Positions 1-64,000 of a stretch of 64,000 nt of DNA are shown here, piece after piece. Made by a program: the position numbers and the translations under genes. Under the pieces are notes generated by a model. That model was not told the DNA's origin and made no database searches. It was given only the letters and a program-made list of their open reading frames with translations. The stretch is taken from contig JANSXE010000004.1 in the NCBI GenBank assembly GCA_024743195.1, forward strand, positions 310,001 through 374,000. The letters are read 5' to 3'. Every line of letters begins with the position of its first letter. Positions within the stretch are counted from its first letter, which is position 1. The stretch comes from Alphaproteobacteria bacterium (GTDB taxonomy: Bacteria > Pseudomonadota > Alphaproteobacteria > UBA8366 > Aestuariispiraceae).

Positions 1-1
1 G

Positions 2-424
2 CCCGACGTGATCTGGAACATCGAAAAGGGCATGGCGCTGACCGCCGACGACATCGCGGCCGCCGAGATCGCCCGGGCGGAACTGCTGACGCGCTGCTGG
101 GCCTTCTTCGAGAGCTACGACCTGCTGTGCTGCCCCGCGGCCATCGTGCCGCCCTTTCCGGTCGAACAACGCTATGTCGACGCGGTCGACGGCCATCGCT
201 TCGACAATTACGTCGACTGGCTCGCCATCTGCTCCGCGATCACGCTGACCGGTCTGCCGTCGATCTGCGTGCCCTGCGGCGTCACCGAGGACGGGCTGCC
301 GGTCGGCCTGCAACTCGTCGGTCCGCCGCACGGGGAGGCCCATCTGCTCGGCATGGCCAAGCGGTTCGAGGAGGCGACCGGGCTGCGCGGCAGGACGCCG
401 ATTGATCCCGTCTCGAACGGGTAG
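2..424 (+). CDS. Amidase signature family protein, C-terminal part
   Basis: This is the C-terminal 140 residues of an amidase; the reading frame is open at the left edge, so the start and the catalytic Ser-Ser-Lys region lie outside the window. The visible part has the family's late elements: the CPAAIVPPFP stretch, a TGLPSICVPCG segment and the GLPVGLQLVGPPHGE motif that closes the fold. Such enzymes hydrolyse amides, but the substrate cannot be read from the C-terminus. GatA is a less likely identity because the tail is that of a generic amidase. The next gene is 93 bp away on the same strand. Confidence 0.85.
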   Translation, partial: PDVIWNIEKGMALTADDIAAAEIARAELLTRCWAFFESYDLLCCPAAIVPPFPVEQRYVDAVDGHRFDNYVDWLAICSAITLTGLPSICVPCGVTEDGLPVGLQLVGPPHGEAHLLGMAKRFEEATGLRGRTPIDPVSNG

Positions 425-517
425 AGCGCGGCCCGGCCCGCGTCGTTGCGCCGGGGCGCGCGGCCGGGTACATTGCACCGCACAATTACAGCCCGCAGCC
501 TGAGGAGCCGGCCGACG

Positions 518-985
518 ATGGACAATGTGCGCCTGCATGAAGAGCTTAACGGCTACTTCATCGAGGATCTTTCGGTCGGCATGTCGGCCGTCTTCGCCAA
601 GACGATCACGGAGGCCGACATCGTCATGTTCTCCGGCGTCACCGGCGACATGAACCCGGTCCATGTGAACGAGGAATTCGCCAAGGACAGCATCTTCAAG
701 GGCCGCATCGCCCACGGCATGCTGACGGCGAGCCTGATCTCCACCGTGCTGGGCATGAAGATGCCGGGGCCGGGCTGCATCTATCTGAGCCAGGATTTGA
801 AGTTCCTGGCCCCGGTGCGCGCCGGCGACACGGTCTCCGCCCGCGCGATCATCACCGACATCATTCCCGAAAAGAAGCGCATCGTCTGCAAGACCACCGC
901 CAGCGTCGGCGAGAAGCTGGTCTGCGACGGCCAGGCCAAGATGATGGTTCGCTCCCGCGCCGAGGAAGAGGCCGCCAAGGGCTGA
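518..985 (+). CDS. MaoC-like (R)-specific enoyl-CoA hydratase
   Basis: A 155-residue single hot-dog protein of the MaoC/PhaJ type. The hydratase motif is visible as the segment from ITEADIVMFSGVTGDMNP to VHVNEEFAKD, with the catalytic Asp and His, followed by GRIAHGMLTASLIS. The family hydrates trans-2-enoyl-CoA to (R)-3-hydroxyacyl-CoA, linking beta-oxidation to PHA or other lipid synthesis. I chose the ATG at 518 because the upstream in-frame extension (from 446) is Arg-rich and unlike the family. A dehydratase of another thioester is possible. Family is sure, substrate is not. Confidence 0.85.
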   Translation: MDNVRLHEELNGYFIEDLSVGMSAVFAKTITEADIVMFSGVTGDMNPVHVNEEFAKDSIFKGRIAHGMLTASLISTVLGMKMPGPGCIYLSQDLKFLAPVRAGDTVSARAIITDIIPEKKRIVCKTTASVGEKLVCDGQAKMMVRSRAEEEAAKG

Positions 986-1084
986 CCGCCCGCGCCGGCC
1001 TCGCCTAGGGGCTGGGCGGGCCCTGTCGGCTTCGCTACAGTCCGACCCGATCATGCCTTGCTGTGCAACGGGTCCGAAGCGTCC

Positions 1085-2035
1085 ATGCAGATCATTCACG
1101 AACTCGCGGGCTATCCCGCGGAGGCGCGGGGCGCGGTCCTCGCGCTCGGCAATTTCGACGGGGTGCATCGCGGCCACCAGGCGGTGGTCGGCCGGGCCGT
1201 GCGGCTGGCGGAGGCGGACGGCGCGCCGTCCGGCGTGCTGACCTTCGAGCCGCACCCGGTGCGGTACTTCAAGCCGGACGCGCCGTCCTTCCGACTGACC
1301 CCGTTCCGCATCAAGGCGCATCAGCTCCAGGCGCTGGGTCTCGACCTGCTGGTTTGCCTGACCTTCGATCACGCCGTCGCAAACCTGACGGCGGACGCCT
1401 TCATCGAGGAGGTGCTGGTCCGCGCCCTGGGCGTGGGGCGCCTCGTCGTCGGCTACGACTTCTGCTTCGGCAAGGGCCGCACGGGCTCGGTCGAGACGCT
1501 GAAGGCGGACGGGCGGTTCGCCGTGGAGGTCGTCGACCCCAGCGCCGGCGGCGACGGCGAGGTCTATTCCTCCACCCGTATCCGCGAGTATCTGACGCAC
1601 GGCCAGCCGGGACAGGCGGCGGCGCTGCTCGGGCGGCCGTTCGAGATCGAGGGGACGGTGGTCGAAGGCGCCAAGCTCGGCCGCACCATCGGCTTTCCGA
1701 CCGCCAATCTGGCGCTCGACGACTATCTGCGGCCGGCCTACGGCGTCTACGCCGTGCGCGTCGGCGTGAGCCCGCCCGAGGGGGCGGAGCCGCACTGGCA
1801 TGACGGCGTCGCCAATTTCGGCCGCCGCCCCACCGTCGACGGGATCGGCGAGGTGTTCGAGGTCTATCTGTTCGGCTTCGAGGGCGACCTATACGGCGCC
1901 GACCTGCGCGTGGCGCTGATCGAGTTCATCCGGCCGGAGCAGAAGTTCGACGGGCTCGACGCGCTCAAGGCCCAGATCGCGGAGGATTGCCGCAGCGCGC
2001 GCTTCATCCTCGACACCCGCGCGGCCGGCGCGTAA
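1085..2035 (+). CDS. ribF: Bifunctional riboflavin kinase / FAD synthetase
   Basis: 316 residues, the usual RibF length. The N-terminal FMN adenylyltransferase domain begins with LGNFDGVHRGHQ (nucleotidyltransferase HxGH-like motif) and contains the YDFCFGKGRTG and STRIREYL segments. The C-terminal riboflavin kinase domain starts near residue 185 with GRTIGFPTANL and has GVYAVRVG and NFGRRPTVDG. It converts riboflavin to FMN and then FAD in the cytosol. The ATG at 1085 gives the standard MQIIHEL start; the upstream in-frame codons are not conserved-looking. RibF often precedes ileS-lspA in proteobacteria; here a PLP enzyme gene lies between. Confidence 0.96.
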   Translation: MQIIHELAGYPAEARGAVLALGNFDGVHRGHQAVVGRAVRLAEADGAPSGVLTFEPHPVRYFKPDAPSFRLTPFRIKAHQLQALGLDLLVCLTFDHAVANLTADAFIEEVLVRALGVGRLVVGYDFCFGKGRTGSVETLKADGRFAVEVVDPSAGGDGEVYSSTRIREYLTHGQPGQAAALLGRPFEIEGTVVEGAKLGRTIGFPTANLALDDYLRPAYGVYAVRVGVSPPEGAEPHWHDGVANFGRRPTVDGIGEVFEVYLFGFEGDLYGADLRVALIEFIRPEQKFDGLDALKAQIAEDCRSARFILDTRAAGA

Positions 2036-2057
2036 ACCGACGCTTGCCGCGCGGGCG

Positions 2058-2176
2058 GCCTCGCCCTTCGAGACGGCGGCTCCGCCGCCTCCTCCGGGTT
2101 TGGCCCCATCGCCGAGTGTCACAGACGCTTGAGCCCTCGTCCGAAGGAGGCCCGGCCGGGCCGTCTCGAAGGATGC
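2058..2176. repeat. Paired inverted intergenic repeat (copy A)
   Basis: Two copies of a short palindromic element lie head to head between ribF and the PLP enzyme. CCTTCGAGACGGC (2065-2077) is repeated exactly in inverse orientation at 2160-2172. Each copy has its own hairpin: GGCGGC-TCC-GCCGCC at 2075-2089 and the palindrome GGCCCGGCCGGGCC at 2149-2162. A related pair lies at 18898-18996. The layout resembles the CCTTCGAGACGC...CTCCTCAGGATGAGG repeats I recall from alphaproteobacterial intergenic DNA. The GAAGGA ribosome binding site of the next gene falls inside the right arm. Confidence 0.7.
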
Positions 2177-2181
2177 GGGCG

Positions 2182-3360
2182 ATGTCCGAAGAAAGTGCGA
2201 CCCAAGACATGACCGACGCCCAGGACCCCCGCACCCTGCTCGCCCAGGCGATGCATTACACCGACCCGGCGACCGGCGCGGTCAGCCCGCCGATCCACAT
2301 GGCCAGCACCTATGCGCGCGACGCGGACTACGGCCTCGTCGCCGGCGCCAGCTACAGCCGGGCCGACAACCCGACCTACCGAACGGTCGAGCGGGTGCTG
2401 CGCGAACTCGACGGCGCGGCGGAAAGCCTCGTCCTCTCCTCCGGCATGGCGGCGATCGCCTGCGTGCTAGAGACGGTGCCGTCGGGCAAGCGGGTCGCCG
2501 CGCCGACGGTGATCTATCACGGCACGCTCGAATATCTCGAAGGGCTGGCGGCGCATCGCGGCGTCGAGCTCGACTTCTTCAAGGCGGGCGAGCCCGGCGC
2601 GCTGGAGGCCGCGATCCGACCGGGCGAGACCGATCTGGTCTGGATCGAGCCCATCGTGAACCCGACCTGGGCGGTGGTCGACGTCGCGGCGGCGGCCGAG
2701 TCGGCGCACGCCGCCGGCGCGGCGCTGGCGGTCGACGCCACCTGCACGCCGGCGCTGACGACGCGTCCGCTCGCGCTCGGCGCGGACATGGTGGTGCAGT
2801 CCGGGACCAAGTATCTCGGCGGCCACAGCGACGTGGTGGCCGGCGTGCTCTCGACGGCGGACGCCGAGAGCCCGCGCTGGGCCCGCGCCCGCCGCCTGCG
2901 CAGCCTCGCCGGCGGCGTGCTGGGCCCGATGGAGGCGTGGCTCCTGCTGCGCGGCATGCGCACGATGGCGCTGCGCTGGGAGCGGGCCTGCGACAACGCG
3001 ATGGCGATCGCGCGCCATTTCGACGGCCACCCGGCGCTCGACGGCGTGCTTTATCCCGGGCTGGAGACGCATCCCGGGCACGCGACCGCCGCGCGCCAGA
3101 TGACCGGCGGCTTCGGCGGCATGCTCTCGCTGCTGCTGAAGGCCGATTTCGCCGGGACGCAGCGCGTCGCCACCCGCACCCGCGTGATCCTGCCCGCCAC
3201 CAGCCTGGGCGGCGTCGAGAGCCTGATCGAGCACCGCAAGGCGATCGAGCCGCCGGGCAGCGCCGTGCCGGACAACCTGCTGCGCCTGTCGATCGGGATC
3301 GAGGCGGTCGAGGATCTGATCGCGGACCTGGAGCAGGCGCTCGCCGGCGTCGGCGGCTAG
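2182..3360 (+). CDS. Cys/Met-metabolism PLP-dependent lyase/synthase
   Basis: A 392-residue fold-type I PLP enzyme of the cystathionine gamma-synthase/beta-lyase family. Visible hallmarks are SYSRADNPTYRTVERVL near the N-terminus, LSSGMAAIACVL, the WIEPIVNPT and VDATCTPALTTRP segments, and the PLP lysine in QSGTKYLGGHSDVVAG. The C-terminus has LPATSLGGVESLIEH and LRLSIGIE, typical of the family. It probably acts in transsulfuration or sulfur amino acid degradation (lyase, synthase or methionine gamma-lyase); sequence alone does not decide. The ATG at 2182 has GAAGGA eight bases upstream, inside an intergenic repeat arm; an in-frame ATG at 2173 is the alternative. Confidence 0.88.
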   Translation: MSEESATQDMTDAQDPRTLLAQAMHYTDPATGAVSPPIHMASTYARDADYGLVAGASYSRADNPTYRTVERVLRELDGAAESLVLSSGMAAIACVLETVPSGKRVAAPTVIYHGTLEYLEGLAAHRGVELDFFKAGEPGALEAAIRPGETDLVWIEPIVNPTWAVVDVAAAAESAHAAGAALAVDATCTPALTTRPLALGADMVVQSGTKYLGGHSDVVAGVLSTADAESPRWARARRLRSLAGGVLGPMEAWLLLRGMRTMALRWERACDNAMAIARHFDGHPALDGVLYPGLETHPGHATAARQMTGGFGGMLSLLLKADFAGTQRVATRTRVILPATSLGGVESLIEHRKAIEPPGSAVPDNLLRLSIGIEAVEDLIADLEQALAGVGG

Positions 3361-3441
3361 CGCGCCGGGCTGGAAATCCCGCCGCATCTGGCGTAAACCG
3401 GCGCGCAGTCGAGATTTCCCCAATGCGTGAGAGCCGCCGCC

Positions 3442-6327
3442 ATGAGCGCCGAGACGTCCGAGACGCCCGACTACCCCGACTACAAGGACACGATCAACCT
3501 GCCGCATACGGAGTTTCCGATGCGCGCGGGCTTGGCCCAGCTCGAGCCGAAGATTCTGGCGCGTTGGGAGGAGATCGGGCTGTGGGAGAAGTTGCGCGCG
3601 GATTCCAAGGGGCGCGAGAAGTTCATCCTGCATGACGGCCCGCCCTACGCCAACGGGCACCTGCATATCGGCCACGCGCTGAACAAGATCCTGAAGGACG
3701 TCATCAACCGCTCGCGCCAGATGACGGGCTATGACGCGCCCTACGTCCCGGGCTGGGACTGCCACGGCCTGCCCATCGAATGGAAGATAGAGGAGCAATA
3801 CCGCGCCCGGGGCCTGGACAAGGACGCCGTGCCGATCGTCGAGTTCCGCCGCGAGTGCCGCGAGTTCGCGGACCACTGGATCGACGTGCAGCGCGAGGAG
3901 TTCAAGCGCCTGGGCGTGCTGGGCGATTGGGACAATCCCTACCTCACCATGGCCTATGAGGCGGAGGCGGTGATCGCCGACGAATTGGGCAAGTTCCTGA
4001 TGTCGGGCGCGCTGTTCCGCGGCGCGCGGCCGGTCTGGTGGTCGGCGGTCGAGAAGACCGCGCTGGCCGAGGCCGAAGCCGAGTACATGGAGCACAAATC
4101 GACCACCATCTGGGTCAAGTTCCCGGTTGTGGCGGCGGCCGATCCGGCGCTCGACGGTGCGAGCGTGGTGATCTGGACGACCACGCCCTGGACCATCCCC
4201 GGCAACCGCGCCGTCGCCTGCCATGAGGCGTTCGACTACGCCGTGGTGGAGGCGACGGAGGTTGCCGAGAAGGCCGGCGCCGTCGTTGGCGAGCGCTTCG
4301 TCGTCGCCAAGAGCCTGGTCGCGGCGACCTGCGAGCAGGCGGGCGTGACGGACCATAAGATCGTGGCGACGCTGCCCGGATCGAAGATCGCCGGCTCCGT
4401 CTGCGCCCACCCCTGGCGCGGCCATGAGGAGGCCGACGGCCATTACGATTTCGACGTGCCCGTGCTGACGGCGGACTTCGTGACCGACGACCAGGGCACC
4501 GGCTTCGTCCATATCGCGCCGGGGCATGGCGCGGACGACTGGCGTTTGGGCCGCGCCAACGGGATCGAAATCCCGCAGACCGTGGGCGAGGACGGCTGCT
4601 TCTACGACTTCGTGCCGCTGATGCACGCCGCCGCCGTCGTCACCCAGGAGGGCAAGGAGGGGCCGGCCAACGGAACCGCCATCCGTCTGATCGCGCAGGC
4701 CGGCAAGCTCTTGGCCAAGGGCTCGCTGCGCCATCAGTATCCGCACAGCTGGCGCTCCAAGGCGCCGCTGATCTTCCGCAACACGGCGCAATGGTTCATC
4801 TCGATGGAGACGAACGATCTGCGCAAGAAGGCGCTGACGGCGATCGAGGCGACCGACTTCTATCCGAAGTCCGGCCAGAAGCGCCTCTATTCCATGATCG
4901 AAAGCCGGCCCGACTGGTGCGTCAGCCGCCAGCGGGCCTGGGGCGTGCCGATCCCCGTCTTCGTGCACAAGGAGACCGGCGAGCCGCTGCGCGACCAGGC
5001 GGTCGTCGACCGCATCGTCGAGGCGTTCCGGCAGGAGGGCGCCGACGTCTGGTTCAGCGCCGACCCCTCGCGCTTCCTCGGCAACGACTACGCCGTCGAC
5101 GAGTATGAGCAGGTGCGCGACGTGGTCGACGTCTGGTTCGACAGCGGCTCCACCCACGCCTTCACGCTGGAGGCGCGGCCGGACCAGCAATGGCCGGCCT
5201 CGCTCTATCTCGAAGGCTCGGACCAGCATCGCGGCTGGTTCCACTCCTCGCTGCTGGAGAGCTGCGGCACCCGCGGGCGCGCGCCCTACGAGGCGGTGCT
5301 GACCCACGGCTTCGTCATGGCCGAGGACGGCCGCAAAATGTCGAAGTCGCTCGGCAACGTCGTCGTCCCGCAGGAGGTGACCGACAAGTACGGCGCCGAG
5401 ATCCTGCGGCTCTGGGTCGTCTCGGAGGATTATTCCGGCGATCTGCGCATCGGCGAGGGCACGCTGAAGCAGCTCACCGACTATTACCGCCGCTTCCGCA
5501 ACACGTTGCGCTGGCTGCTGGGCAACCTCGCCCACTACGACCCGGCCAAGCGGGTCGAGGCCGCGGCGATGCCGGAGTTGGAGCGCTGGGTGCTGAGCCG
5601 TCTGTCCGATCTCGACGGCGTCGTGCGCCGGGGGATCGAGGACTACGATTTCACGCTCATCTTCCGGGAGCTGCACGAGTTCTGCGCCGTCGACCTGTCC
5701 GCCTTCTATTTCGACGTGCGCAAGGACGCGCTCTATTGCGACGCGGCGGACGATCCCAAGCGCCTAGCGGCGCTGACGGTGCTGGACGAGGTCTTCAACT
5801 GCCTCACCGCCTGGCTCGCCCCCATCCTCAGCTTCACGACGGAGGAGGCCTGGCTCACGCGGCACGGCGAGGGGCCGGACGTCTCCGTCCATCTGCGCCA
5901 GACGCCCGACGTCCCGGCCGCCTGGCGCGACGCGGCGCTGGAGGAGAAGTGGGCGGCCGTGCGGCGCGCGCGCCGCACCGTCCTCGCCGCGCTGGAGCGC
6001 AAACGCGCCGACAAGGAGATCCGCGCCAATCTGGAGGCCGCGCCGACGGTGCATGTGCCCGCCGACATGAAGCCGCTCTTGGAGGCGGTGGATTTCGCGG
6101 ACGTCTGCATCACCTCGCAGATCGCGGTGACGGACGCCCCGGCGCCCGCGGACGCCTTCCGCCTGCCCGATGCGGCGGACGTCGCCGTGGTCTTCGCCCG
6201 CGCCGAGGGGGAAAAGTGCCAGCGCTGCTGGAAGGTGCTGCCCGATGTCGGCGGGAGCGCCGACGCCCCGGACGCTTGCGCGCGCTGCGCCGCGGTCGTC
6301 GCCCAGCGCCTTGCGGCGGCCGAGTAG
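3442..6327 (+). CDS. ileS: Isoleucyl-tRNA synthetase
   Basis: 961 residues, the expected size for bacterial IleRS. It charges tRNA-Ile in the cytosol. The HIGH motif is in [11 protein letters not shown] near residue 73, the editing domain contains the conserved [11 protein letters not shown], and the KMSKS loop ([10 protein letters not shown]) is near residue 632. The C-terminal zinc knuckle is intact: KCQRCWK near residue 926 and CARC near the end. The ATG at 3442 gives MSAETSE; a GTG 15 bases upstream is possible. It is followed after 43 bp by lspA, the classic ileS-lspA pairing. Confidence 0.98.
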
Positions 6328-6370
6328 CGGGACCGGCATGTCGCGCACATCCGGGGCCGAGGGGTTCACC

Positions 6371-6874
6371 ATGAAGCCGAAGCGCGGGCGGCTTGGGCTT
6401 GGGCTCGCGCTGGCGCTGATCGTGCTGATCGTCGATCAGGCGCTGAAACTCTACATGGTGCTCGTCGTCATGGACCCGCCGCGGATCATCCCGGTCACGT
6501 CCTTCTTCGACCTGGTCATGGTCTGGAACCGCGGGGTCAGCTTCGGGCTGCTGGGCGGCGGGGTCGTCGGGCCTTTCGCGCTGTCGGCGCTGGCCCTGGT
6601 GATCGCGGGCGTTCTGACGAACTGGCTGCGCACGGCGGAGACGACGCTGCTGGGCGTAGGGCTCGGGCTCGTCATCGGCGGGGCGATCGGCAATGCGATC
6701 GATCGTCTGCATTGGGGGGCGGTCGCCGACTTTTTCTCGATCTCTATTCCATTCATTCCGCTGGCGCTCTTCAACCCCTGGCCCAGCTTCAATGTGGCGG
6801 ATATGGGCATCTCGATCGGGGTGCTTATCGTCCTGGTCGACGGCTTGTTACCGGCGCGCAAAGCGCTTAAATAG
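6371..6874 (+). CDS. lspA: Lipoprotein signal peptidase (signal peptidase II)
   Basis: A 167-residue inner-membrane aspartyl protease that cleaves prolipoprotein signal peptides after lipidation. Four hydrophobic segments are visible. The two catalytic aspartates are in GNAIDRL (residue 111) and FNVADMGIS (residue 144), the conserved pair of the family. The ATG at 6371 is preceded by GAGGGG at six bases; an in-frame ATG at 6338 would add 11 residues and is less likely. The downstream gene encodes a lipoprotein, one probable client. Confidence 0.95.
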   Translation: MKPKRGRLGLGLALALIVLIVDQALKLYMVLVVMDPPRIIPVTSFFDLVMVWNRGVSFGLLGGGVVGPFALSALALVIAGVLTNWLRTAETTLLGVGLGLVIGGAIGNAIDRLHWGAVADFFSISIPFIPLALFNPWPSFNVADMGISIGVLIVLVDGLLPARKALK

Positions 6875-6953
6875 ATCAGGGCTTTGCGGCGCGTCGGCGC
6901 CGCGCGCCGACACCGTTCCGAACGGGACATAAGCGGGAAACGGGCCGATCTCG

Positions 6954-7559
6954 ATGGGCGAGGGCAGGATAGGAAGACGGCGGGTCGCGATGCGCGCGGC
7001 GGCGTTCGCGCTGGGCGCGGCGGCGTTGGCGGGCTGCACGGCCGACACCGGCAGCATCCTGGGCCTCGACAAGCGCACGCCGGACGAGTTCGCCGTGGTC
7101 TCCCGCGCGCCTTTGACCCTGCCGCCCAATTACGGGTTGCGGCCGCCCGATCCGACGGGCCAGCGCACGCAGGATCTGCGCCCGCGCGACACCGCGCAGG
7201 AAGCCCTGTTCGGGCGTGACGCCGCCCGGCGCCTGCAGGAGGAGAAGGAGCGGCTGCGCACCGAGGGCGCGAGCCAGGGCGAGATCGCGCTGTTGGAGCG
7301 CACCGGCGCGCTTGAGACGAGCCCGGACATCCGCCAACTCGTCGAGCAGGAGAGCGCGGCGCTCGCCTCCGAGCAGGAGAGCTTCGTCGACGATCTGGTC
7401 TTCTGGCGCGATCCGGAGGAGCCGGGCGACGTGGTCGACGCCGCCCAGGAGCAGCGCCGGCTGCAGGAGAACGCGGCGCTGGGCCGCGAGGTCACCGACG
7501 GCGACACCCCGCTGATCCGCCGCGACAGCGAGCGCGCGACCTTCGAGTGGCCGTTCTGA
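6954..7559 (+). CDS. DUF3035 lipoprotein (BamF-like)
   Basis: A 201-residue secreted protein with a lipobox (AALAGC), so it should be anchored in the outer membrane by LspA processing. The mature N-terminus carries TPDEFAVVSRAPLTLPPNYG and RPPDPT, the signature of DUF3035. In Caulobacter a member called BamF belongs to the BAM outer-membrane assembly complex; that role is inferred here. The middle is charged and helical; the C-terminus ends in FEWPF. A second ATG at 6990 would give a shorter leader starting directly before the hydrophobic stretch; either start works. It lies between lspA and the two M16 genes, on the same strand. Confidence 0.8.
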   Translation: MGEGRIGRRRVAMRAAAFALGAAALAGCTADTGSILGLDKRTPDEFAVVSRAPLTLPPNYGLRPPDPTGQRTQDLRPRDTAQEALFGRDAARRLQEEKERLRTEGASQGEIALLERTGALETSPDIRQLVEQESAALASEQESFVDDLVFWRDPEEPGDVVDAAQEQRRLQENAALGREVTDGDTPLIRRDSERATFEWPF

Positions 7560-7680
7560 GCGCGCATCGGCTTCCGCTCCGGCCTTTCTGAGGGCGAGCG
7601 CCGGCGGCACTGGATCGCGCGCGCCCGAGACCCCATCTTCCAGGACGCATGACCGGCTCTCATTCCCCTTTGGAGGATCG

Positions 7681-9114
7681 ATGGAGCATCGACCGATCCG
7701 CCGCCACGCGGCGCGCGCTCACTCTCACCCGTTCGCCGCGCGGACCTTCGCTCTCCTGTCCGCGCTTGCGCTCGCGGCGTTGCTCTGGCTTGCGGCAGGG
7801 GCGGCGTCGGCTCAGGTCTTTGACGCGCGGGAGTTCACGCTCGACAACGAGCTGACCGTCGTCGTGGTCGAAAACGACCGCGCCCCCGTCGCAACCCAGC
7901 TCCTGATGTACAAGGCCGGCGCAATGGACGAGGCGCCGGGCAAATCTGGCGTCGCCCACGTGCTGGAGCATATGATGTTCAAGGGCACGCGCGAGGTCGG
8001 GCCCGGCGAGTTCTCGGCTCTGGTCAGCCGCCACGGCGGGCGCGACAACGCCTTCACCGGCCACGACTACACCGGCTATTTCCAGACCGTCGCCGCCGAC
8101 CGGCTTGAAATGGTGATGCGTCTCGAAGCCGACCGCATGCGCAACCTGCTGCTCGCGCCGGAGCATTTCGAGCCCGAGCTGCAGGTGGTGCTGGAGGAGC
8201 GCAACCAGCGGGTCGAGAACGAGCCGGCCGCGCTCCTGAACGAGCAGGCCGCGCCCGCGCTCTACTTCAACCACCCCTACGGTCGGCCGATCATCGGCTG
8301 GCGGCATGAATTGTCGGCGCTGACGCTGCCGGATCTGCAGGCCTATTACGACGCCTTCTACGCCCCGAACAATGCGGTCCTGGTGATCGTCGGCGACGTC
8401 GAGTTCGCGCAGGTGCGCGAATGGGCGATGACGTATTACGGGCCTATCGCGCCGTCCGAGATCGCGCCGCGGCCCGGCTGGCGCGAGCCGCCGCATCTTG
8501 CCGACCGCACGGTGGCGCTGCGCGACGAGCGCGTGCGCCAGCCGAGCTGGTCGCTGCGCAAGATCGCCCCCAGCTACGGAACCGACGGGGCCGTCCCGCA
8601 GGTCTATGCGCTGCAGATCCTAATGGACATCGTGGGCGGCGGGCCGACCTCGCGGCTCTACCGCGCGCTGGTGGTGGAGGACGCGCTCGCCGTCTCCGCC
8701 GGCGGCTGGTACTCGGCCAACGACCGGGGCCCGGGGACGATCGGGGCCTACGCCCTGCCGGCGGAGGGGCGCAGCCTCGACGAGGTGGAGGCCGCGGTCC
8801 GCGCCGTCCTGCAGGACGTCATCGAAAACGGCGTCACCGAGGACGAGGTCGCGCGCGCGGTCCGCCGCCTGCAGGATTCCGCCGCCACGGCGCGGGACAG
8901 CCTGATGGGCCCGGCGCAGGTGATCGCCCGCGGCCTCACCATCGGCCTGAGCCTGGAGGAGATCGAGACCTGGCCCGAGCGCATCGGCGCCGTCACGCCC
9001 GATCAGGTGAACGAAGCCGCCCGCGCGGTCCTCGGCGCGCAGGGGGAGGTCACGACCCGCCTCCTGCCCGCCGCCGAGACGGCCGCGCTCCAGACGTCGG
9101 AGGAGCCCTCCTGA
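7681..9114 (+). CDS. M16 zinc metallopeptidase, catalytic subunit
   Basis: 477 residues with a signal peptide ending near AGAASAQ, so periplasmic or membrane-associated. The inverted zinc motif HVLEH (His93, Glu96, His97) and the downstream zinc ligand in VVLEERNQR near residue 172 are present, so this member should be active. Two peptidase halves follow in the M16 order: N-terminal catalytic domain, then the inactive C-terminal domain (GGGPTSRLYRALV). It probably degrades peptides. Its stop codon overlaps the start of a second M16-like gene by one base, so the two are almost surely co-translated and may form a heterodimer. Confidence 0.93.
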   Translation: MEHRPIRRHAARAHSHPFAARTFALLSALALAALLWLAAGAASAQVFDAREFTLDNELTVVVVENDRAPVATQLLMYKAGAMDEAPGKSGVAHVLEHMMFKGTREVGPGEFSALVSRHGGRDNAFTGHDYTGYFQTVAADRLEMVMRLEADRMRNLLLAPEHFEPELQVVLEERNQRVENEPAALLNEQAAPALYFNHPYGRPIIGWRHELSALTLPDLQAYYDAFYAPNNAVLVIVGDVEFAQVREWAMTYYGPIAPSEIAPRPGWREPPHLADRTVALRDERVRQPSWSLRKIAPSYGTDGAVPQVYALQILMDIVGGGPTSRLYRALVVEDALAVSAGGWYSANDRGPGTIGAYALPAEGRSLDEVEAAVRAVLQDVIENGVTEDEVARAVRRLQDSAATARDSLMGPAQVIARGLTIGLSLEEIETWPERIGAVTPDQVNEAARAVLGAQGEVTTRLLPAAETAALQTSEEPS

Positions 9115-10487
9115 TGCGCCCCATCGCTTTGCTGCGCGCGCCGCTTCTGGCGGCGCTGTCCGTCGCTTTCGGCGCGCTCGCCGTCGTCGCGGGCCCGGCC
9201 GGCGCCGTCGAGGTCGAGCGGGTCGAGAGCGACCGCGGCGTCGTCGCCTGGCTGGTGCGCGACGAGACCGTGCCCGTCACCGCGATCGAGTTCACCTTCG
9301 AGGAGGCTGGCGCCGTTCTGGATCCGGCCGGCAAGCCCGGCGTCGCCAACATGCTGAGCGGCCTGTTGGACGAAGGGGCGGGCGACCTCGACAGCCAGGC
9401 CTTCCAGCAGCGGCTGAACGACCGGTCGATCTCCCTCTCCTTCTCGGCCGGGCGCACCGATTTCTCGGGCAGCCTGTACACGCTCAACCGCTATCGCGAC
9501 GAGGCGGTGGACCTGCTGCGCCTCGCGCTGCATGAGGCGCGCTTCGACGAAGAGCCGGTCGCCCGCATCCGCCGCCAGATCGAGGCCGGAATCCGGCGCG
9601 AGGCGACCGATCCGGGCGCGCTTGCCTCCGAGGCCCTGATGAAGACGCTGTTCGCCGACCATCCCTACGGCCGGCCGGTCGAGGGAACGCTTGAAAGCGT
9701 CGGCGCGATCACGGCGGCGGATCTGAAAGCCTTCCAGGCGGCGGGTCTGACGCGCGACCGGCTGCATATCGGCGTCGTCGGCGCCATCGCGCCGGAGGCG
9801 CTCAAGCCGATCCTCGACGCCGTCTTCGCCGACCTGCCGGAAAGCGGGCCGCGCCCCGACGTTCCCGCGGTTGAGATCGACGGCCCGGGCGGCGTCGTGG
9901 TGATCGACCAGCCGGTCCCGCAATCGACCGTCCTGTTCGCCCAGCGCGGCCTGCCGATCGATCATCCGGACTATTACGCCGCCATGGTGCTGAACCATAT
10001 GCTGGGCGGCGGCTCCTTCGAATCGACCCTGGTGCAGGAAATCCGGGTGAAACGCGGCCTCGCTTATTCGGTCTACAGCTTCCTGCATCCGATGGAGAAG
10101 GCGGCGCTGCTGCGCGGCGGGCTCGCCACGGAGAACGCGCGCGTGGGCGAATCGATAGACCTCGTGCGGCGGGTCTTCGCCGACTTCCAGCAGGACGGCG
10201 TCGCGCCGGAGAAGATCGCCGACGCCAAGACCTACATCACGGGCTCCTATCCCCTGCGATTCACCAATACGAGCGCGATCGCCGGCCAGCTCGTCGCCAT
10301 GCAGCGCTATGGGTTCGGCATCGACTATATCGACCGCCGCAATTCCTACGTCGAGGCCGTGACGGAGGAACAGGTGAACCGGCTCGCCGCCGAGCTGCTC
10401 ACCCCCGAGGCCCTGACCCTCGTCGTCGTCGGCCGACCCGACGGCGTCGCCGCCACCCTGCCGACCCCCGACGGCGTCGGCGGCTGA
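9114..10487 (+). CDS. M16 family protein, non-catalytic partner
   Basis: 457 residues with a signal peptide (cleavage near GPAGAVE). The fold matches M16 throughout, with the late LGGGSFESTLVQEIRVKRGLAYS and YPLRFTNTSAIAGQL segments. The zinc site is missing: where the partner has HVLEH this protein has NMLSGLLDEGA. It is therefore expected to be an inactive subunit completing the chamber, as in known M16 alpha/beta pairs. The ATG at 9114 overlaps the upstream TGA (TGATG), which fixes the start and indicates translational coupling. Confidence 0.92.
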   Translation: MRPIALLRAPLLAALSVAFGALAVVAGPAGAVEVERVESDRGVVAWLVRDETVPVTAIEFTFEEAGAVLDPAGKPGVANMLSGLLDEGAGDLDSQAFQQRLNDRSISLSFSAGRTDFSGSLYTLNRYRDEAVDLLRLALHEARFDEEPVARIRRQIEAGIRREATDPGALASEALMKTLFADHPYGRPVEGTLESVGAITAADLKAFQAAGLTRDRLHIGVVGAIAPEALKPILDAVFADLPESGPRPDVPAVEIDGPGGVVVIDQPVPQSTVLFAQRGLPIDHPDYYAAMVLNHMLGGGSFESTLVQEIRVKRGLAYSVYSFLHPMEKAALLRGGLATENARVGESIDLVRRVFADFQQDGVAPEKIADAKTYITGSYPLRFTNTSAIAGQLVAMQRYGFGIDYIDRRNSYVEAVTEEQVNRLAAELLTPEALTLVVVGRPDGVAATLPTPDGVGG

Positions 10488-10576
10488 TCGGCGCGGCGTC
10501 GGGCGGAGACGGTCGGCGCGCCCCGCTAGGGCGGCCCGCCCAGGGGCGCTCGGTCAGGCGGGCGGCGGTCTAGCGC

Positions 10577-11080
10577 TCAGACCTGGTCGCGGGCGGCGGC
10601 GACGCGGCCAAGGATGTTCAAGGCGCGGGTGTTGGCGCCGACGGCGCGCAGGTCGGGGCGGTTCATGCTCTCGCTCAGGCTGAGCTGCCAGTCGGCGATC
10701 TGGTCGCGCGGGGAATCCGGGTCGTCCATCTGGTAGCCGCCGCCGGGCCCGCGCATCAGGAGCGCGTAATCGGCGGCGCCGATCGCGCCGGCGCTGCGCA
10801 GATCGCCCGCCATCTCCTGCAACTCGATAGGGCTCATGCGGTGCGGGTCGTAGCGGGCGGCGGCGAGCACGAAACTCGCCTCCCGGCTGATCTCCACCAC
10901 ATCCTCCGGCGCGTCGAGCGGCGGCGGGTCGGGCAGGCGCTCCAGCGTCAGCGCGCCGCGCGCCGCGGGTATGGAGCGGGTCATCGGCCCGCTGCGTTGC
11001 AGGGCGGGGCCGTCGATCGGCGCCTCGGCCGCCGGTAGGGGCTTGCGCTGCAAGGGGGCCAGGATGTCGGTCAGTCGCAT
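10577..11080 (-). CDS. Hypothetical protein, 167 aa
   Basis: I do not recognise this protein. It has a Pro/Arg-rich, probably disordered N-terminal half (residues 1-70) and a helical C-terminal half that includes MSPIELQEMAGDLRSAGAI and ADYALLMRGPGG. No signal peptide or membrane segment is visible. The ATG at 11080 follows GGAGG at eight bases, so translation is credible; the open frame continues upstream but there is non-coding-looking AT-rich DNA. It is divergent from cysG and convergent with the M16 operon. Confidence 0.65.
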   Translation of the reverse strand: MRLTDILAPLQRKPLPAAEAPIDGPALQRSGPMTRSIPAARGALTLERLPDPPPLDAPEDVVEISREASFVLAAARYDPHRMSPIELQEMAGDLRSAGAIGAADYALLMRGPGGGYQMDDPDSPRDQIADWQLSLSESMNRPDLRAVGANTRALNILGRVAAARDQV

Positions 11081-11271
11081 GGGTCGGGCCTCCGAAACGG
11101 ACTCCGTCCTATGCAATCCATGTGCCGAAACCGTGCGCGTCGAGGCGTTTATTTTACATAGAGAGTGATGTGATTGCTTGTAATACACAAAAAACTAGGA
11201 GTATAAAGAAATCACAGCGACAAACGATAAAACTGCGCGCCAGGGCGCGCAGGATGAAGGAGGAGCGCGGC
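11081..11271. promoter_or_regulatory. AT-rich divergent control region ahead of cysG
   Basis: The 190 bp between the orphan gene and cysG contain the most AT-rich stretch of the region (about 11145-11235). It includes TTTACA at 11153, TAATAC at 11181 and TATAAA at 11202, but no pair has a good 16-18 bp spacing. I infer a promoter and probably a regulator site for the sulfite-reduction operon without being able to place either. Confidence 0.4.
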
Positions 11272-12687
11272 ATGGAGGGTCTTCCCGGGTTATGGCGGGC
11301 GCGCGGTCGCGACGCGCTTTTGATCGGCGGCGGGGAGACGGCGGCGCGCAAGCTCCGCTTCCTGTTGCGCGCCGGCGCGCGCGTGCGGGTCTTCCCGACC
11401 GGCGAGGCGTTGCATGACGAGGTCTCGGCGGCGATCGACACGGGCGCGGCCGTTCGGGTCGACCGCCCGGTCTGCGCCGCCGACGGGGCGGAGGCGCTGC
11501 TCGCCATCGTCGCGGTCGAGGACGAGATCGCCGCGCGCGCCGCGATTGCCGTGCTGAAGGCCGCGCGGGTGCCGGTCAACGCGGTCGACCGGCCGGAGGC
11601 CTGTGACTTTCTCTTCCCGGCGGTGGTCGACCGAGGCCCGGTCGTCATCGGGATCTCCACCGGGGGGGCCGCCCCGGTGCTGGCCCGGCGCGTGCGCGCC
11701 GCGGTGGAGAGCGTGCTGCCGGCGCGCCTCGGCCGGCTGGCGGAGGTCGCGGCCGGCTTGCGGGGCGCAGTCAAGGCGATGATCCCGGACGACCCTGGCT
11801 GCAGGCGCTTCTGGGAGGCCTTCTTCGACGGTCCCGCGGCGGACGTCCTCGCCGGCGAGGAGGGGCGCGCGCGCGAGGCGGCGCTGAAGCTGCTGAACGG
11901 CCCGGCGGCGCAGGCGCCGGCGCACGGCCGGGTGGTGATCGTCGGCGCCGGGCCGGGCGATCCGGACCTGCTGACCCTGAAGGCGCTGCAGGCGATGCAG
12001 CGCGCGGACGTGGTGCTGCATGACAGCCTGATCGGCCCGCAGATCCTGGACTATGTCCGCCGCGACGCGGAACGCATCGCCGTCGGCAAGCGCAAGGGCG
12101 CCCACAGCCTGACGCAGGACACGATCAACGCCCTGATGGCCCGGCACGCGGCGGCGGGGCGCGTCGTGGTGCGCCTGAAGGGCGGCGATCCCTTCGTTTT
12201 CGGCCGCGGCGGGGAGGAGAAGGCGTTCCTGGAGGCGCGCGGCGTCCCGGTCGAGATCGTCCCCGGCGTCACCGCCGCCGTCGGCGCCGGCGCGGTCGCG
12301 GGAATCCCGCTCACCCACCGGGAGGACGCGCAGTCCGTCACCTTCGCGACCGGCTGGTTCAAGGGCGGCGCGCCGGATCTCGATTGGTCGGCGCTCGCCC
12401 GGCCGGGTCAGACGCTCGCCGTCTATATGGGCGTCGGGACGGCCGGCGTGATCGCCGAGCGGCTGATCGCGCACGGCGCCCCCGCAGACCGCCCGGCGGC
12501 GGTGGTGGAGAAGGCGACGCTGCCGGACCAGCGGGTGCTGATCGGCCGGCTCGACGGTCTCGCGCGGCTGATCGCGGAGCGCCAGGTCGCCGGTCCGGCG
12601 TTGCTGATCGTGGGCGATGTGGTGCGCCGTGCGGACGCGGCGCGGCTCGCCGAAACCGCGCCGCAGGCCGTCGCGCGCAGCGCATAG
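11272..12687 (+). CDS. cysG: Siroheme synthase (multifunctional)
   Basis: 471 residues. The N-terminal precorrin-2 dehydrogenase/ferrochelatase domain begins MEGLPGLW and has the NAD-binding GGGETAARK (residues 18-26). The C-terminal uroporphyrinogen-III methyltransferase starts near residue 222 with VIVGAGPGDPDLLTLKAL and contains RLKGGDPFVFGRGGEE and VPGVTAA. It makes siroheme, the cofactor of the sulfite reductase encoded two genes downstream. The ATG at 11272 has AAGGAGG eight bases upstream; an ATG at 11254 lies before that site. It is first gene of the operon cysG-DUF2849-cysI-DUF934. Confidence 0.96.
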   Translation: MEGLPGLWRARGRDALLIGGGETAARKLRFLLRAGARVRVFPTGEALHDEVSAAIDTGAAVRVDRPVCAADGAEALLAIVAVEDEIAARAAIAVLKAARVPVNAVDRPEACDFLFPAVVDRGPVVIGISTGGAAPVLARRVRAAVESVLPARLGRLAEVAAGLRGAVKAMIPDDPGCRRFWEAFFDGPAADVLAGEEGRAREAALKLLNGPAAQAPAHGRVVIVGAGPGDPDLLTLKALQAMQRADVVLHDSLIGPQILDYVRRDAERIAVGKRKGAHSLTQDTINALMARHAAAGRVVVRLKGGDPFVFGRGGEEKAFLEARGVPVEIVPGVTAAVGAGAVAGIPLTHREDAQSVTFATGWFKGGAPDLDWSALARPGQTLAVYMGVGTAGVIAERLIAHGAPADRPAAVVEKATLPDQRVLIGRLDGLARLIAERQVAGPALLIVGDVVRRADAARLAETAPQAVARSA

Positions 12688-12704
12688 CAAGGAGATCGAT
12701 CGCC

Positions 12705-13001
12705 ATGGCTCTTCAGGTCCTGACCGCCAATCGGCTGCGCGACGGCGCGGTCGTCTACCTCTCCCCCGATGGAAGCTGGGTGGAGCGGGTCGCGGCCGCG
12801 CGCGCGGAAAGCGCGCCCGAGGCCGTCGCCCGCCTGGAAGCGGCCGGACGCGCCGCCGTCGTCGCGCGCGAGGTGGTCGAGCCCTACCCGATCGCGGTCG
12901 AGCAAGGGGAGGACGGGCGTCTCATCCCCGTGCGTTACCGCGAGCGCATCCGCGCTGAGGGGCCCAGCATTCGCCTGCAGTGCGACGAAGAGGCCGCGTG
13001 A
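12705..13001 (+). CDS. DUF2849 protein of the sulfite reductase operon
   Basis: A 98-residue cytosolic protein starting MALQVLTANRLRDG, with the VVYLSPDGSW segment of DUF2849. Its function is unknown. Families of this type sit almost always between cysG and cysI in alphaproteobacteria, and that is the case here: AAGGAG ten bases before the ATG, 17 bp after cysG, and only one base between its TGA and the cysI ATG. A role in assembly or electron supply of sulfite reductase is inference from context. Confidence 0.85.
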   Translation: MALQVLTANRLRDGAVVYLSPDGSWVERVAAARAESAPEAVARLEAAGRAAVVAREVVEPYPIAVEQGEDGRLIPVRYRERIRAEGPSIRLQCDEEAA

Positions 13002-13002
13002 G

Positions 13003-14673
13003 ATGTATCGCTACGACGCGTTCGACGCCGCCTTCGTGCGCCAGCGCACCGAGCAGTTCCGCGATCAGGTCGCCCGGCGGCTATCCGGCGAGTTGACCGA
13101 GGAGGAGTTCAAGCCGCTGCGGCTGATGAACGGCCTCTATCTGCAGCTCCACGCCTACATGCTGCGGGTCGCGATCCCCTATGGCACCCTGGACAGCCGC
13201 CAACTGCGCAAACTCGCCCATATCGCGCGCACCTATGACAAGGGCTACGGCCATTTCACCACGCGCCAGAACATCCAGTTCAACTGGCCCGCGCTCGTCG
13301 ACGTCCCCTCGATCCTGGAGGAGCTGGCCGAGGTCGAGATGCACGCCATCCAGACCAGCGGCAATTGCATCCGCAACGTCACCGCCGACCACTACGCCGG
13401 CGCCGTCGCCGGCGAGGTCGAGGATCCGCGCATCTGGGCGGAGATCATCCGGCAATGGTCGTCCCTGCATCCGGAATTCAGCTTCCTGCCGCGCAAGTTC
13501 AAGATCGCGGTGACCGGGACCACGCACGACCGCGCGGCGGTCAAGCTGCACGACATCGGGCTTGTGCTGACGCGCGACGCGGCCGGCGCCGTCGGCTTCC
13601 AGGTGCTGGTCGGCGGCGGCCAGGGGCGCACCCCGATGGTCGCCAAGACGCTGCGGGACTTCCTGCCGAAAGAGCGGCTCCTGAGCTATCTGGAGGCGAT
13701 CCTGCGCACCTACAATCTGCTCGGCCGACGCGACAACAAGTACAAGGCGCGGATCAAGATCCTGGTGCATGAGGTCGGGATCGAAGAGGTCCGCCGCCTG
13801 GTCGAAGCGGAGTGGGAGGCGATCGGCCGGGAGACCAGTCTCGACCTGCCCGAGGCGGAGCGCGCCCGCATCGCCGCCCATTTCGCCCCGCCCGATCTGA
13901 CGCCGCGGCCCGCGGAGCCGCCGGCGCTCGTCGAAGCGCTGGCGACCCACCGCCCCTTCCGGCATTGGCTGCGCAGCAACGTCAAGCCGCATCGCACGCC
14001 GGGCTATGCGGTGGTCGACGTCTCGCTGAAGCCGATCGGCGGGGCGCCCGGCGACATGACGGACGCGCAGATGGAGGCGCTGGCCGATCTCGCGGACCGT
14101 CATTCGCTCGGCGAAATCCGGGTCAGCCACGCGCAGAACCTCGTGCTGCCGCATGTCGCGCGCGAGGACCTGCCGGCGCTTCACCGCGGGCTGGCGGCGG
14201 CGGGCCTCGCGACCGGGAACAATCGGCTCGTCAGCGACATCATCGCCTGTCCCGGCCTCGACTATTGCGCGCTCGCCAACGCGCGCTCCATTCCGATCGC
14301 GCAACGCATTTCGGAGCGCTTCGCCGACCTCGACCGGCAGGCCGACATCGGCCCGTTGGAGATCAAGATCTCCGGCTGCATCAACGCCTGCGGGCATCAT
14401 CATGTGGGCCATATCGGCCTCCTGGGCGTCGACCGGAAGGGCGAGGAGGCCTACCAGATCACGCTCGGCGGACGGGCGGATGAGAACGCCGCGATCGGCC
14501 GCATCGTCGGCCCGGCCTTCGACGCAGACGGCGCCGTCGCCGCGGTCGAAACCATCGTCGAGACCTATCTGGAGGAGCGCCTCGGACCGGACGAGAGCTT
14601 CCTCGCCGCAGTCGAGCGCCTGGGCCTCGCCCCCTTCAAGGCGCGCCTCTATCCCGACAAGCGGGCGGCGTGA
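13003..14673 (+). CDS. cysI: Nitrite/sulfite reductase hemoprotein
   Basis: 556 residues with two ferredoxin-like half domains followed by siroheme/4Fe-4S domains. The cluster ligands are Cys416 and Cys422 (CPGLDYC) and Cys459 and Cys463 (CINAC), the canonical C-x5-C and C-x3-C pair; siroheme-binding basic residues are in HFTTRQNIQFNW. It reduces sulfite to sulfide for cysteine synthesis. With cysG in the same operon and no nitrite transporter nearby, assimilatory sulfite reduction is the better guess. No flavoprotein partner (cysJ) is present, so electrons probably come from ferredoxin. It begins one base after the upstream stop. Confidence 0.92.
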   Translation: MYRYDAFDAAFVRQRTEQFRDQVARRLSGELTEEEFKPLRLMNGLYLQLHAYMLRVAIPYGTLDSRQLRKLAHIARTYDKGYGHFTTRQNIQFNWPALVDVPSILEELAEVEMHAIQTSGNCIRNVTADHYAGAVAGEVEDPRIWAEIIRQWSSLHPEFSFLPRKFKIAVTGTTHDRAAVKLHDIGLVLTRDAAGAVGFQVLVGGGQGRTPMVAKTLRDFLPKERLLSYLEAILRTYNLLGRRDNKYKARIKILVHEVGIEEVRRLVEAEWEAIGRETSLDLPEAERARIAAHFAPPDLTPRPAEPPALVEALATHRPFRHWLRSNVKPHRTPGYAVVDVSLKPIGGAPGDMTDAQMEALADLADRHSLGEIRVSHAQNLVLPHVAREDLPALHRGLAAAGLATGNNRLVSDIIACPGLDYCALANARSIPIAQRISERFADLDRQADIGPLEIKISGCINACGHHHVGHIGLLGVDRKGEEAYQITLGGRADENAAIGRIVGPAFDADGAVAAVETIVETYLEERLGPDESFLAAVERLGLAPFKARLYPDKRAA

Positions 14674-14700
14674 GGCCGGCCGACGCGCAAGGAGACCCCG

Positions 14701-15213
14701 ATGCCGCTCATCAAGCACGGACGGTTCGCCGCCGATCTCTGGACCGTCTATGCGGACGACGCGCCGCTGCAGCCGGACATTCCCGCCGTGGTCTCGCTCG
14801 CACGGTTCCTGGCGCAGCGCGCGGCCTTGACCGCCTCCGCCCTTGATCTCGGCGTGCGGCTGGAGCCGGGCGAGCATCCGCAGGCGCTCGCCGAGGCGCT
14901 TGACCGGCTGGCGCTGGTGCAACTCCATTTCCCGAGCTTCACCGACGGGCGCGCCTATTCCTACGCCCGGCTGTTGCGGCAGCGCTACCGCTATCGCGGC
15001 GAGGTGCGGGCGGTCGGCCATGTGCTGCGCGACCAGTATCTCTTCATGGCGCGCGCAGGCTTCGACGCCTTCGAGACCCCGCCCGGGGAGACCGCCCAAA
15101 AATGGCGGCAGGCGGTCCGTGCGGTCGGCCCCGCCTATCAGCCGGCTGCGGACGACCGCCGACCGGTCTGGGCCGAGCGGCGCACGCACCCCGAGAGAGC
15201 GCCCAGCCAGTGA
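14701..15213 (+). CDS. DUF934 protein of the sulfite reductase operon
   Basis: 170 residues. The family signature is seen in VQLHFPSFTDGRAYSYARLLR followed by GEVRAVGHVLRDQ and a conserved FMARAGFDAFE. DUF934 proteins accompany cysI and cysH in many proteobacteria and are thought to help sulfite reduction; the biochemical role was not established to my knowledge. It follows cysI after 27 bp, with AAGGAG before the ATG. The usual cysH neighbour is absent here. The last 30 residues are Pro/Arg-rich and probably disordered. Confidence 0.88.
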   Translation: MPLIKHGRFAADLWTVYADDAPLQPDIPAVVSLARFLAQRAALTASALDLGVRLEPGEHPQALAEALDRLALVQLHFPSFTDGRAYSYARLLRQRYRYRGEVRAVGHVLRDQYLFMARAGFDAFETPPGETAQKWRQAVRAVGPAYQPAADDRRPVWAERRTHPERAPSQ

Positions 15214-15352
15214 CCCCGCGGCGGGCGCGCAGGCGTCCGCTTCGAGCGTCGCCGACTGAGCTTTCGGAGCCGAAAGATGGCGCCGCCGCAGCGCCGGTTC
15301 CGGCCGCGGACGACGGTTGCGGCGGGCGCGTCGCCCGTGCGATCGCAAAGCC

Positions 15353-15380
15353 TTGCGGCGTGTCGCATTTTCGATATCCC
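15353..15380 (+). promoter_or_regulatory. Weak promoter candidate for the GcvT-like gene
   Basis: TTGCGG (15353) and TATCCC (15375) are 16 bp apart, about 60 bp before the ATG at 15443. The 229-bp interval 15214-15442 also has a small hairpin CTTTCG-GAGC-CGAAAG near 15261. I found no glycine or SAM riboswitch consensus there. Confidence 0.3.
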
Positions 15381-15442
15381 GCGCGCCTGGGAATCCGTAC
15401 GCATCTACCGCACAAGCTGGGCGCTGTCGAAGGGGAAAGGTC

Positions 15443-16639
15443 ATGTCTCGTCGCGAGGAAGTCCGTTTCGCCGTAAAGGCCCTGTCGCTGAACGGGCCGA
15501 ACAGGGCCGAGTTGATGCGAACCATGATGCCGCATCCCCTGGTCTACCAGGAATTGCCATTCGATCCGGAGTTCGGCCTCTACAACAGCCGCCTCGTCGC
15601 GCTCAGATTTCCGAGCGTTCCGGCGGAGGAAATGTACTGGGCCGTCCGGCGCGAAGCGGTTCTTCGGCACACGGGCGAATACGCGCTTGAGATCCGCGGG
15701 CCGGACGCCGAGCGGCTGCTCAATCTGGTCTTCACCCGCGACGTCTCGAAAATCCGCGTCGGGCGGTGCTCCTATCAGTTCGCCTGCTATGAAGAGGGCG
15801 GGATGATCACCGACGGCGTGGTCGTGCGGCTGGCCGAGGACCGCTTCTGGTACGCCCAGGCCGAGGGCGATCTCTATTCCTGGCTCAAGGCCCACGGCCG
15901 CGGCATGGATGTCGAGGTGATCGATCCGGGCCTCTGGATCAGTCAGGTGCAGGGCCCGAATTCCCTGAAGATCCTGGAGGCGGCGGTCGACGACGCCTAT
16001 CCGGACCCCTTCCGCTATTTCGATTCCGCGACGGTGCGCATTGCGGGGCAGGAACTGCTCGTCACCCGCACCGGCTTCACGAACGAACTCGGCTGGGAGT
16101 TCTACATGACCCCCGACATAGACGCCGAGGCGGTCGGCGACCGGATCCAGGAAGTCGGCGCGCCCTTCGGCCTGCGGCCGATCTCGATCTTCGGCGCGCG
16201 CCGCATCGAGTCCGGCCTGTTGAACGCCGGCTCGGACTTCGACGAGACGACGACGCCTTTCGAGGTCGGCCTGGGCGCGATGGTCGATTTCGAGAAGGGC
16301 GACTTCATCGGCCGCGAGGCCCTGTTGAAGGCCGATCGCAACTGCCTGCTCTGGGGCCTGAAGGTGGAGGGCGGCGTCCCCTGGAACGGCCGGGCGATCA
16401 AGATGAACGGCGAGGAGGTCGGCCAGGTCTGCTCCAGCGCCTGGTCGCCCTACCTCGAGTGCGGGGTGGCCTTCGTCCGCATGGATTCGGCCGAGCACGG
16501 CCCTGGAACCCAAGTCGACGTGGACTGCAAGGATGGAGAGGTCCATCCCGGCGCGCTCTGCGCGCTTCCGATGTACGATCAGGAGCGCCGGATCCCGCGC
16601 GGCAAGCTGGTCGACATCCCGGAGCGGCCCGAGGGGTAG
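15443..16639 (+). CDS. GcvT/DmdA-like aminomethyltransferase family protein
   Basis: 398 residues, a stand-alone folate-binding GcvT-type protein with both the N-terminal GCV_T domain (REAVLRHTGEYALEIRGPDA, LVFTRDVSKIRVGRCSYQF) and the C-terminal beta-barrel (GLKVEGGVPWNGRAIKMNGE). The pterin-binding region is recognisable at VTRTGFTNELGWEFYM. No gcvH or gcvP is nearby, so a glycine cleavage role is unlikely. Tetrahydrofolate-dependent demethylation of a small methylated compound (as by DMSP demethylase DmdA or similar) is inferred; the substrate is unknown. The ATG at 15443 has AGGGGAAAGG just upstream. Confidence 0.8.
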   Translation: MSRREEVRFAVKALSLNGPNRAELMRTMMPHPLVYQELPFDPEFGLYNSRLVALRFPSVPAEEMYWAVRREAVLRHTGEYALEIRGPDAERLLNLVFTRDVSKIRVGRCSYQFACYEEGGMITDGVVVRLAEDRFWYAQAEGDLYSWLKAHGRGMDVEVIDPGLWISQVQGPNSLKILEAAVDDAYPDPFRYFDSATVRIAGQELLVTRTGFTNELGWEFYMTPDIDAEAVGDRIQEVGAPFGLRPISIFGARRIESGLLNAGSDFDETTTPFEVGLGAMVDFEKGDFIGREALLKADRNCLLWGLKVEGGVPWNGRAIKMNGEEVGQVCSSAWSPYLECGVAFVRMDSAEHGPGTQVDVDCKDGEVHPGALCALPMYDQERRIPRGKLVDIPERPEG

Positions 16640-16669
16640 ACCCTCCCGAGTCAGCCGAATGAGCCCTCG

Positions 16670-17314
16670 TCAGCAGGCGGTCAGCACCGGCGTGCGGCCG
16701 ATCGTTCCGGGGTCGTCCAGCGCGCGCACGATGTAGTCGGCGACGTCGGCGCGGGTGATCGGGCCGTTGCGCCACTCCTTGCGCTCCATCCGAACGCGGT
16801 AGCGCCCGGTTCTGGGGCCGGGCAGCAGCACGCCCGGCCGCACCAGCGTCCAGTCCAGGCCGCTCGCTCGGATCATGTCCTCCTGGCGGTCCTTGTCGCG
16901 ATAGGCGCGGCCGAGCAGGAGTTCGAAGGGCGGACGCTGCAGCGGGTGAATGGCGCGTCGGCTGTCCCCCGCCCCGAAGCCCGTGAGACAGACGAGCCGC
17001 CGCACCGCCGCACGCTGCATCGCCGGGATGAGCTGCGCCGTCGCCTCGGAGAACAGCGTGATCGGTCCGGTAAGCAGCCGACGGTCGGTCGGGACGCCCA
17101 GCGTCAGCGCGACCGCATCGACATCGGCCAAGGCGGCCTCCAGCGCGTCGGCGTCCCGCGCATCGCCCTCGATTCGCTCCAGCCGGTCGCTTCGCGCGGC
17201 GATCCGCTCGGCCGATCGGGCGAAGGCTTTGACCCGGAAACCGGCCTCAAGCGCGGCCTCGACGGCGGCGAGGCCGACGCCACGGCTGGCGCCGATCACG
17301 AGCAGCGTTCGCAT
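16670..17314 (-). CDS. NAD(P)-binding NmrA/SDR-like protein
   Basis: 214 residues with an N-terminal Rossmann motif (LVIGASRGVGLAAVEAAL) and the atypical short-chain dehydrogenase pattern of the NAD(P)H-binding family: GDARDADALEAAL, RLVCLTGFGAGDS, and YRDKDRQEDMIRASGLDWTLVRPG. Family members include quinone reductases, epimerase-like enzymes and redox-sensing regulators; the substrate is not visible. The ATG at 17314 follows GAGGGA at a fitting distance; an upstream in-frame extension is rejected. It is convergent with the GcvT-like gene and divergent from the multicopper oxidase. Confidence 0.82.
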   Translation of the reverse strand: MRTLLVIGASRGVGLAAVEAALEAGFRVKAFARSAERIAARSDRLERIEGDARDADALEAALADVDAVALTLGVPTDRRLLTGPITLFSEATAQLIPAMQRAAVRRLVCLTGFGAGDSRRAIHPLQRPPFELLLGRAYRDKDRQEDMIRASGLDWTLVRPGVLLPGPRTGRYRVRMERKEWRNGPITRADVADYIVRALDDPGTIGRTPVLTAC

Positions 17315-17392
17315 GGGCGGGATTCCCTCTGTTTGACCTTGCCAACACAATACGCGCGACGGCGCGGCGTCGGATTGCCGCGCCCTGCACTC

Positions 17393-17420
17393 TTTCACCG
17401 CGCCGGGGGCGGCCTATACT
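17393..17420 (+). promoter_or_regulatory. Promoter candidate for the multicopper oxidase
   Basis: A good -10 box TATACT (17415-17420) lies 20 bp before the ATG at 17440. The -35 region is weak: TTTCAC at 17393 with 16 bp spacing. The resulting leader would be short. Confidence 0.35.
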
Positions 17421-17439
17421 GACCGCTCAACGACATCAG

Positions 17440-18870
17440 ATGGGTGGAGCGTTGGCGGTGCAGCTATCAAGACGGGCGGTTCTAGGCGGTGCGGCCGCGG
17501 GTGCGATGCTCGGCCTCGTCGGATGCAAGACGCGGGTCGACGCCCGCACGGCCCCGATCATCCTCAACGCCGCGCCTGCCACGGCGCCGGTGCTCGGGGA
17601 GTTGGAGGCGCCGACCGAAATCTGGGCCTATAACGGGCAAACGCCGGGACCCGTCTTGCGCGTTCCGCGCGGCGGCGAGCTTGCGGTGCGGCTGGAGAAC
17701 GGGCTCGCGCAGGACACCAGCATCCATTGGCACGGCGTCCGGATCGACAACGCCATGGACGGCGTCGTCGGCATGACGCAGGACCCGGTGACGCCGGGGA
17801 CCGGCTTCGACTACCGCTTCGCCTGTCCGGACGCCGGCACCTTCTGGTACCACAGCCACAACCGCTCCTGGGAGCAGGTGGCGCGCGGCCTCTACGGCGT
17901 CCTCATCGTGGAGGAGCCGGAACCGCCCGCGGTCGACCGCGAGGTGACCCTGGTGCTGGACGATTGGCGGCTCGACGAGGCGGGCGCCATCCATGAGGCC
18001 AGCTTCGGCGCGTTGCGCGACTGGGCGCATGCGGGGCGGATCGGCAACTGGGTCACGGTCAACGGCAAGCCGCCGGGCGATTTCCCGATCCGCGCCGGAG
18101 AGCGCATCCGCCTGCGCGTCCTCAACGCCGCGACCGCGCGCATCTTCGCGATCGCGGTGGAGGGGCACGCGGCGCAGGTTGCGGCCCTGGACGGCTTTGC
18201 GGTCGCGCCCTATGCGCCGGCGGAATCGGTGCTGCTGGGCCCAGGGCAGCGGGTCGATTTCGTGCTCGACGCGACGGGGGAGCCGGGCGGGCGCTATGCG
18301 CTGCTGGACGACGCCTATGACGACCCGCGGCCGATCGGCTTCTTCGCCTATTCGGACGAGGCCCCGCTGCGCGAGCGGTTCGACGCCGCGCCGACCCTTG
18401 GCGAGACCCGGAAGCCGGCCGCGCCGGACCTGTCGGACCCGCTGCGCAGCGACATGATCGTCGCCGGCGGGGCCATGGGCGGCCTCGGCCAGGCGATGCT
18501 CGACGGCGAGATGAAGGGTATGCGCGAGCTCGCCCAGGCGGGCCGGGTCTGGGCGGTGAACGGCGTGGCGGGCGACTTGGACAAGCCCCTGCTGTCGGCC
18601 CGCCTCGGCCGGACCGTGGCGGTGCGCATGGTCAACGACACCCGTTGGCCGCACGCCATGCATCTGCACGGCCACCATTTCACGGTGCTGAGCGTGGACG
18701 GGACGCCGGACCCGGCCGCCGGGTCGGTCTGGCGCGACACCCATCTGATGATGCCGGGGGAGGAGGCGGAGATCGCCTTCGTCGCCGACAATCCCGGCAA
18801 GTGGTTCTTCCATTGCCACATGCTGGGTCACCAGGCCGGCGGCATGCGCACCTGGATCGAGGTGGGCTAG
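17440..18870 (+). CDS. Multicopper oxidase, probably Tat-exported lipoprotein
   Basis: 476 residues. The N-terminus has a twin-arginine motif (SRRAVLGG), a hydrophobic stretch and a lipobox-like LVGC, so it is probably exported folded and lipid-anchored. Three cupredoxin domains follow. All copper ligand motifs are intact: HWHG, WYHSH, HAMHLHGHHF, and HCHMLGH at the end, giving the type 1 and trinuclear sites. It should oxidise a metal ion or phenolic substrate with reduction of O2 to water. CueO-type copper oxidase or laccase are both possible; no Met-rich loop is obvious. It ends ahead of a bidirectional terminator-like repeat. Confidence 0.9.
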   Translation: MGGALAVQLSRRAVLGGAAAGAMLGLVGCKTRVDARTAPIILNAAPATAPVLGELEAPTEIWAYNGQTPGPVLRVPRGGELAVRLENGLAQDTSIHWHGVRIDNAMDGVVGMTQDPVTPGTGFDYRFACPDAGTFWYHSHNRSWEQVARGLYGVLIVEEPEPPAVDREVTLVLDDWRLDEAGAIHEASFGALRDWAHAGRIGNWVTVNGKPPGDFPIRAGERIRLRVLNAATARIFAIAVEGHAAQVAALDGFAVAPYAPAESVLLGPGQRVDFVLDATGEPGGRYALLDDAYDDPRPIGFFAYSDEAPLRERFDAAPTLGETRKPAAPDLSDPLRSDMIVAGGAMGGLGQAMLDGEMKGMRELAQAGRVWAVNGVAGDLDKPLLSARLGRTVAVRMVNDTRWPHAMHLHGHHFTVLSVDGTPDPAAGSVWRDTHLMMPGEEAEIAFVADNPGKWFFHCHMLGHQAGGMRTWIEVG

Positions 18871-18897
18871 GAAAGCTGGCGCCTGCTGTCGGGCCCG

Positions 18898-18996
18898 CCC
18901 TTCGAGACGCCGCCTGTCGGCGGCTCCTCAGCATGAGGGCGAAGCGTTGGGGTTTTCAGGAGAAAACCTCACCCTGAGGAGGGCGCCGCCGGGTCA
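18898..18996. repeat. Paired inverted intergenic repeat (copy B), bidirectional terminator-like
   Basis: A CCCTTCGAGACGCCG...CTCCTCAGCATGAGGG element (18899-18938) is followed by an oppositely oriented partial copy that begins CCTCACCCTGAGGAG (18967). Between them is a perfect hairpin GGTTTTC-AGGA-GAAAACC (18951-18968), with T-rich and A-rich arms. It lies between two convergent genes, so it may terminate transcription from both sides. The right copy overlaps the stop codon of the hydrolase gene at 18994. It is related to the pair at 2058-2176. Confidence 0.7.
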
Positions 18997-20550
18997 TCCG
19001 CTCAACACCGGAAAGGTGACGCCGATCGCCCAGCCGACGGCCAGCGCGCTGGCGATCGCGCCGGGGACCGGGTGGCGCGTGCGCAAATAGGTCCAGCGGC
19101 TGAGCAGGCCGTAGATCAGGAAGACCGGGACGATCACCGGGACCAGGATCAGGATGAAGAACAGCTCCGACGGGTCGATCGCGACCGCGCCGCCGAGCGA
19201 CAGCAGAAACAGGAGCTTCGTGATCCAATAGGCGCCGCGCGGCGCCTCTCCGCCGCGGGTCAGCCACTCGTCCGCCAGATAGAAGACCAGCACGCCGCCG
19301 ACCATCGCCAGCATCAGCGAACCGCGCAGGTCGCTGAGCTGGAAGTTCGTCACATAGCGGTCCGCCGGGGCCCCCACGGCCAGCAGCGCGTAGAGCGAGG
19401 CGGCCAGCGCCACGGCCAGCAGCTTCACGCTCGGGATCGGCCGCACCGGTTGGCGCTCCAGGCGCCGCCGGCGCAGCCAATAGAGCCACGCGCCGGTCAG
19501 CGCCCCGTAGACCAGGAAATGCAGCGCCAGGTAATCGCCCACCAGCACCGGCAGGAAGTCCGTCGGCGCCGGCGCCAACAGCAGCGGGGTCAGCACGGCG
19601 GGACCCACGGCGCCGGGCCAGAACTGCCGCCACGTCAGGTTGGCGCCCAGCGGCTCCCCGCCAAGCGCGGGCAGGCGGCTCGCCAGCGGGCGGGCCAGCA
19701 GCACCGCACCCAGCAGCAGCAGCACGATCCACAGGCCGCGGTTCACCGCCGCCTGCTCCGGCGGCAGGCCGCCCGCGGCGACGCCATCGAAGGCCTGGTC
19801 GAGCCAGGCCACGCTCTCGCGCATCGCCTCCTGGCTGAACAGCACGCCGATATGCTCCACCCCGTCGGCGGCGACGAGACGGCGCGCGCTCCCGTCGGCG
19901 ACGGCGCCGTAGGTGCGCTCCAGCGCGTCCGCGTCCGGGAAGGCCAGCGCAAGGGCGCGCCATCCCTCCTGCAGCAGCCGGGGCTCCCATTCGCCGACGA
20001 CGATCAGGAGGTTGGGCGGCCGCGCGGCCTCGACCTCGGGCGAGAACATGGAGACGGCGACCACCGCGGCGACCGCTTCGTGCGTCTTGGCGTAGCGCAC
20101 CACGATGTCGGACGCCATGGAGTGGCCGAGCAAGGCGTAGTCCGACGCCTCGGTCCCGGCGGCGCGGGCGCGGCGCAGGGACTCGGCGGCGACGGCCTCC
20201 ATCTGCCGGATCAGGCTCAAGGTCGCGCCGTCCGGCTCGCGCACGTCGCCGGTCAGCGGGTGCGGATTCCGGCCGTGCCCCAGATAGTCGAAGGTGACCG
20301 CGGTGAAGCCGCCGCGGGCGAGCGCGATCGCAAGCGGCTGCATCAATTGCTGGGAGCCCGCGAAGCCGTGCGCGATCAGCACCAGAGGCCCGGCGGGCGC
20401 CGCGGCCGGGCGGAACAGGGTCGCCGGCGTGCCGTCGACGTCGAACCGCTCGATCGCGAGATCCGCCGTCTGACCCTCCAGGCGCCAGAGCGAGAGCGCG
20501 ATCAGCACGACGGCGACAACGGCGAGGGCGGCGTTCAAACGGGGCGCCAC
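18994..20550 (-). CDS. Alpha/beta hydrolase fused to a multi-pass membrane domain
   Basis: 518 residues. An N-terminal hydrophobic anchor is followed by an alpha/beta hydrolase domain (residues about 45-270) with LIAHGFAGSQQLM as oxyanion-hole region, nucleophile elbow LLGHSMASD and a late histidine in VEHIGVLF. Roughly residues 275-515 are hydrophobic, with six or more predicted membrane segments and an RRRRLERQPVRP cytoplasmic loop. The substrate is unknown; a periplasmic esterase or peptidase is plausible. The GTG at 20550 follows the ABC exporter stop after 7 bp, with GGAG upstream; the two genes are likely one transcript. Confidence 0.78.
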   Translation of the reverse strand: MAPRLNAALAVVAVVLIALSLWRLEGQTADLAIERFDVDGTPATLFRPAAAPAGPLVLIAHGFAGSQQLMQPLAIALARGGFTAVTFDYLGHGRNPHPLTGDVREPDGATLSLIRQMEAVAAESLRRARAAGTEASDYALLGHSMASDIVVRYAKTHEAVAAVVAVSMFSPEVEAARPPNLLIVVGEWEPRLLQEGWRALALAFPDADALERTYGAVADGSARRLVAADGVEHIGVLFSQEAMRESVAWLDQAFDGVAAGGLPPEQAAVNRGLWIVLLLLGAVLLARPLASRLPALGGEPLGANLTWRQFWPGAVGPAVLTPLLLAPAPTDFLPVLVGDYLALHFLVYGALTGAWLYWLRRRRLERQPVRPIPSVKLLAVALAASLYALLAVGAPADRYVTNFQLSDLRGSLMLAMVGGVLVFYLADEWLTRGGEAPRGAYWITKLLFLLSLGGAVAIDPSELFFILILVPVIVPVFLIYGLLSRWTYLRTRHPVPGAIASALAVGWAIGVTFPVLSG

Positions 20551-20557
20551 GGTGCGC

Positions 20558-22426
20558 TCACTCCGCCGCTTCGGAGCCCGCGGGGGAGCCCGCGGCGGAC
20601 CGGGCGTCGTCGCCGTCGCGGCCGGCCGCCTCGGGCCCGGGCTGTCGGAACTGCAGCTCGGCGAGACGCGCGTAGAGCGGGCTCGTCTCAAGCAGCTCCG
20701 CGTGCCGGCCGACCGCGACGATCCGTCCGGCGTCCATGACCGCGATGCGGTCGGCGTTGACCACGGTCGCGAGCCGGTGCGCGATGATCAGCGTGGTGCG
20801 TCCGGCCATCAGCCGCTGCAGGGCCTGTTGCACCAGCCGTTCGCTTTCGGCGTCGAGGGCGCTCGTCGCCTCGTCGAGGAGCAGGACGGCCGGATCGCGC
20901 AGGAGCGCGCGCGCGATGGCGACCCGCTGCTTCTGCCCGCCGGAGAGCCGCGCGCCCTTCTCGCCGAGGAAGCTGTCATAGCCGTCGGGCAGCTCCTTCA
21001 GAAAGGCGTCCGCGGCGGCGTCGCGCGCGGCCTGATAGACCGCGTCCGGATGCGCCTCTGGGGCGCCGTAGGCGATGTTCTCGAAGCCGGTCGCGGAGAA
21101 GATCACCGGGTCCTGCGGCACGATCGCGAGGCGCCGCCGCAGCGCCTTCGGGTCGGCCTCGCGCAGATCCACGCCGTCCAGCGTGATGCGGCCGGCGTCC
21201 GGGTCGTAGAAGCGCATCAGCAGTTGGAAGAAGGTGCTCTTGCCCGCGCCGGACGGGCCGACGAGCGCTACGGTCTCGCCCGGCGCGACGTCGAGATCGA
21301 CCGCGTCCAAGGCCGGTCGGTCGGGTCGGGACGGGTAGGTGAAATGGACCCGTTCGAAGCGCACGCGACCCTCGGCCGGCTCCGGCAAGGGGACGGGCCG
21401 CGCCGGAGGGGTGATCGCCGGTTCGGCCTCAAGCAGTTCAATCAGCCGCTCGGTGGCGCCGGCGGCGCGCTGCAATTCGCCGAAGACTTCCGACAGCACC
21501 CCGACCGCGAAGGCGACGATAACCGCGTAGAAGACGAAGGCCGCCAGCTCGCCCCCGGAGATGCGGCCCGCCATCACGTCGTGACCGCCGACCCACAGGA
21601 TCACCGCGATCGCCAGGAAGACAAGCAGGATCACCAGCGAGGCGAGCGTCCCGCGCAGCCGGATGCGGCGGATCGCGACGTCGAAGGCGTCGCGCACCTC
21701 CGCGCCGAAGCGGCGTTCGTCCTCGCGCTCGTGGGTGAAGGCCTGCAGCGTGCGGATCGCGTTGAAGCTTTCCTCCGCGAAGGCGCCGACGTCGGCGACC
21801 CGATCCTGGCTCGCGCGCGAGAGTTTCCGCACCCGCCGCCCGATCACCAGGATCGGGACGACCACGATCGGCACGACGAGAAGCGCCAGCGCCGTCAGTT
21901 TCGCGTTGGTCACGAACAGCATGACGATCCCGCCGGCGAGGATCAGCACATTGCGGAGCGCCATTGAGGCGGTCGAGCCGACGATCGACTGCAGGAGGGT
22001 CGTGTCCGTGGTCAGGCGAGAGAGGATCTCGCCGGTTTTCGTCACCTCGAAGAAGGCGGGGTCGAGCGTCAGCACCCGGTTGAAGACGGCGTTGCGCAGG
22101 TCGGCCACCACGCGCTCCCCCAGCCAGGAGACGAGCGTGAAGCGCGCATAGGTGCCGACCGCCATCACGACCGACAGACCGAGCAGCACGGTGAGCGCCT
22201 TGTCGAGCGCCGCCGGCTCGCCCGCGGCGAAGCCGGAATCGATCAGCGCCCGAACCCCCTGGCCCAGCCCGAGGACCGCGCCGGCGGTCACCACCAGCGC
22301 CAAGCCCGCCAACAAGGCCCGCGGCCAATAGGGCGCGAGGAATCCGAGGATGCGTTTCAACGTGCGCAGATCGCGGCTCTTCGGCCGCTCCGGACCCGCA
22401 TGGACGACGCCGCCGCGTTGCGCCAA
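20558..22426 (-). CDS. ABC exporter, fused membrane and ATPase domains
   Basis: About 622 residues. Six transmembrane helices (residues about 30-320) precede a nucleotide-binding domain with Walker A GPSGAGKST, Q-loop IVPQDPVIFS, signature LSGGQKQR, Walker B LLLDEATSALD and the switch histidine in IIAHRL. It forms a homodimeric exporter of the MsbA/LmrA class; lipid or drug export cannot be distinguished. There is no ATG at the N-terminus. I prefer the TTG at 22426, which has GGGAGG six bases upstream; a TTG at 22447 is the alternative. The C-terminal tail is Gly/Asp/Ala-rich. Confidence 0.9.
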   Translation of the reverse strand: MAQRGGVVHAGPERPKSRDLRTLKRILGFLAPYWPRALLAGLALVVTAGAVLGLGQGVRALIDSGFAAGEPAALDKALTVLLGLSVVMAVGTYARFTLVSWLGERVVADLRNAVFNRVLTLDPAFFEVTKTGEILSRLTTDTTLLQSIVGSTASMALRNVLILAGGIVMLFVTNAKLTALALLVVPIVVVPILVIGRRVRKLSRASQDRVADVGAFAEESFNAIRTLQAFTHEREDERRFGAEVRDAFDVAIRRIRLRGTLASLVILLVFLAIAVILWVGGHDVMAGRISGGELAAFVFYAVIVAFAVGVLSEVFGELQRAAGATERLIELLEAEPAITPPARPVPLPEPAEGRVRFERVHFTYPSRPDRPALDAVDLDVAPGETVALVGPSGAGKSTFFQLLMRFYDPDAGRITLDGVDLREADPKALRRRLAIVPQDPVIFSATGFENIAYGAPEAHPDAVYQAARDAAADAFLKELPDGYDSFLGEKGARLSGGQKQRVAIARALLRDPAVLLLDEATSALDAESERLVQQALQRLMAGRTTLIIAHRLATVVNADRIAVMDAGRIVAVGRHAELLETSPLYARLAELQFRQPGPEAAGRDGDDARSAAGSPAGSEAAE

Positions 22427-22559
22427 AATCGACCTCCCCGTCTCCAAGACGAACCGTCACTCTATCCCGCCGATAAGGTGGCCTGTTCGGCGCGCGAGGG
22501 CAATGCGCGAGGCGCCGCGCCGCGATCGCTTTTTCCCGCCGCCGCGCGCCCTATGTCTG

Positions 22560-22964
22560 ATGCGTATGAGCCAGCGGAATGACATCGCGCCAGCGCGCGT
22601 GACCACCCTCTATCACGGCGCCTGCCCGATCTGCGGGACGGAGGTCGCCCACTATCGCCAGTACGCCGCCGAGCGCGCGCTGCCGCTCGGCTGGCAGGAC
22701 GTCTCCGACGGGGCCGACGCGCCGCTGCTGGCGGCCCATGGCGTCGACCGGGAGGCCGCGAAGCGCCGACTGCATGTGGTGACGGCGGACGGGCGGCTGC
22801 TGGCCGGGGTCGACGCCTTCCAGGCGCTGTGGGCGGAGATGCCGCGCTACCGCTGGCTTGCGCGCCTCGTCGGCCTGCCCATCGTCAGGCCGCTGGCCGA
22901 GCTCGTCTATGAGCGGCTGCTGGCGCCGGCGCTCTACCGGTTCAATCGCCGGCGCGGCCGCTGA
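22560..22964 (+). CDS. DCC family thiol-disulfide oxidoreductase (DUF393)
   Basis: 134 residues. The N-terminus carries the family motif LYHGACPICGTEV, where the CPIC pair is the likely redox site, and the middle has the DAFQALWAEMPRYRWLARL segment. Such proteins are small thioredoxin-like oxidoreductases of unknown substrate. Two in-frame ATGs (22560, 22566) compete and neither has a clear ribosome binding site. Its last 23 bp overlap the end of the convergent kinase gene. Confidence 0.85.
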   Translation: MRMSQRNDIAPARVTTLYHGACPICGTEVAHYRQYAAERALPLGWQDVSDGADAPLLAAHGVDREAAKRRLHVVTADGRLLAGVDAFQALWAEMPRYRWLARLVGLPIVRPLAELVYERLLAPALYRFNRRRGR

Positions 22965-25026
22965 CGCCGGCCGTCTGCGCGTCGCCGTCCGGGTCGAGCA
23001 GCCGGGCGGCCGGGAAGCGGACCGAAACGGTCGTGCCCCGCTGCAACGCGCTGTCGATGACGACCGTCGCCTGATGCAATGCGGCCAGCCGGTGAACGAT
23101 CGCGAGGCCCAACCCGACGCCGCCGTCGGCGCTGGCGATATAGGCGCCGGCCTCCTCGGGATTGCGTCCCTGGACGAAGGGTTGGGTCAGGCTGTGCAGG
23201 TGGTCCGGCGCCACGCCGCAGCCGTCATCCTGCACCTCAAGGAGGCCCGCGCCGTCGGGCGTCGTCGTCCACCGCACCGTGATCGCGGCCTCGGGACCGG
23301 CGTATTTCAGCGCGTTCCCGACGAGATTGTCGAGGATCTGGGCCACCGCGCGCGGGTCCGCCCACAGCCGCGCCGGCGCGTGGACCTCCAGCGCAACCCG
23401 GGCGTTCCGGCAGGGAGCGCCCTGCGCGTCGACGCCGCCCGCCGGGCCGCGGTCGATCATCGCGTCGAGCGCGCTCGCGACGTCTATCGCCTCTTCCGAC
23501 AGCGTCATCTTGCCGGCTTCGATCTTGGAGAGGTCGAGCACGTCGTTCACAAGGCTGAGCAGCCGTTCGCCGCTCTGATGGATGAGCCCGATATAGTCTG
23601 CATAGCGGTCGTTGCCGATCGGACCGAACACCTGCTGGCCCATCGCATCCGAGAAACCGAGGATCGAGTTCAGCGGCGTTCGGAATTCATGGCTCATCAT
23701 GGCGATGAAGTTGGACTTGGCCTCGTTGGCCGCCTCCGCCTCCCGGGCCGCCCTGTCGCGCGCCAGATCGGCGAGCACGTCGCCGGTGACGTTCCGCCCG
23801 ACGCCGCGGTATCCGAGGAAGCGGCCGGCCGCGTCGAAGCGCGGCGCGCCGCTTATCGCAAGATGGACCGTCGCTTCGTCCGGCCGCACGCGCAGGTGGC
23901 GGAAATCGCGGAACGGTCGATGGGCGCGCAGATCCTCCAGGTGGCGGCGAAGAGCTTCCGGGTCGGCGCCCGGCGCGCCGACTTCCGCGCGGGTCTTGCC
24001 GAGGAGGTCGTCCGGCGGCACGCCGGTCACCTGTTCGAAGCGGTTTGAGAAGTAGTTGAACCGCAACTGCGCGTCCATTTCCCACAGCCAGTCCGACGCC
24101 GTCTCCGCGAAATCCCGGAAGCGCTGTTCGCTCTCCGCCAGATGCGCGACGCCGGCGGCGACCCGCCGGCGCAGAGAGGCGACGCCGACGATGCTGAGCA
24201 GCAGGCCGATCGCCAGGGAGGCCGCCGCCCAAATCGCCCAGGGGGGGAGGCGCCACGCGGGCGCCGGGTCGAGCCAGCGGGCCTTCGCGTGATAGAAGGG
24301 CGATTCGGGATCCTGCTTCAGGGTGGCGAGGCTCAGGTCGAGCCGCCGGATCAGCGCGTCCGGCGCGGCGGCGCCGTAGGCGAGAAAAAGCGCGCCGGGA
24401 TTGAACCGGATCGGCGAGCGCTCGATCTCGAAGCGCGCTTCGTTCTCGTAGCCGAAGAAGTTGTTCACGACGGCCGCGTCCGCGCGCCCGTCCTCGACGG
24501 CGCGCAGGCTGTCCTCGTGCGAGGCTGTCAGCACGAGGTCGGGGCGCAACCCCTCGCGCTCCGGCAGTTGCTGCAGCCGGCGATGCTGGATGCTGTCGCG
24601 CAAGACGGCGATGCGCCGTCCGTCCAGGTCCCTCAGGCTGTCCAGCCCCAGGCCGGGCCGCCCATAGATCAGGGACCAGCTATGGAGCACCGCTTCATGT
24701 CCGAAACGAAAGCGCGTGGCGCGCTCTTCGGACCAGGCCACGTCGGGCATCAGATCCAGCTGGCCGCGTTCGAGCATGCTCAGGCAGTCAGCCCACTTGC
24801 AGGTCACGTAGCGCAGGCGCAGGTCGTGACGGCGCGCCAGATCGCCCAACAGCTCCGGAAAGAAGCCGGCGGCCTCGCCGGCCTCGTCCAGGAAAAGCTT
24901 CGGCGCATTCTGATAGAGACCGACGCGAAGCGCCGGCGCCTCGTCGGCGCGCGCGCTCTGAGGGAGGACGCCCAGCGAAAGGGCCGCCGCCGCAACAGCC
25001 AACAGGAATGACCGGATCGAGCCCAC
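22942..25026 (-). CDS. Hybrid-sensor histidine kinase with periplasmic solute-binding domain
   Basis: 694 residues. Order: signal peptide; a periplasmic SBP_bac_3-like domain (residues about 30-265: LRVGLYQNAPKLFLDEAGEA, and GQLDLMPDVAWSEERA); one transmembrane helix (about 272-292); a PAS domain (about 310-425); HisKA with phospho-His in SHEFRTPLNS; HATPase with N-box DNLVGNALKYAG, G1 DDGCGV and G2 GVGLGLAI. It should sense a small solute, perhaps an amino acid, and phosphorylate an unidentified regulator; there is no receiver domain or adjacent regulator. It starts with GTG (25026) preceded by GAGAGGG at seven bases. Strictly it is not hybrid in the receiver sense. Confidence 0.9.
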   Translation of the reverse strand: MGSIRSFLLAVAAAALSLGVLPQSARADEAPALRVGLYQNAPKLFLDEAGEAAGFFPELLGDLARRHDLRLRYVTCKWADCLSMLERGQLDLMPDVAWSEERATRFRFGHEAVLHSWSLIYGRPGLGLDSLRDLDGRRIAVLRDSIQHRRLQQLPEREGLRPDLVLTASHEDSLRAVEDGRADAAVVNNFFGYENEARFEIERSPIRFNPGALFLAYGAAAPDALIRRLDLSLATLKQDPESPFYHAKARWLDPAPAWRLPPWAIWAAASLAIGLLLSIVGVASLRRRVAAGVAHLAESEQRFRDFAETASDWLWEMDAQLRFNYFSNRFEQVTGVPPDDLLGKTRAEVGAPGADPEALRRHLEDLRAHRPFRDFRHLRVRPDEATVHLAISGAPRFDAAGRFLGYRGVGRNVTGDVLADLARDRAAREAEAANEAKSNFIAMMSHEFRTPLNSILGFSDAMGQQVFGPIGNDRYADYIGLIHQSGERLLSLVNDVLDLSKIEAGKMTLSEEAIDVASALDAMIDRGPAGGVDAQGAPCRNARVALEVHAPARLWADPRAVAQILDNLVGNALKYAGPEAAITVRWTTTPDGAGLLEVQDDGCGVAPDHLHSLTQPFVQGRNPEEAGAYIASADGGVGLGLAIVHRLAALHQATVVIDSALQRGTTVSVRFPAARLLDPDGDAQTAGVSGRAGD

Positions 25027-25121
25027 CCCGAACCCTCTCTCCTCAGGGAGTTCGAGCCGCCGGCGCGCGTCGCCTGCAGCCGCGCCTACAAGTAAACCAG
25101 CGATTTCCTAACAAATCGATA

Positions 25122-25140
25122 GCGCACCCAATGCGTGCGC
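25122..25140 (-). terminator. Small hairpin between methyltransferase and kinase genes
   Basis: GCGCAC-CCAATGC-GTGCGC forms a six-pair stem downstream of the methyltransferase gene and upstream of the kinase gene. No strong T-run follows on the minus strand, so termination is only a suggestion. The 155-bp interval has no other clear element. Confidence 0.25.
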
Positions 25141-25182
25141 CCCGGAGAGCCGTGTGTGAGATACGGTCGGGCGAGGGCCCGT

Positions 25183-26214
25183 TCAGGGTCGCGGCTTGTC
25201 GAAGGTCATCACCCGGCTGAAGAACACGCGCTGCGTGCCGACATGGGCGAGTCCCAGGTCGGTGAACGCCGCCTCCAGATCGTCGCGCACATAGTCTTTG
25301 TAGTAGGGCTCGTGGAAAGCGATCGGGAAGCGGTCCAACAAGTCGTCATAGGGGGCGTGGTCGCCGCGTTGGATCGAATCGACGATCACGAGCCGGCCGC
25401 CGGGCGCGAGCGCGCGCGCCATCTCGGCGGCGACCTGGCGGCGCACCTTGCGCGGCAGTTCGTGGAACAGATAGACGCTCGTGATCAGGTCGAGCCCGCC
25501 GTCCGCGACCGGCAGGCGCTCCGCCAGCCCTTGGGTCAGGGCGACCTCCGGATAGCGGCGCAGCGTGCGGCGCGCGCGCTTCAGATAGGCGGCGCTGAGG
25601 TCGAGCCCGGCGACGGCGAGCCGCGGATGCGCCCGCTTCAGATCGTAGAGAAAGCGCGCCGTGCCGCAGGCGACGTCCAGATGACGGCGGCCGTCGGCCC
25701 CGTTCGCGCGCAGCCAGTCGCCGATCGGGACCAGCGCCTGACGGCGCATGGCGTCGGCGCCGCCGGTGAACAGCACCTCCACCTGATGGTCGTAGCGGGC
25801 CGCCGACTCGTCGCTCAGCCAGCCGTCGCTCTGATAGTGGAAGTTCTGCAGGTAGTAGCGCGGATAGCGCCCGCGGGTTTCGGCGTCGAACACCTCGCTG
25901 TTGACCTTCAGCCGGCGGCGCAGATTGACGGCGGGCAGGTCGCGCAGGAAATCGAGCGCCTTGGCGAGCGCCCGGCCCGGCGGCGGAAACAGATCGGCCG
26001 GCGCGGGATAGTAGCCGGCGCGCACATTCTCCCAATCGCGGCGGAACAGGCGAAACAGATCGGCGCGCACCACGCCCCAGGAAGGAAGGCTGCCCGGCCG
26101 CGCCGGCGGCGCGTCGTACATCGGCGGCGCCAGCCGATTGGCCAGGATGTACTGGCCGCCATACCAGGCGGCGCGCGCCGTCTGGCCGACTCCGTATAGG
26201 GTGCGTCCGATCAT
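25183..26214 (-). CDS. Class I SAM-dependent methyltransferase
   Basis: 343 residues. A long N-terminal extension (about 190 residues, with [19 protein letters not shown]) leads into the Rossmann methyltransferase domain: motif [17 protein letters not shown], motif [15 protein letters not shown], post-motif [16 protein letters not shown] and [12 protein letters not shown]. The [10 protein letters not shown] type N-terminus is seen in uncharacterised bacterial methyltransferases that I cannot link to a substrate. The ATG at 26214 gives MIGRTLYG. An upstream in-frame extension of 16 residues is Pro/Arg-rich and was rejected. Divergent from pgk. Confidence 0.85.
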
Positions 26215-26243
26215 GCCAGGAAGAATGGCGCGCGGAGCGCGTC

Positions 26244-26272
26244 TCGACAAGCGGGGGGGCATTCGATATCTG
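26244..26272 (+). promoter_or_regulatory. Promoter candidate for pgk
   Basis: TCGACA (26244-26249) and TATCTG (26267-26272) are separated by 17 bp and lie 50 bp upstream of the pgk ATG. Match to the housekeeping consensus is five of six at -35 and four of six at -10. Confidence 0.45.
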
Positions 26273-26322
26273 AGCCCGGCGCGCTGCGGCGGTCTGGCGA
26301 ACGATCACGGGAAGGGACGGCG

Positions 26323-27513
26323 ATGTTCAAGACGATCGACGATCTGGAGGTTGCGGGAAAGGTCGCGCTGGTGCGCGCCGATCTGAACGTGCCGCTGAAG
26401 GACGGGCGCGTGACCGACGCGACGCGCATCGCGCGCCTGAAGCCGACGATCGACGATCTGGCCGCTAAGGGGGCGAAGATCGTCCTGCTGTCCCACTTCG
26501 CGCGGCCCAAGGGCAAGCGCGTCCCGGAGATGTCGTTGAAGCCCGTGGCCGAGGCGTCGGCCGAGGTGTTGGGCCGCGCCATCGCCTTCGCGGAGGATTG
26601 CGTGGGCGCCGAGGCCGAACAGGCCGTAGCGGCGTTGCAGCCCGGTCAGGTCGTGCTGCTGGAGAACCTGCGCTTCCATCCCGGCGAAGAGGCGAACGAC
26701 CCCGCTTTCGCCGACGCGCTGGCGGCGCTCGGCGACGTCTATGTCAACGACGCCTTCTCGGCCGCGCACCGCGCGCACGCCTCGACCGAGGCGATCGCCC
26801 ATCGCCTGCCGGCCGCGGCGGGCCGCAACATGCAGGCGGAACTCGACGCGCTCGCCGCCGCGCTGGAGCGGCCGGAGCGGCCGGTCGCCGCGATCGTCGG
26901 CGGCGCCAAGGTCTCCACCAAGCTCGCCGTGCTGGAGCATCTGGTCGCGCGCACGGACCTTCTAATCATTGGCGGCGGCATGGCGAACACCTTCCTGCAC
27001 GCCCAGGGCGTCGCCGTGGGCAAGAGCCTGTGCGAGCCCGACCTCGCCGACACGGCGCGCGCGATCCTTGAGAAGGCCGCCGCCGCCGGCTGCGTCATCG
27101 CGCTGCCGGAGGACGCGGAGGTCGCCACCGAGCTCGCCCCCAACGTGCCGCACCAGACGGTCCCGATCGACGCCGTCGACGCCGACATGATGATCCTGGA
27201 CGTCGGTCCGGCGACCGCGGATCGGCTGGCCGCCCGGCTCGTCGATTGCAAGACGCTGATCTGGAACGGGCCCATGGGCGCCTTCGAGACGCCGCCTTTC
27301 GACCGGGGCACGCTGACCCTGGCGCGCAAGGCCGCGGAGCTTACGCGGTCCGGGCGGCTCGTCTCCGTCGCCGGCGGCGGCGACACGGTGGCGGCCCTTG
27401 CCGCGGCCGACGTCACGGACCACTTCACCTATGTTTCGACGGCCGGGGGCGCCTTCCTGGAATGGATGGAGGGGCGGACGCTGCCCGGCGTCGCCGCGCT
27501 GCAGCAGGGCTGA
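26323..27513 (+). CDS. pgk: Phosphoglycerate kinase
   Basis: 396 residues, normal length. It transfers phosphate between 1,3-bisphosphoglycerate and ADP in glycolysis and gluconeogenesis. Visible hallmarks are [16 protein letters not shown], the [11 protein letters not shown] loop, [32 protein letters not shown] and the phosphate-binding GGGDTVAAL and [10 protein letters not shown]. The ribosome binding site GGGAAGGGA precedes the ATG. gap and tkt, common neighbours in alphaproteobacteria, are absent; the next gene follows after 49 bp and may be co-transcribed. Confidence 0.98.
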
Positions 27514-27562
27514 GGCGGCCGCGCCAATCCCCGCCGGCGGCGCAAGCAAGGAGCCCCGCGCC

Positions 27563-28816
27563 ATGTCGACCGGTCCTTTCGGACGTTTCGCATCGGCCGC
27601 GCTGCTGTTTCTGGCGGCCGGCGGCCCCGCGGCCGCGATGGAGCAGCCGGACGAACGCTTCGAGGTCACGCTGGAGAGCCTGCCCGCGCCCTACGCCACC
27701 CAGTCGGTGGCCAACTCGGTCAACACCGTCGCCCGACCGGAAGGCTTCGCGCCGCTGCTGCCGGCGGGGTTCCGCGCGACGCTCTTTGCCGACGATCTGG
27801 CGCATCCGCGCAATCTGGTCGTCGATCCGGCGAACCGCGTCTATCTGGCGCAGTCGCGGGCGGGCGAGATCACCCTGCTGCAGGATTTGGACGGCGACGG
27901 CCGCGCCGAGCGGCGCGAGACCGCAGCCGACGGCCTCTCGCGCCCGCACGGGCTGGCGCTGGCCGACGGTTATCTGCACATCGCGGATCTGGACGCGATC
28001 TGGCGCGCGCCGGTGCTGGCGGACGGCCGCCTCGGCGCGCTCGAACGGCTGACCGAACCCGGGGCGCTCGGTCCCGGAAGCGGGCATTGGACCCGCAACA
28101 TCGCGATCAGCCCCGACGGACGCGCGCTCTTCGCCGCCATCGGCAGCCGCGGCAACATCGCCGAGGAGCCGGCGCCGCGCGCCGCCGTCAAGCGATGGGA
28201 TCGGGCGGCGGACGGGAGCTTGTCCAATCCGCGGCTTTACGCGACGGGGCTGCGCAATCCGGTCGGGACCGCCTTCCACCCTGCGACGGGCGCGCTCTAC
28301 ACGGTCGTGAATGAGCGCGACGGCATGGGCGACGGCCTCGTCCCCGACTTCCTGGCGGAAGTGCGCGACGGCGCCTTCTATGGCTGGCCCTACGCCTATG
28401 CGGACGGGCGCCCGCAACCCGGCTTCGCGGATCGTCGTCCGGATCTGGTCGCCGCGACCGTGACGCCGGACCTGATGTTCGAGAGCCATTCGGCGCCGAT
28501 CGGCCTCGCCTTCCTGGCGGGCGCCGACGCGCCGGAGGAGTGGCGCGACGACGCGCTGGTGGCCCTGCGCGGCTCCTGGAACGCGGCCGTCCCGACCGGC
28601 TACAAGGTGGTGCGGGTCCCGTTCGAGAACGGCCGGCCGCTTGGCCATTACGTCAATTTCGCGACCGGCTTCCGGCTCGACGATCCGCGCGCGGAGCCGA
28701 CCGGGCCGGCCGACGTCTGGGGCCGGCCGACGGGCGTCGCCGTGGGGCCGGACGGGGCGATCTTCATCAGCGACGACACCGGGCGCACGCTCTGGCGCAT
28801 CGAGCGGACGCGGTAA
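27563..28816 (+). CDS. Sorbosone/glucose dehydrogenase-like PQQ beta-propeller protein
   Basis: 417 residues with a signal peptide (GGPAAAM), thus periplasmic. The six-bladed propeller of the GSDH family is indicated by RNLVVDPANRVYLAQS, DGLSRPHGLALADGYLHIAD, GLRNPVGTAFHPATGALY and GAFYGWPYAY, and the last blade GRPTGVAVGPDGAIFISDD. Members oxidise sugars with PQQ or lack activity; PQQ ligands cannot be fully verified by eye. The AAGGAG and ATG at 27563 fix the start. Its place behind pgk hints at carbohydrate metabolism but is not proof. Confidence 0.8.
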   Translation: MSTGPFGRFASAALLFLAAGGPAAAMEQPDERFEVTLESLPAPYATQSVANSVNTVARPEGFAPLLPAGFRATLFADDLAHPRNLVVDPANRVYLAQSRAGEITLLQDLDGDGRAERRETAADGLSRPHGLALADGYLHIADLDAIWRAPVLADGRLGALERLTEPGALGPGSGHWTRNIAISPDGRALFAAIGSRGNIAEEPAPRAAVKRWDRAADGSLSNPRLYATGLRNPVGTAFHPATGALYTVVNERDGMGDGLVPDFLAEVRDGAFYGWPYAYADGRPQPGFADRRPDLVAATVTPDLMFESHSAPIGLAFLAGADAPEEWRDDALVALRGSWNAAVPTGYKVVRVPFENGRPLGHYVNFATGFRLDDPRAEPTGPADVWGRPTGVAVGPDGAIFISDDTGRTLWRIERTR

Positions 28817-28849
28817 CCCCGGACGGCGGAGACGCGGGTGTTTTCGCCG

Positions 28850-28863
28850 TTAACGCTCCTTAA
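28850..28863 (+). promoter_or_regulatory. TTAA-N6-TTAA box, CtrA-like
   Basis: Two TTAA tetrads six bases apart lie about 100 bp before the small orphan gene at 28963. The CtrA consensus in alphaproteobacteria is TTAA-N7-TTAA, so this is an imperfect match. A second promoter-like run (TATAGATATA near 28876) follows. Confidence 0.25.
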
Positions 28864-28962
28864 AGGGTTTCCGCTTATAGATATACCGCAGAAGCCACCC
28901 TGGCGCGTCCGGTACGGGCCCTTGTCGGCCCCGCGGCGCATGGAAGAAAGTGAGACGGTCCT

Positions 28963-29298
28963 GTGATTATCGACGGCAACACCCCGGCGGCGCTGGCCGC
29001 CCAGAGCCTGGCGACCCAACGCGAAGGGCTGCAGCAGCGGACCGACGGTCAGCAGGCCGCCGCGGACCGCGCGCAGACCACCGGCCGCGCCTTTGCGGAT
29101 CGCGCCAACGGCGCGACCCAGACCCAGACCCGTCAGTCGATCGGCGCGTCGGACGGCCAGAACCAGACGGTCTCCGCCGATCGCGGGACCCCGTCGGCCT
29201 TCCCCGGCGGGTCGCAGGGCGCGGGCGCGCCGGCGGAGCGGTCGGCCGCGCCGCCGCCGAGTTCCGGCCGCGGTCAGGTCGTCGATCTGTTCGCCTGA
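28963..29298 (+). CDS. Small Gln-rich hypothetical protein, 111 aa
   Basis: I do not recognise the family. The protein is hydrophilic, rich in Gln, Ala, Thr and Arg, with no signal peptide or membrane span, and looks mostly disordered. It ends in RGQVVDLFA, a hydrophobic C-terminal motif resembling the end of the small protein at 31872-32120. GTG is the only available start near the beginning of the conserved-looking frame and its ribosome binding site is weak. A CtrA-like box is upstream. The gene is convergent with the TPR-methyltransferase, 11 bp away. Confidence 0.55.
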   Translation: MIIDGNTPAALAAQSLATQREGLQQRTDGQQAAADRAQTTGRAFADRANGATQTQTRQSIGASDGQNQTVSADRGTPSAFPGGSQGAGAPAERSAAPPPSSGRGQVVDLFA

Positions 29299-29309
29299 CG
29301 CGGCGCGGC

Positions 29310-30458
29310 TCAGGCGCGCTTGACCGCCAACACCGCCACGCCCGCCACCGGCTCCCCATACTCGTAGCGCAGCACGTCGCGCCGCAGACGCAGAACGTCC
29401 AACCCGGCGGCGTCCAACGTTTCCTCCAGATAGCCCAGGCCGTGCTTGTAGCGGCCGCTTGCGTCCAGGCGATAGCCGCCGGCCGCGTCGTCCTCCGCCA
29501 GCCGTTCGACCGTGAACAGCAGCCGCCCGCCCGGCTTCAGCGCGTGGGAGAAGGCGACGAAGGCGCCGTCCAGCGCGCCGAAATAGCATAGCACGTCCGC
29601 CGCCGCGATCAGGTCGTAGCGGCCGTCGCCTTCCATCCGCTGAGGCTCCGACAGGAAGGAGATCAGCTCCGCCTGCTCCAGGCTGTCATAGATGCCCTTC
29701 TCCGCCGCCTTGGTCAGCATCTTGGGCGACAGGTCCACCCCGTCGAGCCGCGCGGCGTAGGGCTTGAGGCGCGCGCCCGCGAGCCCGGTGCCGCATCCCG
29801 CGTCGAGCACCGCAAGCGAGCCGTCCGGCGCCGGCTCCCGCTCCGCCAGCAGGGCGGCCAGCAGATCCGGCGCCTGATAGGAGAGTTCGGCGATCTTCTC
29901 CTCGAAATTGGGGGCGTAGTCGTCGAACACGTCGGCGACGTAGGCGGAATCCGCCACCGGCGGCTTCGCCCGGCCCGAGACGGCGGCGCCGATATGGCGG
30001 GCGTCCGGGTTGTCGGGGAACCGCGCCAGCCAATCGGCTGCGATCCGGCCTGCGTCCTCGGCGTCCACCTTCTGATGATACTCGTAGAGCGCCTTGCCGA
30101 GATTTGAGTGCGAGACGAGGTCGCCGCCGTCGCGCGCCACCGCCCGCACCAGCGCGTCGACGGCGTCGCGCGCCCGACCCAATTCGTAGAGCGCCAGACC
30201 CAGATTGGTGTATTCCGCAAAGGCCGCGTCGCCGCGCAGCCGCCGCGCGCGGCCCAGCATGTCGGCCGCCGTCTCGTAGTCGTCGCGTTGCACCGCGATC
30301 TCGCCGCGCCATTCCAAGGCGTCGAGATGGTCCGGGTCGCGGGCCAGCACCGCCTCATAGGCGCCCGCCGCGTCCTCCAGCGCGCCCTGGCGATAATGCT
30401 CTTCCGCCGCGGCCAACAGGTCGGGGATCGTCTCGGCGTCGCTCGCCGGGTCGGCCAT
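29310..30458 (-). CDS. TPR domain and SAM-dependent methyltransferase
   Basis: 382 residues. Four TPR-like repeats fill residues about 10-145 (AAEEHYRQGALEDAAGAYEA, YTNLGLALYELGRARDAVDA). A class I methyltransferase follows from about 180: VLDAGCGTGLAGARL (motif I), GVDLSPKMLTKAAEKGIYD, YDLIAAADVLCYFGAL, and LKPGGRLLFTVE. It probably methylates a protein or small molecule, with the TPRs as docking surface; the target is unknown. The ATG at 30458 follows AGGGAG. Divergent from the Nudix gene by 80 bp. Confidence 0.88.
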   Translation of the reverse strand: MADPASDAETIPDLLAAAEEHYRQGALEDAAGAYEAVLARDPDHLDALEWRGEIAVQRDDYETAADMLGRARRLRGDAAFAEYTNLGLALYELGRARDAVDALVRAVARDGGDLVSHSNLGKALYEYHQKVDAEDAGRIAADWLARFPDNPDARHIGAAVSGRAKPPVADSAYVADVFDDYAPNFEEKIAELSYQAPDLLAALLAEREPAPDGSLAVLDAGCGTGLAGARLKPYAARLDGVDLSPKMLTKAAEKGIYDSLEQAELISFLSEPQRMEGDGRYDLIAAADVLCYFGALDGAFVAFSHALKPGGRLLFTVERLAEDDAAGGYRLDASGRYKHGLGYLEETLDAAGLDVLRLRRDVLRYEYGEPVAGVAVLAVKRA

Positions 30459-30538
30459 CGCTCGCTCCCTTCGTCGGTTCGGTCTCTTAATGCACGGCCC
30501 GACTTGCCCCGCGCAAGAGGGCGCCCCATCCTTTCCTC

Positions 30539-31126
30539 ATGACCGATCATTCGGAACCCGATCGAAGGCCGCCCGCCGACCCGGCCCGCAGCGCCCATGG
30601 CGGCGGCGACTGGGTGACGCATGTTCCCGACGGGGACAATCGCGAGCGGCTGGTCTGTCCCGATTGCGGCCTGATCAACTACCAGAATCCGAAAGTCGTC
30701 GTCGGCGCGGTGGCCTCCGTCCGCGACCGGTTGCTGCTGTGCCGCCGCGCGATCAATCCGCGGCGCGGCTATTGGACGATCCCGGCCGGCTACATGGAAC
30801 TGCATGAGACGGTCGAGGCCGGCGCAAAACGCGAAGCGGCGGAGGAGGCGCTGGCGGCGCTGACCCTCGACGGGCTGCTCGGCGTCTACACCATCCCGCG
30901 GATAAGCCAGGTTCAGATGATCTACCGCGCCCGTCTGGACAATCCGGAGACGATCGGCGCGGGGGACGAGACGCTCGAAGTGGGCCTCTTCGCCTGGGAG
31001 GACATCCCGTGGGACGATCTCGCCTTCCCGTCGGTCCACTGGGCGCTCGGCCACTGGCGGGAGGTTGTCGGCCGGGCGGTCTTTCCCCCCTTCGGCAATC
31101 CGGAGGGCGCGACCGGCGACTATTGA
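30539..31126 (+). CDS. Nudix hydrolase with N-terminal zinc ribbon
   Basis: 195 residues. The Nudix box is complete: [20 protein letters not shown] matches G-x5-E-x7-R-E-x2-E-E. A short CPDCG ribbon knuckle with [10 protein letters not shown] precedes it, as in NudC-related and ADP-ribose hydrolases, although only one Cys pair is present. It hydrolyses a nucleoside diphosphate derivative, possibly NADH or ADP-ribose. The C-terminal domain has [19 protein letters not shown]. Its stop is six bases from the convergent yciB stop. Confidence 0.9.
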
Positions 31127-31132
31127 GCCGCG

Positions 31133-31735
31133 TCACTCGGCGCTTGCGTCCTCCTCGCGCTCCAGGCTGTGGCGGCTGATGAAAGGGATCTGGGCCATCA
31201 CGAAGAGGAAGGTGAGGCCCAGGATGCCCGCCACCTTGAAGGTGACCCAGAAATCCGTCGACTGGGTGCGCCAGACCGCCTCGTTGAGGGCGGCCATGGC
31301 CAGGAAGAACAATCCGAAGCGAACCGTCAGCGCCCGCCAGGCCGCGTCGGGCAGGGCGATCCCCGACCCCATCAGCAGTTTCAGCGGCAACCGCCTCAGC
31401 GCCAGCGCGCCGAGCAGCGCGACGGCGAACAGAACCTGGACGATGGTCGGCTTCATCTTGATGAAGATCTCGTCGTCGAGCCAGATGGTCAGGCCGCCGA
31501 AGACCGCGACGACGGCTGCGGTGACCACGGACATCCAGGGAACCTTCCGAGTCAGCGCGATCGACAGCGCGACGGCGACCAGGGTCGCGGCGACCACCAC
31601 CTTGGTCGCGGTCATCAGCCCGTCGAGCAGATAGGCGATCAGGAACAGCGCGAGCGGGCCGTACTCCGTCGCCGGACCGATCCAGCGCGGGGCCGATTTG
31701 GCGTCGGCGGGGGCGTGTTTTTCTGGGTCGCTCAT
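31133..31735 (-). CDS. yciB: Intracellular septation protein A / YciB family
   Basis: 200 residues with five or six membrane helices. The YciB family pattern is visible: GPLALFLIAYLLDGLMTAT, IALTRKVPWMSVVTAAVV, GGLTIWLDDEIFIKMKPTI, and the late LNEAVWRTQSTDFWVTFKV. Members affect envelope integrity and division in enteric bacteria. In other alphaproteobacteria it often follows ftsY directly; here it is separated by three genes. Start at 31735 is preceded by GAGAGG; the N-terminal extension upstream is Arg/Pro-rich and rejected. Confidence 0.92.
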   Translation of the reverse strand: MSDPEKHAPADAKSAPRWIGPATEYGPLALFLIAYLLDGLMTATKVVVAATLVAVALSIALTRKVPWMSVVTAAVVAVFGGLTIWLDDEIFIKMKPTIVQVLFAVALLGALALRRLPLKLLMGSGIALPDAAWRALTVRFGLFFLAMAALNEAVWRTQSTDFWVTFKVAGILGLTFLFVMAQIPFISRHSLEREEDASAE

Positions 31736-31777
31736 CGGCCTCTCGGTGGTTGGGGGCGGCGGTCGGGCGTCCGCCCG

Positions 31778-31806
31778 CTTATAGAGCCTAAACCGCCGCG
31801 TTTGAA
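31778..31806 (-). promoter_or_regulatory. Promoter candidate for yciB
   Basis: On the minus strand TTCAAA (31801-31806) and TATAAG (31778-31783) are 17 bp apart and end about 43 bp before the ATG at 31735. This is one of the better promoter matches in the window. Confidence 0.5.
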
Positions 31807-31871
31807 CCGCCGAGATCGATCCGGCCCTCGGACGATTGGCGCCGGGCCGCGAAGCGGCTAGGGTTCGGTCT

Positions 31872-32120
31872 ATGAGCGATCCGACCAATCTCCCGATCGG
31901 CCCCAGGGGCCCCGGCGCCCCCACGCGGGGCTCAACCGGCTTCGGCGCGCGCGTCGCCGCGTCGGCGGGCGGCGGGGCGGAGCGTGCGGCGCCCGGGCGG
32001 GATCCGTTCGATCTGGACGGCGCGATGACGCGGCTGAAGACGCTGCTCGCCTTCGACGGGCCGAACGGCCCGCGCGAGAACGCGCCGCGCCGGGGCTTCT
32101 ATCTGAACATCCTCGCCTGA
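31872..32120 (+). CDS. Small hypothetical protein, 82 aa
   Basis: I do not recognise it. The N-terminal 45 residues are Gly/Pro/Ala/Arg-rich and disordered-looking; a short helix (AMTRLKTLLAFDG) follows and the protein ends in RRGFYLNILA, resembling the tail of the protein at 28963-29298. No signal peptide is seen. The gene is divergent from yciB and lies upstream of a receiver-HPt protein. The start at 31872 has a weak AGGG upstream. Confidence 0.55.
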   Translation: MSDPTNLPIGPRGPGAPTRGSTGFGARVAASAGGGAERAAPGRDPFDLDGAMTRLKTLLAFDGPNGPRENAPRRGFYLNILA

Positions 32121-32180
32121 ACATCCGGCGCGCCGGACGGCGCCGCATCGACCCGGCGTCGATCCCGCGACAAGCCTTCG

Positions 32181-32188
32181 TTAACCAT
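32181..32188 (+). promoter_or_regulatory. TTAACCAT, CtrA-type half site
   Basis: The octamer TTAACCAT is the half-site motif reported for CtrA in alphaproteobacteria. It lies about 92 bp before the receiver-HPt gene and near a TACAGT -10-like box at 32197. Function is inference. Confidence 0.4.
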
Positions 32189-32280
32189 TTCGTCGCTACA
32201 GTGACCGACGCAGGCGGGAAGCCGCAGGGTCGGGACTCCCGGCGTGCGGCCCCGATGGGCATCAAGAAGGGCGGGTCGAT

Positions 32281-33393
32281 ATGGCGCGGTTGGACTTTTC
32301 ACGGCTTTCGGTTCTGGTGGTGGAGGATTCCGCCTTCATGCGCAGCCTGTTCACCACGGTGTTGCGCGCGCTTGGGGTCGAGCGCATCACGCTCGCCGAG
32401 AACGGCGAGGACGCGATCCGCATCCTGAAGCCGGTGCAGAAGACGAAGAGCGGCCAGCTGGTCGGCTTCACGGGCATCGACGTGGTGATCTGCGACTATT
32501 TCATGCCGGTGCTGGACGGCGGCATGGTGCTGCGCTGGCTCCGGCGCAGCGAACATTCCCCGGACCGCTTCCTGCCCTTCATCATGGTCTCGGCGGCGGC
32601 GGATCTCGAGACCCTGACCACCGCCCGGGACAACGGCATCGACGAGTTCCTGGCCAAACCCTTCTCGGCGGAAATGCTGGCGCGGCGGCTGACCACGATC
32701 GTCGAAAGCCCGCGCCCCTACATCTTCGCGCCGTCCTATTTCGGTCCGGATCGGCGTCGTCGATCCAAGCCGGTAGAGACGGATCGGCGCGTCATGAAGG
32801 AGGCCGATGTGGAGGTCGTCCATTCGGTCAAGGACGTCAGCGCGCTGAAAAACTCCGACAAGAAGGTCTGGGTTTTCCGGTTGCCGCGCAGCCTGCGCAA
32901 CAAGCTGGCGACGGGCGAGGCCGGCCCCGACAGCCAACCCTTCGATCCCGCGATCCTGGAGGCGGCGGAGGCCAAGATCCAGGAGATGGAGGGCGACTAC
33001 AGCGATTGGGTGGCCGACACGCTCGAGGAGCTCACCCAGGCTCTGCATCGCGCCATCGAGGAGATGGAGGCCGCGCCCAAGCACATCGCCGAGATACGCC
33101 GCATCGCCCACGAGTTGCGCGGGCAGGGGGGCATCTTCGGCTATCCGCTGATGACGCAGTTCGCCAAGTCGCTCTACGAGCAGACGCATGAGGACGTGCA
33201 GGTGACGCCCGAACTGCTGGAGCTGGTGAAAGCCCACATCGATCTGATCCGCATCGTGACCAAGCAGAAGATCAAGGGCGACGGCGGCGAGACCGGCAAA
33301 CAGCTCATGACCAGCCTTGCGGAGGCCAAACGCAAGTTCGCCGGCAACGCCAAGGCGCCGAAGCAACCCGTCCCGGCGGCGAAGGCGTCCTGA
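32281..33393 (+). CDS. Response regulator receiver domain fused to an HPt-like domain
   Basis: 370 residues. Receiver domain (1-135): acidic pair Glu15/Asp16, phospho-acceptor Asp72 in ICDYFMP, Ser104 and Lys126 (AKPF), all intact. A basic, charged linker (about 140-225) follows. The C-terminal third is helical and contains RRIAHELRGQGGIFG with His277 placed as in an HPt domain (HxLRG). It therefore looks like a phosphorelay shuttle protein rather than a DNA-binding regulator. Partner kinase and downstream target are unknown. The ATG follows AGAAGGG. Convergent with ftsY, 12 bp apart. Confidence 0.85.
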   Translation: MARLDFSRLSVLVVEDSAFMRSLFTTVLRALGVERITLAENGEDAIRILKPVQKTKSGQLVGFTGIDVVICDYFMPVLDGGMVLRWLRRSEHSPDRFLPFIMVSAAADLETLTTARDNGIDEFLAKPFSAEMLARRLTTIVESPRPYIFAPSYFGPDRRRRSKPVETDRRVMKEADVEVVHSVKDVSALKNSDKKVWVFRLPRSLRNKLATGEAGPDSQPFDPAILEAAEAKIQEMEGDYSDWVADTLEELTQALHRAIEEMEAAPKHIAEIRRIAHELRGQGGIFGYPLMTQFAKSLYEQTHEDVQVTPELLELVKAHIDLIRIVTKQKIKGDGGETGKQLMTSLAEAKRKFAGNAKAPKQPVPAAKAS

Positions 33394-33405
33394 CGCACGC
33401 GAATC

Positions 33406-34338
33406 CTACGCGGAAAGCCCCATCAGGCCGTTCGCGAAATCCTCGGCCTTGAAGGGGCGCAGGTCCTCGGCCGTCTCGCCGACGCCGACCGCGTGGACCG
33501 GCAGGCCGAAACGCTCCGCCAGCGCCACCAGAACGCCCGCCTTGGCGGTGCCGTCCAGCTTGGTGACCACCAGGCCGGTGACCGACACCATCTCCTTGAA
33601 GACCTGGACCTGCTGCAGCGCGTTCTGGCCGACCGTGGCGTCGAGCACCATGACCACGTCGTGCGGCGTCGTTTCGTCCAGCTTCTTCAGGACGCGCACG
33701 ATCTTGCCGAGCTCGTCCATCAGGTCCTTCTTGTTGTGCAGCCGGCCGGCGGTGTCGATCAGCAGCACGTCGGCGCCCGCCTCCTGCGCCTGCTTGTAGG
33801 CGTCGAAGGCGAGGCCGGCGGCGTCGGCGCCCGTCTCGCGCGCGACGACGGGGGCGCCCGTGCGCTCGCCCCAGATCTTGAGCTGCTCGACCGCCGCGGC
33901 GCGGAACGTGTCGCCCGCGCACAGCATCACCGACTTGCCCTCGGCGCGGAGCTGATGGGCCAGCTTGCCGGTGGTCGTGGTTTTGCCCGAGCCGTTGACG
34001 CCGACCACCAGGACCACATGCGGCTTCTTGGCGGGATCGCCGCCGGCGGCGAGCGGCTGAGCGGTGGGGGCGAGAATCTCCGCAATCGACTGGGCGAGCG
34101 CGGTGCGCACCTCCTCCTCGGAGACCTCCTTGTCGAAGCGGCTCTTCGCCAGCTCCGCCGTCAGCTTGGCCGCCGTCGCGGGCCCCAGATCGGCGGTGAT
34201 CAGAACGTCCTCCAGTTCCTCCAGCGCCTCGTCGTCGAGCCGCCGGCGGCCGGTGAAGACGCCCTGCACCCCGTCGGTCAGCTTGGCCGAGGTCTTGGCC
34301 AGGCCCTGTTTCAGCCGCTGGAACCAGCCGAGCGCCAT
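33406..34338 (-). CDS. ftsY: Signal recognition particle receptor
   Basis: 310 residues: a short N-domain, then the NG GTPase with G1 GVNGSGKTT (113-121), DTFRAAAVEQL, the G3 DTAGRLHNK and G4 TKLDGTAKAGV. It is a short FtsY without the acidic A domain, which is common in alphaproteobacteria. It docks SRP-ribosome complexes to the membrane together with Ffh, encoded 3 kb away. The ATG at 34338 has GGAGAG upstream. The gene is third in the minus-strand cluster dapF-mtaB-ftsY, 88 bp after mtaB. Confidence 0.97.
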   Translation of the reverse strand: MALGWFQRLKQGLAKTSAKLTDGVQGVFTGRRRLDDEALEELEDVLITADLGPATAAKLTAELAKSRFDKEVSEEEVRTALAQSIAEILAPTAQPLAAGGDPAKKPHVVLVVGVNGSGKTTTTGKLAHQLRAEGKSVMLCAGDTFRAAAVEQLKIWGERTGAPVVARETGADAAGLAFDAYKQAQEAGADVLLIDTAGRLHNKKDLMDELGKIVRVLKKLDETTPHDVVMVLDATVGQNALQQVQVFKEMVSVTGLVVTKLDGTAKAGVLVALAERFGLPVHAVGVGETAEDLRPFKAEDFANGLMGLSA

Positions 34339-34426
34339 GATCGTCTCTCCGTCTTGCTGCGTCGCCCCTGCTTAGCGAGGACGGGCGGTGTTGGAAAGCG
34401 GCGAGGAAGCGAAGCGGAGGAGGAGG

Positions 34427-35704
34427 TTAAAGCGTCGTTCCGACGAGCCGCGCGCCCTGGCGCGCGTCGAGCCGGGCCCGCAGCAGCGTCCCGTCCGGGA
34501 TCGACGGGTCGAGCTGGACCGGCGCGAAGCCCTCGGTGCGGCCGAGGCCGTTCTGCTCCACCAGCACTTCGGCTTCGGTCCCGACGAGGCTGTCGAGATA
34601 GGCCTCCGCCCGCGCCGCGCCCAGCGCGCGCAGGCGCGCCGCGCGCTCCTTGCGCACCGGCTTGGGGACCTTGTTCGGAATCCGGGCGGCGGGCGTCCCG
34701 GGGCGCTCCGAATAGGGGAAGACATGCAGCCAGGTGAGGTCGGCCTCCTCGACCAGACGGGCGGTGTTCTCGAACATCGCCTCGGTCTCGGTCGGGAAGC
34801 CGGCGATCAGGTCGGCGCCGAATACGGCCTCGGGCCGCAGGTCGCGGAGGCGCCGAATCAGCGCCAGCGCGTCGTCGCGCAGATGGCGGCGCTTCATGCG
34901 CTTCAGGATCATGTCGTCGCCGGCCTGAAGCGACAGGTGGAAATGCGGCATGAGGCGCGGCTCGTCGGCGATCGCGCGGAACAGCGGCTCGTCCATCTCG
35001 ATGCAGTCGATCGACGACAGCCGCAGCCGCGGCAGGTCCGGGACCAGCGTCAGCAGGCGCCGGACCAGGTCGCCCAAGGGCGGCCGGCCCGGCAGGTCGG
35101 CGCCCCAACTGGTGATGTCGACGCCGGTGAGCACGACTTCCTTGTAGCCGCTGTCGACCAGCGCGCGGACCTGCTCCACCACCGCGCCGGCGGGGACGGA
35201 GCGGCTGTTTCCCCGGCCGTAGGGGATGATGCAGAAGGTGCAGCGGTGGTCGCAGCCGTTCTGCACCTGCACGAAGGCGCGCGCGCGGCCTTCGAAGCCG
35301 CCGATCAGATGGCCCGCCTGCTCCTCGACCGTCATGATGTCGGCGACGCGCACCGGCTCCGCCTCGGCCAGCGCCCGGTCGGCGAAGGTCGCCGGCTCCA
35401 ACTTCTCGCGGTTGCCGACCACCTGGTCGACTTCGGGCAGGCGCGCATAGGCGTCCGGGTCGATCTGGGCGGCGCAGCCGGTGACCACGATCTCCGCCTC
35501 CGGCCGGTCGCGCTTCAGGCGGCGGATCGTCTGGCGGGCCTGGCGCTCGGCCTCGGCGGTCACCGCGCAGGTGTTGACGACCACCACGTCGCGGCGGCCG
35601 GCGCAGGTCAGGTTCTCGCGGATCACTTCGGATTCATAGGCGTTCAGGCGGCAGCCGAAGGTGACGACCTCGGGCCGGGCGCCGGCGCGCGCCGCGCCGC
35701 TCAC
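34427..35704 (-). CDS. mtaB: tRNA t6A37 methylthiotransferase
   Basis: 425 residues, MiaB/MtaB family radical SAM enzyme that adds the methylthio group to t6A37. The UPF0004 domain has cluster ligands Cys18, Cys46 and Cys77, and the radical SAM triad is Cys151, Cys155 and Cys158 (CDHRCTFC). The TRAM-like C-terminus carries AEVLVEQNGLGRTEGFAPV. MtaB rather than MiaB is suggested by the short N-terminus (TFGCRLNAYES) and by the place between dapF and ftsY. The GTG start overlaps the dapF stop (GTGA). Confidence 0.93.
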   Translation of the reverse strand: MSGAARAGARPEVVTFGCRLNAYESEVIRENLTCAGRRDVVVVNTCAVTAEAERQARQTIRRLKRDRPEAEIVVTGCAAQIDPDAYARLPEVDQVVGNREKLEPATFADRALAEAEPVRVADIMTVEEQAGHLIGGFEGRARAFVQVQNGCDHRCTFCIIPYGRGNSRSVPAGAVVEQVRALVDSGYKEVVLTGVDITSWGADLPGRPPLGDLVRRLLTLVPDLPRLRLSSIDCIEMDEPLFRAIADEPRLMPHFHLSLQAGDDMILKRMKRRHLRDDALALIRRLRDLRPEAVFGADLIAGFPTETEAMFENTARLVEEADLTWLHVFPYSERPGTPAARIPNKVPKPVRKERAARLRALGAARAEAYLDSLVGTEAEVLVEQNGLGRTEGFAPVQLDPSIPDGTLLRARLDARQGARLVGTTL

Positions 35705-36522
35705 AGCGAGGCCTCGCCGACGAAGCTGGTGGCGACGGGGCCGGTCATCAGCACATGGCCGTCCGCCTCGCGCCACTCGATGTCGAGGCGCCCGCCGTCG
35801 AGATCGACCGCGACGCGCCGGCCGGTCAGGCCGCGCCGGGTGGCGGCGACTGCGGCGGCGCAGGCGCCCGAACCGCAGGCCTGCGTGATCCCCACGCCGC
35901 GCTCCCACACGCGCAGGCGCAGGCGGTCGGGGCCGCTCACGCTCGCCACTTCGACATTGGTGCGCTCGGGGAAGAGGGCATGGGTTTCGATCCGCGGGCC
36001 CAGGGTCTCCAGGTCCAGCCCCTGCGCGTCCGCGACGAAGAAGACGCAGTGCGGATTGCCCATGCCGACCGCCGCGGGGTCGGTCAGCGGACCGGCCTCG
36101 ACGCCTTCGAGATGCAGGGTGTCGCGCGCCTCCGACAACGGCACCGCGGCCCAGTCGGTCAGCGCCTCGCCCATATCCACGGCGACCCGACCATGCTCGG
36201 CCGCGGCGGCGTGCAGCAGGCCGCGGCGGGTTTCGATCACCGCGCGGTCGCGCCCGCTCTCGTCCATGGCGAGGGCCGCGACACAGCGCGTTCCATTGCC
36301 GCACGCCCCGGATTCCGAGCCGTCCGGATTGTAGATGCGCATGAACAGGTCGGCGTCCGGGCTCAGCGCCGGCTCCAGCACCAGAAGCTGATCGAAGCCG
36401 ACGCCGCGCCGCCGGTCGCCGAGCGCCCGCACCGCCGCCGGCGCCAGCGGCAGCGGACGCGCGCGCGCGTCCAGCACGACGAAGTCGTTGCCGAGCCCGT
36501 GCATCTTGATGAAGGCGACCAT
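35701..36522 (-). CDS. dapF: Diaminopimelate epimerase
   Basis: 273 residues. It interconverts LL- and meso-diaminopimelate for lysine and peptidoglycan synthesis. The two catalytic cysteines are Cys74 (ACGNGTRC) and Cys216 (ACGSGACAAA), in a family-typical two-fold fold; the N-terminus KMHGLGNDFVVLD and GNPHCVFFV are also diagnostic. The ATG at 36522 is preferred over a TTG two codons upstream. A GTGA overlap couples it to mtaB. Confidence 0.97.
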   Translation of the reverse strand: MVAFIKMHGLGNDFVVLDARARPLPLAPAAVRALGDRRRGVGFDQLLVLEPALSPDADLFMRIYNPDGSESGACGNGTRCVAALAMDESGRDRAVIETRRGLLHAAAAEHGRVAVDMGEALTDWAAVPLSEARDTLHLEGVEAGPLTDPAAVGMGNPHCVFFVADAQGLDLETLGPRIETHALFPERTNVEVASVSGPDRLRLRVWERGVGITQACGSGACAAAVAATRRGLTGRRVAVDLDGGRLDIEWREADGHVLMTGPVATSFVGEASL

Positions 36523-36599
36523 CCGCAAAAAAACCCGTCGAGCCCATGGCGCAACGCGGCGCCGGGCGGCTCACGCCGTCCCGCACCGCAGATCGGGCC

Positions 36600-36629
36600 C
36601 TTATATGGCGCGGACCGGCGGAAACGCAA
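36600..36629 (-). promoter_or_regulatory. Promoter candidate for dapF-mtaB-ftsY
   Basis: On the minus strand TTGCGT (36624-36629) and TATAAG (36600-36605) are 18 bp apart, ending 78 bp before the dapF ATG. The 137-bp interval has no coding evidence. Confidence 0.5.
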
Positions 36630-36659
36630 AAGGCAATTGGAACGGGGCGTCCGGCCGTC

Positions 36660-37079
36660 TTAAGACTGCCGCGCCCACTGGCGCTGCAGCGCGGGGCTGT
36701 CGGCGATCGCCTTCACCAGGCGCAGGAAGGCGCGCCGCCGCTTCGGCAAAGCGATCGCCTGGAAGTCCTGGGCCAGCGTCTCGGCGTCCTCCCGCTCGTC
36801 GAGGAAGGGCCGCGACCCGTCCTCGAGCCCTTCGAAGAAATAGGCGACCGAGACGTCGAGCGGGGCGGCCAGCCGGTAAAGCCGGCCGGCCCCGATGCGG
36901 TTCAGACCCTGCTCGTACTTGCGGATCTGCTTGAAGCTGAGATCCACCGTCGCGGCGAGCTCGGCCTGGGTCATGCCGACCTGCCGCCGACGGCGGCGGA
37001 GCCTCTCGCCGACATGCCGGTCGACCGCGGTCGAGCGTCGCTTGGCCGTTTTATCTTCTGAGTGCAAAGTTATCCCCAC
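36660..37079 (-). CDS. XRE family transcriptional regulator
   Basis: About 139 residues. A lambda-repressor-like HTH is clear (residues about 20-75: VGERLRRRRRQVGMTQAELA, LSFKQIRKYEQGLNRIGAGRL) and is followed by LDVSVAYFFEGLED. It resembles small alphaproteobacterial regulators with an HTH_3 domain; target genes are unknown. No ATG fits: I use GTG at 37079; a TTG at 37064 with GGTGGGG upstream is a real alternative. Upstream DNA is AT-rich, as expected for its own promoter. It may be co-transcribed with dapF. Confidence 0.8.
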   Translation of the reverse strand: MGITLHSEDKTAKRRSTAVDRHVGERLRRRRRQVGMTQAELAATVDLSFKQIRKYEQGLNRIGAGRLYRLAAPLDVSVAYFFEGLEDGSRPFLDEREDAETLAQDFQAIALPKRRRAFLRLVKAIADSPALQRQWARQS

Positions 37080-37259
37080 CGCTTCTTTTGCGGGAGAATG
37101 CCATTTCCTCGGACGCCCTTCAATCCCGAATAGCACCTGGAGAAACTTATAACTTTTGATAGTATCGCGCGTTTCCCCGTCGGCCCGAACCGGAAGGATG
37201 GGCGGCAGACCCGCGGGATTTCGGGGCGGCCGGACGGCGGCGCGCACGGGCGAAACCGC

Positions 37260-37288
37260 TTGACGGCCTAACCCGGGGCCTCTAGAAA
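37260..37288 (+). promoter_or_regulatory. Promoter candidate for ffh
   Basis: TTGACG (37260-37265) and TAGAAA (37283-37288) lie 17 bp apart, giving a start near 37295 and a leader of about 150 nt before the ffh ATG. The 364-bp interval 37080-37443 also holds the AT-rich upstream region of the XRE gene and the structured leader listed separately. Confidence 0.55.
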
Positions 37289-37308
37289 CCGCGTGAAATC
37301 AGGCACGT

Positions 37309-37365
37309 CCGAAGACCGAAAGGTCCTACGGGGCTCCGCCAGTCCGCGAGGTTCGCGCACTGGCG
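37309..37365 (+). ncRNA. Structured 5' leader of ffh: two hairpins
   Basis: Hairpin 1 (37309-37331) is CCG-aa-GACC-GAAA-GGTC-cta-CGG: two stacked helices around an internal loop, closed by a GNRA tetraloop. Hairpin 2 (37337-37365) has seven pairs (CGCCAGT with ACTGGCG), a single C-C mismatch, then five pairs (CGCGA with TCGCG) and a GGT loop. Both lie between the promoter candidate and the ffh start. I do not recognise a named RNA family. It lacks the conserved GGAA tetraloop region of the 4.5S/SRP RNA, so it is not that RNA. Confidence 0.45.
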
Positions 37366-37443
37366 ACGCTTCCGTTTGTGGGCGGCGCTTGCAGGGCGCG
37401 CCCGCATGTCGGGGCGCGGAATGCGACGGGAACGCGATCGGCG

Positions 37444-38913
37444 ATGTTCGAGACGCTGTCGGAAAGGCTGGGCTCAGTCCTCGGAGGGCTGACGTCGCGC
37501 GGCGCGCTCAAGGAGAGCGACGTCGAGGCGGCGCTGCGCGACGTGCGCATCGCGCTGCTGGAGGCCGACGTCGCGCTGCCCGTCGTCAAGGAGTTCATCG
37601 GCCGCGTCAAGAAGGAGGCGGTCGGCGAAAAGGTCCTGAAATCCGTCAGCCCCGGCCAGCAGGTCGTCAAGATCGTCCATGACGAGCTGGTCGCGATGCT
37701 GGGCGCGGACGAGGAAGAGTCCAAGCTCAGCCTGCTCGGCGAGCCGCCGCAGGCGCTGATGATGGTCGGGCTGCAGGGCTCGGGCAAGACGACCAGCACC
37801 GCCAAGCTCGCGCGCCGGCTGACGGAGAAGGACAAGAAGAAGGTCCTGATGGCGTCGCTCGACGTCGCCCGCCCGGCCGCGCAGGAGCAGCTCAAGGTCC
37901 TGGGCGAGCAGGTCGACGTCGCCACCCTGCCGATCGTCAAGGGGCAGGGGCCGGTGGACATCGCCAAACGCGCGATGCAGGCGGGACGGCTTTCGGGCTA
38001 CGACGTGGTGATCCTCGACACCGCCGGTCGGCTGCATGTCGATGAGGCGCTGATGGACGAGGTGGCCGCGGTCAAGGCAGCCGCCGGCCCGGCGGAGACC
38101 CTTCTGGTCGCGGACTCGATGACCGGCCAGGACGCGGTCACGGTGGCGAAGAGCTTCGCAGAGCGTATCGGCCTCACCGGCATCCTGCTGACCCGCGTCG
38201 ACGGCGACGCACGCGGCGGGGCCGCGCTCTCCATGCGCCAGGCGACCGGCTGCCCGATCAAGTTTCTCGGCACGGGCGAGAAGTCCGATGCGCTGGAGCC
38301 CTTCCGCGCCGACGGCGTGGCGCGCCGCATCCTGGGCATGGGCGACATCGTCTCGCTGGTCGAGAAGGCGTCCGAGACGATCGAGCAGGAAGAGGCCGAG
38401 CGCATCGCCCGCAAGATGCAGAAGGGCGAGTTCGACCTCGAGGACATGCGCAAGCAGCTCGAACAGATGCGCAAGATGGGCGGCATGGAAGGGCTGATGG
38501 GCCTGCTGCCCGGCGTCGGCAAGATGAAGAAGCAGATGGCCGCCGCCAACATCGACGAGAAGATGCTGAAGCGCCAGGAGGCGATCATCCAATCGATGAC
38601 GCCCAAGGAGCGCGCGCACCCGAAGATCCTGCACGCCTCGCGCAAGCGGCGCATCGCCGCCGGCGCCGGGGTCGAGGTGCAGGAGGTCAACAAGGTGCTC
38701 AAGCAGCACCAGCAGATGGCCAAGATGATGAAGCAGGTCCAGAAGATGGGCAAGAAGGGCAAGCTGCCGAACCTGCCCGGTCTGGGCGGTCCCGGGGGCG
38801 GTCCCGGGGGCGGTCCCGGCGGAATGGGCGGTCTCGGCGGCGGCGGCCTCGGCGGCGGCGGTCTCGGGGGGCCGGGCGGCGGCCTTCCGCCCGGCTTCGG
38901 CGGGCCGCGTTAG
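37444..38913 (+). CDS. ffh: Signal recognition particle GTPase
   Basis: 489 residues. N-domain (1-90), G-domain with G1 GLQGSGKTT (109-117), DVARPAAQEQL, DTAGRLHVDE and TRVDGDARGG, then the methionine-rich M-domain (about 300-450: MRKMGGMEGLMGLLPG, MTPKERAHPKIL) that binds 4.5S RNA and signal peptides. A Gly-Pro-Met-Leu repeat tail of about 45 residues is appended. It works with FtsY in co-translational targeting. The ATG at 37444 is the family start; the extension upstream would read through the leader. Confidence 0.97.
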   Translation: MFETLSERLGSVLGGLTSRGALKESDVEAALRDVRIALLEADVALPVVKEFIGRVKKEAVGEKVLKSVSPGQQVVKIVHDELVAMLGADEEESKLSLLGEPPQALMMVGLQGSGKTTSTAKLARRLTEKDKKKVLMASLDVARPAAQEQLKVLGEQVDVATLPIVKGQGPVDIAKRAMQAGRLSGYDVVILDTAGRLHVDEALMDEVAAVKAAAGPAETLLVADSMTGQDAVTVAKSFAERIGLTGILLTRVDGDARGGAALSMRQATGCPIKFLGTGEKSDALEPFRADGVARRILGMGDIVSLVEKASETIEQEEAERIARKMQKGEFDLEDMRKQLEQMRKMGGMEGLMGLLPGVGKMKKQMAAANIDEKMLKRQEAIIQSMTPKERAHPKILHASRKRRIAAGAGVEVQEVNKVLKQHQQMAKMMKQVQKMGKKGKLPNLPGLGGPGGGPGGGPGGMGGLGGGGLGGGGLGGPGGGLPPGFGGPR

Positions 38914-39014
38914 CCGCGCCCGAACAGAGATCCGGTTGCGCGCCGGTCATCGCACAGCGACAGGCGCGCGAGTTTTTCGAACACACGAACGATCACGACA
39001 GACTGGAGCAGTAA

Positions 39015-39497
39015 ATGAGCCTTAAGATCAGGATGTCCCGCGGCGGGGCGAAGAAGCGTCCGTTCTACCGCATCGTGGTGGCGGACAGCCGCATGCCCCG
39101 CGACGGCCGCTATATCGAGAAGATCGGCTTCCACAACCCGATGGTCGCGCCCGACAATGACGAGCGCGTCAAGATCGACGTCGAGCGCGCCAAGCATTGG
39201 CTCTCGGTCGGCGCCCAGCCGAGCCCGCGCGTTCATCGCTTCCTCGCCGAGCTCGGCGTGATGGAGAAGGCGGCGATCCCGGAGCAGACCAAGAAGAGCC
39301 AGCCGAAGGCGAAGGCGCAGGAGCGTCTGCGCGAGGCCGAGGAGGCCCGCAAGGCCGCCGAGGAGGCCGCCGCCGAGGCCGCGGCTGCGCCGGCCGAAGA
39401 GGCGCCCGCGGAGGACGCCCCTGCGGACGCCCCTGCGGACGCCCCTGCGGAGGCGCCGGCCGAAGAGGCCCCCGCCGAGGAGAAGGCCGAGAGCTGA
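39015..39497 (+). CDS. rpsP: 30S ribosomal protein S16
   Basis: 160 residues. The first 80 are a standard bS16 ([35 protein letters not shown]). The remaining half is an Ala/Glu/Pro-rich extension. Within it a 12-bp unit GACGCCCCTGCG is repeated three times perfectly (39414-39449). Extended S16 tails occur in alphaproteobacteria. It is 101 bp after ffh, in the conserved order ffh-rpsP-rimM-trmD-rplS. Start has GGAG upstream. Confidence 0.97.
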
Positions 39498-39554
39498 GCC
39501 GCGGCCGGGGAGCGCAAGGCTCCCTGACGCGGCCCCGCTCTCGCGGAGCCCCCG

Positions 39555-40196
39555 ATGCTGGACGGACTCGCGATCTTGGGCGACGGACCGACGGATAGGC
39601 CTTCCGCGCCGCACGGCGCCGACGCCAAGCGGCTGCTGATCGGCGTGATCGGCGGCGCGCATGGCGTGCGCGGCCTCGTGCGCGTGAAGAGCTTCACCGA
39701 GGATCCGGCCGATCTGACCGCCTACGGCGCGCCGACCGACCGGTCGGGCGCTCCGGTGCGGCTGGAGATCGCGGGGGAGTCCAAGGGCCAGCTCCTGGCC
39801 AGGATCGCGGGCGTCGTCGATCGCACGGGCGCGGAGCGGTGGCGCGGGGTCGAGCTCTTCATCGCGCGCGAGCGCCTGCCGGCGCCGGCGGAAGAGGACG
39901 CCTTCTACCATGCGGACCTGCTGGGCCTGCCGGTCGAGGATCTCGACGGCCGTCCGCTCGGGACCGTGAAGGCGATCCACGATTTCGGCGCCGGCGACGT
40001 GCTGGAGCTCGAGGGGCCGGACGGCGCGGTCCGCTATCTGCCTTTCACCCGAGAGGCGGTTCCGAGCGTCGACCTCGCGGCCGGACGGCTGGTCGCGGAC
40101 CCGCCGGTCGAAGTGGGCGATCCGGAGCCGCAAGGCCCGGAAGACGGCGGCCCGGAAGACGGCGGCCCGGAAGATGGCGGGGAGGATGTGCGATGA
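39555..40196 (+). CDS. rimM: Ribosome maturation factor RimM
   Basis: 213 residues. The RimM N-domain is visible as [24 protein letters not shown] and the PRC-barrel domain as [17 protein letters not shown] followed by [17 protein letters not shown]. It helps assemble the 30S head around S19. The C-terminus contains GPEDG three times, encoded by a 15-bp unit ending at the trmD start. ATG at 39555 adds about 25 residues before the core; no better start is available. It ends in an ATGA overlap with trmD. Confidence 0.95.
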
Positions 40197-40993
40197 GCCG
40201 GTCCCATCCGACCGCCGGCCGTGCGGCGCCGTGGACCGCCACGATCCTGACCTTGTTCCCGGAAATGTTTCCGGGGTCGCTGGGACAGTCGCTCGCCGGC
40301 AAGGCGTTGGAGCGCGGCGACTGGGCGTTGAGCGCCGTCGACATCCGGGCGTTCGCGATGGACCGGCACAAGACCGTCGACGATACGCCCTTCGGCGGCG
40401 GCGCCGGCATGGTGATGCGCCCGGACGTGGTGGACGCCGCGATCGAGAGCGTCGCCGACGCGCCCGGCCCGCTGGTCTATCTGACCCCGCGCGGGCGCCG
40501 CTTCGACCAGGAGCTGGCGGCCGACTGGGCGGCCGGCCCCGGCGTCGTGATGCTGTGCGGCCGCTACGAGGGGATCGATCAGCGGGTGCTCGACAAGCGC
40601 GCGCCCCTGGAGGTGAGCCTGGGCGACTTCGTGCTGTCCGGCGGGGAGCCGGCGGCGCTGGTCATGCTGGACGCCTGCGTGCGGCTGCTGCCCGGCGTGA
40701 TGGGCGCGGCCGAGTCGCTGGCGGAGGAGAGTTTCGAGAGCGGGCTGCTGGAGTACCCGCACTACACCCGGCCGGCGGAGTGGGAAGGGCGCGGCGTGCC
40801 CGAGCCCCTGCTCTCCGGCCATCACGGCCGCATCGCCGCCTGGCGGCGCGAACAGGCGGAGCGCGCGACGGAAAGCCGGCGCCCCGATCTCTGGTCGCGC
40901 TATCGGCAGCGCGGCGGCGCCGCGGCCGCCCCGGAGACGCGTCGGGACGCGATCCGGGGACCGCTTCGAAAGAATGAAGGGGCGGCCGGCTGA
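40193..40993 (+). CDS. trmD: tRNA (guanine-37-N1)-methyltransferase
   Basis: 266 residues, SPOUT-class enzyme that makes m1G37 and prevents frameshifting. The knotted SAM site is in [24 protein letters not shown] and [22 protein letters not shown] and the Asp in the middle domain (FGGGAGMVM) complete the pattern. Start at 40193 overlaps the rimM stop (ATGA); its ribosome binding site GGGGAGG is inside the rimM tail. The last 40 residues are Arg/Ala-rich. Confidence 0.97.
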
Positions 40994-41043
40994 CCAAGGC
41001 CGGCGCTCCGACGAGACTTGAGCGTCAAGAAAGGACGAGGACC

Positions 41044-41514
41044 ATGAACATCATCGAGCAGATCAACGCCGAAGAGGCCGCGAAGCGGACCTCGGACAAG
41101 GGCGTGCCGGACTTCCAGGCCGGCGACACCGTACGGGTCAACGTGAAGGTCGTCGAAGGCGGCCGCGAGCGTATCCAGGCGTTCGAGGGCGTCTGCATCG
41201 GCCGCAAGCATGCGGGCCTCAACAGCTCCTTCCGGGTGCGCAAGATCAGCTACGGCGAGGGCGTGGAGCGCGTCTTCCCGCTCTACAGCCCGCGCGTCGA
41301 TTCGATCGAGGTGGTGCGCCGCGGCAAGGTGCGCCGCTCCAAGCTCTATTTTCTGCGCGGCCGCCGCGGCAAATCGGCCCGCATCGTCGAGCGCAAGACC
41401 GGCCACGGCTTCGCCTCGGCCGCCGCGATGCCGGCCTCCGAGGTCGCGCCGCCCGCCCCGGAGGCGCAGGTCGAGACCGCGGCCCCGGTGACGGAAGAGG
41501 TGGAGAAGGGCTGA
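41044..41514 (+). CDS. rplS: 50S ribosomal protein L19
   Basis: 156 residues. The 115-residue core is standard bL19: [44 protein letters not shown] and [13 protein letters not shown]. An Ala/Pro/Glu-rich tail of about 40 residues follows, as in many alphaproteobacteria. It lies at the subunit interface next to L14. It is 50 bp after trmD and ends the ribosomal cluster before leuC. Confidence 0.97.
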
Positions 41515-41534
41515 CCCGGCCCTTCGCCCCCGGC

Positions 41535-41552
41535 GGCGGGCGTCCGCCCGCC
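41535..41552 (+). terminator. Hairpin between rplS and leuC
   Basis: GGCGGGC-GTCC-GCCCGCC, seven perfect pairs and a four-base loop, sits 20 bp after the rplS stop. No T-run follows; instead CCCCCTTGGCCCG is repeated twice. It could attenuate or process the transcript before leuC rather than fully terminate. Confidence 0.35.
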
Positions 41553-41613
41553 CCCTTGGCCCGCCCCCTTGGCCCGTCCATGGGTCAGCGCCTGGTGAAG
41601 GAGTGAGCGACGG

Positions 41614-43023
41614 ATGAGCGCGCCGAAGACCCTGTTCGACAAGATCTGGGACTCGCATCTGGTCGATCGTCAGGACGACGGCTCCTGCCTGATCTACATC
41701 GACCGCCATCTCGTGCACGAGGTGACGAGCCCGCAGGCCTTCGAGGGGCTGCGCACCGCCGGACGCCCTGTCCGCCGGCCGGACCTGACGCTCGCCGTCG
41801 CCGATCACAACGTGCCGACCAGCGACCGCTCGCAGGGGATCGCGGACGAGGAAAGCCGCATCCAGGTCGACACGCTCGCGCGCAACTGCGCCGACTTCGG
41901 CGTGCCCTATTATGCGATGGACGACGTGCGACAGGGCATCGTGCACATCATCGGGCCGGAACAGGGCTTCACCGTCCCGGGCGCGACGATCGTCTGCGGC
42001 GACAGCCACACCGCGACGCACGGCGCCTTCGGGGCCTTGGCCTTCGGCATCGGCACCTCCGAGGTGGAGCATGTGCTGGCCACCCAGACCCTGGTGCAGA
42101 GCCCGGCCAAGAACATGCGGGTGACGGTCGACGGCGCCTTGCCCTTGGGGGTGACGGCGAAGGACATGATCCTGGCCATCATCGGCAAGATCGGCACCGC
42201 GGGCGGCACCGGCCATGTGGTCGAGTTCGCCGGACCGGCGATCCGGGCGCTTTCCATGGAAGGGCGCATGACCGTCTGCAACATGACGATCGAAGGCGGC
42301 GCGCGCGCCGGCCTGATCGCGCCGGACGAGACCACCTTCAACTATCTGGAAGGCCGTCCGATGGTCCCGAAGGGCGGCCAGTGGGAGCAGGCCGTGGCCT
42401 ACTGGAAGACCCTGCCGTCGGACGAGGGCGCGGTCTACGACAAGGAGGTCGTGCTCGACGTCTCCGAGATCCCGCCGCAGGTGACTTGGGGGACGAGCCC
42501 CGAGGACGTGGCGCCGATCGACGGGACGGTGCCCGATCCGGCGAGCTTCGCCAGCGACGGCAAGCGCGGCGCGGCGCGCCGCTCGCTCGACTATATGGGC
42601 CTGGAGCCGGGCACGCCTCTGGGCGACGTGAAGATCGACAAGGTCTTCATAGGCTCCTGCACCAACGGGCGGATCGAGGACATCCGCGCCGTGGCCGAGA
42701 TCGCCCACGGCCGCAAGGTGGCCGACGGGGTCTACGCCATGGTCGTCCCGGGCTCCGGCCTGGTGAAGGAGCAGGCGGAGGCCGAGGGCCTGGACCGCAT
42801 CCTGCGCGAGGCCGGCTTCGACTGGCGCGAGCCCGGCTGCTCCATGTGCCTCGCCATGAACGCCGACAAGCTGTCGCCGGGGGAGCGCTGCGCGTCGACC
42901 TCCAACCGCAATTTCGAGGGCCGCCAGGGCCGCGGCGGGCGCACCCATCTGGTGAGCCCCGCCATGGCGGCGGCGGCGGCGCTCAAGGGCGCGCTGGCCG
43001 ATGTTCGGGAGTATCTGAAATGA
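41614..43023 (+). CDS. leuC: 3-isopropylmalate dehydratase, large subunit
   Basis: 469 residues. It isomerises 2- to 3-isopropylmalate in leucine synthesis with LeuD, encoded 208 bp downstream. The three iron-sulfur ligands are Cys349 (IGSCTNGR), Cys409 and Cys412 (CSMC). Aconitase-family segments include [36 protein letters not shown] and [13 protein letters not shown] short ORF overlaps its stop (ATGA) before leuD. Confidence 0.98.
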
Positions 43024-43208
43024 GCGACTTGACGCTGGACGGCCGCGGCGCGCGCGACCTGCCCGAGGATCTGCTGGAGCGCCTGTTCGGCGCCGAGCGC
43101 CTGAAGCGCGGCTGGCGCGTGCTGGCCCCGGCGAACGACGACCGCGCCGAGGAAGAGCTTCACCCGGCCTATATCGAGGCGCTCTTCAAGCGCCGGCGCA
43201 GCTGGTGA
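43020..43208 (+). CDS. Small hypothetical protein between leuC and leuD
   Basis: 62 residues, unrecognised. The sequence starts [19 protein letters not shown], has many charged residues, no membrane segment, and ends in a basic FKRRRSW. Its ATG overlaps the leuC TGA and its stop is 22 bp before leuD, so it is probably translated from the leu transcript. Conserved length or function cannot be judged. It could also be a spurious ORF, but the exact overlap favours a gene. Confidence 0.55.
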
Positions 43209-43230
43209 GCGACGGGAGGAGACGAGACCC

Positions 43231-43854
43231 ATGCAGCCCTTCACGAGCCTGACCGGGATCGCCGCGCCCTTGGATCTGATGAATGTCGACACCGACATGA
43301 TCATCCCCAAGCAGTATCTGAAGACGATCCAGCGCACCGGCCTCGGCCGCGCGCTGTTCGACGAGATGCGCCATAACGAGGACGGCTCGGAGAAGCCCGA
43401 CTTCGTGCTGAACCAGGAGCCCTACCGCCACGCCTCGATCCTGATCGCGGGCGACAATTTCGGCTGCGGCTCCTCGCGCGAGCATGCGCCCTGGGCGCTG
43501 CTCGACTTCGGGATTCGCTGCGTCCTGGCGCCGAGTTTCGCGGACATCTTCTACAACAACTGCTTCAAGAACGGCATCCTGCCGATCCGCCTGCCGGAGG
43601 AGACGATCCGCGCGCTGATGGCCAAATGCGACCGCGGCCACAATGCGCACTGGTCCGTCGATCTGGAGCGCCAGGTGGTGGTCGACCCGGACGGGGAGGA
43701 GATCGCCTTCGAGATCGACCCGTTCCGCAAGCACTGCCTGCTGAACGGCCTCGACGACATCGGCCTGACGCTGCAGAAGGGCGGGGCGATCGACGCCTAC
43801 GAGGCGGCCCGCTCCGCCGACAAGCCCTGGATGACCCCCGCCGCGGCGGAGTAA
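43231..43854 (+). CDS. leuD: 3-isopropylmalate dehydratase, small subunit
   Basis: 207 residues. Family motifs: [21 protein letters not shown], the [17 protein letters not shown] active-site loop and [16 protein letters not shown]. It forms the swivel domain of isopropylmalate isomerase with LeuC. The ATG at 43231 gives the standard [15 protein letters not shown] start. Convergent with argE, 10 bp apart. leuB, the usual next gene, is not here. Confidence 0.98.
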
Positions 43855-43864
43855 GCGGCGCGCC

Positions 43865-45031
43865 TTACGCGCGGCAGCGGTCGATCACGCGGCGCAGGAA
43901 GGCCTCGCACTCCGCGATCTGGCTTTTCTCGATGAATTCGTTCGGCTGGTGCGCCTGACGGATCGAGCCGGGGCCGCAGACCACGGCGGCCATGCCGGCG
44001 CGCTGGAACTGACCCGCCTCGGTGCCGTAGGACACGTAGTGGGTTCCGTTGTCGCCGGTGATCTGGCGCACGAAGACCTCCGCCTCGGACTCGCGGTCCT
44101 CCTTCAGTCCGGCGACGACGTTCTCGGTCACGGTTTCGATGCCGGTCGCGGGGTCGATCGCGTGCATCTCCGGCAGGATCTCGGCCGTGTACCAGTCGAC
44201 GAACTCCTGCTGGATGTCCTCGGGGAAATCGTCGGGCAGGTTGCGGATGTCGCAGACGAACTCGGCGTGACGGGCGATGATGTTCGGGGCCGTGCCGCCG
44301 GAGACCTGCCCCACATGGATGGTCGTATAGGGCGGCGTGAAGCCCTTGCCCGGCCCGTTCTCCGGGTCGGCCGCGGCGGCGCGGGCCTTCACCATCTCGT
44401 CCAGCTTGGCGATCAGCCGCGAGACCACCATCACCGCCGAGACGCCGGCCTGCATCTGGCTCGAATGCGCCTCCTTGCCGGTCACCGTGGTGCGGAAGAA
44501 CCACATGCCCTTGTGGGCGGAGACCACCTTCATCTCCGTCGGCTCGCCGATGATGACGATGGAGGGTTTGGGCAGGGACGCGCCGATCTCGTCGATCATC
44601 TCCGGCGCGCCGCGGCAGCCGACCTCCTCGTCGTAGGAGAAGGCGAAATGGATCGGTCGGGCCAGCGGCTTGGCCAGCATCTCCGGCAGCAGCGCCAGCG
44701 CCGTCGCGGGAAAGGCCTTCATATCGCAGGTCCCGCGGCCGTAGAGACGGCCGTCGTCCTTGTCGGTCAGCAGGAAGGGGTCGCTGTCCCAGGGCTGGCC
44801 CTCGACCGGCACCACGTCCGTGTGGCCCGAGAGGCACACCCCGCCCGGCTGCTTCGGGCCGATGGTGGCGAACAGGTTGGCCTTGGTCCCGTCGGCGTTG
44901 GGCAGGATCGTCGCTTCGACGCCGGCCTGGGCCAGCCGCTCGTGCACGAAATGGATCAGGTCCATGTTCGATTTTGCCGAGACCGTGTCGAAGCCTACGA
45001 GCGTCGCCAACATTTCGACCGGATCGGTCAT
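43865..45031 (-). CDS. argE: Acetylornithine deacetylase
   Basis: 388 residues, M20 family. Zinc ligands appear in LSGHTDVVPVEGQPW, YGRGTCDMKAF, SYDEEVGCRGAP and late QAHQPNEFIEK; the catalytic Glu is in the EEVG segment. It removes acetyl from N-acetylornithine in arginine synthesis. A related deacylase cannot be excluded, but the SYDEEVGCRG and TEMKVVSAHKG segments match ArgE well. The ATG at 45031 is used; an open extension upstream is low-complexity. The gene follows trkH on the minus strand after 38 bp. Confidence 0.92.
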   Translation of the reverse strand: MTDPVEMLATLVGFDTVSAKSNMDLIHFVHERLAQAGVEATILPNADGTKANLFATIGPKQPGGVCLSGHTDVVPVEGQPWDSDPFLLTDKDDGRLYGRGTCDMKAFPATALALLPEMLAKPLARPIHFAFSYDEEVGCRGAPEMIDEIGASLPKPSIVIIGEPTEMKVVSAHKGMWFFRTTVTGKEAHSSQMQAGVSAVMVVSRLIAKLDEMVKARAAAADPENGPGKGFTPPYTTIHVGQVSGGTAPNIIARHAEFVCDIRNLPDDFPEDIQQEFVDWYTAEILPEMHAIDPATGIETVTENVVAGLKEDRESEAEVFVRQITGDNGTHYVSYGTEAGQFQRAGMAAVVCGPGSIRQAHQPNEFIEKSQIAECEAFLRRVIDRCRA

Positions 45032-45069
45032 CCTGCACCTCGTCCCGTTTCGAGAAAGCGCGGCGGAGC

Positions 45070-46518
45070 CTACTGCCGCCAGAAGCCCGGCGCCAGCAGC
45101 ACCAGCACCGTGAAGATCTCCAGCCGCCCCAGCAGCATGGCGAGCGACAACAGCCACTTCGCCGCGTCCGGCAGGGTCGCGAAATTGCCGGCCGGGCCGA
45201 TCACCGGCCCCAGCCCCGGCCCGACATTGGCGAGCGCGGTGGCCGCGCCGCTGGTCGCGGTGATGAAATCGAGCCCCAGCATGCCGAGCCCGACCGCGAT
45301 CAAGGCGAAGATCATCATGAAGAGGAAGAAGAAGCTCATCACCGATTCCTCGACCGCCTCGGGGATCGGCTTGCGGTTATAGTAGGCGATGAAGACGCCG
45401 TTCGGCTGCAGCAGGCGCTTCATCTGGACCCGCGCGGTGGCGTAGAGCACCTGAAAGCGGAAGACCTTGATGCCGCAGGTGGTCGAGCCGGCGCAGCCGC
45501 CGATGAACATCAGGAGGAAGAACAAGGGCGGCGCGAAGGCGCCCCACTGGCCGAAATCCTCGGTCGCGTAGCCGGTGCCGGTCATGATCGAGGTGATGTT
45601 GAAGGCCGAGCCGCGCAGCGCTTCCAGAAGCGTCCGGTCGAGCCCGAAATAGAGATAGGCCGTCGCCGTCACCGCCGCGGTTCCCAGAAAGCCGAAGAAC
45701 CACCGCACCTGGCTGTCGCTGATCAGGGCGTTGGGCTGGCCCCGCAGCGCCTGCAGATAGAGCAGGAAGGGCAGCGAGCCCAGGATCATGAAGACGGTGG
45801 CGATCAGGTCGACCCAGAGCGAGCCGAACAGGCCCATCGACCGGTCGTAGGTCGAGTAGCCGCCGGTCGCCACGGTCGTCATCGCATGATTGATCGCATC
45901 GAAGGCCGACATGCCGGCGAGGTCGTAGAGCCCCGCGCAGATCAGCGTCAGCCCCAGATAGATGATCGCGATCCAGGCGCCGATCTGGGCGGCGCGCGGC
46001 AGCGCCTTCTCCATCCGCTCCGCGAACTCCATGCGGAAGAGCTGCATGCCGCCGACCTGCAGCATGGGCAGGATCGAGACCGCCATGACGATGATGCCGA
46101 CGCCGCCGAGCCATTGCAGCAGCGAGCGCCACAGCAGAATGCCCGGCGGCGCGAAGTCGAGCCCGACCAGCACCGTCGAGCCCGTCGTCGTGATGCCCGA
46201 CATCGCTTCGAAGAAGGCGTCGGTGTAGGAGAGCTGCAGATCCGCAAACGCGAGCGGCAGCGCGGCGAAGGCCGGCAGCACGACCCAGGCCGACGTCGTC
46301 ATCACGAAGGCCTGACGGATCGACAGGGCCCCGAACCGCACCCGGTTGGTCAGCATCAACATCACGCCGACGAACAGCGTGAAGGCCGACGCCATGGCGA
46401 AGACCTCCCAATCCGGATTGTCCACCGCCAAATCGACGAGCGCCGGAATGGTCATCGACACCGCCAGCGTGGTCAGCAGCGCGCCGTTGACGAACAGAAT
46501 GGGCCGGAAATCGAACAC
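45070..46518 (-). CDS. trkH: Trk potassium uptake channel subunit
   Basis: 482 residues with about ten membrane helices and four pore loops of the Trk/Ktr/HKT family: MSGITTTGSTVL, ATGGYSTYDRSMG, MTGTGYATEDFG and NVGPGLGPVIGP, the selectivity-filter glycine in each. It imports potassium together with the NAD-binding TrkA, not found in the window. The start is GTG at 46518 with a poor ribosome binding site. Confidence 0.95.
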   Translation of the reverse strand: MFDFRPILFVNGALLTTLAVSMTIPALVDLAVDNPDWEVFAMASAFTLFVGVMLMLTNRVRFGALSIRQAFVMTTSAWVVLPAFAALPLAFADLQLSYTDAFFEAMSGITTTGSTVLVGLDFAPPGILLWRSLLQWLGGVGIIVMAVSILPMLQVGGMQLFRMEFAERMEKALPRAAQIGAWIAIIYLGLTLICAGLYDLAGMSAFDAINHAMTTVATGGYSTYDRSMGLFGSLWVDLIATVFMILGSLPFLLYLQALRGQPNALISDSQVRWFFGFLGTAAVTATAYLYFGLDRTLLEALRGSAFNITSIMTGTGYATEDFGQWGAFAPPLFFLLMFIGGCAGSTTCGIKVFRFQVLYATARVQMKRLLQPNGVFIAYYNRKPIPEAVEESVMSFFFLFMMIFALIAVGLGMLGLDFITATSGAATALANVGPGLGPVIGPAGNFATLPDAAKWLLSLAMLLGRLEIFTVLVLLAPGFWRQ

Positions 46519-46634
46519 GGATGAATTCGCCGTCTTGCTGCCCGTCGCGCCGGAGCGCGGGGCCGCAGTCTAGAGCGGTTTCCGCGCCGTCGCCAGATCG
46601 CAAGGGGGCTACGCGTCCCGGCCCGCAAAAGCAA

Positions 46635-46661
46635 GCGGCGGAGGGTCGACGCCTCCGCCGC
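46635..46661 (-). terminator. Rho-independent terminator of folE
   Basis: A perfect ten-pair stem (GCGGCGGAGG with CCTCCGCCGC) and a seven-base loop lie 42 bp after the folE stop on the minus strand. A T-rich TTGCTTTT follows in that direction. It separates folE from trkH. Confidence 0.6.
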
Positions 46662-46702
46662 CGCTGTCGCTCGACCCGGTTGGGCGGGACGAAAAGGGGG
46701 GC

Positions 46703-47341
46703 TCAGCCGGCGGCCGGCCCCTGCGCCGGCAGGCCGGTCAGGCCGAAGAATTCAGCCCGCAGCGCCCGGTCCGTCTTGAAGGCGCCGAGCATGCGGCTGG
46801 TCACCATGTCGACGCCGGCCTTCTTCACGCCGCGGGTCGTCATGCACTGGTGCTGTGCGCACACAACGACGGCCACGCCGCGCGGCTTGAGCACGCTTTC
46901 CACGGCGTCGGCGATCTGGGCCGTCATCTTCTCTTGGATCTGCAGGCGCTTGGCGTAGATCTCCACGACCCGGGCCAGCTTGGAGATGCCCACGACCCGC
47001 TCGTTCGGCAGGTAGGCGACGTGCGCGTGGCCGATGACCGGCACCATGTGATGCTCGCAATGGCTCTCGAAGGCGACGTTGCGCAGCAGCACCATCTCGT
47101 CATAGCCCTCGGTCTCCTCGAAGGTGCGTGAGAGCAGCGCGGTCGGATCCTCCGCATAGCCGGCGAAGAACTCCTCATAGGAGCGCACGACGCGGTCCGG
47201 CGTGTCCAGCAGGCCTTCGCGGGTCGGGTCGTCGCCGGCCCAGCGCAGGAGCGTGCGGACCGCTTCTTCGGCCGCCTCGCGCGAGGGGCGCGCAGGATCG
47301 TAGTCCGCGTCGGCGCGGCTGACGGGTTTGATCGCGTTCAT
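46703..47341 (-). CDS. folE: GTP cyclohydrolase I
   Basis: 212 residues. It converts GTP to dihydroneopterin triphosphate, the first step of folate synthesis. Zinc ligands are in [10 protein letters not shown] and [11 protein letters not shown]; substrate segments include [19 protein letters not shown] and [14 protein letters not shown]. The ATG at 47341 is the family start, with the [21 protein letters not shown] segment after it. The upstream 107 bp contain a GC hairpin (47405-47427: GGCGCGC and GCGCGCC). Confidence 0.97.
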
Positions 47342-47448
47342 GGAGCATCCCTTGTCTATCTGGCCGGCCGCCGTCCGGGCGACGGGGCCGGGTGAACCGT
47401 CTCCGGCGCGCCTGGGCTCAGCGCGCCGTTTTCAGTCAATACGCGGCG

Positions 47449-47841
47449 TCAGTTCAATTGGATCGCCTGATGCGGGCTGTCGAGGGAGAAGGCGGGGATC
47501 GCGACGTCGAACTGGGCGCCGTCGCTCGCCTCCATCTGATACGCGCCCATCATCATCCCGGACGGGGTGGAGAGCGGCGTGCCGCTCGTGTACTCGAAGA
47601 CCTCCCCGGGGCTCAGCACGGGCTGCTCGCCGACGACGCCCGGGCCCCGCACCTCCTGGCTGACGCCGTTGGCGTCGGTGATCCGCCAATGACGCGTCTT
47701 GAGCTGCACCACCCGCTCGCTCTCATTGGCGATGCGCACGCTGTAGGCCCAGACATAGTGGTCGTCCGCCGGCGAGGACTGCTCCTCCAGATAGTGCGGC
47801 GTCACGCTCACCTTGATGCCCTTGGTCACCGTTTCGTACAT
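47449..47841 (-). CDS. apaG: ApaG/DUF525 domain protein
   Basis: 130 residues, Fn3-like fold. Family motifs: [23 protein letters not shown], the glycine-rich [21 protein letters not shown] and MMGAYQM. ApaG is linked to ApaH and to cobalt or magnesium effects in enteric bacteria; its role is unclear. I used the ATG at 47841 ([11 protein letters not shown]), the family start; the frame is open to 47928 but that part is Gly/Ala-rich. Neighbours do not define the job. Confidence 0.93.
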
Positions 47842-47957
47842 CACTGTCCCCACACCCGGCGCCGCGGCGCCTTCAACCGCGCCAAGCATAGGATTTCCGG
47901 CCGCTCCCTGTCCAGCGGACCCGGACACGGTCGGACGTCTGCGCGCCTTCGCAAAGA

Positions 47958-47987
47958 TCGGGCCGGACGATCGCTCGTCCGGCCCGA
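47958..47987 (-). terminator. Hairpin after the OmpA-like gene
   Basis: A perfect thirteen-pair stem (TCGGGCCGGACGA with TCGTCCGGCCCGA) and a four-base loop (TCGC) lie 65 bp past the stop of the minus-strand lipoprotein gene. TCTTTGCG follows on that strand, so the U-run is weak. The 211-bp interval 47842-48052 has no gene. Confidence 0.5.
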
Positions 47988-48052
47988 CAGTCGCTCGCTC
48001 TTCAAGCGGTTCGGGCGGGGGCGCCGCCGTGCGCCGCCCCGATCCCGGCGCC

Positions 48053-48901
48053 TCAATTCAACGTGATCGTCACCCGCCTGTTCTGCGGCGTGCGCACGCC
48101 GTCCGGGGTTTCGACCATCGGCTCGGACTCGCCGCGGGCGTCGATCGACATCGCCGCGGCGGCCACGCCCATGTCGCTGAGCGCGTCGCGAACCGCCGCG
48201 GCGCGGCTCATCGACAACTCCATGTTGTAGGCGGCCGCCCCCGCGGTGTCGGTGTGGCCGACGAGGCGGATGAAGCCGTCGTCATAATCCGCCAGCCGGT
48301 CGCGGGCCAATTCGACCACCGCCCGCGCGCCGTCGTTCAGCGTCGCGGAGTCGAAGTCGAAGAAGACCATCAGCGTGATCGGATCCGGGCGCGCCGGCGC
48401 GGCGACGGGCTCCGGCTCGGGCTCCGGCTCAAGCGCGGCCAAGAGCTTGGCGAGCGCCGCCTCGAACTCCGCCTGACACTCCTCGATGTCCTCCGGCTGG
48501 TGGTTCTCCTCCTGCTGCTCGACCCAGCAGTCGAACTTGGCCTGGGCGTGGGCCGCGTCCTCGGGATGCAGGCGCCGACCGCCGCGGTTGAGCGCGCCGA
48601 TCAACTGGCTGCGCGCCGCCGCCAACTCGTCGATCTTGTCGGCCGGCAAGTTCCAGTCGGCCAGCTCCTCCGGCGGGACGACCTCGCCCGCCGCGGCGCG
48701 CAGGCCCTTGTCGGCGAAATGCTGCTGATCGGCCCAGTCGAACATCTCGTAAGCCTCGAACTCGGCGAACTCCTGGTATTCCTTGGCGAGCGCCTGGGTG
48801 AAGGCGGAGCCGGAAGGCTCCGTTTCCTGCAGCCGTTCGAGCGACGCGGTGCAAGCGCCAAGAAGCGCCGCCGCCGCGACGAGAACTGAAATTCTGAACA
48901 T
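48053..48901 (-). CDS. OmpA-family peptidoglycan-binding lipoprotein
   Basis: 282 residues. A signal peptide ends in a lipobox (LLGAC), so an outer-membrane lipoprotein is expected. The N-terminal half (about 30-165) is helical and charged, with two Cys residues and a Glu/Pro repeat hinge. The C-terminal OmpA domain is clear: [34 protein letters not shown], and the NRRVTITLN end. It tethers the outer membrane to peptidoglycan. The ATG at 48901 follows GGGGGT; longer starts would hide the signal peptide. The 225 bp upstream are AT-rich near 49075-49130 and presumably hold its promoter. Confidence 0.9.
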
Positions 48902-49126
48902 GATGTCGACCCCCACAGTGTCTGCCAAATCCGGGCCGGACGCGCCGTCGGCCGCCTGTTCGGGCGGCGCCAGGCCTGCCGCACAGGCTGCGAGTCGGCC
49001 CCCTCGATGCGTCCCCACCCATCGGAGTTGAAAAGCTTATCGCAGCCCCGGAACACCGCCTAAGATTTTTCCGGCGGTCTGGCGACTCGACCGCCCAATT
49101 CGGACTAATTGGTAAATATCCGCGTC

Positions 49127-49771
49127 CTAGGCGTCGTCCGAAAGCTCGATCACGGGCCCGCCGGCGGCGGCGGCGTCGCCGGGATCGTGCGTCACCAACA
49201 GGGTCGGCAGGGCGAGCGCGCGCGCGTGTTCGAAGACGAAGCGGCGGAAGCGGTCCTTCAGCGCGGCGTCCAGTTTCGAGAAGGGTTCGTCCAGCAACAG
49301 CGCCTGCGGCTCCGCCAAAAGGGTGCGCAGGCAGGCGACGCGCGCGCGCTGGCCGCCGGACAGCGTCGCCGGATCGCGCGCCGCGAAGCCGTCGAGCTGC
49401 GCATCGGCCAGCGCCGCCTCGATGCGTCGGGCCCGCTCCGCCCGCGACAGCCCGGCCGGCAGGCCGAAGCCCAGATTCTCCCCGACGGAAAGATGCGGGA
49501 ACAGCAGATCGTCCTGGAACAGGATGCCGACGCGGCGCGCCTCCGGCGCCAGCCCGTCGAGCGGCCGCGCGCCGAGCTGCGCGCGCCCCTCCGCCCGGAA
49601 CGCTGGTCCCAGCGTGCCGCACAGATGCGACAGCAGCGTCGACTTGCCGGCGCCCGACGGCCCCATCACAGTCGCCGTCTCGCCCGGCGCGACCGTCAGC
49701 GTCAGCGGCCGGAACAGCCGCCGCCCGCCGATCGAGACGCTCACCGCCTGCAGGATCAACGGCTCCGGCAT
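49127..49771 (-). CDS. ynjD: ABC transporter ATPase (YnjD-like)
   Basis: 214 residues: Walker A GPSGAGKST, Q-loop ILFQDDLLFPH, signature LSGGQRARV, Walker B LLLDEPFSKLD and switch histidine THDPGD. It is short and ends right after the core, like the YnjD/ThiQ type. It starts four bases after the permease stop. The three genes form one operon for uptake of an unknown solute; thiamine-like or iron-like substrates are possible, and no riboswitch was seen. Confidence 0.88.
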   Translation of the reverse strand: MPEPLILQAVSVSIGGRRLFRPLTLTVAPGETATVMGPSGAGKSTLLSHLCGTLGPAFRAEGRAQLGARPLDGLAPEARRVGILFQDDLLFPHLSVGENLGFGLPAGLSRAERARRIEAALADAQLDGFAARDPATLSGGQRARVACLRTLLAEPQALLLDEPFSKLDAALKDRFRRFVFEHARALALPTLLVTHDPGDAAAAGGPVIELSDDA

Positions 49772-49775
49772 GGCG

Positions 49776-51512
49776 TCAAAGCCCCTCGCGCATGCCGGCG
49801 CGGCGCCGGTGCAGCCAGGCCGGCAGCAGCGCCGCCGCCAGAAAGCCCAGCAGCGGCAGCGTCGCCTGCAGCACCGCGTAGATCCCGATCAGCCGCCGAT
49901 CCCCGCCGCCGGCGCGGGCCACCGCTTCGGTGGTCAGCGTCGTCAGCCGCCCGCCGCCGGCGAAGATGGTGGGCAGATACTCGCCGACGCTGACCGCGAA
50001 GCCCACCGCCAGGGCGACGGCGATCGGGCGCGTCAGCATCGGCGCCTTGATCCGCCAGAACACCCGGTTGGGGCCGGCGCCGAGGCACAGGGCGCTGCGG
50101 GCGTAGCGCGGGTCCAGCTTGCGGAACGGCTCCGACAGCGACAGGAACAGGTAGGGCAGCACGAACAGGAGATGCGCCCAGATCAGGGCGGCCCAGGCGC
50201 CCTCCAGCCCCGCGGCCAGCAGCAGCACCTGGACGCCGAAGAGAAAGGCGACCTGCGGCACGATCAGCGGGGTGTAGAGCAGCCACAGCGCCCGCGTGCT
50301 CGGCCGCGCCCCGCTGCGGTCCTCCGCTTCGAGACAGGCCAGCACGAGGGCGAGCGCGATCGCCGCCGCCGCCAGCCCGACGATCAGGGTCGTCGCGCCC
50401 GGCCCGACGGCCTCGCCCGCGTGGTGCGTCCAGTTATGCAGCGTCCACTGGCCGGGCAGCGCGTCCGGCCAGCGCCAGCGCCGCGCCAGCGACCAGATCG
50501 CCATGCCGGCGAGGGACAGGATGCCGAGCGCGGTCAGTCCGACCACCAGTCCCTTGGCCAGACCGGCCGGCCGCTCCGCCCCGCCGCGGGCGCCGCGGGC
50601 GGTCCAGCGCCGGCCGATCGCCGCGGCCGCGCGCTCGGCCGCGAGCCACAGCGCGATCGCCGCCAGCGCGACGCCGAGCTGCAGGCACGCGCCCGCCGCC
50701 GCCAGGAACTGGAAGCCGAGGTCCGGATCGTTGGCCCAGCGCAGGATCAGGACCGAAAGCGTCGGCCGCGTCGCCCCCGTGAGCAGCAGCGCGACGTCCG
50801 CCACCGAGACCGAGAAGGCGATCACCGCCAGGATCGGCAGACGCATCTGCCGGTACACCAGCGGCAGGACGGTCTTGATCCACGCCGTCGCCGGGCCGTA
50901 GCCCAGGCTGCGGGCCACCGCCAGCGTCCGGTCCGCTGGAACCTGCGCCAGGGCCCCCAGCATCATCAGGAACAGGAACGGGACCTCCTTCACGACCAGA
51001 CCCAGGACCAGATTCAGGCCATAGGGGTCCGGCGACAGCGGGACGTCCGGCGGCAGGTCGAAGCCGGTCGCCCAGGGCGACAGCGCGCGCAGCATCCAGC
51101 CGCTGGGCGCCAGCAGGAAGGCGAGCCCGATCGCGAAAGCCGCATGCGGCACCGCCAAGAGCGGCGCCAGCACGCGGCGCATCCAGTGATAGAGACTCGT
51201 GCCGTGGCTCGCCGCCGCGAAGCCGACGGTCAGCAGAACGGAGAGCGCAGCCGCCGCCAACCCCGTCCACAGGCTGGTCGCCGCCGCCGCCCAGACGCCC
51301 GGATAGGCGGCGAGACGCACCCACGGGTCGAGCGAGAAGCGCTCCCCGCCGAGCGCCGGCAGATAGCCGAAGGCCGGCAACAGCGCCCCGATCAATCCCG
51401 CCGCCACCGGCGCCAGGAACAGGAAGAGCGTCAGCCCCGGCGCGAACCGCAGGAGGCCCGGGCGCGTCGGCGCGCGAACCCGCGCTCCGCGAGCGTCGGC
51501 GTCAACTGCCAT
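49776..51512 (-). CDS. ynjC: Fused ABC transporter permease (YnjC-like)
   Basis: 578 residues with two homologous halves of about six membrane helices each, as in thiP and ynjC permeases. EAA-like loops are visible: VARSLGYGPATAWIKTVLP in the first half and CLGAGPNRVFWRIKAPML in the second. The two halves fit a BPD_transp_1 tandem. Its start overlaps the substrate-binding protein gene by 11 bp, which indicates translational coupling. Confidence 0.88.
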   Translation of the reverse strand: MAVDADARGARVRAPTRPGLLRFAPGLTLFLFLAPVAAGLIGALLPAFGYLPALGGERFSLDPWVRLAAYPGVWAAAATSLWTGLAAAALSVLLTVGFAAASHGTSLYHWMRRVLAPLLAVPHAAFAIGLAFLLAPSGWMLRALSPWATGFDLPPDVPLSPDPYGLNLVLGLVVKEVPFLFLMMLGALAQVPADRTLAVARSLGYGPATAWIKTVLPLVYRQMRLPILAVIAFSVSVADVALLLTGATRPTLSVLILRWANDPDLGFQFLAAAGACLQLGVALAAIALWLAAERAAAAIGRRWTARGARGGAERPAGLAKGLVVGLTALGILSLAGMAIWSLARRWRWPDALPGQWTLHNWTHHAGEAVGPGATTLIVGLAAAAIALALVLACLEAEDRSGARPSTRALWLLYTPLIVPQVAFLFGVQVLLLAAGLEGAWAALIWAHLLFVLPYLFLSLSEPFRKLDPRYARSALCLGAGPNRVFWRIKAPMLTRPIAVALAVGFAVSVGEYLPTIFAGGGRLTTLTTEAVARAGGGDRRLIGIYAVLQATLPLLGFLAAALLPAWLHRRRAGMREGL

Positions 51513-52713
51513 ATCGGGTGAGCCAACGCTCCTCGATGCGGGTCATCCAGCTCGGATGCGGCTCCGGCAGGCTCGGGCCCAACTGGTCCGGCGGCAGCGT
51601 GGCGACGCCGCGCGGCAGATCGGCGAAGAGGGCGCGCTCGGCCGCGTCGAGCCGCGAGAAGCTCAGCACCGTCTGGTCGCCCCAGACGTCGGCGTTCTGC
51701 TTGTGCGCCTGGGCCTCGGGGCTCATCAGGAAGTTGGCGACCACCTTCGCCGCCGCCTTGTTGGGCGAGTTGTAGGGGATGGCGACGAAGTGGGTGTTGC
51801 CGATCGTGCCCTTCTCGAAGACGAAGGTGCGGATCGTCTCCGGCAGGCGGCCTTGCGTGATCAGGGCGGAGGCTTCGCCGGGATTGAAGCTGATCGCGAT
51901 GTCGATTTCGCCATTGTCCAGCATGCGGATCTGGTCGGCGCTGGATTTGGGATAGTCCGCGCCGCCGCGCCACAGGACGGGATCGAGCGCGTCGAGGAAG
52001 TCCCAGAGCGGCGCTGTGACCGCGTCGAAACTCTCGCCGGCGGGGTCGAGCAGCGCGTCCGCATCGGTCGCCAGCTCGTAGAGCGCCTGCTTCAGGAAGG
52101 TGCTGCCGGTGAAATCGGGCGGGGCGGGATAGGTGAACCGCCCCGGATTGGCCTGGGCGAAGGCCAGCAACTCCTTGAGAGAATTCGGGGTCTCCTCGAT
52201 CCGCGCGGAGTCGTATGGGAAGACGATCTTCGCCATGCCCCAGGGCGCCTCCAGCCCCTCGGTCGGCACGGTGAAGTCGATCACGGTGGTCGGCTTCTCC
52301 TCCGGATCGATCAGCGCGAAGTTCGGCAGCATCTCGTCCAGCGGGCCGTAGAGCAACGCCGCGTCCTTCATCGCCTTGAAGTTCTCGCCGTTGATCCAGA
52401 TGAGGTCCACCGACCCGTCGTCGTGCCGGCCGGCGGTCTTTTCCGCCAGCACCTTGCGCACGGCCTCGGCGGTGTCGCCCAGCTTCACGTGGGTCAGCTC
52501 CACGTCGTAGCGCTCCTCCACCCGGTCCGCGACCCAGCGGATGTAGCTGTTGGTGGTCTCGCTGCCGCCCCAGGCGTTCCAATAGACTTGGCCGCCCTCG
52601 GCCGCCGCGACGGTTTCCGACCAATCGGCGGCGCCGGCGGCGGGCGCGGCGAGGGCGAGGGCCAGGCCGAGCGCGGCCAGACCCGGCACGGATCGTTTCG
52701 CAAGGTCGAGCAT
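51502..52713 (-). CDS. ynjB: ABC transporter substrate-binding protein (YnjB-like)
   Basis: 403 residues with a Sec signal peptide (AAPAAGAAD). The extracytoplasmic binding fold is shown by VYWNAWGGSETTNSYIRWVA, DLIWINGENFKAMKDAALLYGP and DIAISFNPGEASALI. It resembles the YnjB family more than iron or thiamine binding proteins. The first gene of the operon; AGGGAGA lies ten bases before the ATG. It probably delivers an unidentified solute to YnjC/YnjD. Confidence 0.88.
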   Translation of the reverse strand: MLDLAKRSVPGLAALGLALALAAPAAGAADWSETVAAAEGGQVYWNAWGGSETTNSYIRWVADRVEERYDVELTHVKLGDTAEAVRKVLAEKTAGRHDDGSVDLIWINGENFKAMKDAALLYGPLDEMLPNFALIDPEEKPTTVIDFTVPTEGLEAPWGMAKIVFPYDSARIEETPNSLKELLAFAQANPGRFTYPAPPDFTGSTFLKQALYELATDADALLDPAGESFDAVTAPLWDFLDALDPVLWRGGADYPKSSADQIRMLDNGEIDIAISFNPGEASALITQGRLPETIRTFVFEKGTIGNTHFVAIPYNSPNKAAAKVVANFLMSPEAQAHKQNADVWGDQTVLSFSRLDAAERALFADLPRGVATLPPDQLGPSLPEPHPSWMTRIEERWLTRYGS

Positions 52714-53073
52714 AGGCGCGGTGTCTCCCTGTCAGTCGCCGATCGGTCCCTTCATGTAGCGAAGCGCCGCGGCGCGAACCATAGGCCGCGCCGCGCGCCC
52801 ACGCACTTGTGATCGGCGGCGGGCCCATGCTAACAGGCTTTCCGCGGCCGCGTCCCGGCCGCGATGACCTTGGGCCGGGCCAGCCGTTCTGATGAGTGAC
52901 CGCCGCTCCGACATCCCCCCCGACGGGCGCCCCGACCGGCGCCCCGACCGGCGACGCCGACGCGCGCGACGATGCGGCGCCGCCGCGTTCGCTTCCTGCG
53001 GGCGCCGCGTGCGCCCTCGCGGCCTTGTCGCCGGCGGGGACTTGTCGGGCGTGCGGCTCCATCCGGGGCCGGA
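52714..53073. other. Interval without a supported gene
   Basis: This 360-bp stretch separates the minus-strand ynj operon from the GNAT gene. It has high GC, a 12-bp repeat GGCGCCCCGACC twice (near 52925-52948) and several overlapping short open frames. One (52892-53077) ends in an ATGA overlap with a possible GNAT start, but its product is Arg-rich and of no recognisable kind. I see no promoter or RNA element that I can support. Confidence 0.4.
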
Positions 53074-53124
53074 ATGAGCGACAGAGAGGACCCGCCGGCT
53101 TCCCCCGGAACGGAGTCCTCCTTC

Positions 53125-53661
53125 ATGCCCCACGACCTTCCGCCGATCGATTTCGAGATCGCGCCTGAAACCCCCGACGACGCCCCGGCCGTCGACGCCC
53201 TGATCGCCCGGAGCTTCGGCCCCGACCGCACCAGGCGCACCGTCTATCGCTTCCGCGACGGCCGCGCGCCGATCGCGGCGCTCGCCTTCGTCGCCCGGGC
53301 GCGCGGCGGCGCCGGCGGGCCGGACGCGGCCGGCCGGCTGCTCGGCTCCCTCAATTTCTGGGAGGTCGAGGCGCCGGGCGGGCGGCTGCCGCTGCTCGGG
53401 CCGCTGGCGGTTCTGCCCAGCCTGCGCGGGCGCGGGGTCGGGCGCGCGCTGGTCGCGCACGGGCTCGCCGCGGCGCGCCGGCTCGGCTGGCCGGCGGTGC
53501 TGATCGTCGGCGACCCGGGCTACTACGCGCCGCACGGCTTCACGGTGGAGTGCGTGGCGGGGCTTGAACTTCCGGGGCCGGTCGGCCCGCTGACCTTCAT
53601 GGGGTTGGAGTTCGCGCCGGGCGCGCTCTCGACCCGCTGCGGCCCGGTGCGGCCGGTCTGA
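53125..53661 (+). CDS. GNAT family N-acetyltransferase
   Basis: 178 residues. The acetyl-CoA site is visible in LAVLPSLRGRGVGRALVAHG, and the family end in VLIVGDPGYYAPHGFTV and GLEFAPGAL, close to the YhbS-type GNATs. Target is unknown. The ATG at 53125 is used; an in-frame ATG at 53074 would add a Ser/Pro-rich stretch. It ends 111 bp before the tRNA gene. Confidence 0.85.
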   Translation: MPHDLPPIDFEIAPETPDDAPAVDALIARSFGPDRTRRTVYRFRDGRAPIAALAFVARARGGAGGPDAAGRLLGSLNFWEVEAPGGRLPLLGPLAVLPSLRGRGVGRALVAHGLAAARRLGWPAVLIVGDPGYYAPHGFTVECVAGLELPGPVGPLTFMGLEFAPGALSTRCGPVRPV

Positions 53662-53704
53662 CGGGCGCGGGTCGCGGGTCGCGGGGCGCGGCCGCGCATC
53701 CGGC

Positions 53705-53733
53705 TTGCGGCGGGCGCAGGTTTTTCCTATAGG
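53705..53733 (+). promoter_or_regulatory. Promoter of tRNA-Gly
   Basis: TTGCGG (53705-53710), 17 bp, then TATAGG (53728-53733). The predicted start is about 30 bp before the tRNA. The spacing is ideal and a T-run sits in the spacer. Confidence 0.6.
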
Positions 53734-53772
53734 AGGGACGGCGGGCGCGGCGCAGGCCGCGGCGCTTCGGGC

Positions 53773-53846
53773 GCGGGTGTAGCTCAATGGTAGAGCAGCA
53801 GCTTCCCAAGCTGACGACGAGGGTTCGATTCCCTTCACCCGCTCCA
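53773..53846 (+). tRNA. tRNA-Gly(CCC)
   Basis: A 74-base tRNA with CCA encoded. The acceptor stem GCGGGTG pairs with CACCCGC; the D arm (AGCTCAATGGTAGAGCA) and T arm (GAGGGTTCGATTCCCTT) are standard. The anticodon loop is TTCCCAA, giving anticodon CCC for GGG codons; the first anticodon-stem pair is a mismatch. The 3' end is a typical integration site, and the DNA that follows changes in character. Confidence 0.95.
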
Positions 53847-53963
53847 ATTTTTTTCTGCAAAATCAATTATATGACAATTCGCTTCGTTAACACCAAGCGC
53901 GGAATCGCGATTTTTGGGTACGATTTGGGTATTCTTGATCGCTTTGCGGGCCCATTAGGCATT

Positions 53964-54057
53964 ATGGCGACTCCTCGTTTCTCGCCGTTTCACATCCGCA
54001 AGCTGGTTCTATACCCGTCACCGCATCGTCTTCCCTGACCTTCACGGAGACGAATAG
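53964..54057 (+). pseudogene. Tyrosine integrase remnant, N-terminus
   Basis: Just after the tRNA, ATG at 53964 opens MATPRFSPFHIRKL, then a frame change would continue with SWFYTRHRIVFPDLHGDE to a stop at 54055. That order (start, short Pro-rich leader, FYTRHRI-PDL) looks like the N-terminus of alphaproteobacterial tyrosine recombinases. No downstream integrase sequence remains. This is a pattern match by eye and rests on a single-base frameshift. Confidence 0.4.
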
Positions 54058-54122
54058 GATTCAACCCGATATTGAATCTTCCGACGTATTTCAGCGCCAT
54101 AGCCACTTTAGGGAGAGAGGCT

Positions 54123-56615
54123 ATGTACGCAGTGATTGATCGAACCGTCTCAATTCATTGGGAAATCGCCGCCAAAATCAATTTCGCCTGTCAGCAGAGC
54201 TCATATCCGGTTCTCCGCGATCTTCGGATCGAAAACCTGGATGAGGATGACCGCCTCGAAGGATTGCTCGTCACGCTGACGGCTGATCCGGCTTTCTTGA
54301 AGCCGCGCAGTTGGCGAGTCGATCGGATCGCGCCGGGCGGCATCGTGCCGATCAAGGAGCGGACGCTCGACCTGGAGGGCGGCTTTCTTCTGGGCCTGAC
54401 GGAGGCTGTACGCGGCTCGGTCACGCTGACCATCGAGCGCGACGGCGAGATTCTGGCGGAGGAGAGCAAGCCGGTAGACGTGCTGGCTTACAATGAGTGG
54501 GGCGGCTCCGGCTACATGCCGGAACTGCTGGCGGCCTTCTGCACGCCGAACGATCCGGCCGTCGACCGTATCCTTCACAAGGCCGCCATGGCGCTGCGGA
54601 AGGCGGGTCGTGAGGACACGCTGGACGGCTACCAGTCCGGCAGCCGAAAGCGGGTTTGGGAGATGGCGTCGGCGATCTACACCGCGATCGCCAATCTAGG
54701 CGTCGCCTACGCCGTCCCGCCCACCAGCTTTGAGCGGGACGGCCAGAAGATCCGGCTGCCCAGTCAGATCCTCGACGGCGGCGTGGCGACATGCCTCGAC
54801 ACCACGATGCTGTTCGCCGCCGCGTTGGAAAAGGCGGGCCTGAACCCGATCGTTGCGATGCCGGAAGGCCATGCGATGGTCGGCGTCTGGTTGCAGCCGG
54901 AAGAACTCTCCTCCGTCGTCGTCGAGGACGCGGAGACGCTGCGCAAGCGCTATGAGCTCAAGGAACTGACGCTCATTGAGACGACGTTGGTGACGTCGCA
55001 CGCCGCGCCGCCTTTTTCGCGCGCCATCGAACGGGCGATGGACAATCTCTCGCCTGACAAGGATGCGACCTTCAGCGCGGCGGTCGACATCCGCCGGGCG
55101 CGGGCTCATCAGATAAAGCCGCTCGCCCTGAAGGCGGGCCTTGGCGGAGAGGCCGCGATCGGGGAGGAGCCGGCGGTCGAGATCTCAATGGAAGAGGCGC
55201 CGCCGCTGCCGGACTTTGACTCGGAAGTCGAGGAGGCCCTTCCCGACACGCCCGAGGGACGTTTGGAGCGCTGGCAGCGCAAGCTCTTGGATCTGTCCGC
55301 GCGGAATCCGTTGCTGAACCACAAATCCTCCAAGGCCAGTCTGCCGCTCATGTGCCCCGATCCGGGCGACTTGGAGGATCGCCTGGCCGCCGGCGCGAAG
55401 ATATCCATCCAGCCCGTCCCGCAGCCCACAAGCCAGGGGCAGGACGACGAACTGCACCGTCGGCGCACCGGCCAAGTGATCACGCGCGAATATGCGCTGG
55501 ACGCGTTGGGCAAGAACCAGGTGCTGGTCGATCTGCTGGAACAGGAGCTTTCCAAGCGCGCTGTTGAGATTTATCGCAAGGCGCAAACCTCGCTACAGGA
55601 AGGCGGCGCGAACACGCTCTACCTCGCGCTCGGCTTCCTCGCCTGGAAGCGCGACAAGGATGACGAGCGTCGCTTCCGTGCCCCCTTGATCCTGTTGCCC
55701 GTCACGCTGCAACGGCAATCCGTACGAAGCGGCGTGAAGATGCTGGCCCATGACGACGAGCCGCGCTTCAACACGACCCTCCTCGAAATGCTGCGCAAGG
55801 ATTTCGAGATCGAGATCAAGGGGCTCGACGGGGATCTGCCGAAGGATGACAGCGGCGTCGACGTCCGACTGATATGGGAGAAGGTTCGCCGCGCGGTCGT
55901 CGACGCGCCGGGCTTCGAAGTGGTCGAAGACGTCGTGCTCAGCCATTTCTCATTCGCGAAGTATCTTATGTGGAAGGATCTGGTCGATCGGACCGACGAC
56001 TTGCGACGGAACGCGATCGTCCGCCATCTGATCGACACGCCCCGTCAGGCCTATGAGAGCTCTGTTGAGTTCGTGTCTGCCGAGCGGCTGGATCGGGATT
56101 TCGCGCCGTCCGATCTGCTCGCCCCGCTGCCCGCCGATTCATCACAAATGGCGGCCATCGCAACCGCGGACCGGGGTAAGGACTTCATCATCATCGGCCC
56201 GCCCGGCACCGGCAAAAGCCAGACCATCAGCAATATGATCGCCCACCTTTTGGGGAAGGGCAAAACGGTCCTCTTCGTCTCTGAGAAGACGGCGGCGCTG
56301 AACGTCGTTCATCGACGTCTCGCCGATATCGGTCTCGGGCGGTTTTGCCTGGAGCTTCATTCCAACAAGGCCAAGAAGACGGAGGTGCTGGCGCAGCTCG
56401 CCAAGGCCTGGTCCGCCGGCGCGCAGAAAAGCGAGGAGGAGTGGCGGCGCGAGGCCGAGAAGCTGAAGACGGTTCGCGACCGCCTGAACCGCGTCGTCGA
56501 CTATATGCATACCAAGCGCCGCAACGGCCTGACGCCGCATCAAGCCATTGGCGTGCGGGTGAGGGACCAAGAACTGGCCGATCGATTGGCCTTCACGTGG
56601 CCGCAGGCGGACTAG
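54123..56615 (+). CDS. DUF4011/SF1 helicase protein, N-terminal part before an amber codon
   Basis: 830 residues, ending at an in-frame TAG (56613-56615). Order: Ig-like start (1-130); transglutaminase-like domain (about 130-290) with Cys224 and His250; DUF4011 from about 380 (RWQRKLLDLSARNPLLN); helicase with Walker A GPPGTGKSQT (692-701) and FVSEKTAALNVV. The ATG has AGGGAGAG five bases before it; a TTG at 54072 is weaker. The same reading frame resumes directly after the stop, so this and the next entry are one gene of about 2009 codons. The full architecture matches large DUF4011-helicase-Vsr-DUF3320 proteins known from defence islands (called Hhe, from memory). Confidence 0.85.
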   Translation: MYAVIDRTVSIHWEIAAKINFACQQSSYPVLRDLRIENLDEDDRLEGLLVTLTADPAFLKPRSWRVDRIAPGGIVPIKERTLDLEGGFLLGLTEAVRGSVTLTIERDGEILAEESKPVDVLAYNEWGGSGYMPELLAAFCTPNDPAVDRILHKAAMALRKAGREDTLDGYQSGSRKRVWEMASAIYTAIANLGVAYAVPPTSFERDGQKIRLPSQILDGGVATCLDTTMLFAAALEKAGLNPIVAMPEGHAMVGVWLQPEELSSVVVEDAETLRKRYELKELTLIETTLVTSHAAPPFSRAIERAMDNLSPDKDATFSAAVDIRRARAHQIKPLALKAGLGGEAAIGEEPAVEISMEEAPPLPDFDSEVEEALPDTPEGRLERWQRKLLDLSARNPLLNHKSSKASLPLMCPDPGDLEDRLAAGAKISIQPVPQPTSQGQDDELHRRRTGQVITREYALDALGKNQVLVDLLEQELSKRAVEIYRKAQTSLQEGGANTLYLALGFLAWKRDKDDERRFRAPLILLPVTLQRQSVRSGVKMLAHDDEPRFNTTLLEMLRKDFEIEIKGLDGDLPKDDSGVDVRLIWEKVRRAVVDAPGFEVVEDVVLSHFSFAKYLMWKDLVDRTDDLRRNAIVRHLIDTPRQAYESSVEFVSAERLDRDFAPSDLLAPLPADSSQMAAIATADRGKDFIIIGPPGTGKSQTISNMIAHLLGKGKTVLFVSEKTAALNVVHRRLADIGLGRFCLELHSNKAKKTEVLAQLAKAWSAGAQKSEEEWRREAEKLKTVRDRLNRVVDYMHTKRRNGLTPHQAIGVRVRDQELADRLAFTWPQAD

Positions 56616-59600
56616 CACGACGCCGACCAACTGCAGCGGATGCCTGAGGCCGCGGAGTTGCTGCAGGTCCAGGCGAAGGCGGTCGGCGACATCCACGACA
56701 GTCCGTTCCAACTCGTCTCCAGCGCCGACTGGTCACCGCAATGGGAGGCGGAGCTGACCGAGCGCGCCGGCGCGCTCGCCGAGGCGGCGGCCGCAGCCGA
56801 CAAGGCTGCAACCACGCTTGTTGAGGCGCTTAGGATTGCGCCGCCCGACCGCAGCATGGCGCGCATGGAGGCTATTGCGGAACTGGCGGAGGTGCTCATC
56901 GCCTCTTATCGGAAGCAAAGCGGGTTCGCGCTGGAGCCGGACGGCGTCGATCGGATTGAGGCGCTAGAGGAGGCGGTGGCTCGTGTTAAGGCCTACGCCG
57001 CGGCGCAGGCGGATTTGAGCGCGCCTTACGACCCGATGGCGTGGCGCGCTTTGGACGGCGCGGAGATCGGCCGGCTGTGGGCGGAGGCCGAGGGCGCTTG
57101 GTGGCCGAAAAGTTTCTTCGCCAAGCGCGCCGTCATCAAGAAGATGCGTCTCGGCGGCGCCAAAGGGACGCCGAATCCGGCGCGCGACGCGGGTCTGCTG
57201 ACCACGCTTCGACAGGAAGGGGAGGCGATCGACCGCCTGGATAAGCTGCTCTCCGGCTTCCGGGATTGGTCGGCGCACACGACCGATCCTGAGGCTGCGC
57301 AGACGTTGCGCGATCTGGGCGACCGTGCGCGCGCCGCGGTCGGCCGCCTCGTCGACGAGCCCGACCGACTGGTGGAGACGCGCGGTCGGATCCGCACCCT
57401 ACTGCAGGACGGCAACGACATGCTGGCGCCGGATGCGCCGATTGGCCGCGCGGCGGCGGACTATCTGTCGGCGTTGGAGCGACTTCGCGAGACGTCCAAC
57501 TCGTTCCGGGATCGCGCGGGGCGCGAACTGCGGGAGGCGGTCGGCGACAAGGACCAAGCGCTGCCAATCCTGAAGGAGACGTTGGAAGAACTCGTCGCCA
57601 GAAAGACTGAGCTCAATCAGTGGTGCGCCTGGCGGCGCCGTCGGACGGAGGCGATCGACCTGGAACTGCAGCCGCTCGTCGACTCGATCGAACAGGGACG
57701 CACGCCGGTCGAGGAGATCCCGGAAACCTTCGAGGCCGCCTATTGCGCCTGGTGGTCGAGCCGGCTCTTCGAGGAGGACGACATCCTGAAGGGTTGGTCG
57801 ACCGCCGAACATAGCGATGCGATCGAGAAATTCAGGGCGATCGACGAGACCTTCCAGAAGGTGACGGCCGAATACATCGCAGCAAAGCTGAGCGGACGAA
57901 TGCCTGGTCAGACGCAGATCGGCCGCAACCAGCAGTGGGGCTTGATCAAGAAGCTGACCGCGCAGAAGCGTCCGCGCACGCCGATCCGGAAGATGATCGA
58001 GGACGCGCCGGAGCCGATCTCCAAGCTTGCGCCGTGCCTGATGATGTCGCCGCTGTCGGTGGCGCAGTATCTGCCGTCCGATCAAAGCCCGTTCGATGTG
58101 GTCATTTTCGACGAGGCGTCGCAGCTGACCGTGTGGGATGCGGTCGGCGCGATCGCGCGAGGCGGGCAGGCGATCGTCGCCGGCGACCCGAAGCAGATGC
58201 CGCCGACGAACTTCTTCAGCCGCGCGGACGACGATCCGGACGGCGACGTCGATTATGAAGGCGACATGGAAAGCATCCTCGATGAGTTGCAGAGCGCCAG
58301 CATTCCGGAGCAGACGCTGAACCTGCACTATCGATCCCGCCGGGAAAGCCTCATCGCCTTCTCCAACCATCATTACTACGACAATCGATTGGTGACGTTC
58401 CCGGCGCCGGTCCATCCGGATTGCGGCGTCAGGCTGGTCCGTTGCGACGGCTACTACGCCCGCGGAAAGGCGCGCCACAATGAGGGGGAGGCGCGCGCCA
58501 TCGTCGCCGAGATCGTCCGCCGCCTCACCTCGGCCGAGCCGGCGGAGCGCGAGGCGTCGATCGGCGTCGTCACCTTCAACTCGGAGCAGCAGTCGCTGAT
58601 CCTTGACCTTCTGGACAAGGCGCGCGGCGCCAATCCGGATATCGAATGGGCTTTCGCGGAGGACGCGACGGAGCCGGTCTTCGTGAAGAACCTGGAGACG
58701 GTCCAAGGGGACGAGCGGGACGTCATCCTTTTCAGCATCACCTACGGCCCGGATCAGGCAGGCCATGTGACGATGAACTTCGGGCCGTTGAACCGCGACG
58801 GCGGCGAGCGACGCCTGAATGTCGCGATGACCAGAGCGCGCTCTGAGATGGTGGTCTTCTCAACCCTTCATCCGGACAAGATAGACATCTCCCGCACCAA
58901 GGCCGAGGCGGTGAAGCACCTCAAGCACTTCCTCGAGTATGCGGAGCGAGGACCGAGCGCACTGGGGGCGGGCATTCACGGGTCGATGGGCGATTTTGAA
59001 TCGCCATTCGAGACGGCGGTCGCCCGCGCCTTGCGCGACAAGGGCTGGACGGTCAGGCCGCAGATCGGCGTCAGCGCATTCCGGATCGATCTGGGCGTCG
59101 TGCATCCGGACGAGCCGGGGGTCTATCTCGCCGGCGTCGAATGCGACGGCGCGATGTATCACAGCTCCGCCTACGCTCGGGAACGTGATAAGATCCGCCA
59201 AGCGGTGCTGGACGGGCTGGGGTGGACGCTCTTCCGCGTCTGGTCGACCGATTGGTGGATCAACCGGCAGCGCGCCCTTCAGGCCCTCGACGCACAGCTG
59301 CGGGCTCATCTCGAAGCGGATCGCATCAAACGGAAGGAAGCGGCTGAAGCGCAAGCGGACAACGAGACAGAAGCGACCGATGATAGAGCGTCCGAAACCG
59401 CTGATGACGCGTCGCCGGAGGCGGAAGACGACGAAGACGCGGCGCCGCTTCGCGTCGGTCGAGCCGTTCGGGCGGACGAGCAGACAGACGCAACTGAATC
59501 TGGCGCGTCCGAGCTCGAAGATGAGGAGCGGGCATATGAGGAGGAGCCTGAGGTCGAAGATGACGCACCGCGCGTCTATGACGGTCTGCGACCGATCGAG

Positions 59601-60152
59601 ACGCCGCGGCCGTCCGGCCTGGCTGACGATCAAAGCACCTTCTCCTTCAGTGCGGACGGCGCACCGGACAACGCGCGCTACGTTAACGCCTCATTTGACA
59701 AGGGCGCGCTCGCCCCGGACCCGAACAAGTTCTACGATGAGGCCTACGACCGCCGCCTCATCGCAATGATCGATCATGTGATCGACACCGAGGGGCCGAT
59801 CCACGAAGATGTGCTCGTGCGCCGCATCGCCCGCCATCATGGCTTCAAACGCGCCGGACGCCTGATCCGCGACCGCGTCTTAAAGCTCGCCTGCAAGCGC
59901 CGGGGAAACACGAAGGAAGAGGTCGGCCGGTTCTTTTGGCGCAAGGGAACGGTGAAGGACCGCCTCGCCCCGGCGCGCTACAAGGGCAGGGACGATGAGG
60001 TGCGGAGCATCGAGCGCATCTGCACCGAAGAACTCCGCGCCGTCAGCGCGGCAGTGCAGTCGTCAGATCCCGGAACGGTCGCGCTGGCACTCGGCATAGC
60101 TCGTCTGAGTGCACTCGCCCGGGCACGTCTACAGAAAGCAATGGGTCAGTAG
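56616..60152 (+). CDS. DUF4011/SF1 helicase protein, C-terminal part after the amber codon
   Basis: The frame continues from the TAG for 1178 codons; the first ATG is at 56640 and has no visible ribosome binding site. Numbered on the joined protein: coiled, charged region (840-1280); Walker B DEASQ at 1330-1334 with GDPKQMPPT; helicase motifs HYRSRRESLIAFSN, GDERDVILFSITYG and LNVAMTRAR; Vsr/MTES_1575-like nuclease (about 1625-1720: FESPFETAVARAL, VECDGAMYHSS with Glu1673 and Asp1675, FRVWSTDWW); an acidic linker; DUF3320 (about 1870-2009). If the amber is real, the helicase and nuclease are separated from the DUF4011 half, and activity is doubtful unless the stop is read through. Confidence 0.82.
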   Translation, partial: HDADQLQRMPEAAELLQVQAKAVGDIHDSPFQLVSSADWSPQWEAELTERAGALAEAAAAADKAATTLVEALRIAPPDRSMARMEAIAELAEVLIASYRKQSGFALEPDGVDRIEALEEAVARVKAYAAAQADLSAPYDPMAWRALDGAEIGRLWAEAEGAWWPKSFFAKRAVIKKMRLGGAKGTPNPARDAGLLTTLRQEGEAIDRLDKLLSGFRDWSAHTTDPEAAQTLRDLGDRARAAVGRLVDEPDRLVETRGRIRTLLQDGNDMLAPDAPIGRAAADYLSALERLRETSNSFRDRAGRELREAVGDKDQALPILKETLEELVARKTELNQWCAWRRRRTEAIDLELQPLVDSIEQGRTPVEEIPETFEAAYCAWWSSRLFEEDDILKGWSTAEHSDAIEKFRAIDETFQKVTAEYIAAKLSGRMPGQTQIGRNQQWGLIKKLTAQKRPRTPIRKMIEDAPEPISKLAPCLMMSPLSVAQYLPSDQSPFDVVIFDEASQLTVWDAVGAIARGGQAIVAGDPKQMPPTNFFSRADDDPDGDVDYEGDMESILDELQSASIPEQTLNLHYRSRRESLIAFSNHHYYDNRLVTFPAPVHPDCGVRLVRCDGYYARGKARHNEGEARAIVAEIVRRLTSAEPAEREASIGVVTFNSEQQSLILDLLDKARGANPDIEWAFAEDATEPVFVKNLETVQGDERDVILFSITYGPDQAGHVTMNFGPLNRDGGERRLNVAMTRARSEMVVFSTLHPDKIDISRTKAEAVKHLKHFLEYAERGPSALGAGIHGSMGDFESPFETAVARALRDKGWTVRPQIGVSAFRIDLGVVHPDEPGVYLAGVECDGAMYHSSAYARERDKIRQAVLDGLGWTLFRVWSTDWWINRQRALQALDAQLRAHLEADRIKRKEAAEAQADNETEATDDRASETADDASPEAEDDEDAAPLRVGRAVRADEQTDATESGASELEDEERAYEEEPEVEDDAPRVYDGLRPIETPRPSGLADDQSTFSFSADGAPDNARYVNASFDKGALAPDPNKFYDEAYDRRLIAMIDHVIDTEGPIHEDVLVRRIARHHGFKRAGRLIRDRVLKLACKRRGNTKEEVGRFFWRKGTVKDRLAPARYKGRDDEVRSIERICTEELRAVSAAVQSSDPGTVALALGIARLSALARARLQKAMGQ

Positions 60153-60291
60153 CGGCCTCGTAATCGCTCTCTCCTCGCGGCCTATTGGCTTGTGGCTACC
60201 TTACCCAGGCTTAACGATTCAATCCGATCTCGCTCGGCATGCGCACGAGCGAGCCCCATACCCGCCTTGACGGCTTCGGCCTCTACGGTCG

Positions 60292-60660
60292 GTTCGAGAT
60301 CCTTCGGACCGAGTCCGAGGGGGAGAGAGGGGCGAGTCCGACGAGGCGGTCGCGCCGGTGTACGTCAAATCCCTCGACGCGCCGCGTATGGGCGTTCCGC
60401 TCGAGGAGGTCGTACGTGTCGGCTATGGCGAGAAAGAGGTGGTTGCGCTGCACGGCCGCCGGACGGTCACGGTCACCCTACGGTATCCGCGTTTTCGTCG
60501 CCCCGGCGTCCGGCGAGACGCGAAGACGCGGGTTCCCGGGGTCCATCCTCACCGCAAGGTCACCCGGGACCTCTACGAATCCGTCCTAATCGGCATGGCG
60601 AGTGGGCGGCAGACGGCGCGGCGCGTCGCCGACCTCTCGCAAGTCTCGGCGGCTACGCGG
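60292..60660 (+). pseudogene. Decayed transposase-like fragment
   Basis: Within the 607-bp gap after the helicase gene one frame reads VTVTLRYPRFRRPGVRRDAK followed by TRVPGVHPHRKVTRDLYESV and GRQTARRVADLSQVS. This recalls the N-terminus of ISL3-type transposases (zinc finger, then helix-turn-helix); the two expected cysteines of the finger are replaced by Arg and Val, each by a small change. There is no start codon with a ribosome binding site and the frame dies within the next gene's antisense strand. No terminal inverted repeats seen. Tentative. Confidence 0.35.
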
Positions 60661-60759
60661 CGTCAGCGGGTATCGCAGGGTCCGAAACCCCGGATAATCA
60701 GCGGTTGTCTCGACTTGACGCCTTCACACGCCGCGCAGCCCTCTCAGTCCGGGACATTC

Positions 60760-63700
60760 CTAAAACCCGTGGTGCTGCGGATCGTCCTGAATGGCCGCCT
60801 CGACGGGGTCCGTTTCGGCCCCATCCAGCGCCGCGTCATCGACCCTTCCATCCGTATCGGTCAGGGCGTCATCGGCCGACGCGTCCCCTCGGTTGTAGAG
60901 TTGCGGATCGTCAGACGGACCGCTGGCGTCTGATGACCCTGCGCCTGGTGCGGCGTCGGACGGATCGATCCCCGCGACCTCGAGATAGACGGTCACCGCC
61001 GAGTCGCCCTGGCCGTCCTCACCTGCTTCGTCGGATCCGGACGGATTTTGCGATCCAGGAGCGGCGAACTGCATGTAGTCCGTGACCGAAGAAGATGTCG
61101 GCGGTGCGGAGGGCGGCGCAGCCTGCGAACCTGCCTCGTCGGAGCCCGTCACCTCGATATCGACGGTATGCGTCGTGCCGTCGGCTGACTTGACGGTGAA
61201 ACTTTCCGTGGCGTTTGTTCCGTCCGCCAAGGCGTCGGCGCGATCGTCCGGCGCGTAGGTCCATTGTCCCTGGTCGTCGATGCTGAAGGTTCCGTATTGT
61301 CCGTCGGTATCGGTCTGTGCGACGAAATGGGCGTCGGCCGCGTCGCTGTCGGAAACGGACAAGGAACCGCTAACGGACGTGTCGTCGTCCGCTGTCGCCG
61401 CGCTGTCGTCGCCGGCGATCGCGGCGTCCGGGAACGGCTGCCCCGGCTGGAGTTCGACGCGCAGGGCGGCGCCGCTCCATGGCGAGGCGCTGTCCCCGTC
61501 GACGCTTCTGCTTTGGACCGAGAAGGCGTAGTTCTCGGTCTGTCCGGCGGGCGGGGCGATCTCGATGGAGTCGAGACGCCAGCCCGTTACGTCCAACGGA
61601 TGGTCTGCGTCGATCGCGCCGGTATGCGTTCCATCGCTGACGACGGCGCCGTCCGGCAGGCCGACGATGCGCGTTTCCACCTGCTCCGATCCGTCCTGGT
61701 CATTGCCGGCGGCGGAGATGTCGAGTTCGAAGCTGTCTCCGGGGGTCACATGGCGGACCGTGTGCAGGTCCACCACGTTCACCCGAACGGTCGCCGTCGT
61801 CTCGTTCACCCCGTCCGTAATCGTATAGGTGAAGCTGTCCGCGCCGGAGAAACCGGGCGGCGGTTCGTATCGAAACGAGCCGTCTCCATTGCTCGCCACG
61901 CGTCCGCCATGGGCGGAGGCGGCGTCGAACGCGCTGAGCGAGAGCGCAGCGCCTTCATGATCGACAGCCTGATCCAGCACATTGGGAATGCCGAGCGCCC
62001 CGTCGGACACGTCCATACGCGCATCGACGTCCGGCGCCGCGGGGGCCCAGTCGCTGGGCTGCATCGCAAGTTGGAAGTCGGTTTGGCCGCCGTCCGAAAC
62101 CACGCCGAAGCGGCCGCCATTCAAAGGCGTTCCGAAATCGTGCGACGCCTTGAGCTCTCCGCCGGACCAAAGCTCCGCCACCGATCCATGCACGCGCAGT
62201 TCGACCTGATGATCGGCGTCGGGCGTGGCCATCGTCGCGTCCGAAACCCGCTCCAACTCCACCAATTGGCCGTTTCGATACTCCTCGATATTCCATCCGC
62301 CCTGCCCAGCGCGCAGAACGGCCATCTTGAAGTTGTCTTCATCCTGGTAGTCGAAAACGATGCCGCCCGTCTTGTTCATGCCGCCGTTCGTGTGCGCGTG
62401 AACCGTGGCGGCGAGGGTGTAGTCGGCCTGGAGGGCGCCGGCGTAGTCCGCCAGCGCCACCTGCTTAGACGCGCCGCCGGCGACCGAAAGGCTGGTCCCC
62501 TCCACCGTCCACGCGCCATGAACGGGTTCGATGGCGTGCGGCGTGCCGTCGAAAACCGCGCTGTCGAAGCGCAGTTCGGCGATGTTCGAGAAGTGGACGG
62601 TCGCGCTTCCGCCGCCGTCCAAGGTGACCGTCGCGACGCCTGTCGCCGTGTCGATGGCGACCTGATCGGCGCGGTAAGCGGACAGATCCAGCGTGTTTCG
62701 TCCCGCCCCGCCGTCGATCGTGTAGCTGTCGCCGTCCTGCAGGGTCGAGACGCGGAACGTATCGTCGGCCCCGCCGCCGGTTGCGCTGGTGACGGCGTAG
62801 CGTCCAGGCCGCAGCCCCTGTCCGGGCGACTGATAGTCCTGCGTCGTCAGATCGAAATGAACGGCCGCAGAGGCGGCGGAGAAATCGGCGCGGCCGTAGA
62901 CGACGCCGCCCGCGGAAGCCCCGACCTGCAGTGAGGGTCGGTCAGCCGTCGGCGCGATGTCCAGGACGCCCTGGGCCGTCACATCCGCTGCACCATCGCT
63001 GACGGTCAGGGTGACCGCGACATCGTCGCCGCTGAAGTCGCGGGCAGGCGTAAAGACCCACGACCCGTCCGGTTGTTGCGCGAAACTGCCCTGGGCGCTG
63101 GTCGCCGCCGTGATGTGCAGCGTATCGCCCGCATCGGCGTCGCTCGCCCCGACAAGCCGCAGCAGGTCGGCCTCGCTGAAGGTTATCGGCGTATCCTCAT
63201 CCGTGGCGCCGAGAGAGGCCGGAGCAGCCGATGTGGCGGTTACGACTGGCGCGTCGTTCGCCCCGGTGAGCGTGATCACCAAATCGTGCGTCACCTGGGC
63301 GCCGGCCCCGTCGGTCACCGTGATGGGAATGGTGATCGGATGCGACGCCCCCGCGGCCAGCCCCTGGTAGGCGGCGTCGGATGGATCGAAGCTGTAGCCG
63401 CCGTCCGGATCGAGTGCGAACCCGGGAACCGGAGCGGTCGTCGTATAGGTCAGCGTCTCGCCTGAATCCGGATCGGCGCCCGCAATGCTTCCGGTGAAGG
63501 AGGCGGCGTCCTCCGTCGTCGAAACCGAGGCGGCGTTCGCCGTCGGCGCATCATTGCTCCCCGTCACGGCGATCGTGACCCGATGCGTCGTGCCGTCGGC
63601 CGACGATACGGTGAAGCTCTCGCTCGCCGACGCGCCGTCGGCCAAGGCGTCGGCCCGGTCGTCGGGCGCGTAGCTCCAGGCCCCCTGTGCGTCGATGCTG

Positions 63701-64000
63701 AACTTCCCGTATAGCCCGGCGGTTTCGGTTTGCGCCAAAAAATGCGCTTGCGAGCCGTCGGCGTCGGCGATCGTGAGCACGCCGGAGACGGCCGCATCGT
63801 CGTCCGGGGTCGTCGCATCGTCGTCGCCGGCGATCGTCGCGTCTGGTATCGGCTGCGTCGGGTCGAGGACGACCGGTGCGTGGTCGAGCGCCGTTTCGGT
63901 CGTCCCGTCTGGGCCTTCTGTGGTGACGGAGTAAGCAATGTTCATGTTGCCGTGAAAGGACACGGGCGGCGTGGCTTGAAGCGATGCGAGAGTCCAGCCC
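60760..64000 (-). CDS. Large VCBS/cadherin-like repeat surface protein, 3' part
   Basis: At least 1079 residues; the frame is open through the right edge, so the start lies outside (a GTG at 63963 is internal). Order from the N-terminal side: a start like WTLASLQATPP; a VCBS repeat (AHFLAQTETAGLYGKFSI, YAPDDRADALADG); cadherin/Ig-like repeats joined by GSNDAP and GANDAP; a lectin/LamG-like domain (about 62090-62480: GGIVFDYQDEDNFKMAVL); another cadherin-like repeat; a second VCBS repeat nearly the same as the first; and an acidic Ser/Ala/Asp tail. No RTX nonapeptides or transmembrane anchor are visible. It is probably a secreted adhesin; a type I secretion signal is possible but unproved. It is convergent with the helicase gene. 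Confidence 0.85.
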   Translation of the reverse strand, partial: GWTLASLQATPPVSFHGNMNIAYSVTTEGPDGTTETALDHAPVVLDPTQPIPDATIAGDDDATTPDDDAAVSGVLTIADADGSQAHFLAQTETAGLYGKFSIDAQGAWSYAPDDRADALADGASASESFTVSSADGTTHRVTIAVTGSNDAPTANAASVSTTEDAASFTGSIAGADPDSGETLTYTTTAPVPGFALDPDGGYSFDPSDAAYQGLAAGASHPITIPITVTDGAGAQVTHDLVITLTGANDAPVVTATSAAPASLGATDEDTPITFSEADLLRLVGASDADAGDTLHITAATSAQGSFAQQPDGSWVFTPARDFSGDDVAVTLTVSDGAADVTAQGVLDIAPTADRPSLQVGASAGGVVYGRADFSAASAAVHFDLTTQDYQSPGQGLRPGRYAVTSATGGGADDTFRVSTLQDGDSYTIDGGAGRNTLDLSAYRADQVAIDTATGVATVTLDGGGSATVHFSNIAELRFDSAVFDGTPHAIEPVHGAWTVEGTSLSVAGGASKQVALADYAGALQADYTLAATVHAHTNGGMNKTGGIVFDYQDEDNFKMAVLRAGQGGWNIEEYRNGQLVELERVSDATMATPDADHQVELRVHGSVAELWSGGELKASHDFGTPLNGGRFGVVSDGGQTDFQLAMQPSDWAPAAPDVDARMDVSDGALGIPNVLDQAVDHEGAALSLSAFDAASAHGGRVASNGDGSFRYEPPPGFSGADSFTYTITDGVNETTATVRVNVVDLHTVRHVTPGDSFELDISAAGNDQDGSEQVETRIVGLPDGAVVSDGTHTGAIDADHPLDVTGWRLDSIEIAPPAGQTENYAFSVQSRSVDGDSASPWSGAALRVELQPGQPFPDAAIAGDDSAATADDDTSVSGSLSVSDSDAADAHFVAQTDTDGQYGTFSIDDQGQWTYAPDDRADALADGTNATESFTVKSADGTTHTVDIEVTGSDEAGSQAAPPSAPPTSSSVTDYMQFAAPGSQNPSGSDEAGEDGQGDSAVTVYLEVAGIDPSDAAPGAGSSDASGPSDDPQLYNRGDASADDALTDTDGRVDDAALDGAETDPVEAAIQDDPQHHGF
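61160..61420. repeat. VCBS repeat, C-terminal copy
   Basis: DNA coding for the second VCBS repeat of the surface protein. It matches 63560-63830 over most of its length, including the block that encodes YAPDDRADALADG, with scattered differences. Recombination between the two copies would delete about 2.4 kb in frame. Confidence 0.75.
63560..63830. repeat. VCBS repeat, N-terminal copy
   Basis: DNA coding for the first VCBS repeat visible in the window, counterpart of 61160-61420. Further copies may lie beyond the right edge. Confidence 0.75.

Follow-up and report, generated by a model that had tools for sequence, protein, structure and literature searches.

A ProA-family anti-phage gene, probably acquired horizontally and probably disrupted by a recent nonsense mutation at codon 831

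ProA (NF058533) is an NCBIfam family of anti-phage proteins, giant Upf1-like SF1 helicases fused to a Vsr-type nuclease, with the anti-phage role given by the family name. A single protein has to reach 1500 bits on NF058533 to count as a member. No paper describing ProA was found among the matches listed, and its identity with the 'Prometheus' system of DefenseFinder is a guess prompted by the names. In giant MTES_1575-type proteins, transglutaminase, SF1 helicase, Vsr nuclease and wHTH parts are combined with an additional HEPN domain (PMC3710099). Also compared here are Hhe, a DUF4011 domain anti-phage protein (NF042953; PADLOC Hhe), and the PADLOC candidate PDC-S37, for which no paper was found in the literature search.

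The window analysed here, a stretch of 64,000 nucleotides, features at 54123-60152 a single frame of 2009 codons whose translation contains one internal stop, a TAG at codon 831 (Table 1). A Shine-Dalgarno-like AGGGAG lies 7 nt upstream of the start, which is aligned with the start of the nearest homologue (L008), while a scan for promoters and terminators gave nothing above shuffled sequences. The two halves matched adjoining parts of NF058533, positions 1-807 and 810-1881, as expected of one gene cut by a single TAG rather than two genes, in agreement with the preliminary description. L008 shares 81% identity over the full length and aligns without a gap at the stop, and the adjoining profile parts together with this gapless alignment argue that two halves in the same frame are more than coincidence. 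The residues HDADQLQR, seen in the translation, indeed link the stop to the next ATG, 24 nt past the stop, and no ribosome binding site was found at this ATG, the best Shine-Dalgarno candidate being a 3/6 match with poor spacing, in line with the same description. The missing Shine-Dalgarno alone is insufficient to exclude reinitiation at such a distance from the stop.

Table 1. Features at and next to the interrupted frame (positions of the window)
Feature	Position	Strand	Basis
tRNA-Gly(CCC), probable island insertion point	53773..53846	+	RF00005, ARAGORN
N-terminal open frame, 830 codons + TAG	54123..56615	+	DUF4011, Walker A, motif Ia-like helicase stretch; NCBIfam ProA 1-807
DUF4011 domain	55281..55793	+	Pfam PF13195, E 5.8e-52
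Walker A, GPPGTGKS	56196..56219	+	Motif located in translation
In-frame TAG, codon 831	56613..56615	+	Translation; sense codon in 33/33 related loci covering the column
Remaining frame, 1178 codons + TAG, first ATG 56640	56616..60152	+	Helicase from motif II on, nuclease, DUF3320; NCBIfam ProA 810-1881
Helicase motifs FDEASQ, GDPKQMPPT, LHYRSR, VQGDERD, NVAMTRAR	58107..58841	+	Motif location; Pfam AAA_11, AAA_12
Vsr-type PD-(D/E)xK nuclease (REase_MTES_1575), FRID and VECDG present	59007..59300	+	Pfam PF18741, E 9.7e-35
DUF3320, winged-helix-like region	59727..59873	+	Pfam PF11784, E 2.4e-20

The encoded halves scored 1034.6 and 1149.3 bits on NF058533, each below the cut-off, and the window gene as encoded fails the ProA model. 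Once the stop is read through, the frame reached 2209.2 bits over positions 1-1881 of 1903, above the cut-off, and the uninterrupted relatives L008 and L010 scored 2167 and 2190 bits. To judge from these matches, the window gene is derived from a full-length ProA. The gene also matched both Hhe models in their helicase and nuclease regions, but membership of Hhe was rejected, as even the read-through frame scored 828.9 bits versus a cut-off of 2000 for NF042953. On the PDC-S37 model, which belongs to a library without cut-off, the halves matched positions 8-439 and 458-1526 of 1550.

GPPGTGKS is Walker A, and FDEASQ, GDPKQMPPT, LHYRSR, VQGDERD and NVAMTRAR are further helicase motifs. GPPGTGKS, FDEASQ, NVAMTRAR, FRID and VECDG, catalytic motifs of helicase and nuclease, were all located in the gene, with motifs on each side of the stop, in keeping with the earlier impression that the catalytic sites look intact on both sides. 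In a model of the L008 segment, residue 831 lies in a loop (blocks of pLDDT 90 and 93) belonging to a helical insert that follows Walker A and precedes motif II, and the TAG would thus fall in a predicted loop that parts the Walker A/Ia region from the remaining helicase motifs. The proposed order of DUF4011, SF1 helicase, Vsr-type (MTES_1575) nuclease and DUF3320 was reproduced by the Pfam matches, and the proposal of a single-gene anti-phage architecture agrees with NCBIfam, which names the family as one anti-phage protein, a name rather than a functional test. The transglutaminase-like part placed ahead of these domains is less secure, since its Pfam match reached 14.5 bits versus a cut-off of 23 and was seen only with a 163-residue piece as the query, although such a domain is described for MTES_1575-type proteins (PMC3710099). 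The likeness to these proteins lies in the highly significant matches to the MTES_1575 nuclease and DUF3320, with the helicase before them; they also carry HEPN, whereas the window gene had no HEPN Pfam hit and only the sub-threshold transglutaminase.

The ProA copy is best read as island-borne and inserted just downstream of the tRNA-Gly, the left edge of the putative insertion being the part that is seen. A genome of the same genus (G001) shares the acetyltransferase and has a tRNA-Gly(CCC) with other genes behind it; the ProA gene is missing at this matching tRNA-Gly, and its N-terminal part found no match in G001. ARAGORN additionally called a tRNA-Ser at 53531-53624, which was discarded, as it falls within the acetyltransferase frame (52972-53661), is absent from the 45 Rfam hits and aligns poorly with the tRNA-Ser genes of the genome itself.

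Whether homologues carry a sense codon at the position of the stop could be answered directly. Column 831 was covered by 33 of 35 related loci, each with a sense codon at this position and none of them split here, and the conservation expected of a recoded or read-through stop is absent (0/33). The column is variable, with 11 residue types among 31 uninterrupted homologues, including Ser in one. In-frame stops were flagged in 12 of 56 matching genomes (397 searched) and in 4 of 28 (385 searched), and the 15 flagged genes besides that of the window were compared with uninterrupted homologues. Eight of them (G688, G659, G746, G545, G709, G666, G478 and G585) are open over the whole homologous length, and the flagged stop was taken as their natural end. 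The same was assumed for G236 and G267, where the stop falls at one shared Trp, close to where the nuclease ends, with just 18 and 37 aligned residues thereafter. Frame changes were found in three others (G500, G606 and G624), as well as in L014 and in G621, G725 and G300, which were examined because they matched in pieces, while clear mid-gene nonsense was seen in two flagged genes, G076 (TAG) and G158 (TAA). This tally concerns ProA-type homologues alone and is not taken to mean that breakage is in excess; after the 15 genes had been checked, a recoded or hot-spot stop recurring in the family was no longer considered.

Relative to L008, dN/dS was about 0.055 (0.103/1.89) before the stop and 0.093 (0.131/1.40) after it, with dS near saturation. 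Among the few sites assignable to a branch, 46 nonsynonymous and 56 synonymous changes fell on the window branch, compared with 64 and 62 on that of L008, indicating no relaxation on the former. Both sides of the stop therefore look constrained, with no apparent decay on the window branch, and it is this absence of decay alone that makes the stop appear young. A sense codon in relatives and selection not yet relaxed, two marks expected of a recent nonsense allele, are both found here.

The locus thus probably represents a ProA-family anti-phage system that consists of a single gene, was acquired horizontally just downstream of a tRNA-Gly and was recently hit by a nonsense mutation at codon 831. 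Among the three origins envisaged in the preliminary description, namely recent mutation, error or read-through, the first is favoured here, and the other two are rated lower. The stop itself, the sense codons of related loci, the motifs flanking the stop, the absence of decay and the left edge of the insertion are seen in the data, while the correctness of the base, the inactivity of the protein and the working of the intact system are inferred. A switch-off owing to the cost of defence, as raised in the preliminary description, would be conjecture. In the intact protein, the Upf1-like SF1 helicase would probably translocate along invading nucleic acid, or sense it, and the Vsr-type nuclease would probably cut it, as the families suggest. 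Since Walker A and motif Ia lie before the TAG, and the helicase motifs from II on and the nuclease lie after it, the 830-residue product should perform neither ATP hydrolysis nor DNA cleavage, and with ordinary decoding the system would be off.

A sequencing or assembly error, in which case the true sequence would read as a sense codon in a functional ProA gene, is unlikely. Only a single base is concerned, the rest of the gene bears no sign of decay, and the assembly is a draft of 31 contigs with one strain of the species compared. Against this, polished assemblies rarely contain isolated substitution errors, and 504 kb sampled from this assembly (~12% of the genome) showed no other gene split in this way by TAG or TAA, at thresholds that would miss short pieces. 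Six other TAG/TAA sites were flagged in this sample, each with a start codon 1-4 codons downstream.

Read-through, by U34-G wobble of a UUA tRNA or by near-cognate misreading, would yield some full-length ProA with an inserted residue, and is decidedly unlikely. None of the 45 tRNA hits of the genome has a CUA anticodon, and one is a serine-type, class-II tRNA with anticodon UUA (G000:C15:522472-522568; 58.2 bits, cut-off 29; 7-nt anticodon loop CUUUAAA), intact acceptor and T stems and 76% identity to the tRNA-Ser(TGA) of the genome. Ochre suppressors also read amber, and this tRNA could read UAG by wobble; the many residues tolerated at column 831, Ser included, and the constraint persisting on both sides of the stop would suit read-through as well. 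However, in contrast to the 9 real Ser and Leu tRNAs used for comparison, no CCA is encoded in the tRNA gene, and the variable arm exceeds theirs in length. Moreover, none of the 33 loci covering the column has a stop there. The 504 kb sample yielded no further gene interrupted by TAG or TAA, and both are ordinary terminators (TAG ends 79 and TAA 39 of the 327 ORFs sampled, which have 200 aa or more and were picked by composition), on which grounds genome-wide recoding was rejected too. Among the 42 tRNA hits in the genome of the TAG-broken homologue G076, none has a stop anticodon.

Allo-tRNAs are serine-type tRNAs with non-serine anticodons, one of them ochre, and an allo-tRNA pseudogene overlapping a transposon-related frame has been reported (PMC7609411). 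The UUA tRNA resembles them in type and anticodon, but has the canonical 7/5 acceptor/T geometry instead of the 8/4 or 9/3 given there. It adjoins an IS1-like transposase, as do two similar tRNAs in other genomes of the class, and might be a candidate for a link to the TAG in ProA. That this serine-type tRNA of a mobile element controls ProA by providing the residue at the amber codon, with full-length protein made only, and weakly, in cells bearing the element, is very improbable. Papers describing natural ochre suppressors were absent from the matches listed, and those describing mobile suppressor tRNAs from the best 20 of 51. Two genuine polypeptides, the second reinitiated at ATG 56640 and pairing with the first into an active split enzyme, are very improbable as well. 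The ATG lies within reach of terminating ribosomes and the break in a modelled loop of an insert, but no related locus (0/33) has a two-gene build at the site, the Shine-Dalgarno is absent and the break runs through the first RecA domain.

With a recent nonsense mutation as the favoured reading, the window ProA would show a large single-gene defence system at a moment shortly after its loss, and no paper describing broken defence systems was found among the matches listed. This bears on the reading of defence inventories, where a probably non-functional system would be counted by tools based on domain scores. Of greater weight may be the side result, as a mobile element with a stop-reading tRNA would make nonsense alleles conditional genome-wide, and the amber in ProA would serve as a natural reporter for this idea. 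If it were true, a travelling nonsense-suppressor tRNA would sustain an immune gene at low dose.

Translation of the interrupted gene yielded, as the preliminary description had stated, a single frame of 2009 codons whose sole internal stop is a TAG at codon 831, and a Shine-Dalgarno-like sequence precedes its proposed start. Upstream of the stop, Pfam models placed DUF4011 and the portion of an SF1 helicase that bears Walker A, followed downstream by the remaining helicase, a Vsr-type nuclease (MTES_1575) and DUF3320, which bears out the domain order proposed earlier except for its transglutaminase-like part, suggested at 14.5 bits against a cut-off of 23 and appearing only with a 163-residue piece as the query. 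With 1034.6 and 1149.3 bits, the two halves matched adjoining segments of the NCBIfam model of the anti-phage protein ProA, on which the read-through protein scored 2209 bits (cut-off 1500) and the uninterrupted relatives L008, the closest homologue, and L010 scored 2167 and 2190 bits. The family is named PDC-S37 in PADLOC. Membership in Hhe was rejected (828.9 bits, cut-off 2000).

Features discussed, with window positions unless a contig (G000:C15, of the window's own genome) or locus (L) is named
Feature	Position	Strand	Remark
Split ProA-type gene	54123-60152	+	
Internal TAG	56613-56615	+	codon 831
tRNA-Ser call	53531-53624		inside acetyltransferase frame; called by ARAGORN, not by Rfam; likely false
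Low-confidence frames	60239-60933		between the defence gene and the one that follows; may be relics of the far end of the island
Very large repeat protein	60760-63963, on to about 67638 in the contig	-	VCBS/cadherin-like by eye; reaches almost to contig end
UUA tRNA	G000:C15:522472-522568 (L112:73-169)		outside the window; serine-type, class II
Eco57I/MmeI-type methylase gene and large adjoining frame	G000:C15:512594-518999		near UUA-tRNA element; may be another defence island
ARAGORN tRNA	L273:892-967 (genome G058)		ambiguous four-base anticodon (ttac); near another transposase copy

Related loci were located at 35 places in genome contigs, and all 33 that cover column 831, the alignment position of the interrupted codon, carry a sense codon there without a gene boundary, which answers the question raised earlier of whether homologues are split at this point; the frame change of L014 lies elsewhere. 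Aligned jointly, 31 uninterrupted homologues no shorter than 1700 residues show 11 different residues at this column (A 9, T 5, Q 3, I 3, Y 2, V 2, L 2, M 2, H 1, F 1, S 1). The following His is invariant in 19 homologues of one alignment but not in L189, L191 and L192, whose rows are loosely aligned around the column. By alignment, such variety beside a mostly invariant His marks the stop as occupying a tolerant position next to a conserved one.

Modelling of L008 residues 640-1640 (mean pLDDT 79.6, pTM 0.48, the latter leaving domain placement uncertain) gave an SF1B-like core with Ighmbp2, senataxin, Dna2 and Upf1 as best structural matches, in agreement with the sequence matches; TM-scores were low (at most 0.36 among the matches listed, with either normalisation), as expected from the very large insert. 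Residue 831 is predicted to lie in a loop of the long helical insert that separates Walker A (692-699) from motif II (about 1329). The pre-stop product retains Walker A and a stretch resembling motif Ia, and lacks motif II onward as well as the nuclease.

The gene is probably a ProA-type defence gene with a nonsense mutation of recent origin. Comparison with L008 gave dN/dS values near 0.055 and 0.093 for the two parts, with dS near saturation, and assignable changes comprised 46 nonsynonymous and 56 synonymous on the window branch and 64 and 62 on that of L008; these substitution patterns give no sign of long freedom from constraint. Small mutations destroy family members from time to time: among 15 flagged genes checked, 10 were taken as naturally ending at the flagged stop, three had frame changes and two (in genomes G076 and G158) mid-gene nonsense, figures that are counts without a control family and not a rate.

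A base error at the TAG ranks second and is unlikely. Read-through of the TAG is less likely again. CUA was found in none of the 45 Rfam tRNA matches of the genome, for all of which the anticodon was read; the candidate reader is a serine-type tRNA whose 7-nt loop, CUUUAAA, gives the anticodon UUA. ARAGORN assigns it a four-base anticodon, but the Rfam alignment and the fold both indicate a loop of seven bases, and for the similar tRNAs of L239, L245 and L253 ARAGORN itself gives TTA. A UUA-anticodon tRNA would decode UAA and, via U34 wobble, UAG. Against its role here, TAG and TAA terminate 118 of 327 sampled ORFs, no second gene interrupted in this way was seen within 504 kb, none of the 42 tRNA matches in G076, where the homologue is likewise interrupted by TAG, has a stop anticodon, and the stop is retained in 0/33 homologues. 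A split enzyme is scarcely credible; the first ATG after the TAG, described earlier as lacking a ribosome binding site, indeed shows just a 3-of-6 match with poor spacing.

The split gene lies just downstream of tRNA-Gly(CCC). In G001, a genome of the same genus, the same acetyltransferase is present along with a tRNA-Gly that precedes different genes, and nothing matches the N-terminal part (the 830 codons before the TAG). Sequence 3' of the gene found no match in stretches from five relatives, so the right-hand island end could not be placed; the contig stops about 7.5 kb beyond the gene. In G011, apparently the genome of L008, a tRNA-Ser precedes the gene by 2 kb. The L008 record, CP051228.1, is titled Mesoflavibacter sp. 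(MAG), yet is apparently the G011 locus, placed in the window's own family, and the name looks wrong. The N-terminal part was matched in 6/59 genomes, its own included, and strongly over nearly its whole length in three (own, G011 and G054). Relatives occurred on 321/72,556 plasmid records (E up to 1e-50), where none reached 60% identity and just four covered at least 80% of the query, and on 1/50,697 phage records (E up to 1e-30). This distribution is compatible with a mobile defence gene.

The pattern of the UUA tRNA itself was found in 2/385 class genomes (own and G365). The neighbouring transposase, searched separately, occurred in 25/289 and led to a third case, G268; a pattern widened after G268 was seen, for which this case is not independent evidence, matched exactly these three of the 385, with 0 in the reversed control. 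In all three (L247 in G365, L393 in G268), 1073-1105 nt separate the tRNA from an IS1-like transposase, and the tRNA is divergent from an intervening frame of 261-266 residues. In the window's own genome the surroundings hold the transposase, a 261-residue frame and a PemK-like toxin gene.

ARAGORN found TTA-type tRNAs in 2/28 bacterial transposase loci (own and G268; Rfam on 20 agrees) and 0/75 viral ones (Rfam on 17 agrees), counts that are lower bounds because it overlooks some such tRNAs; most transposase copies are without one. A further bacterial locus, L273, gave an ambiguous call. Viral contigs gave eight matches to the own-type pattern, four of them serine-type by eye (L237, incomplete at its 3' end, L239, L240 and L243); all but L239 adjoin transposase remnants, and L240 and L243, identical over about 520 nt, are counted as one. 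L238, L241, L242 and L244, also viral, share the anticodon-arm pattern in TTA-anticodon tRNAs that are leucine-type by eye.

The UUA tRNA and transposase look like a mobile element with a possible nonsense-suppressor tRNA. Neither the split gene nor its breakage is of an unusual kind; it is this tRNA beside a transposase that merits separate attention.
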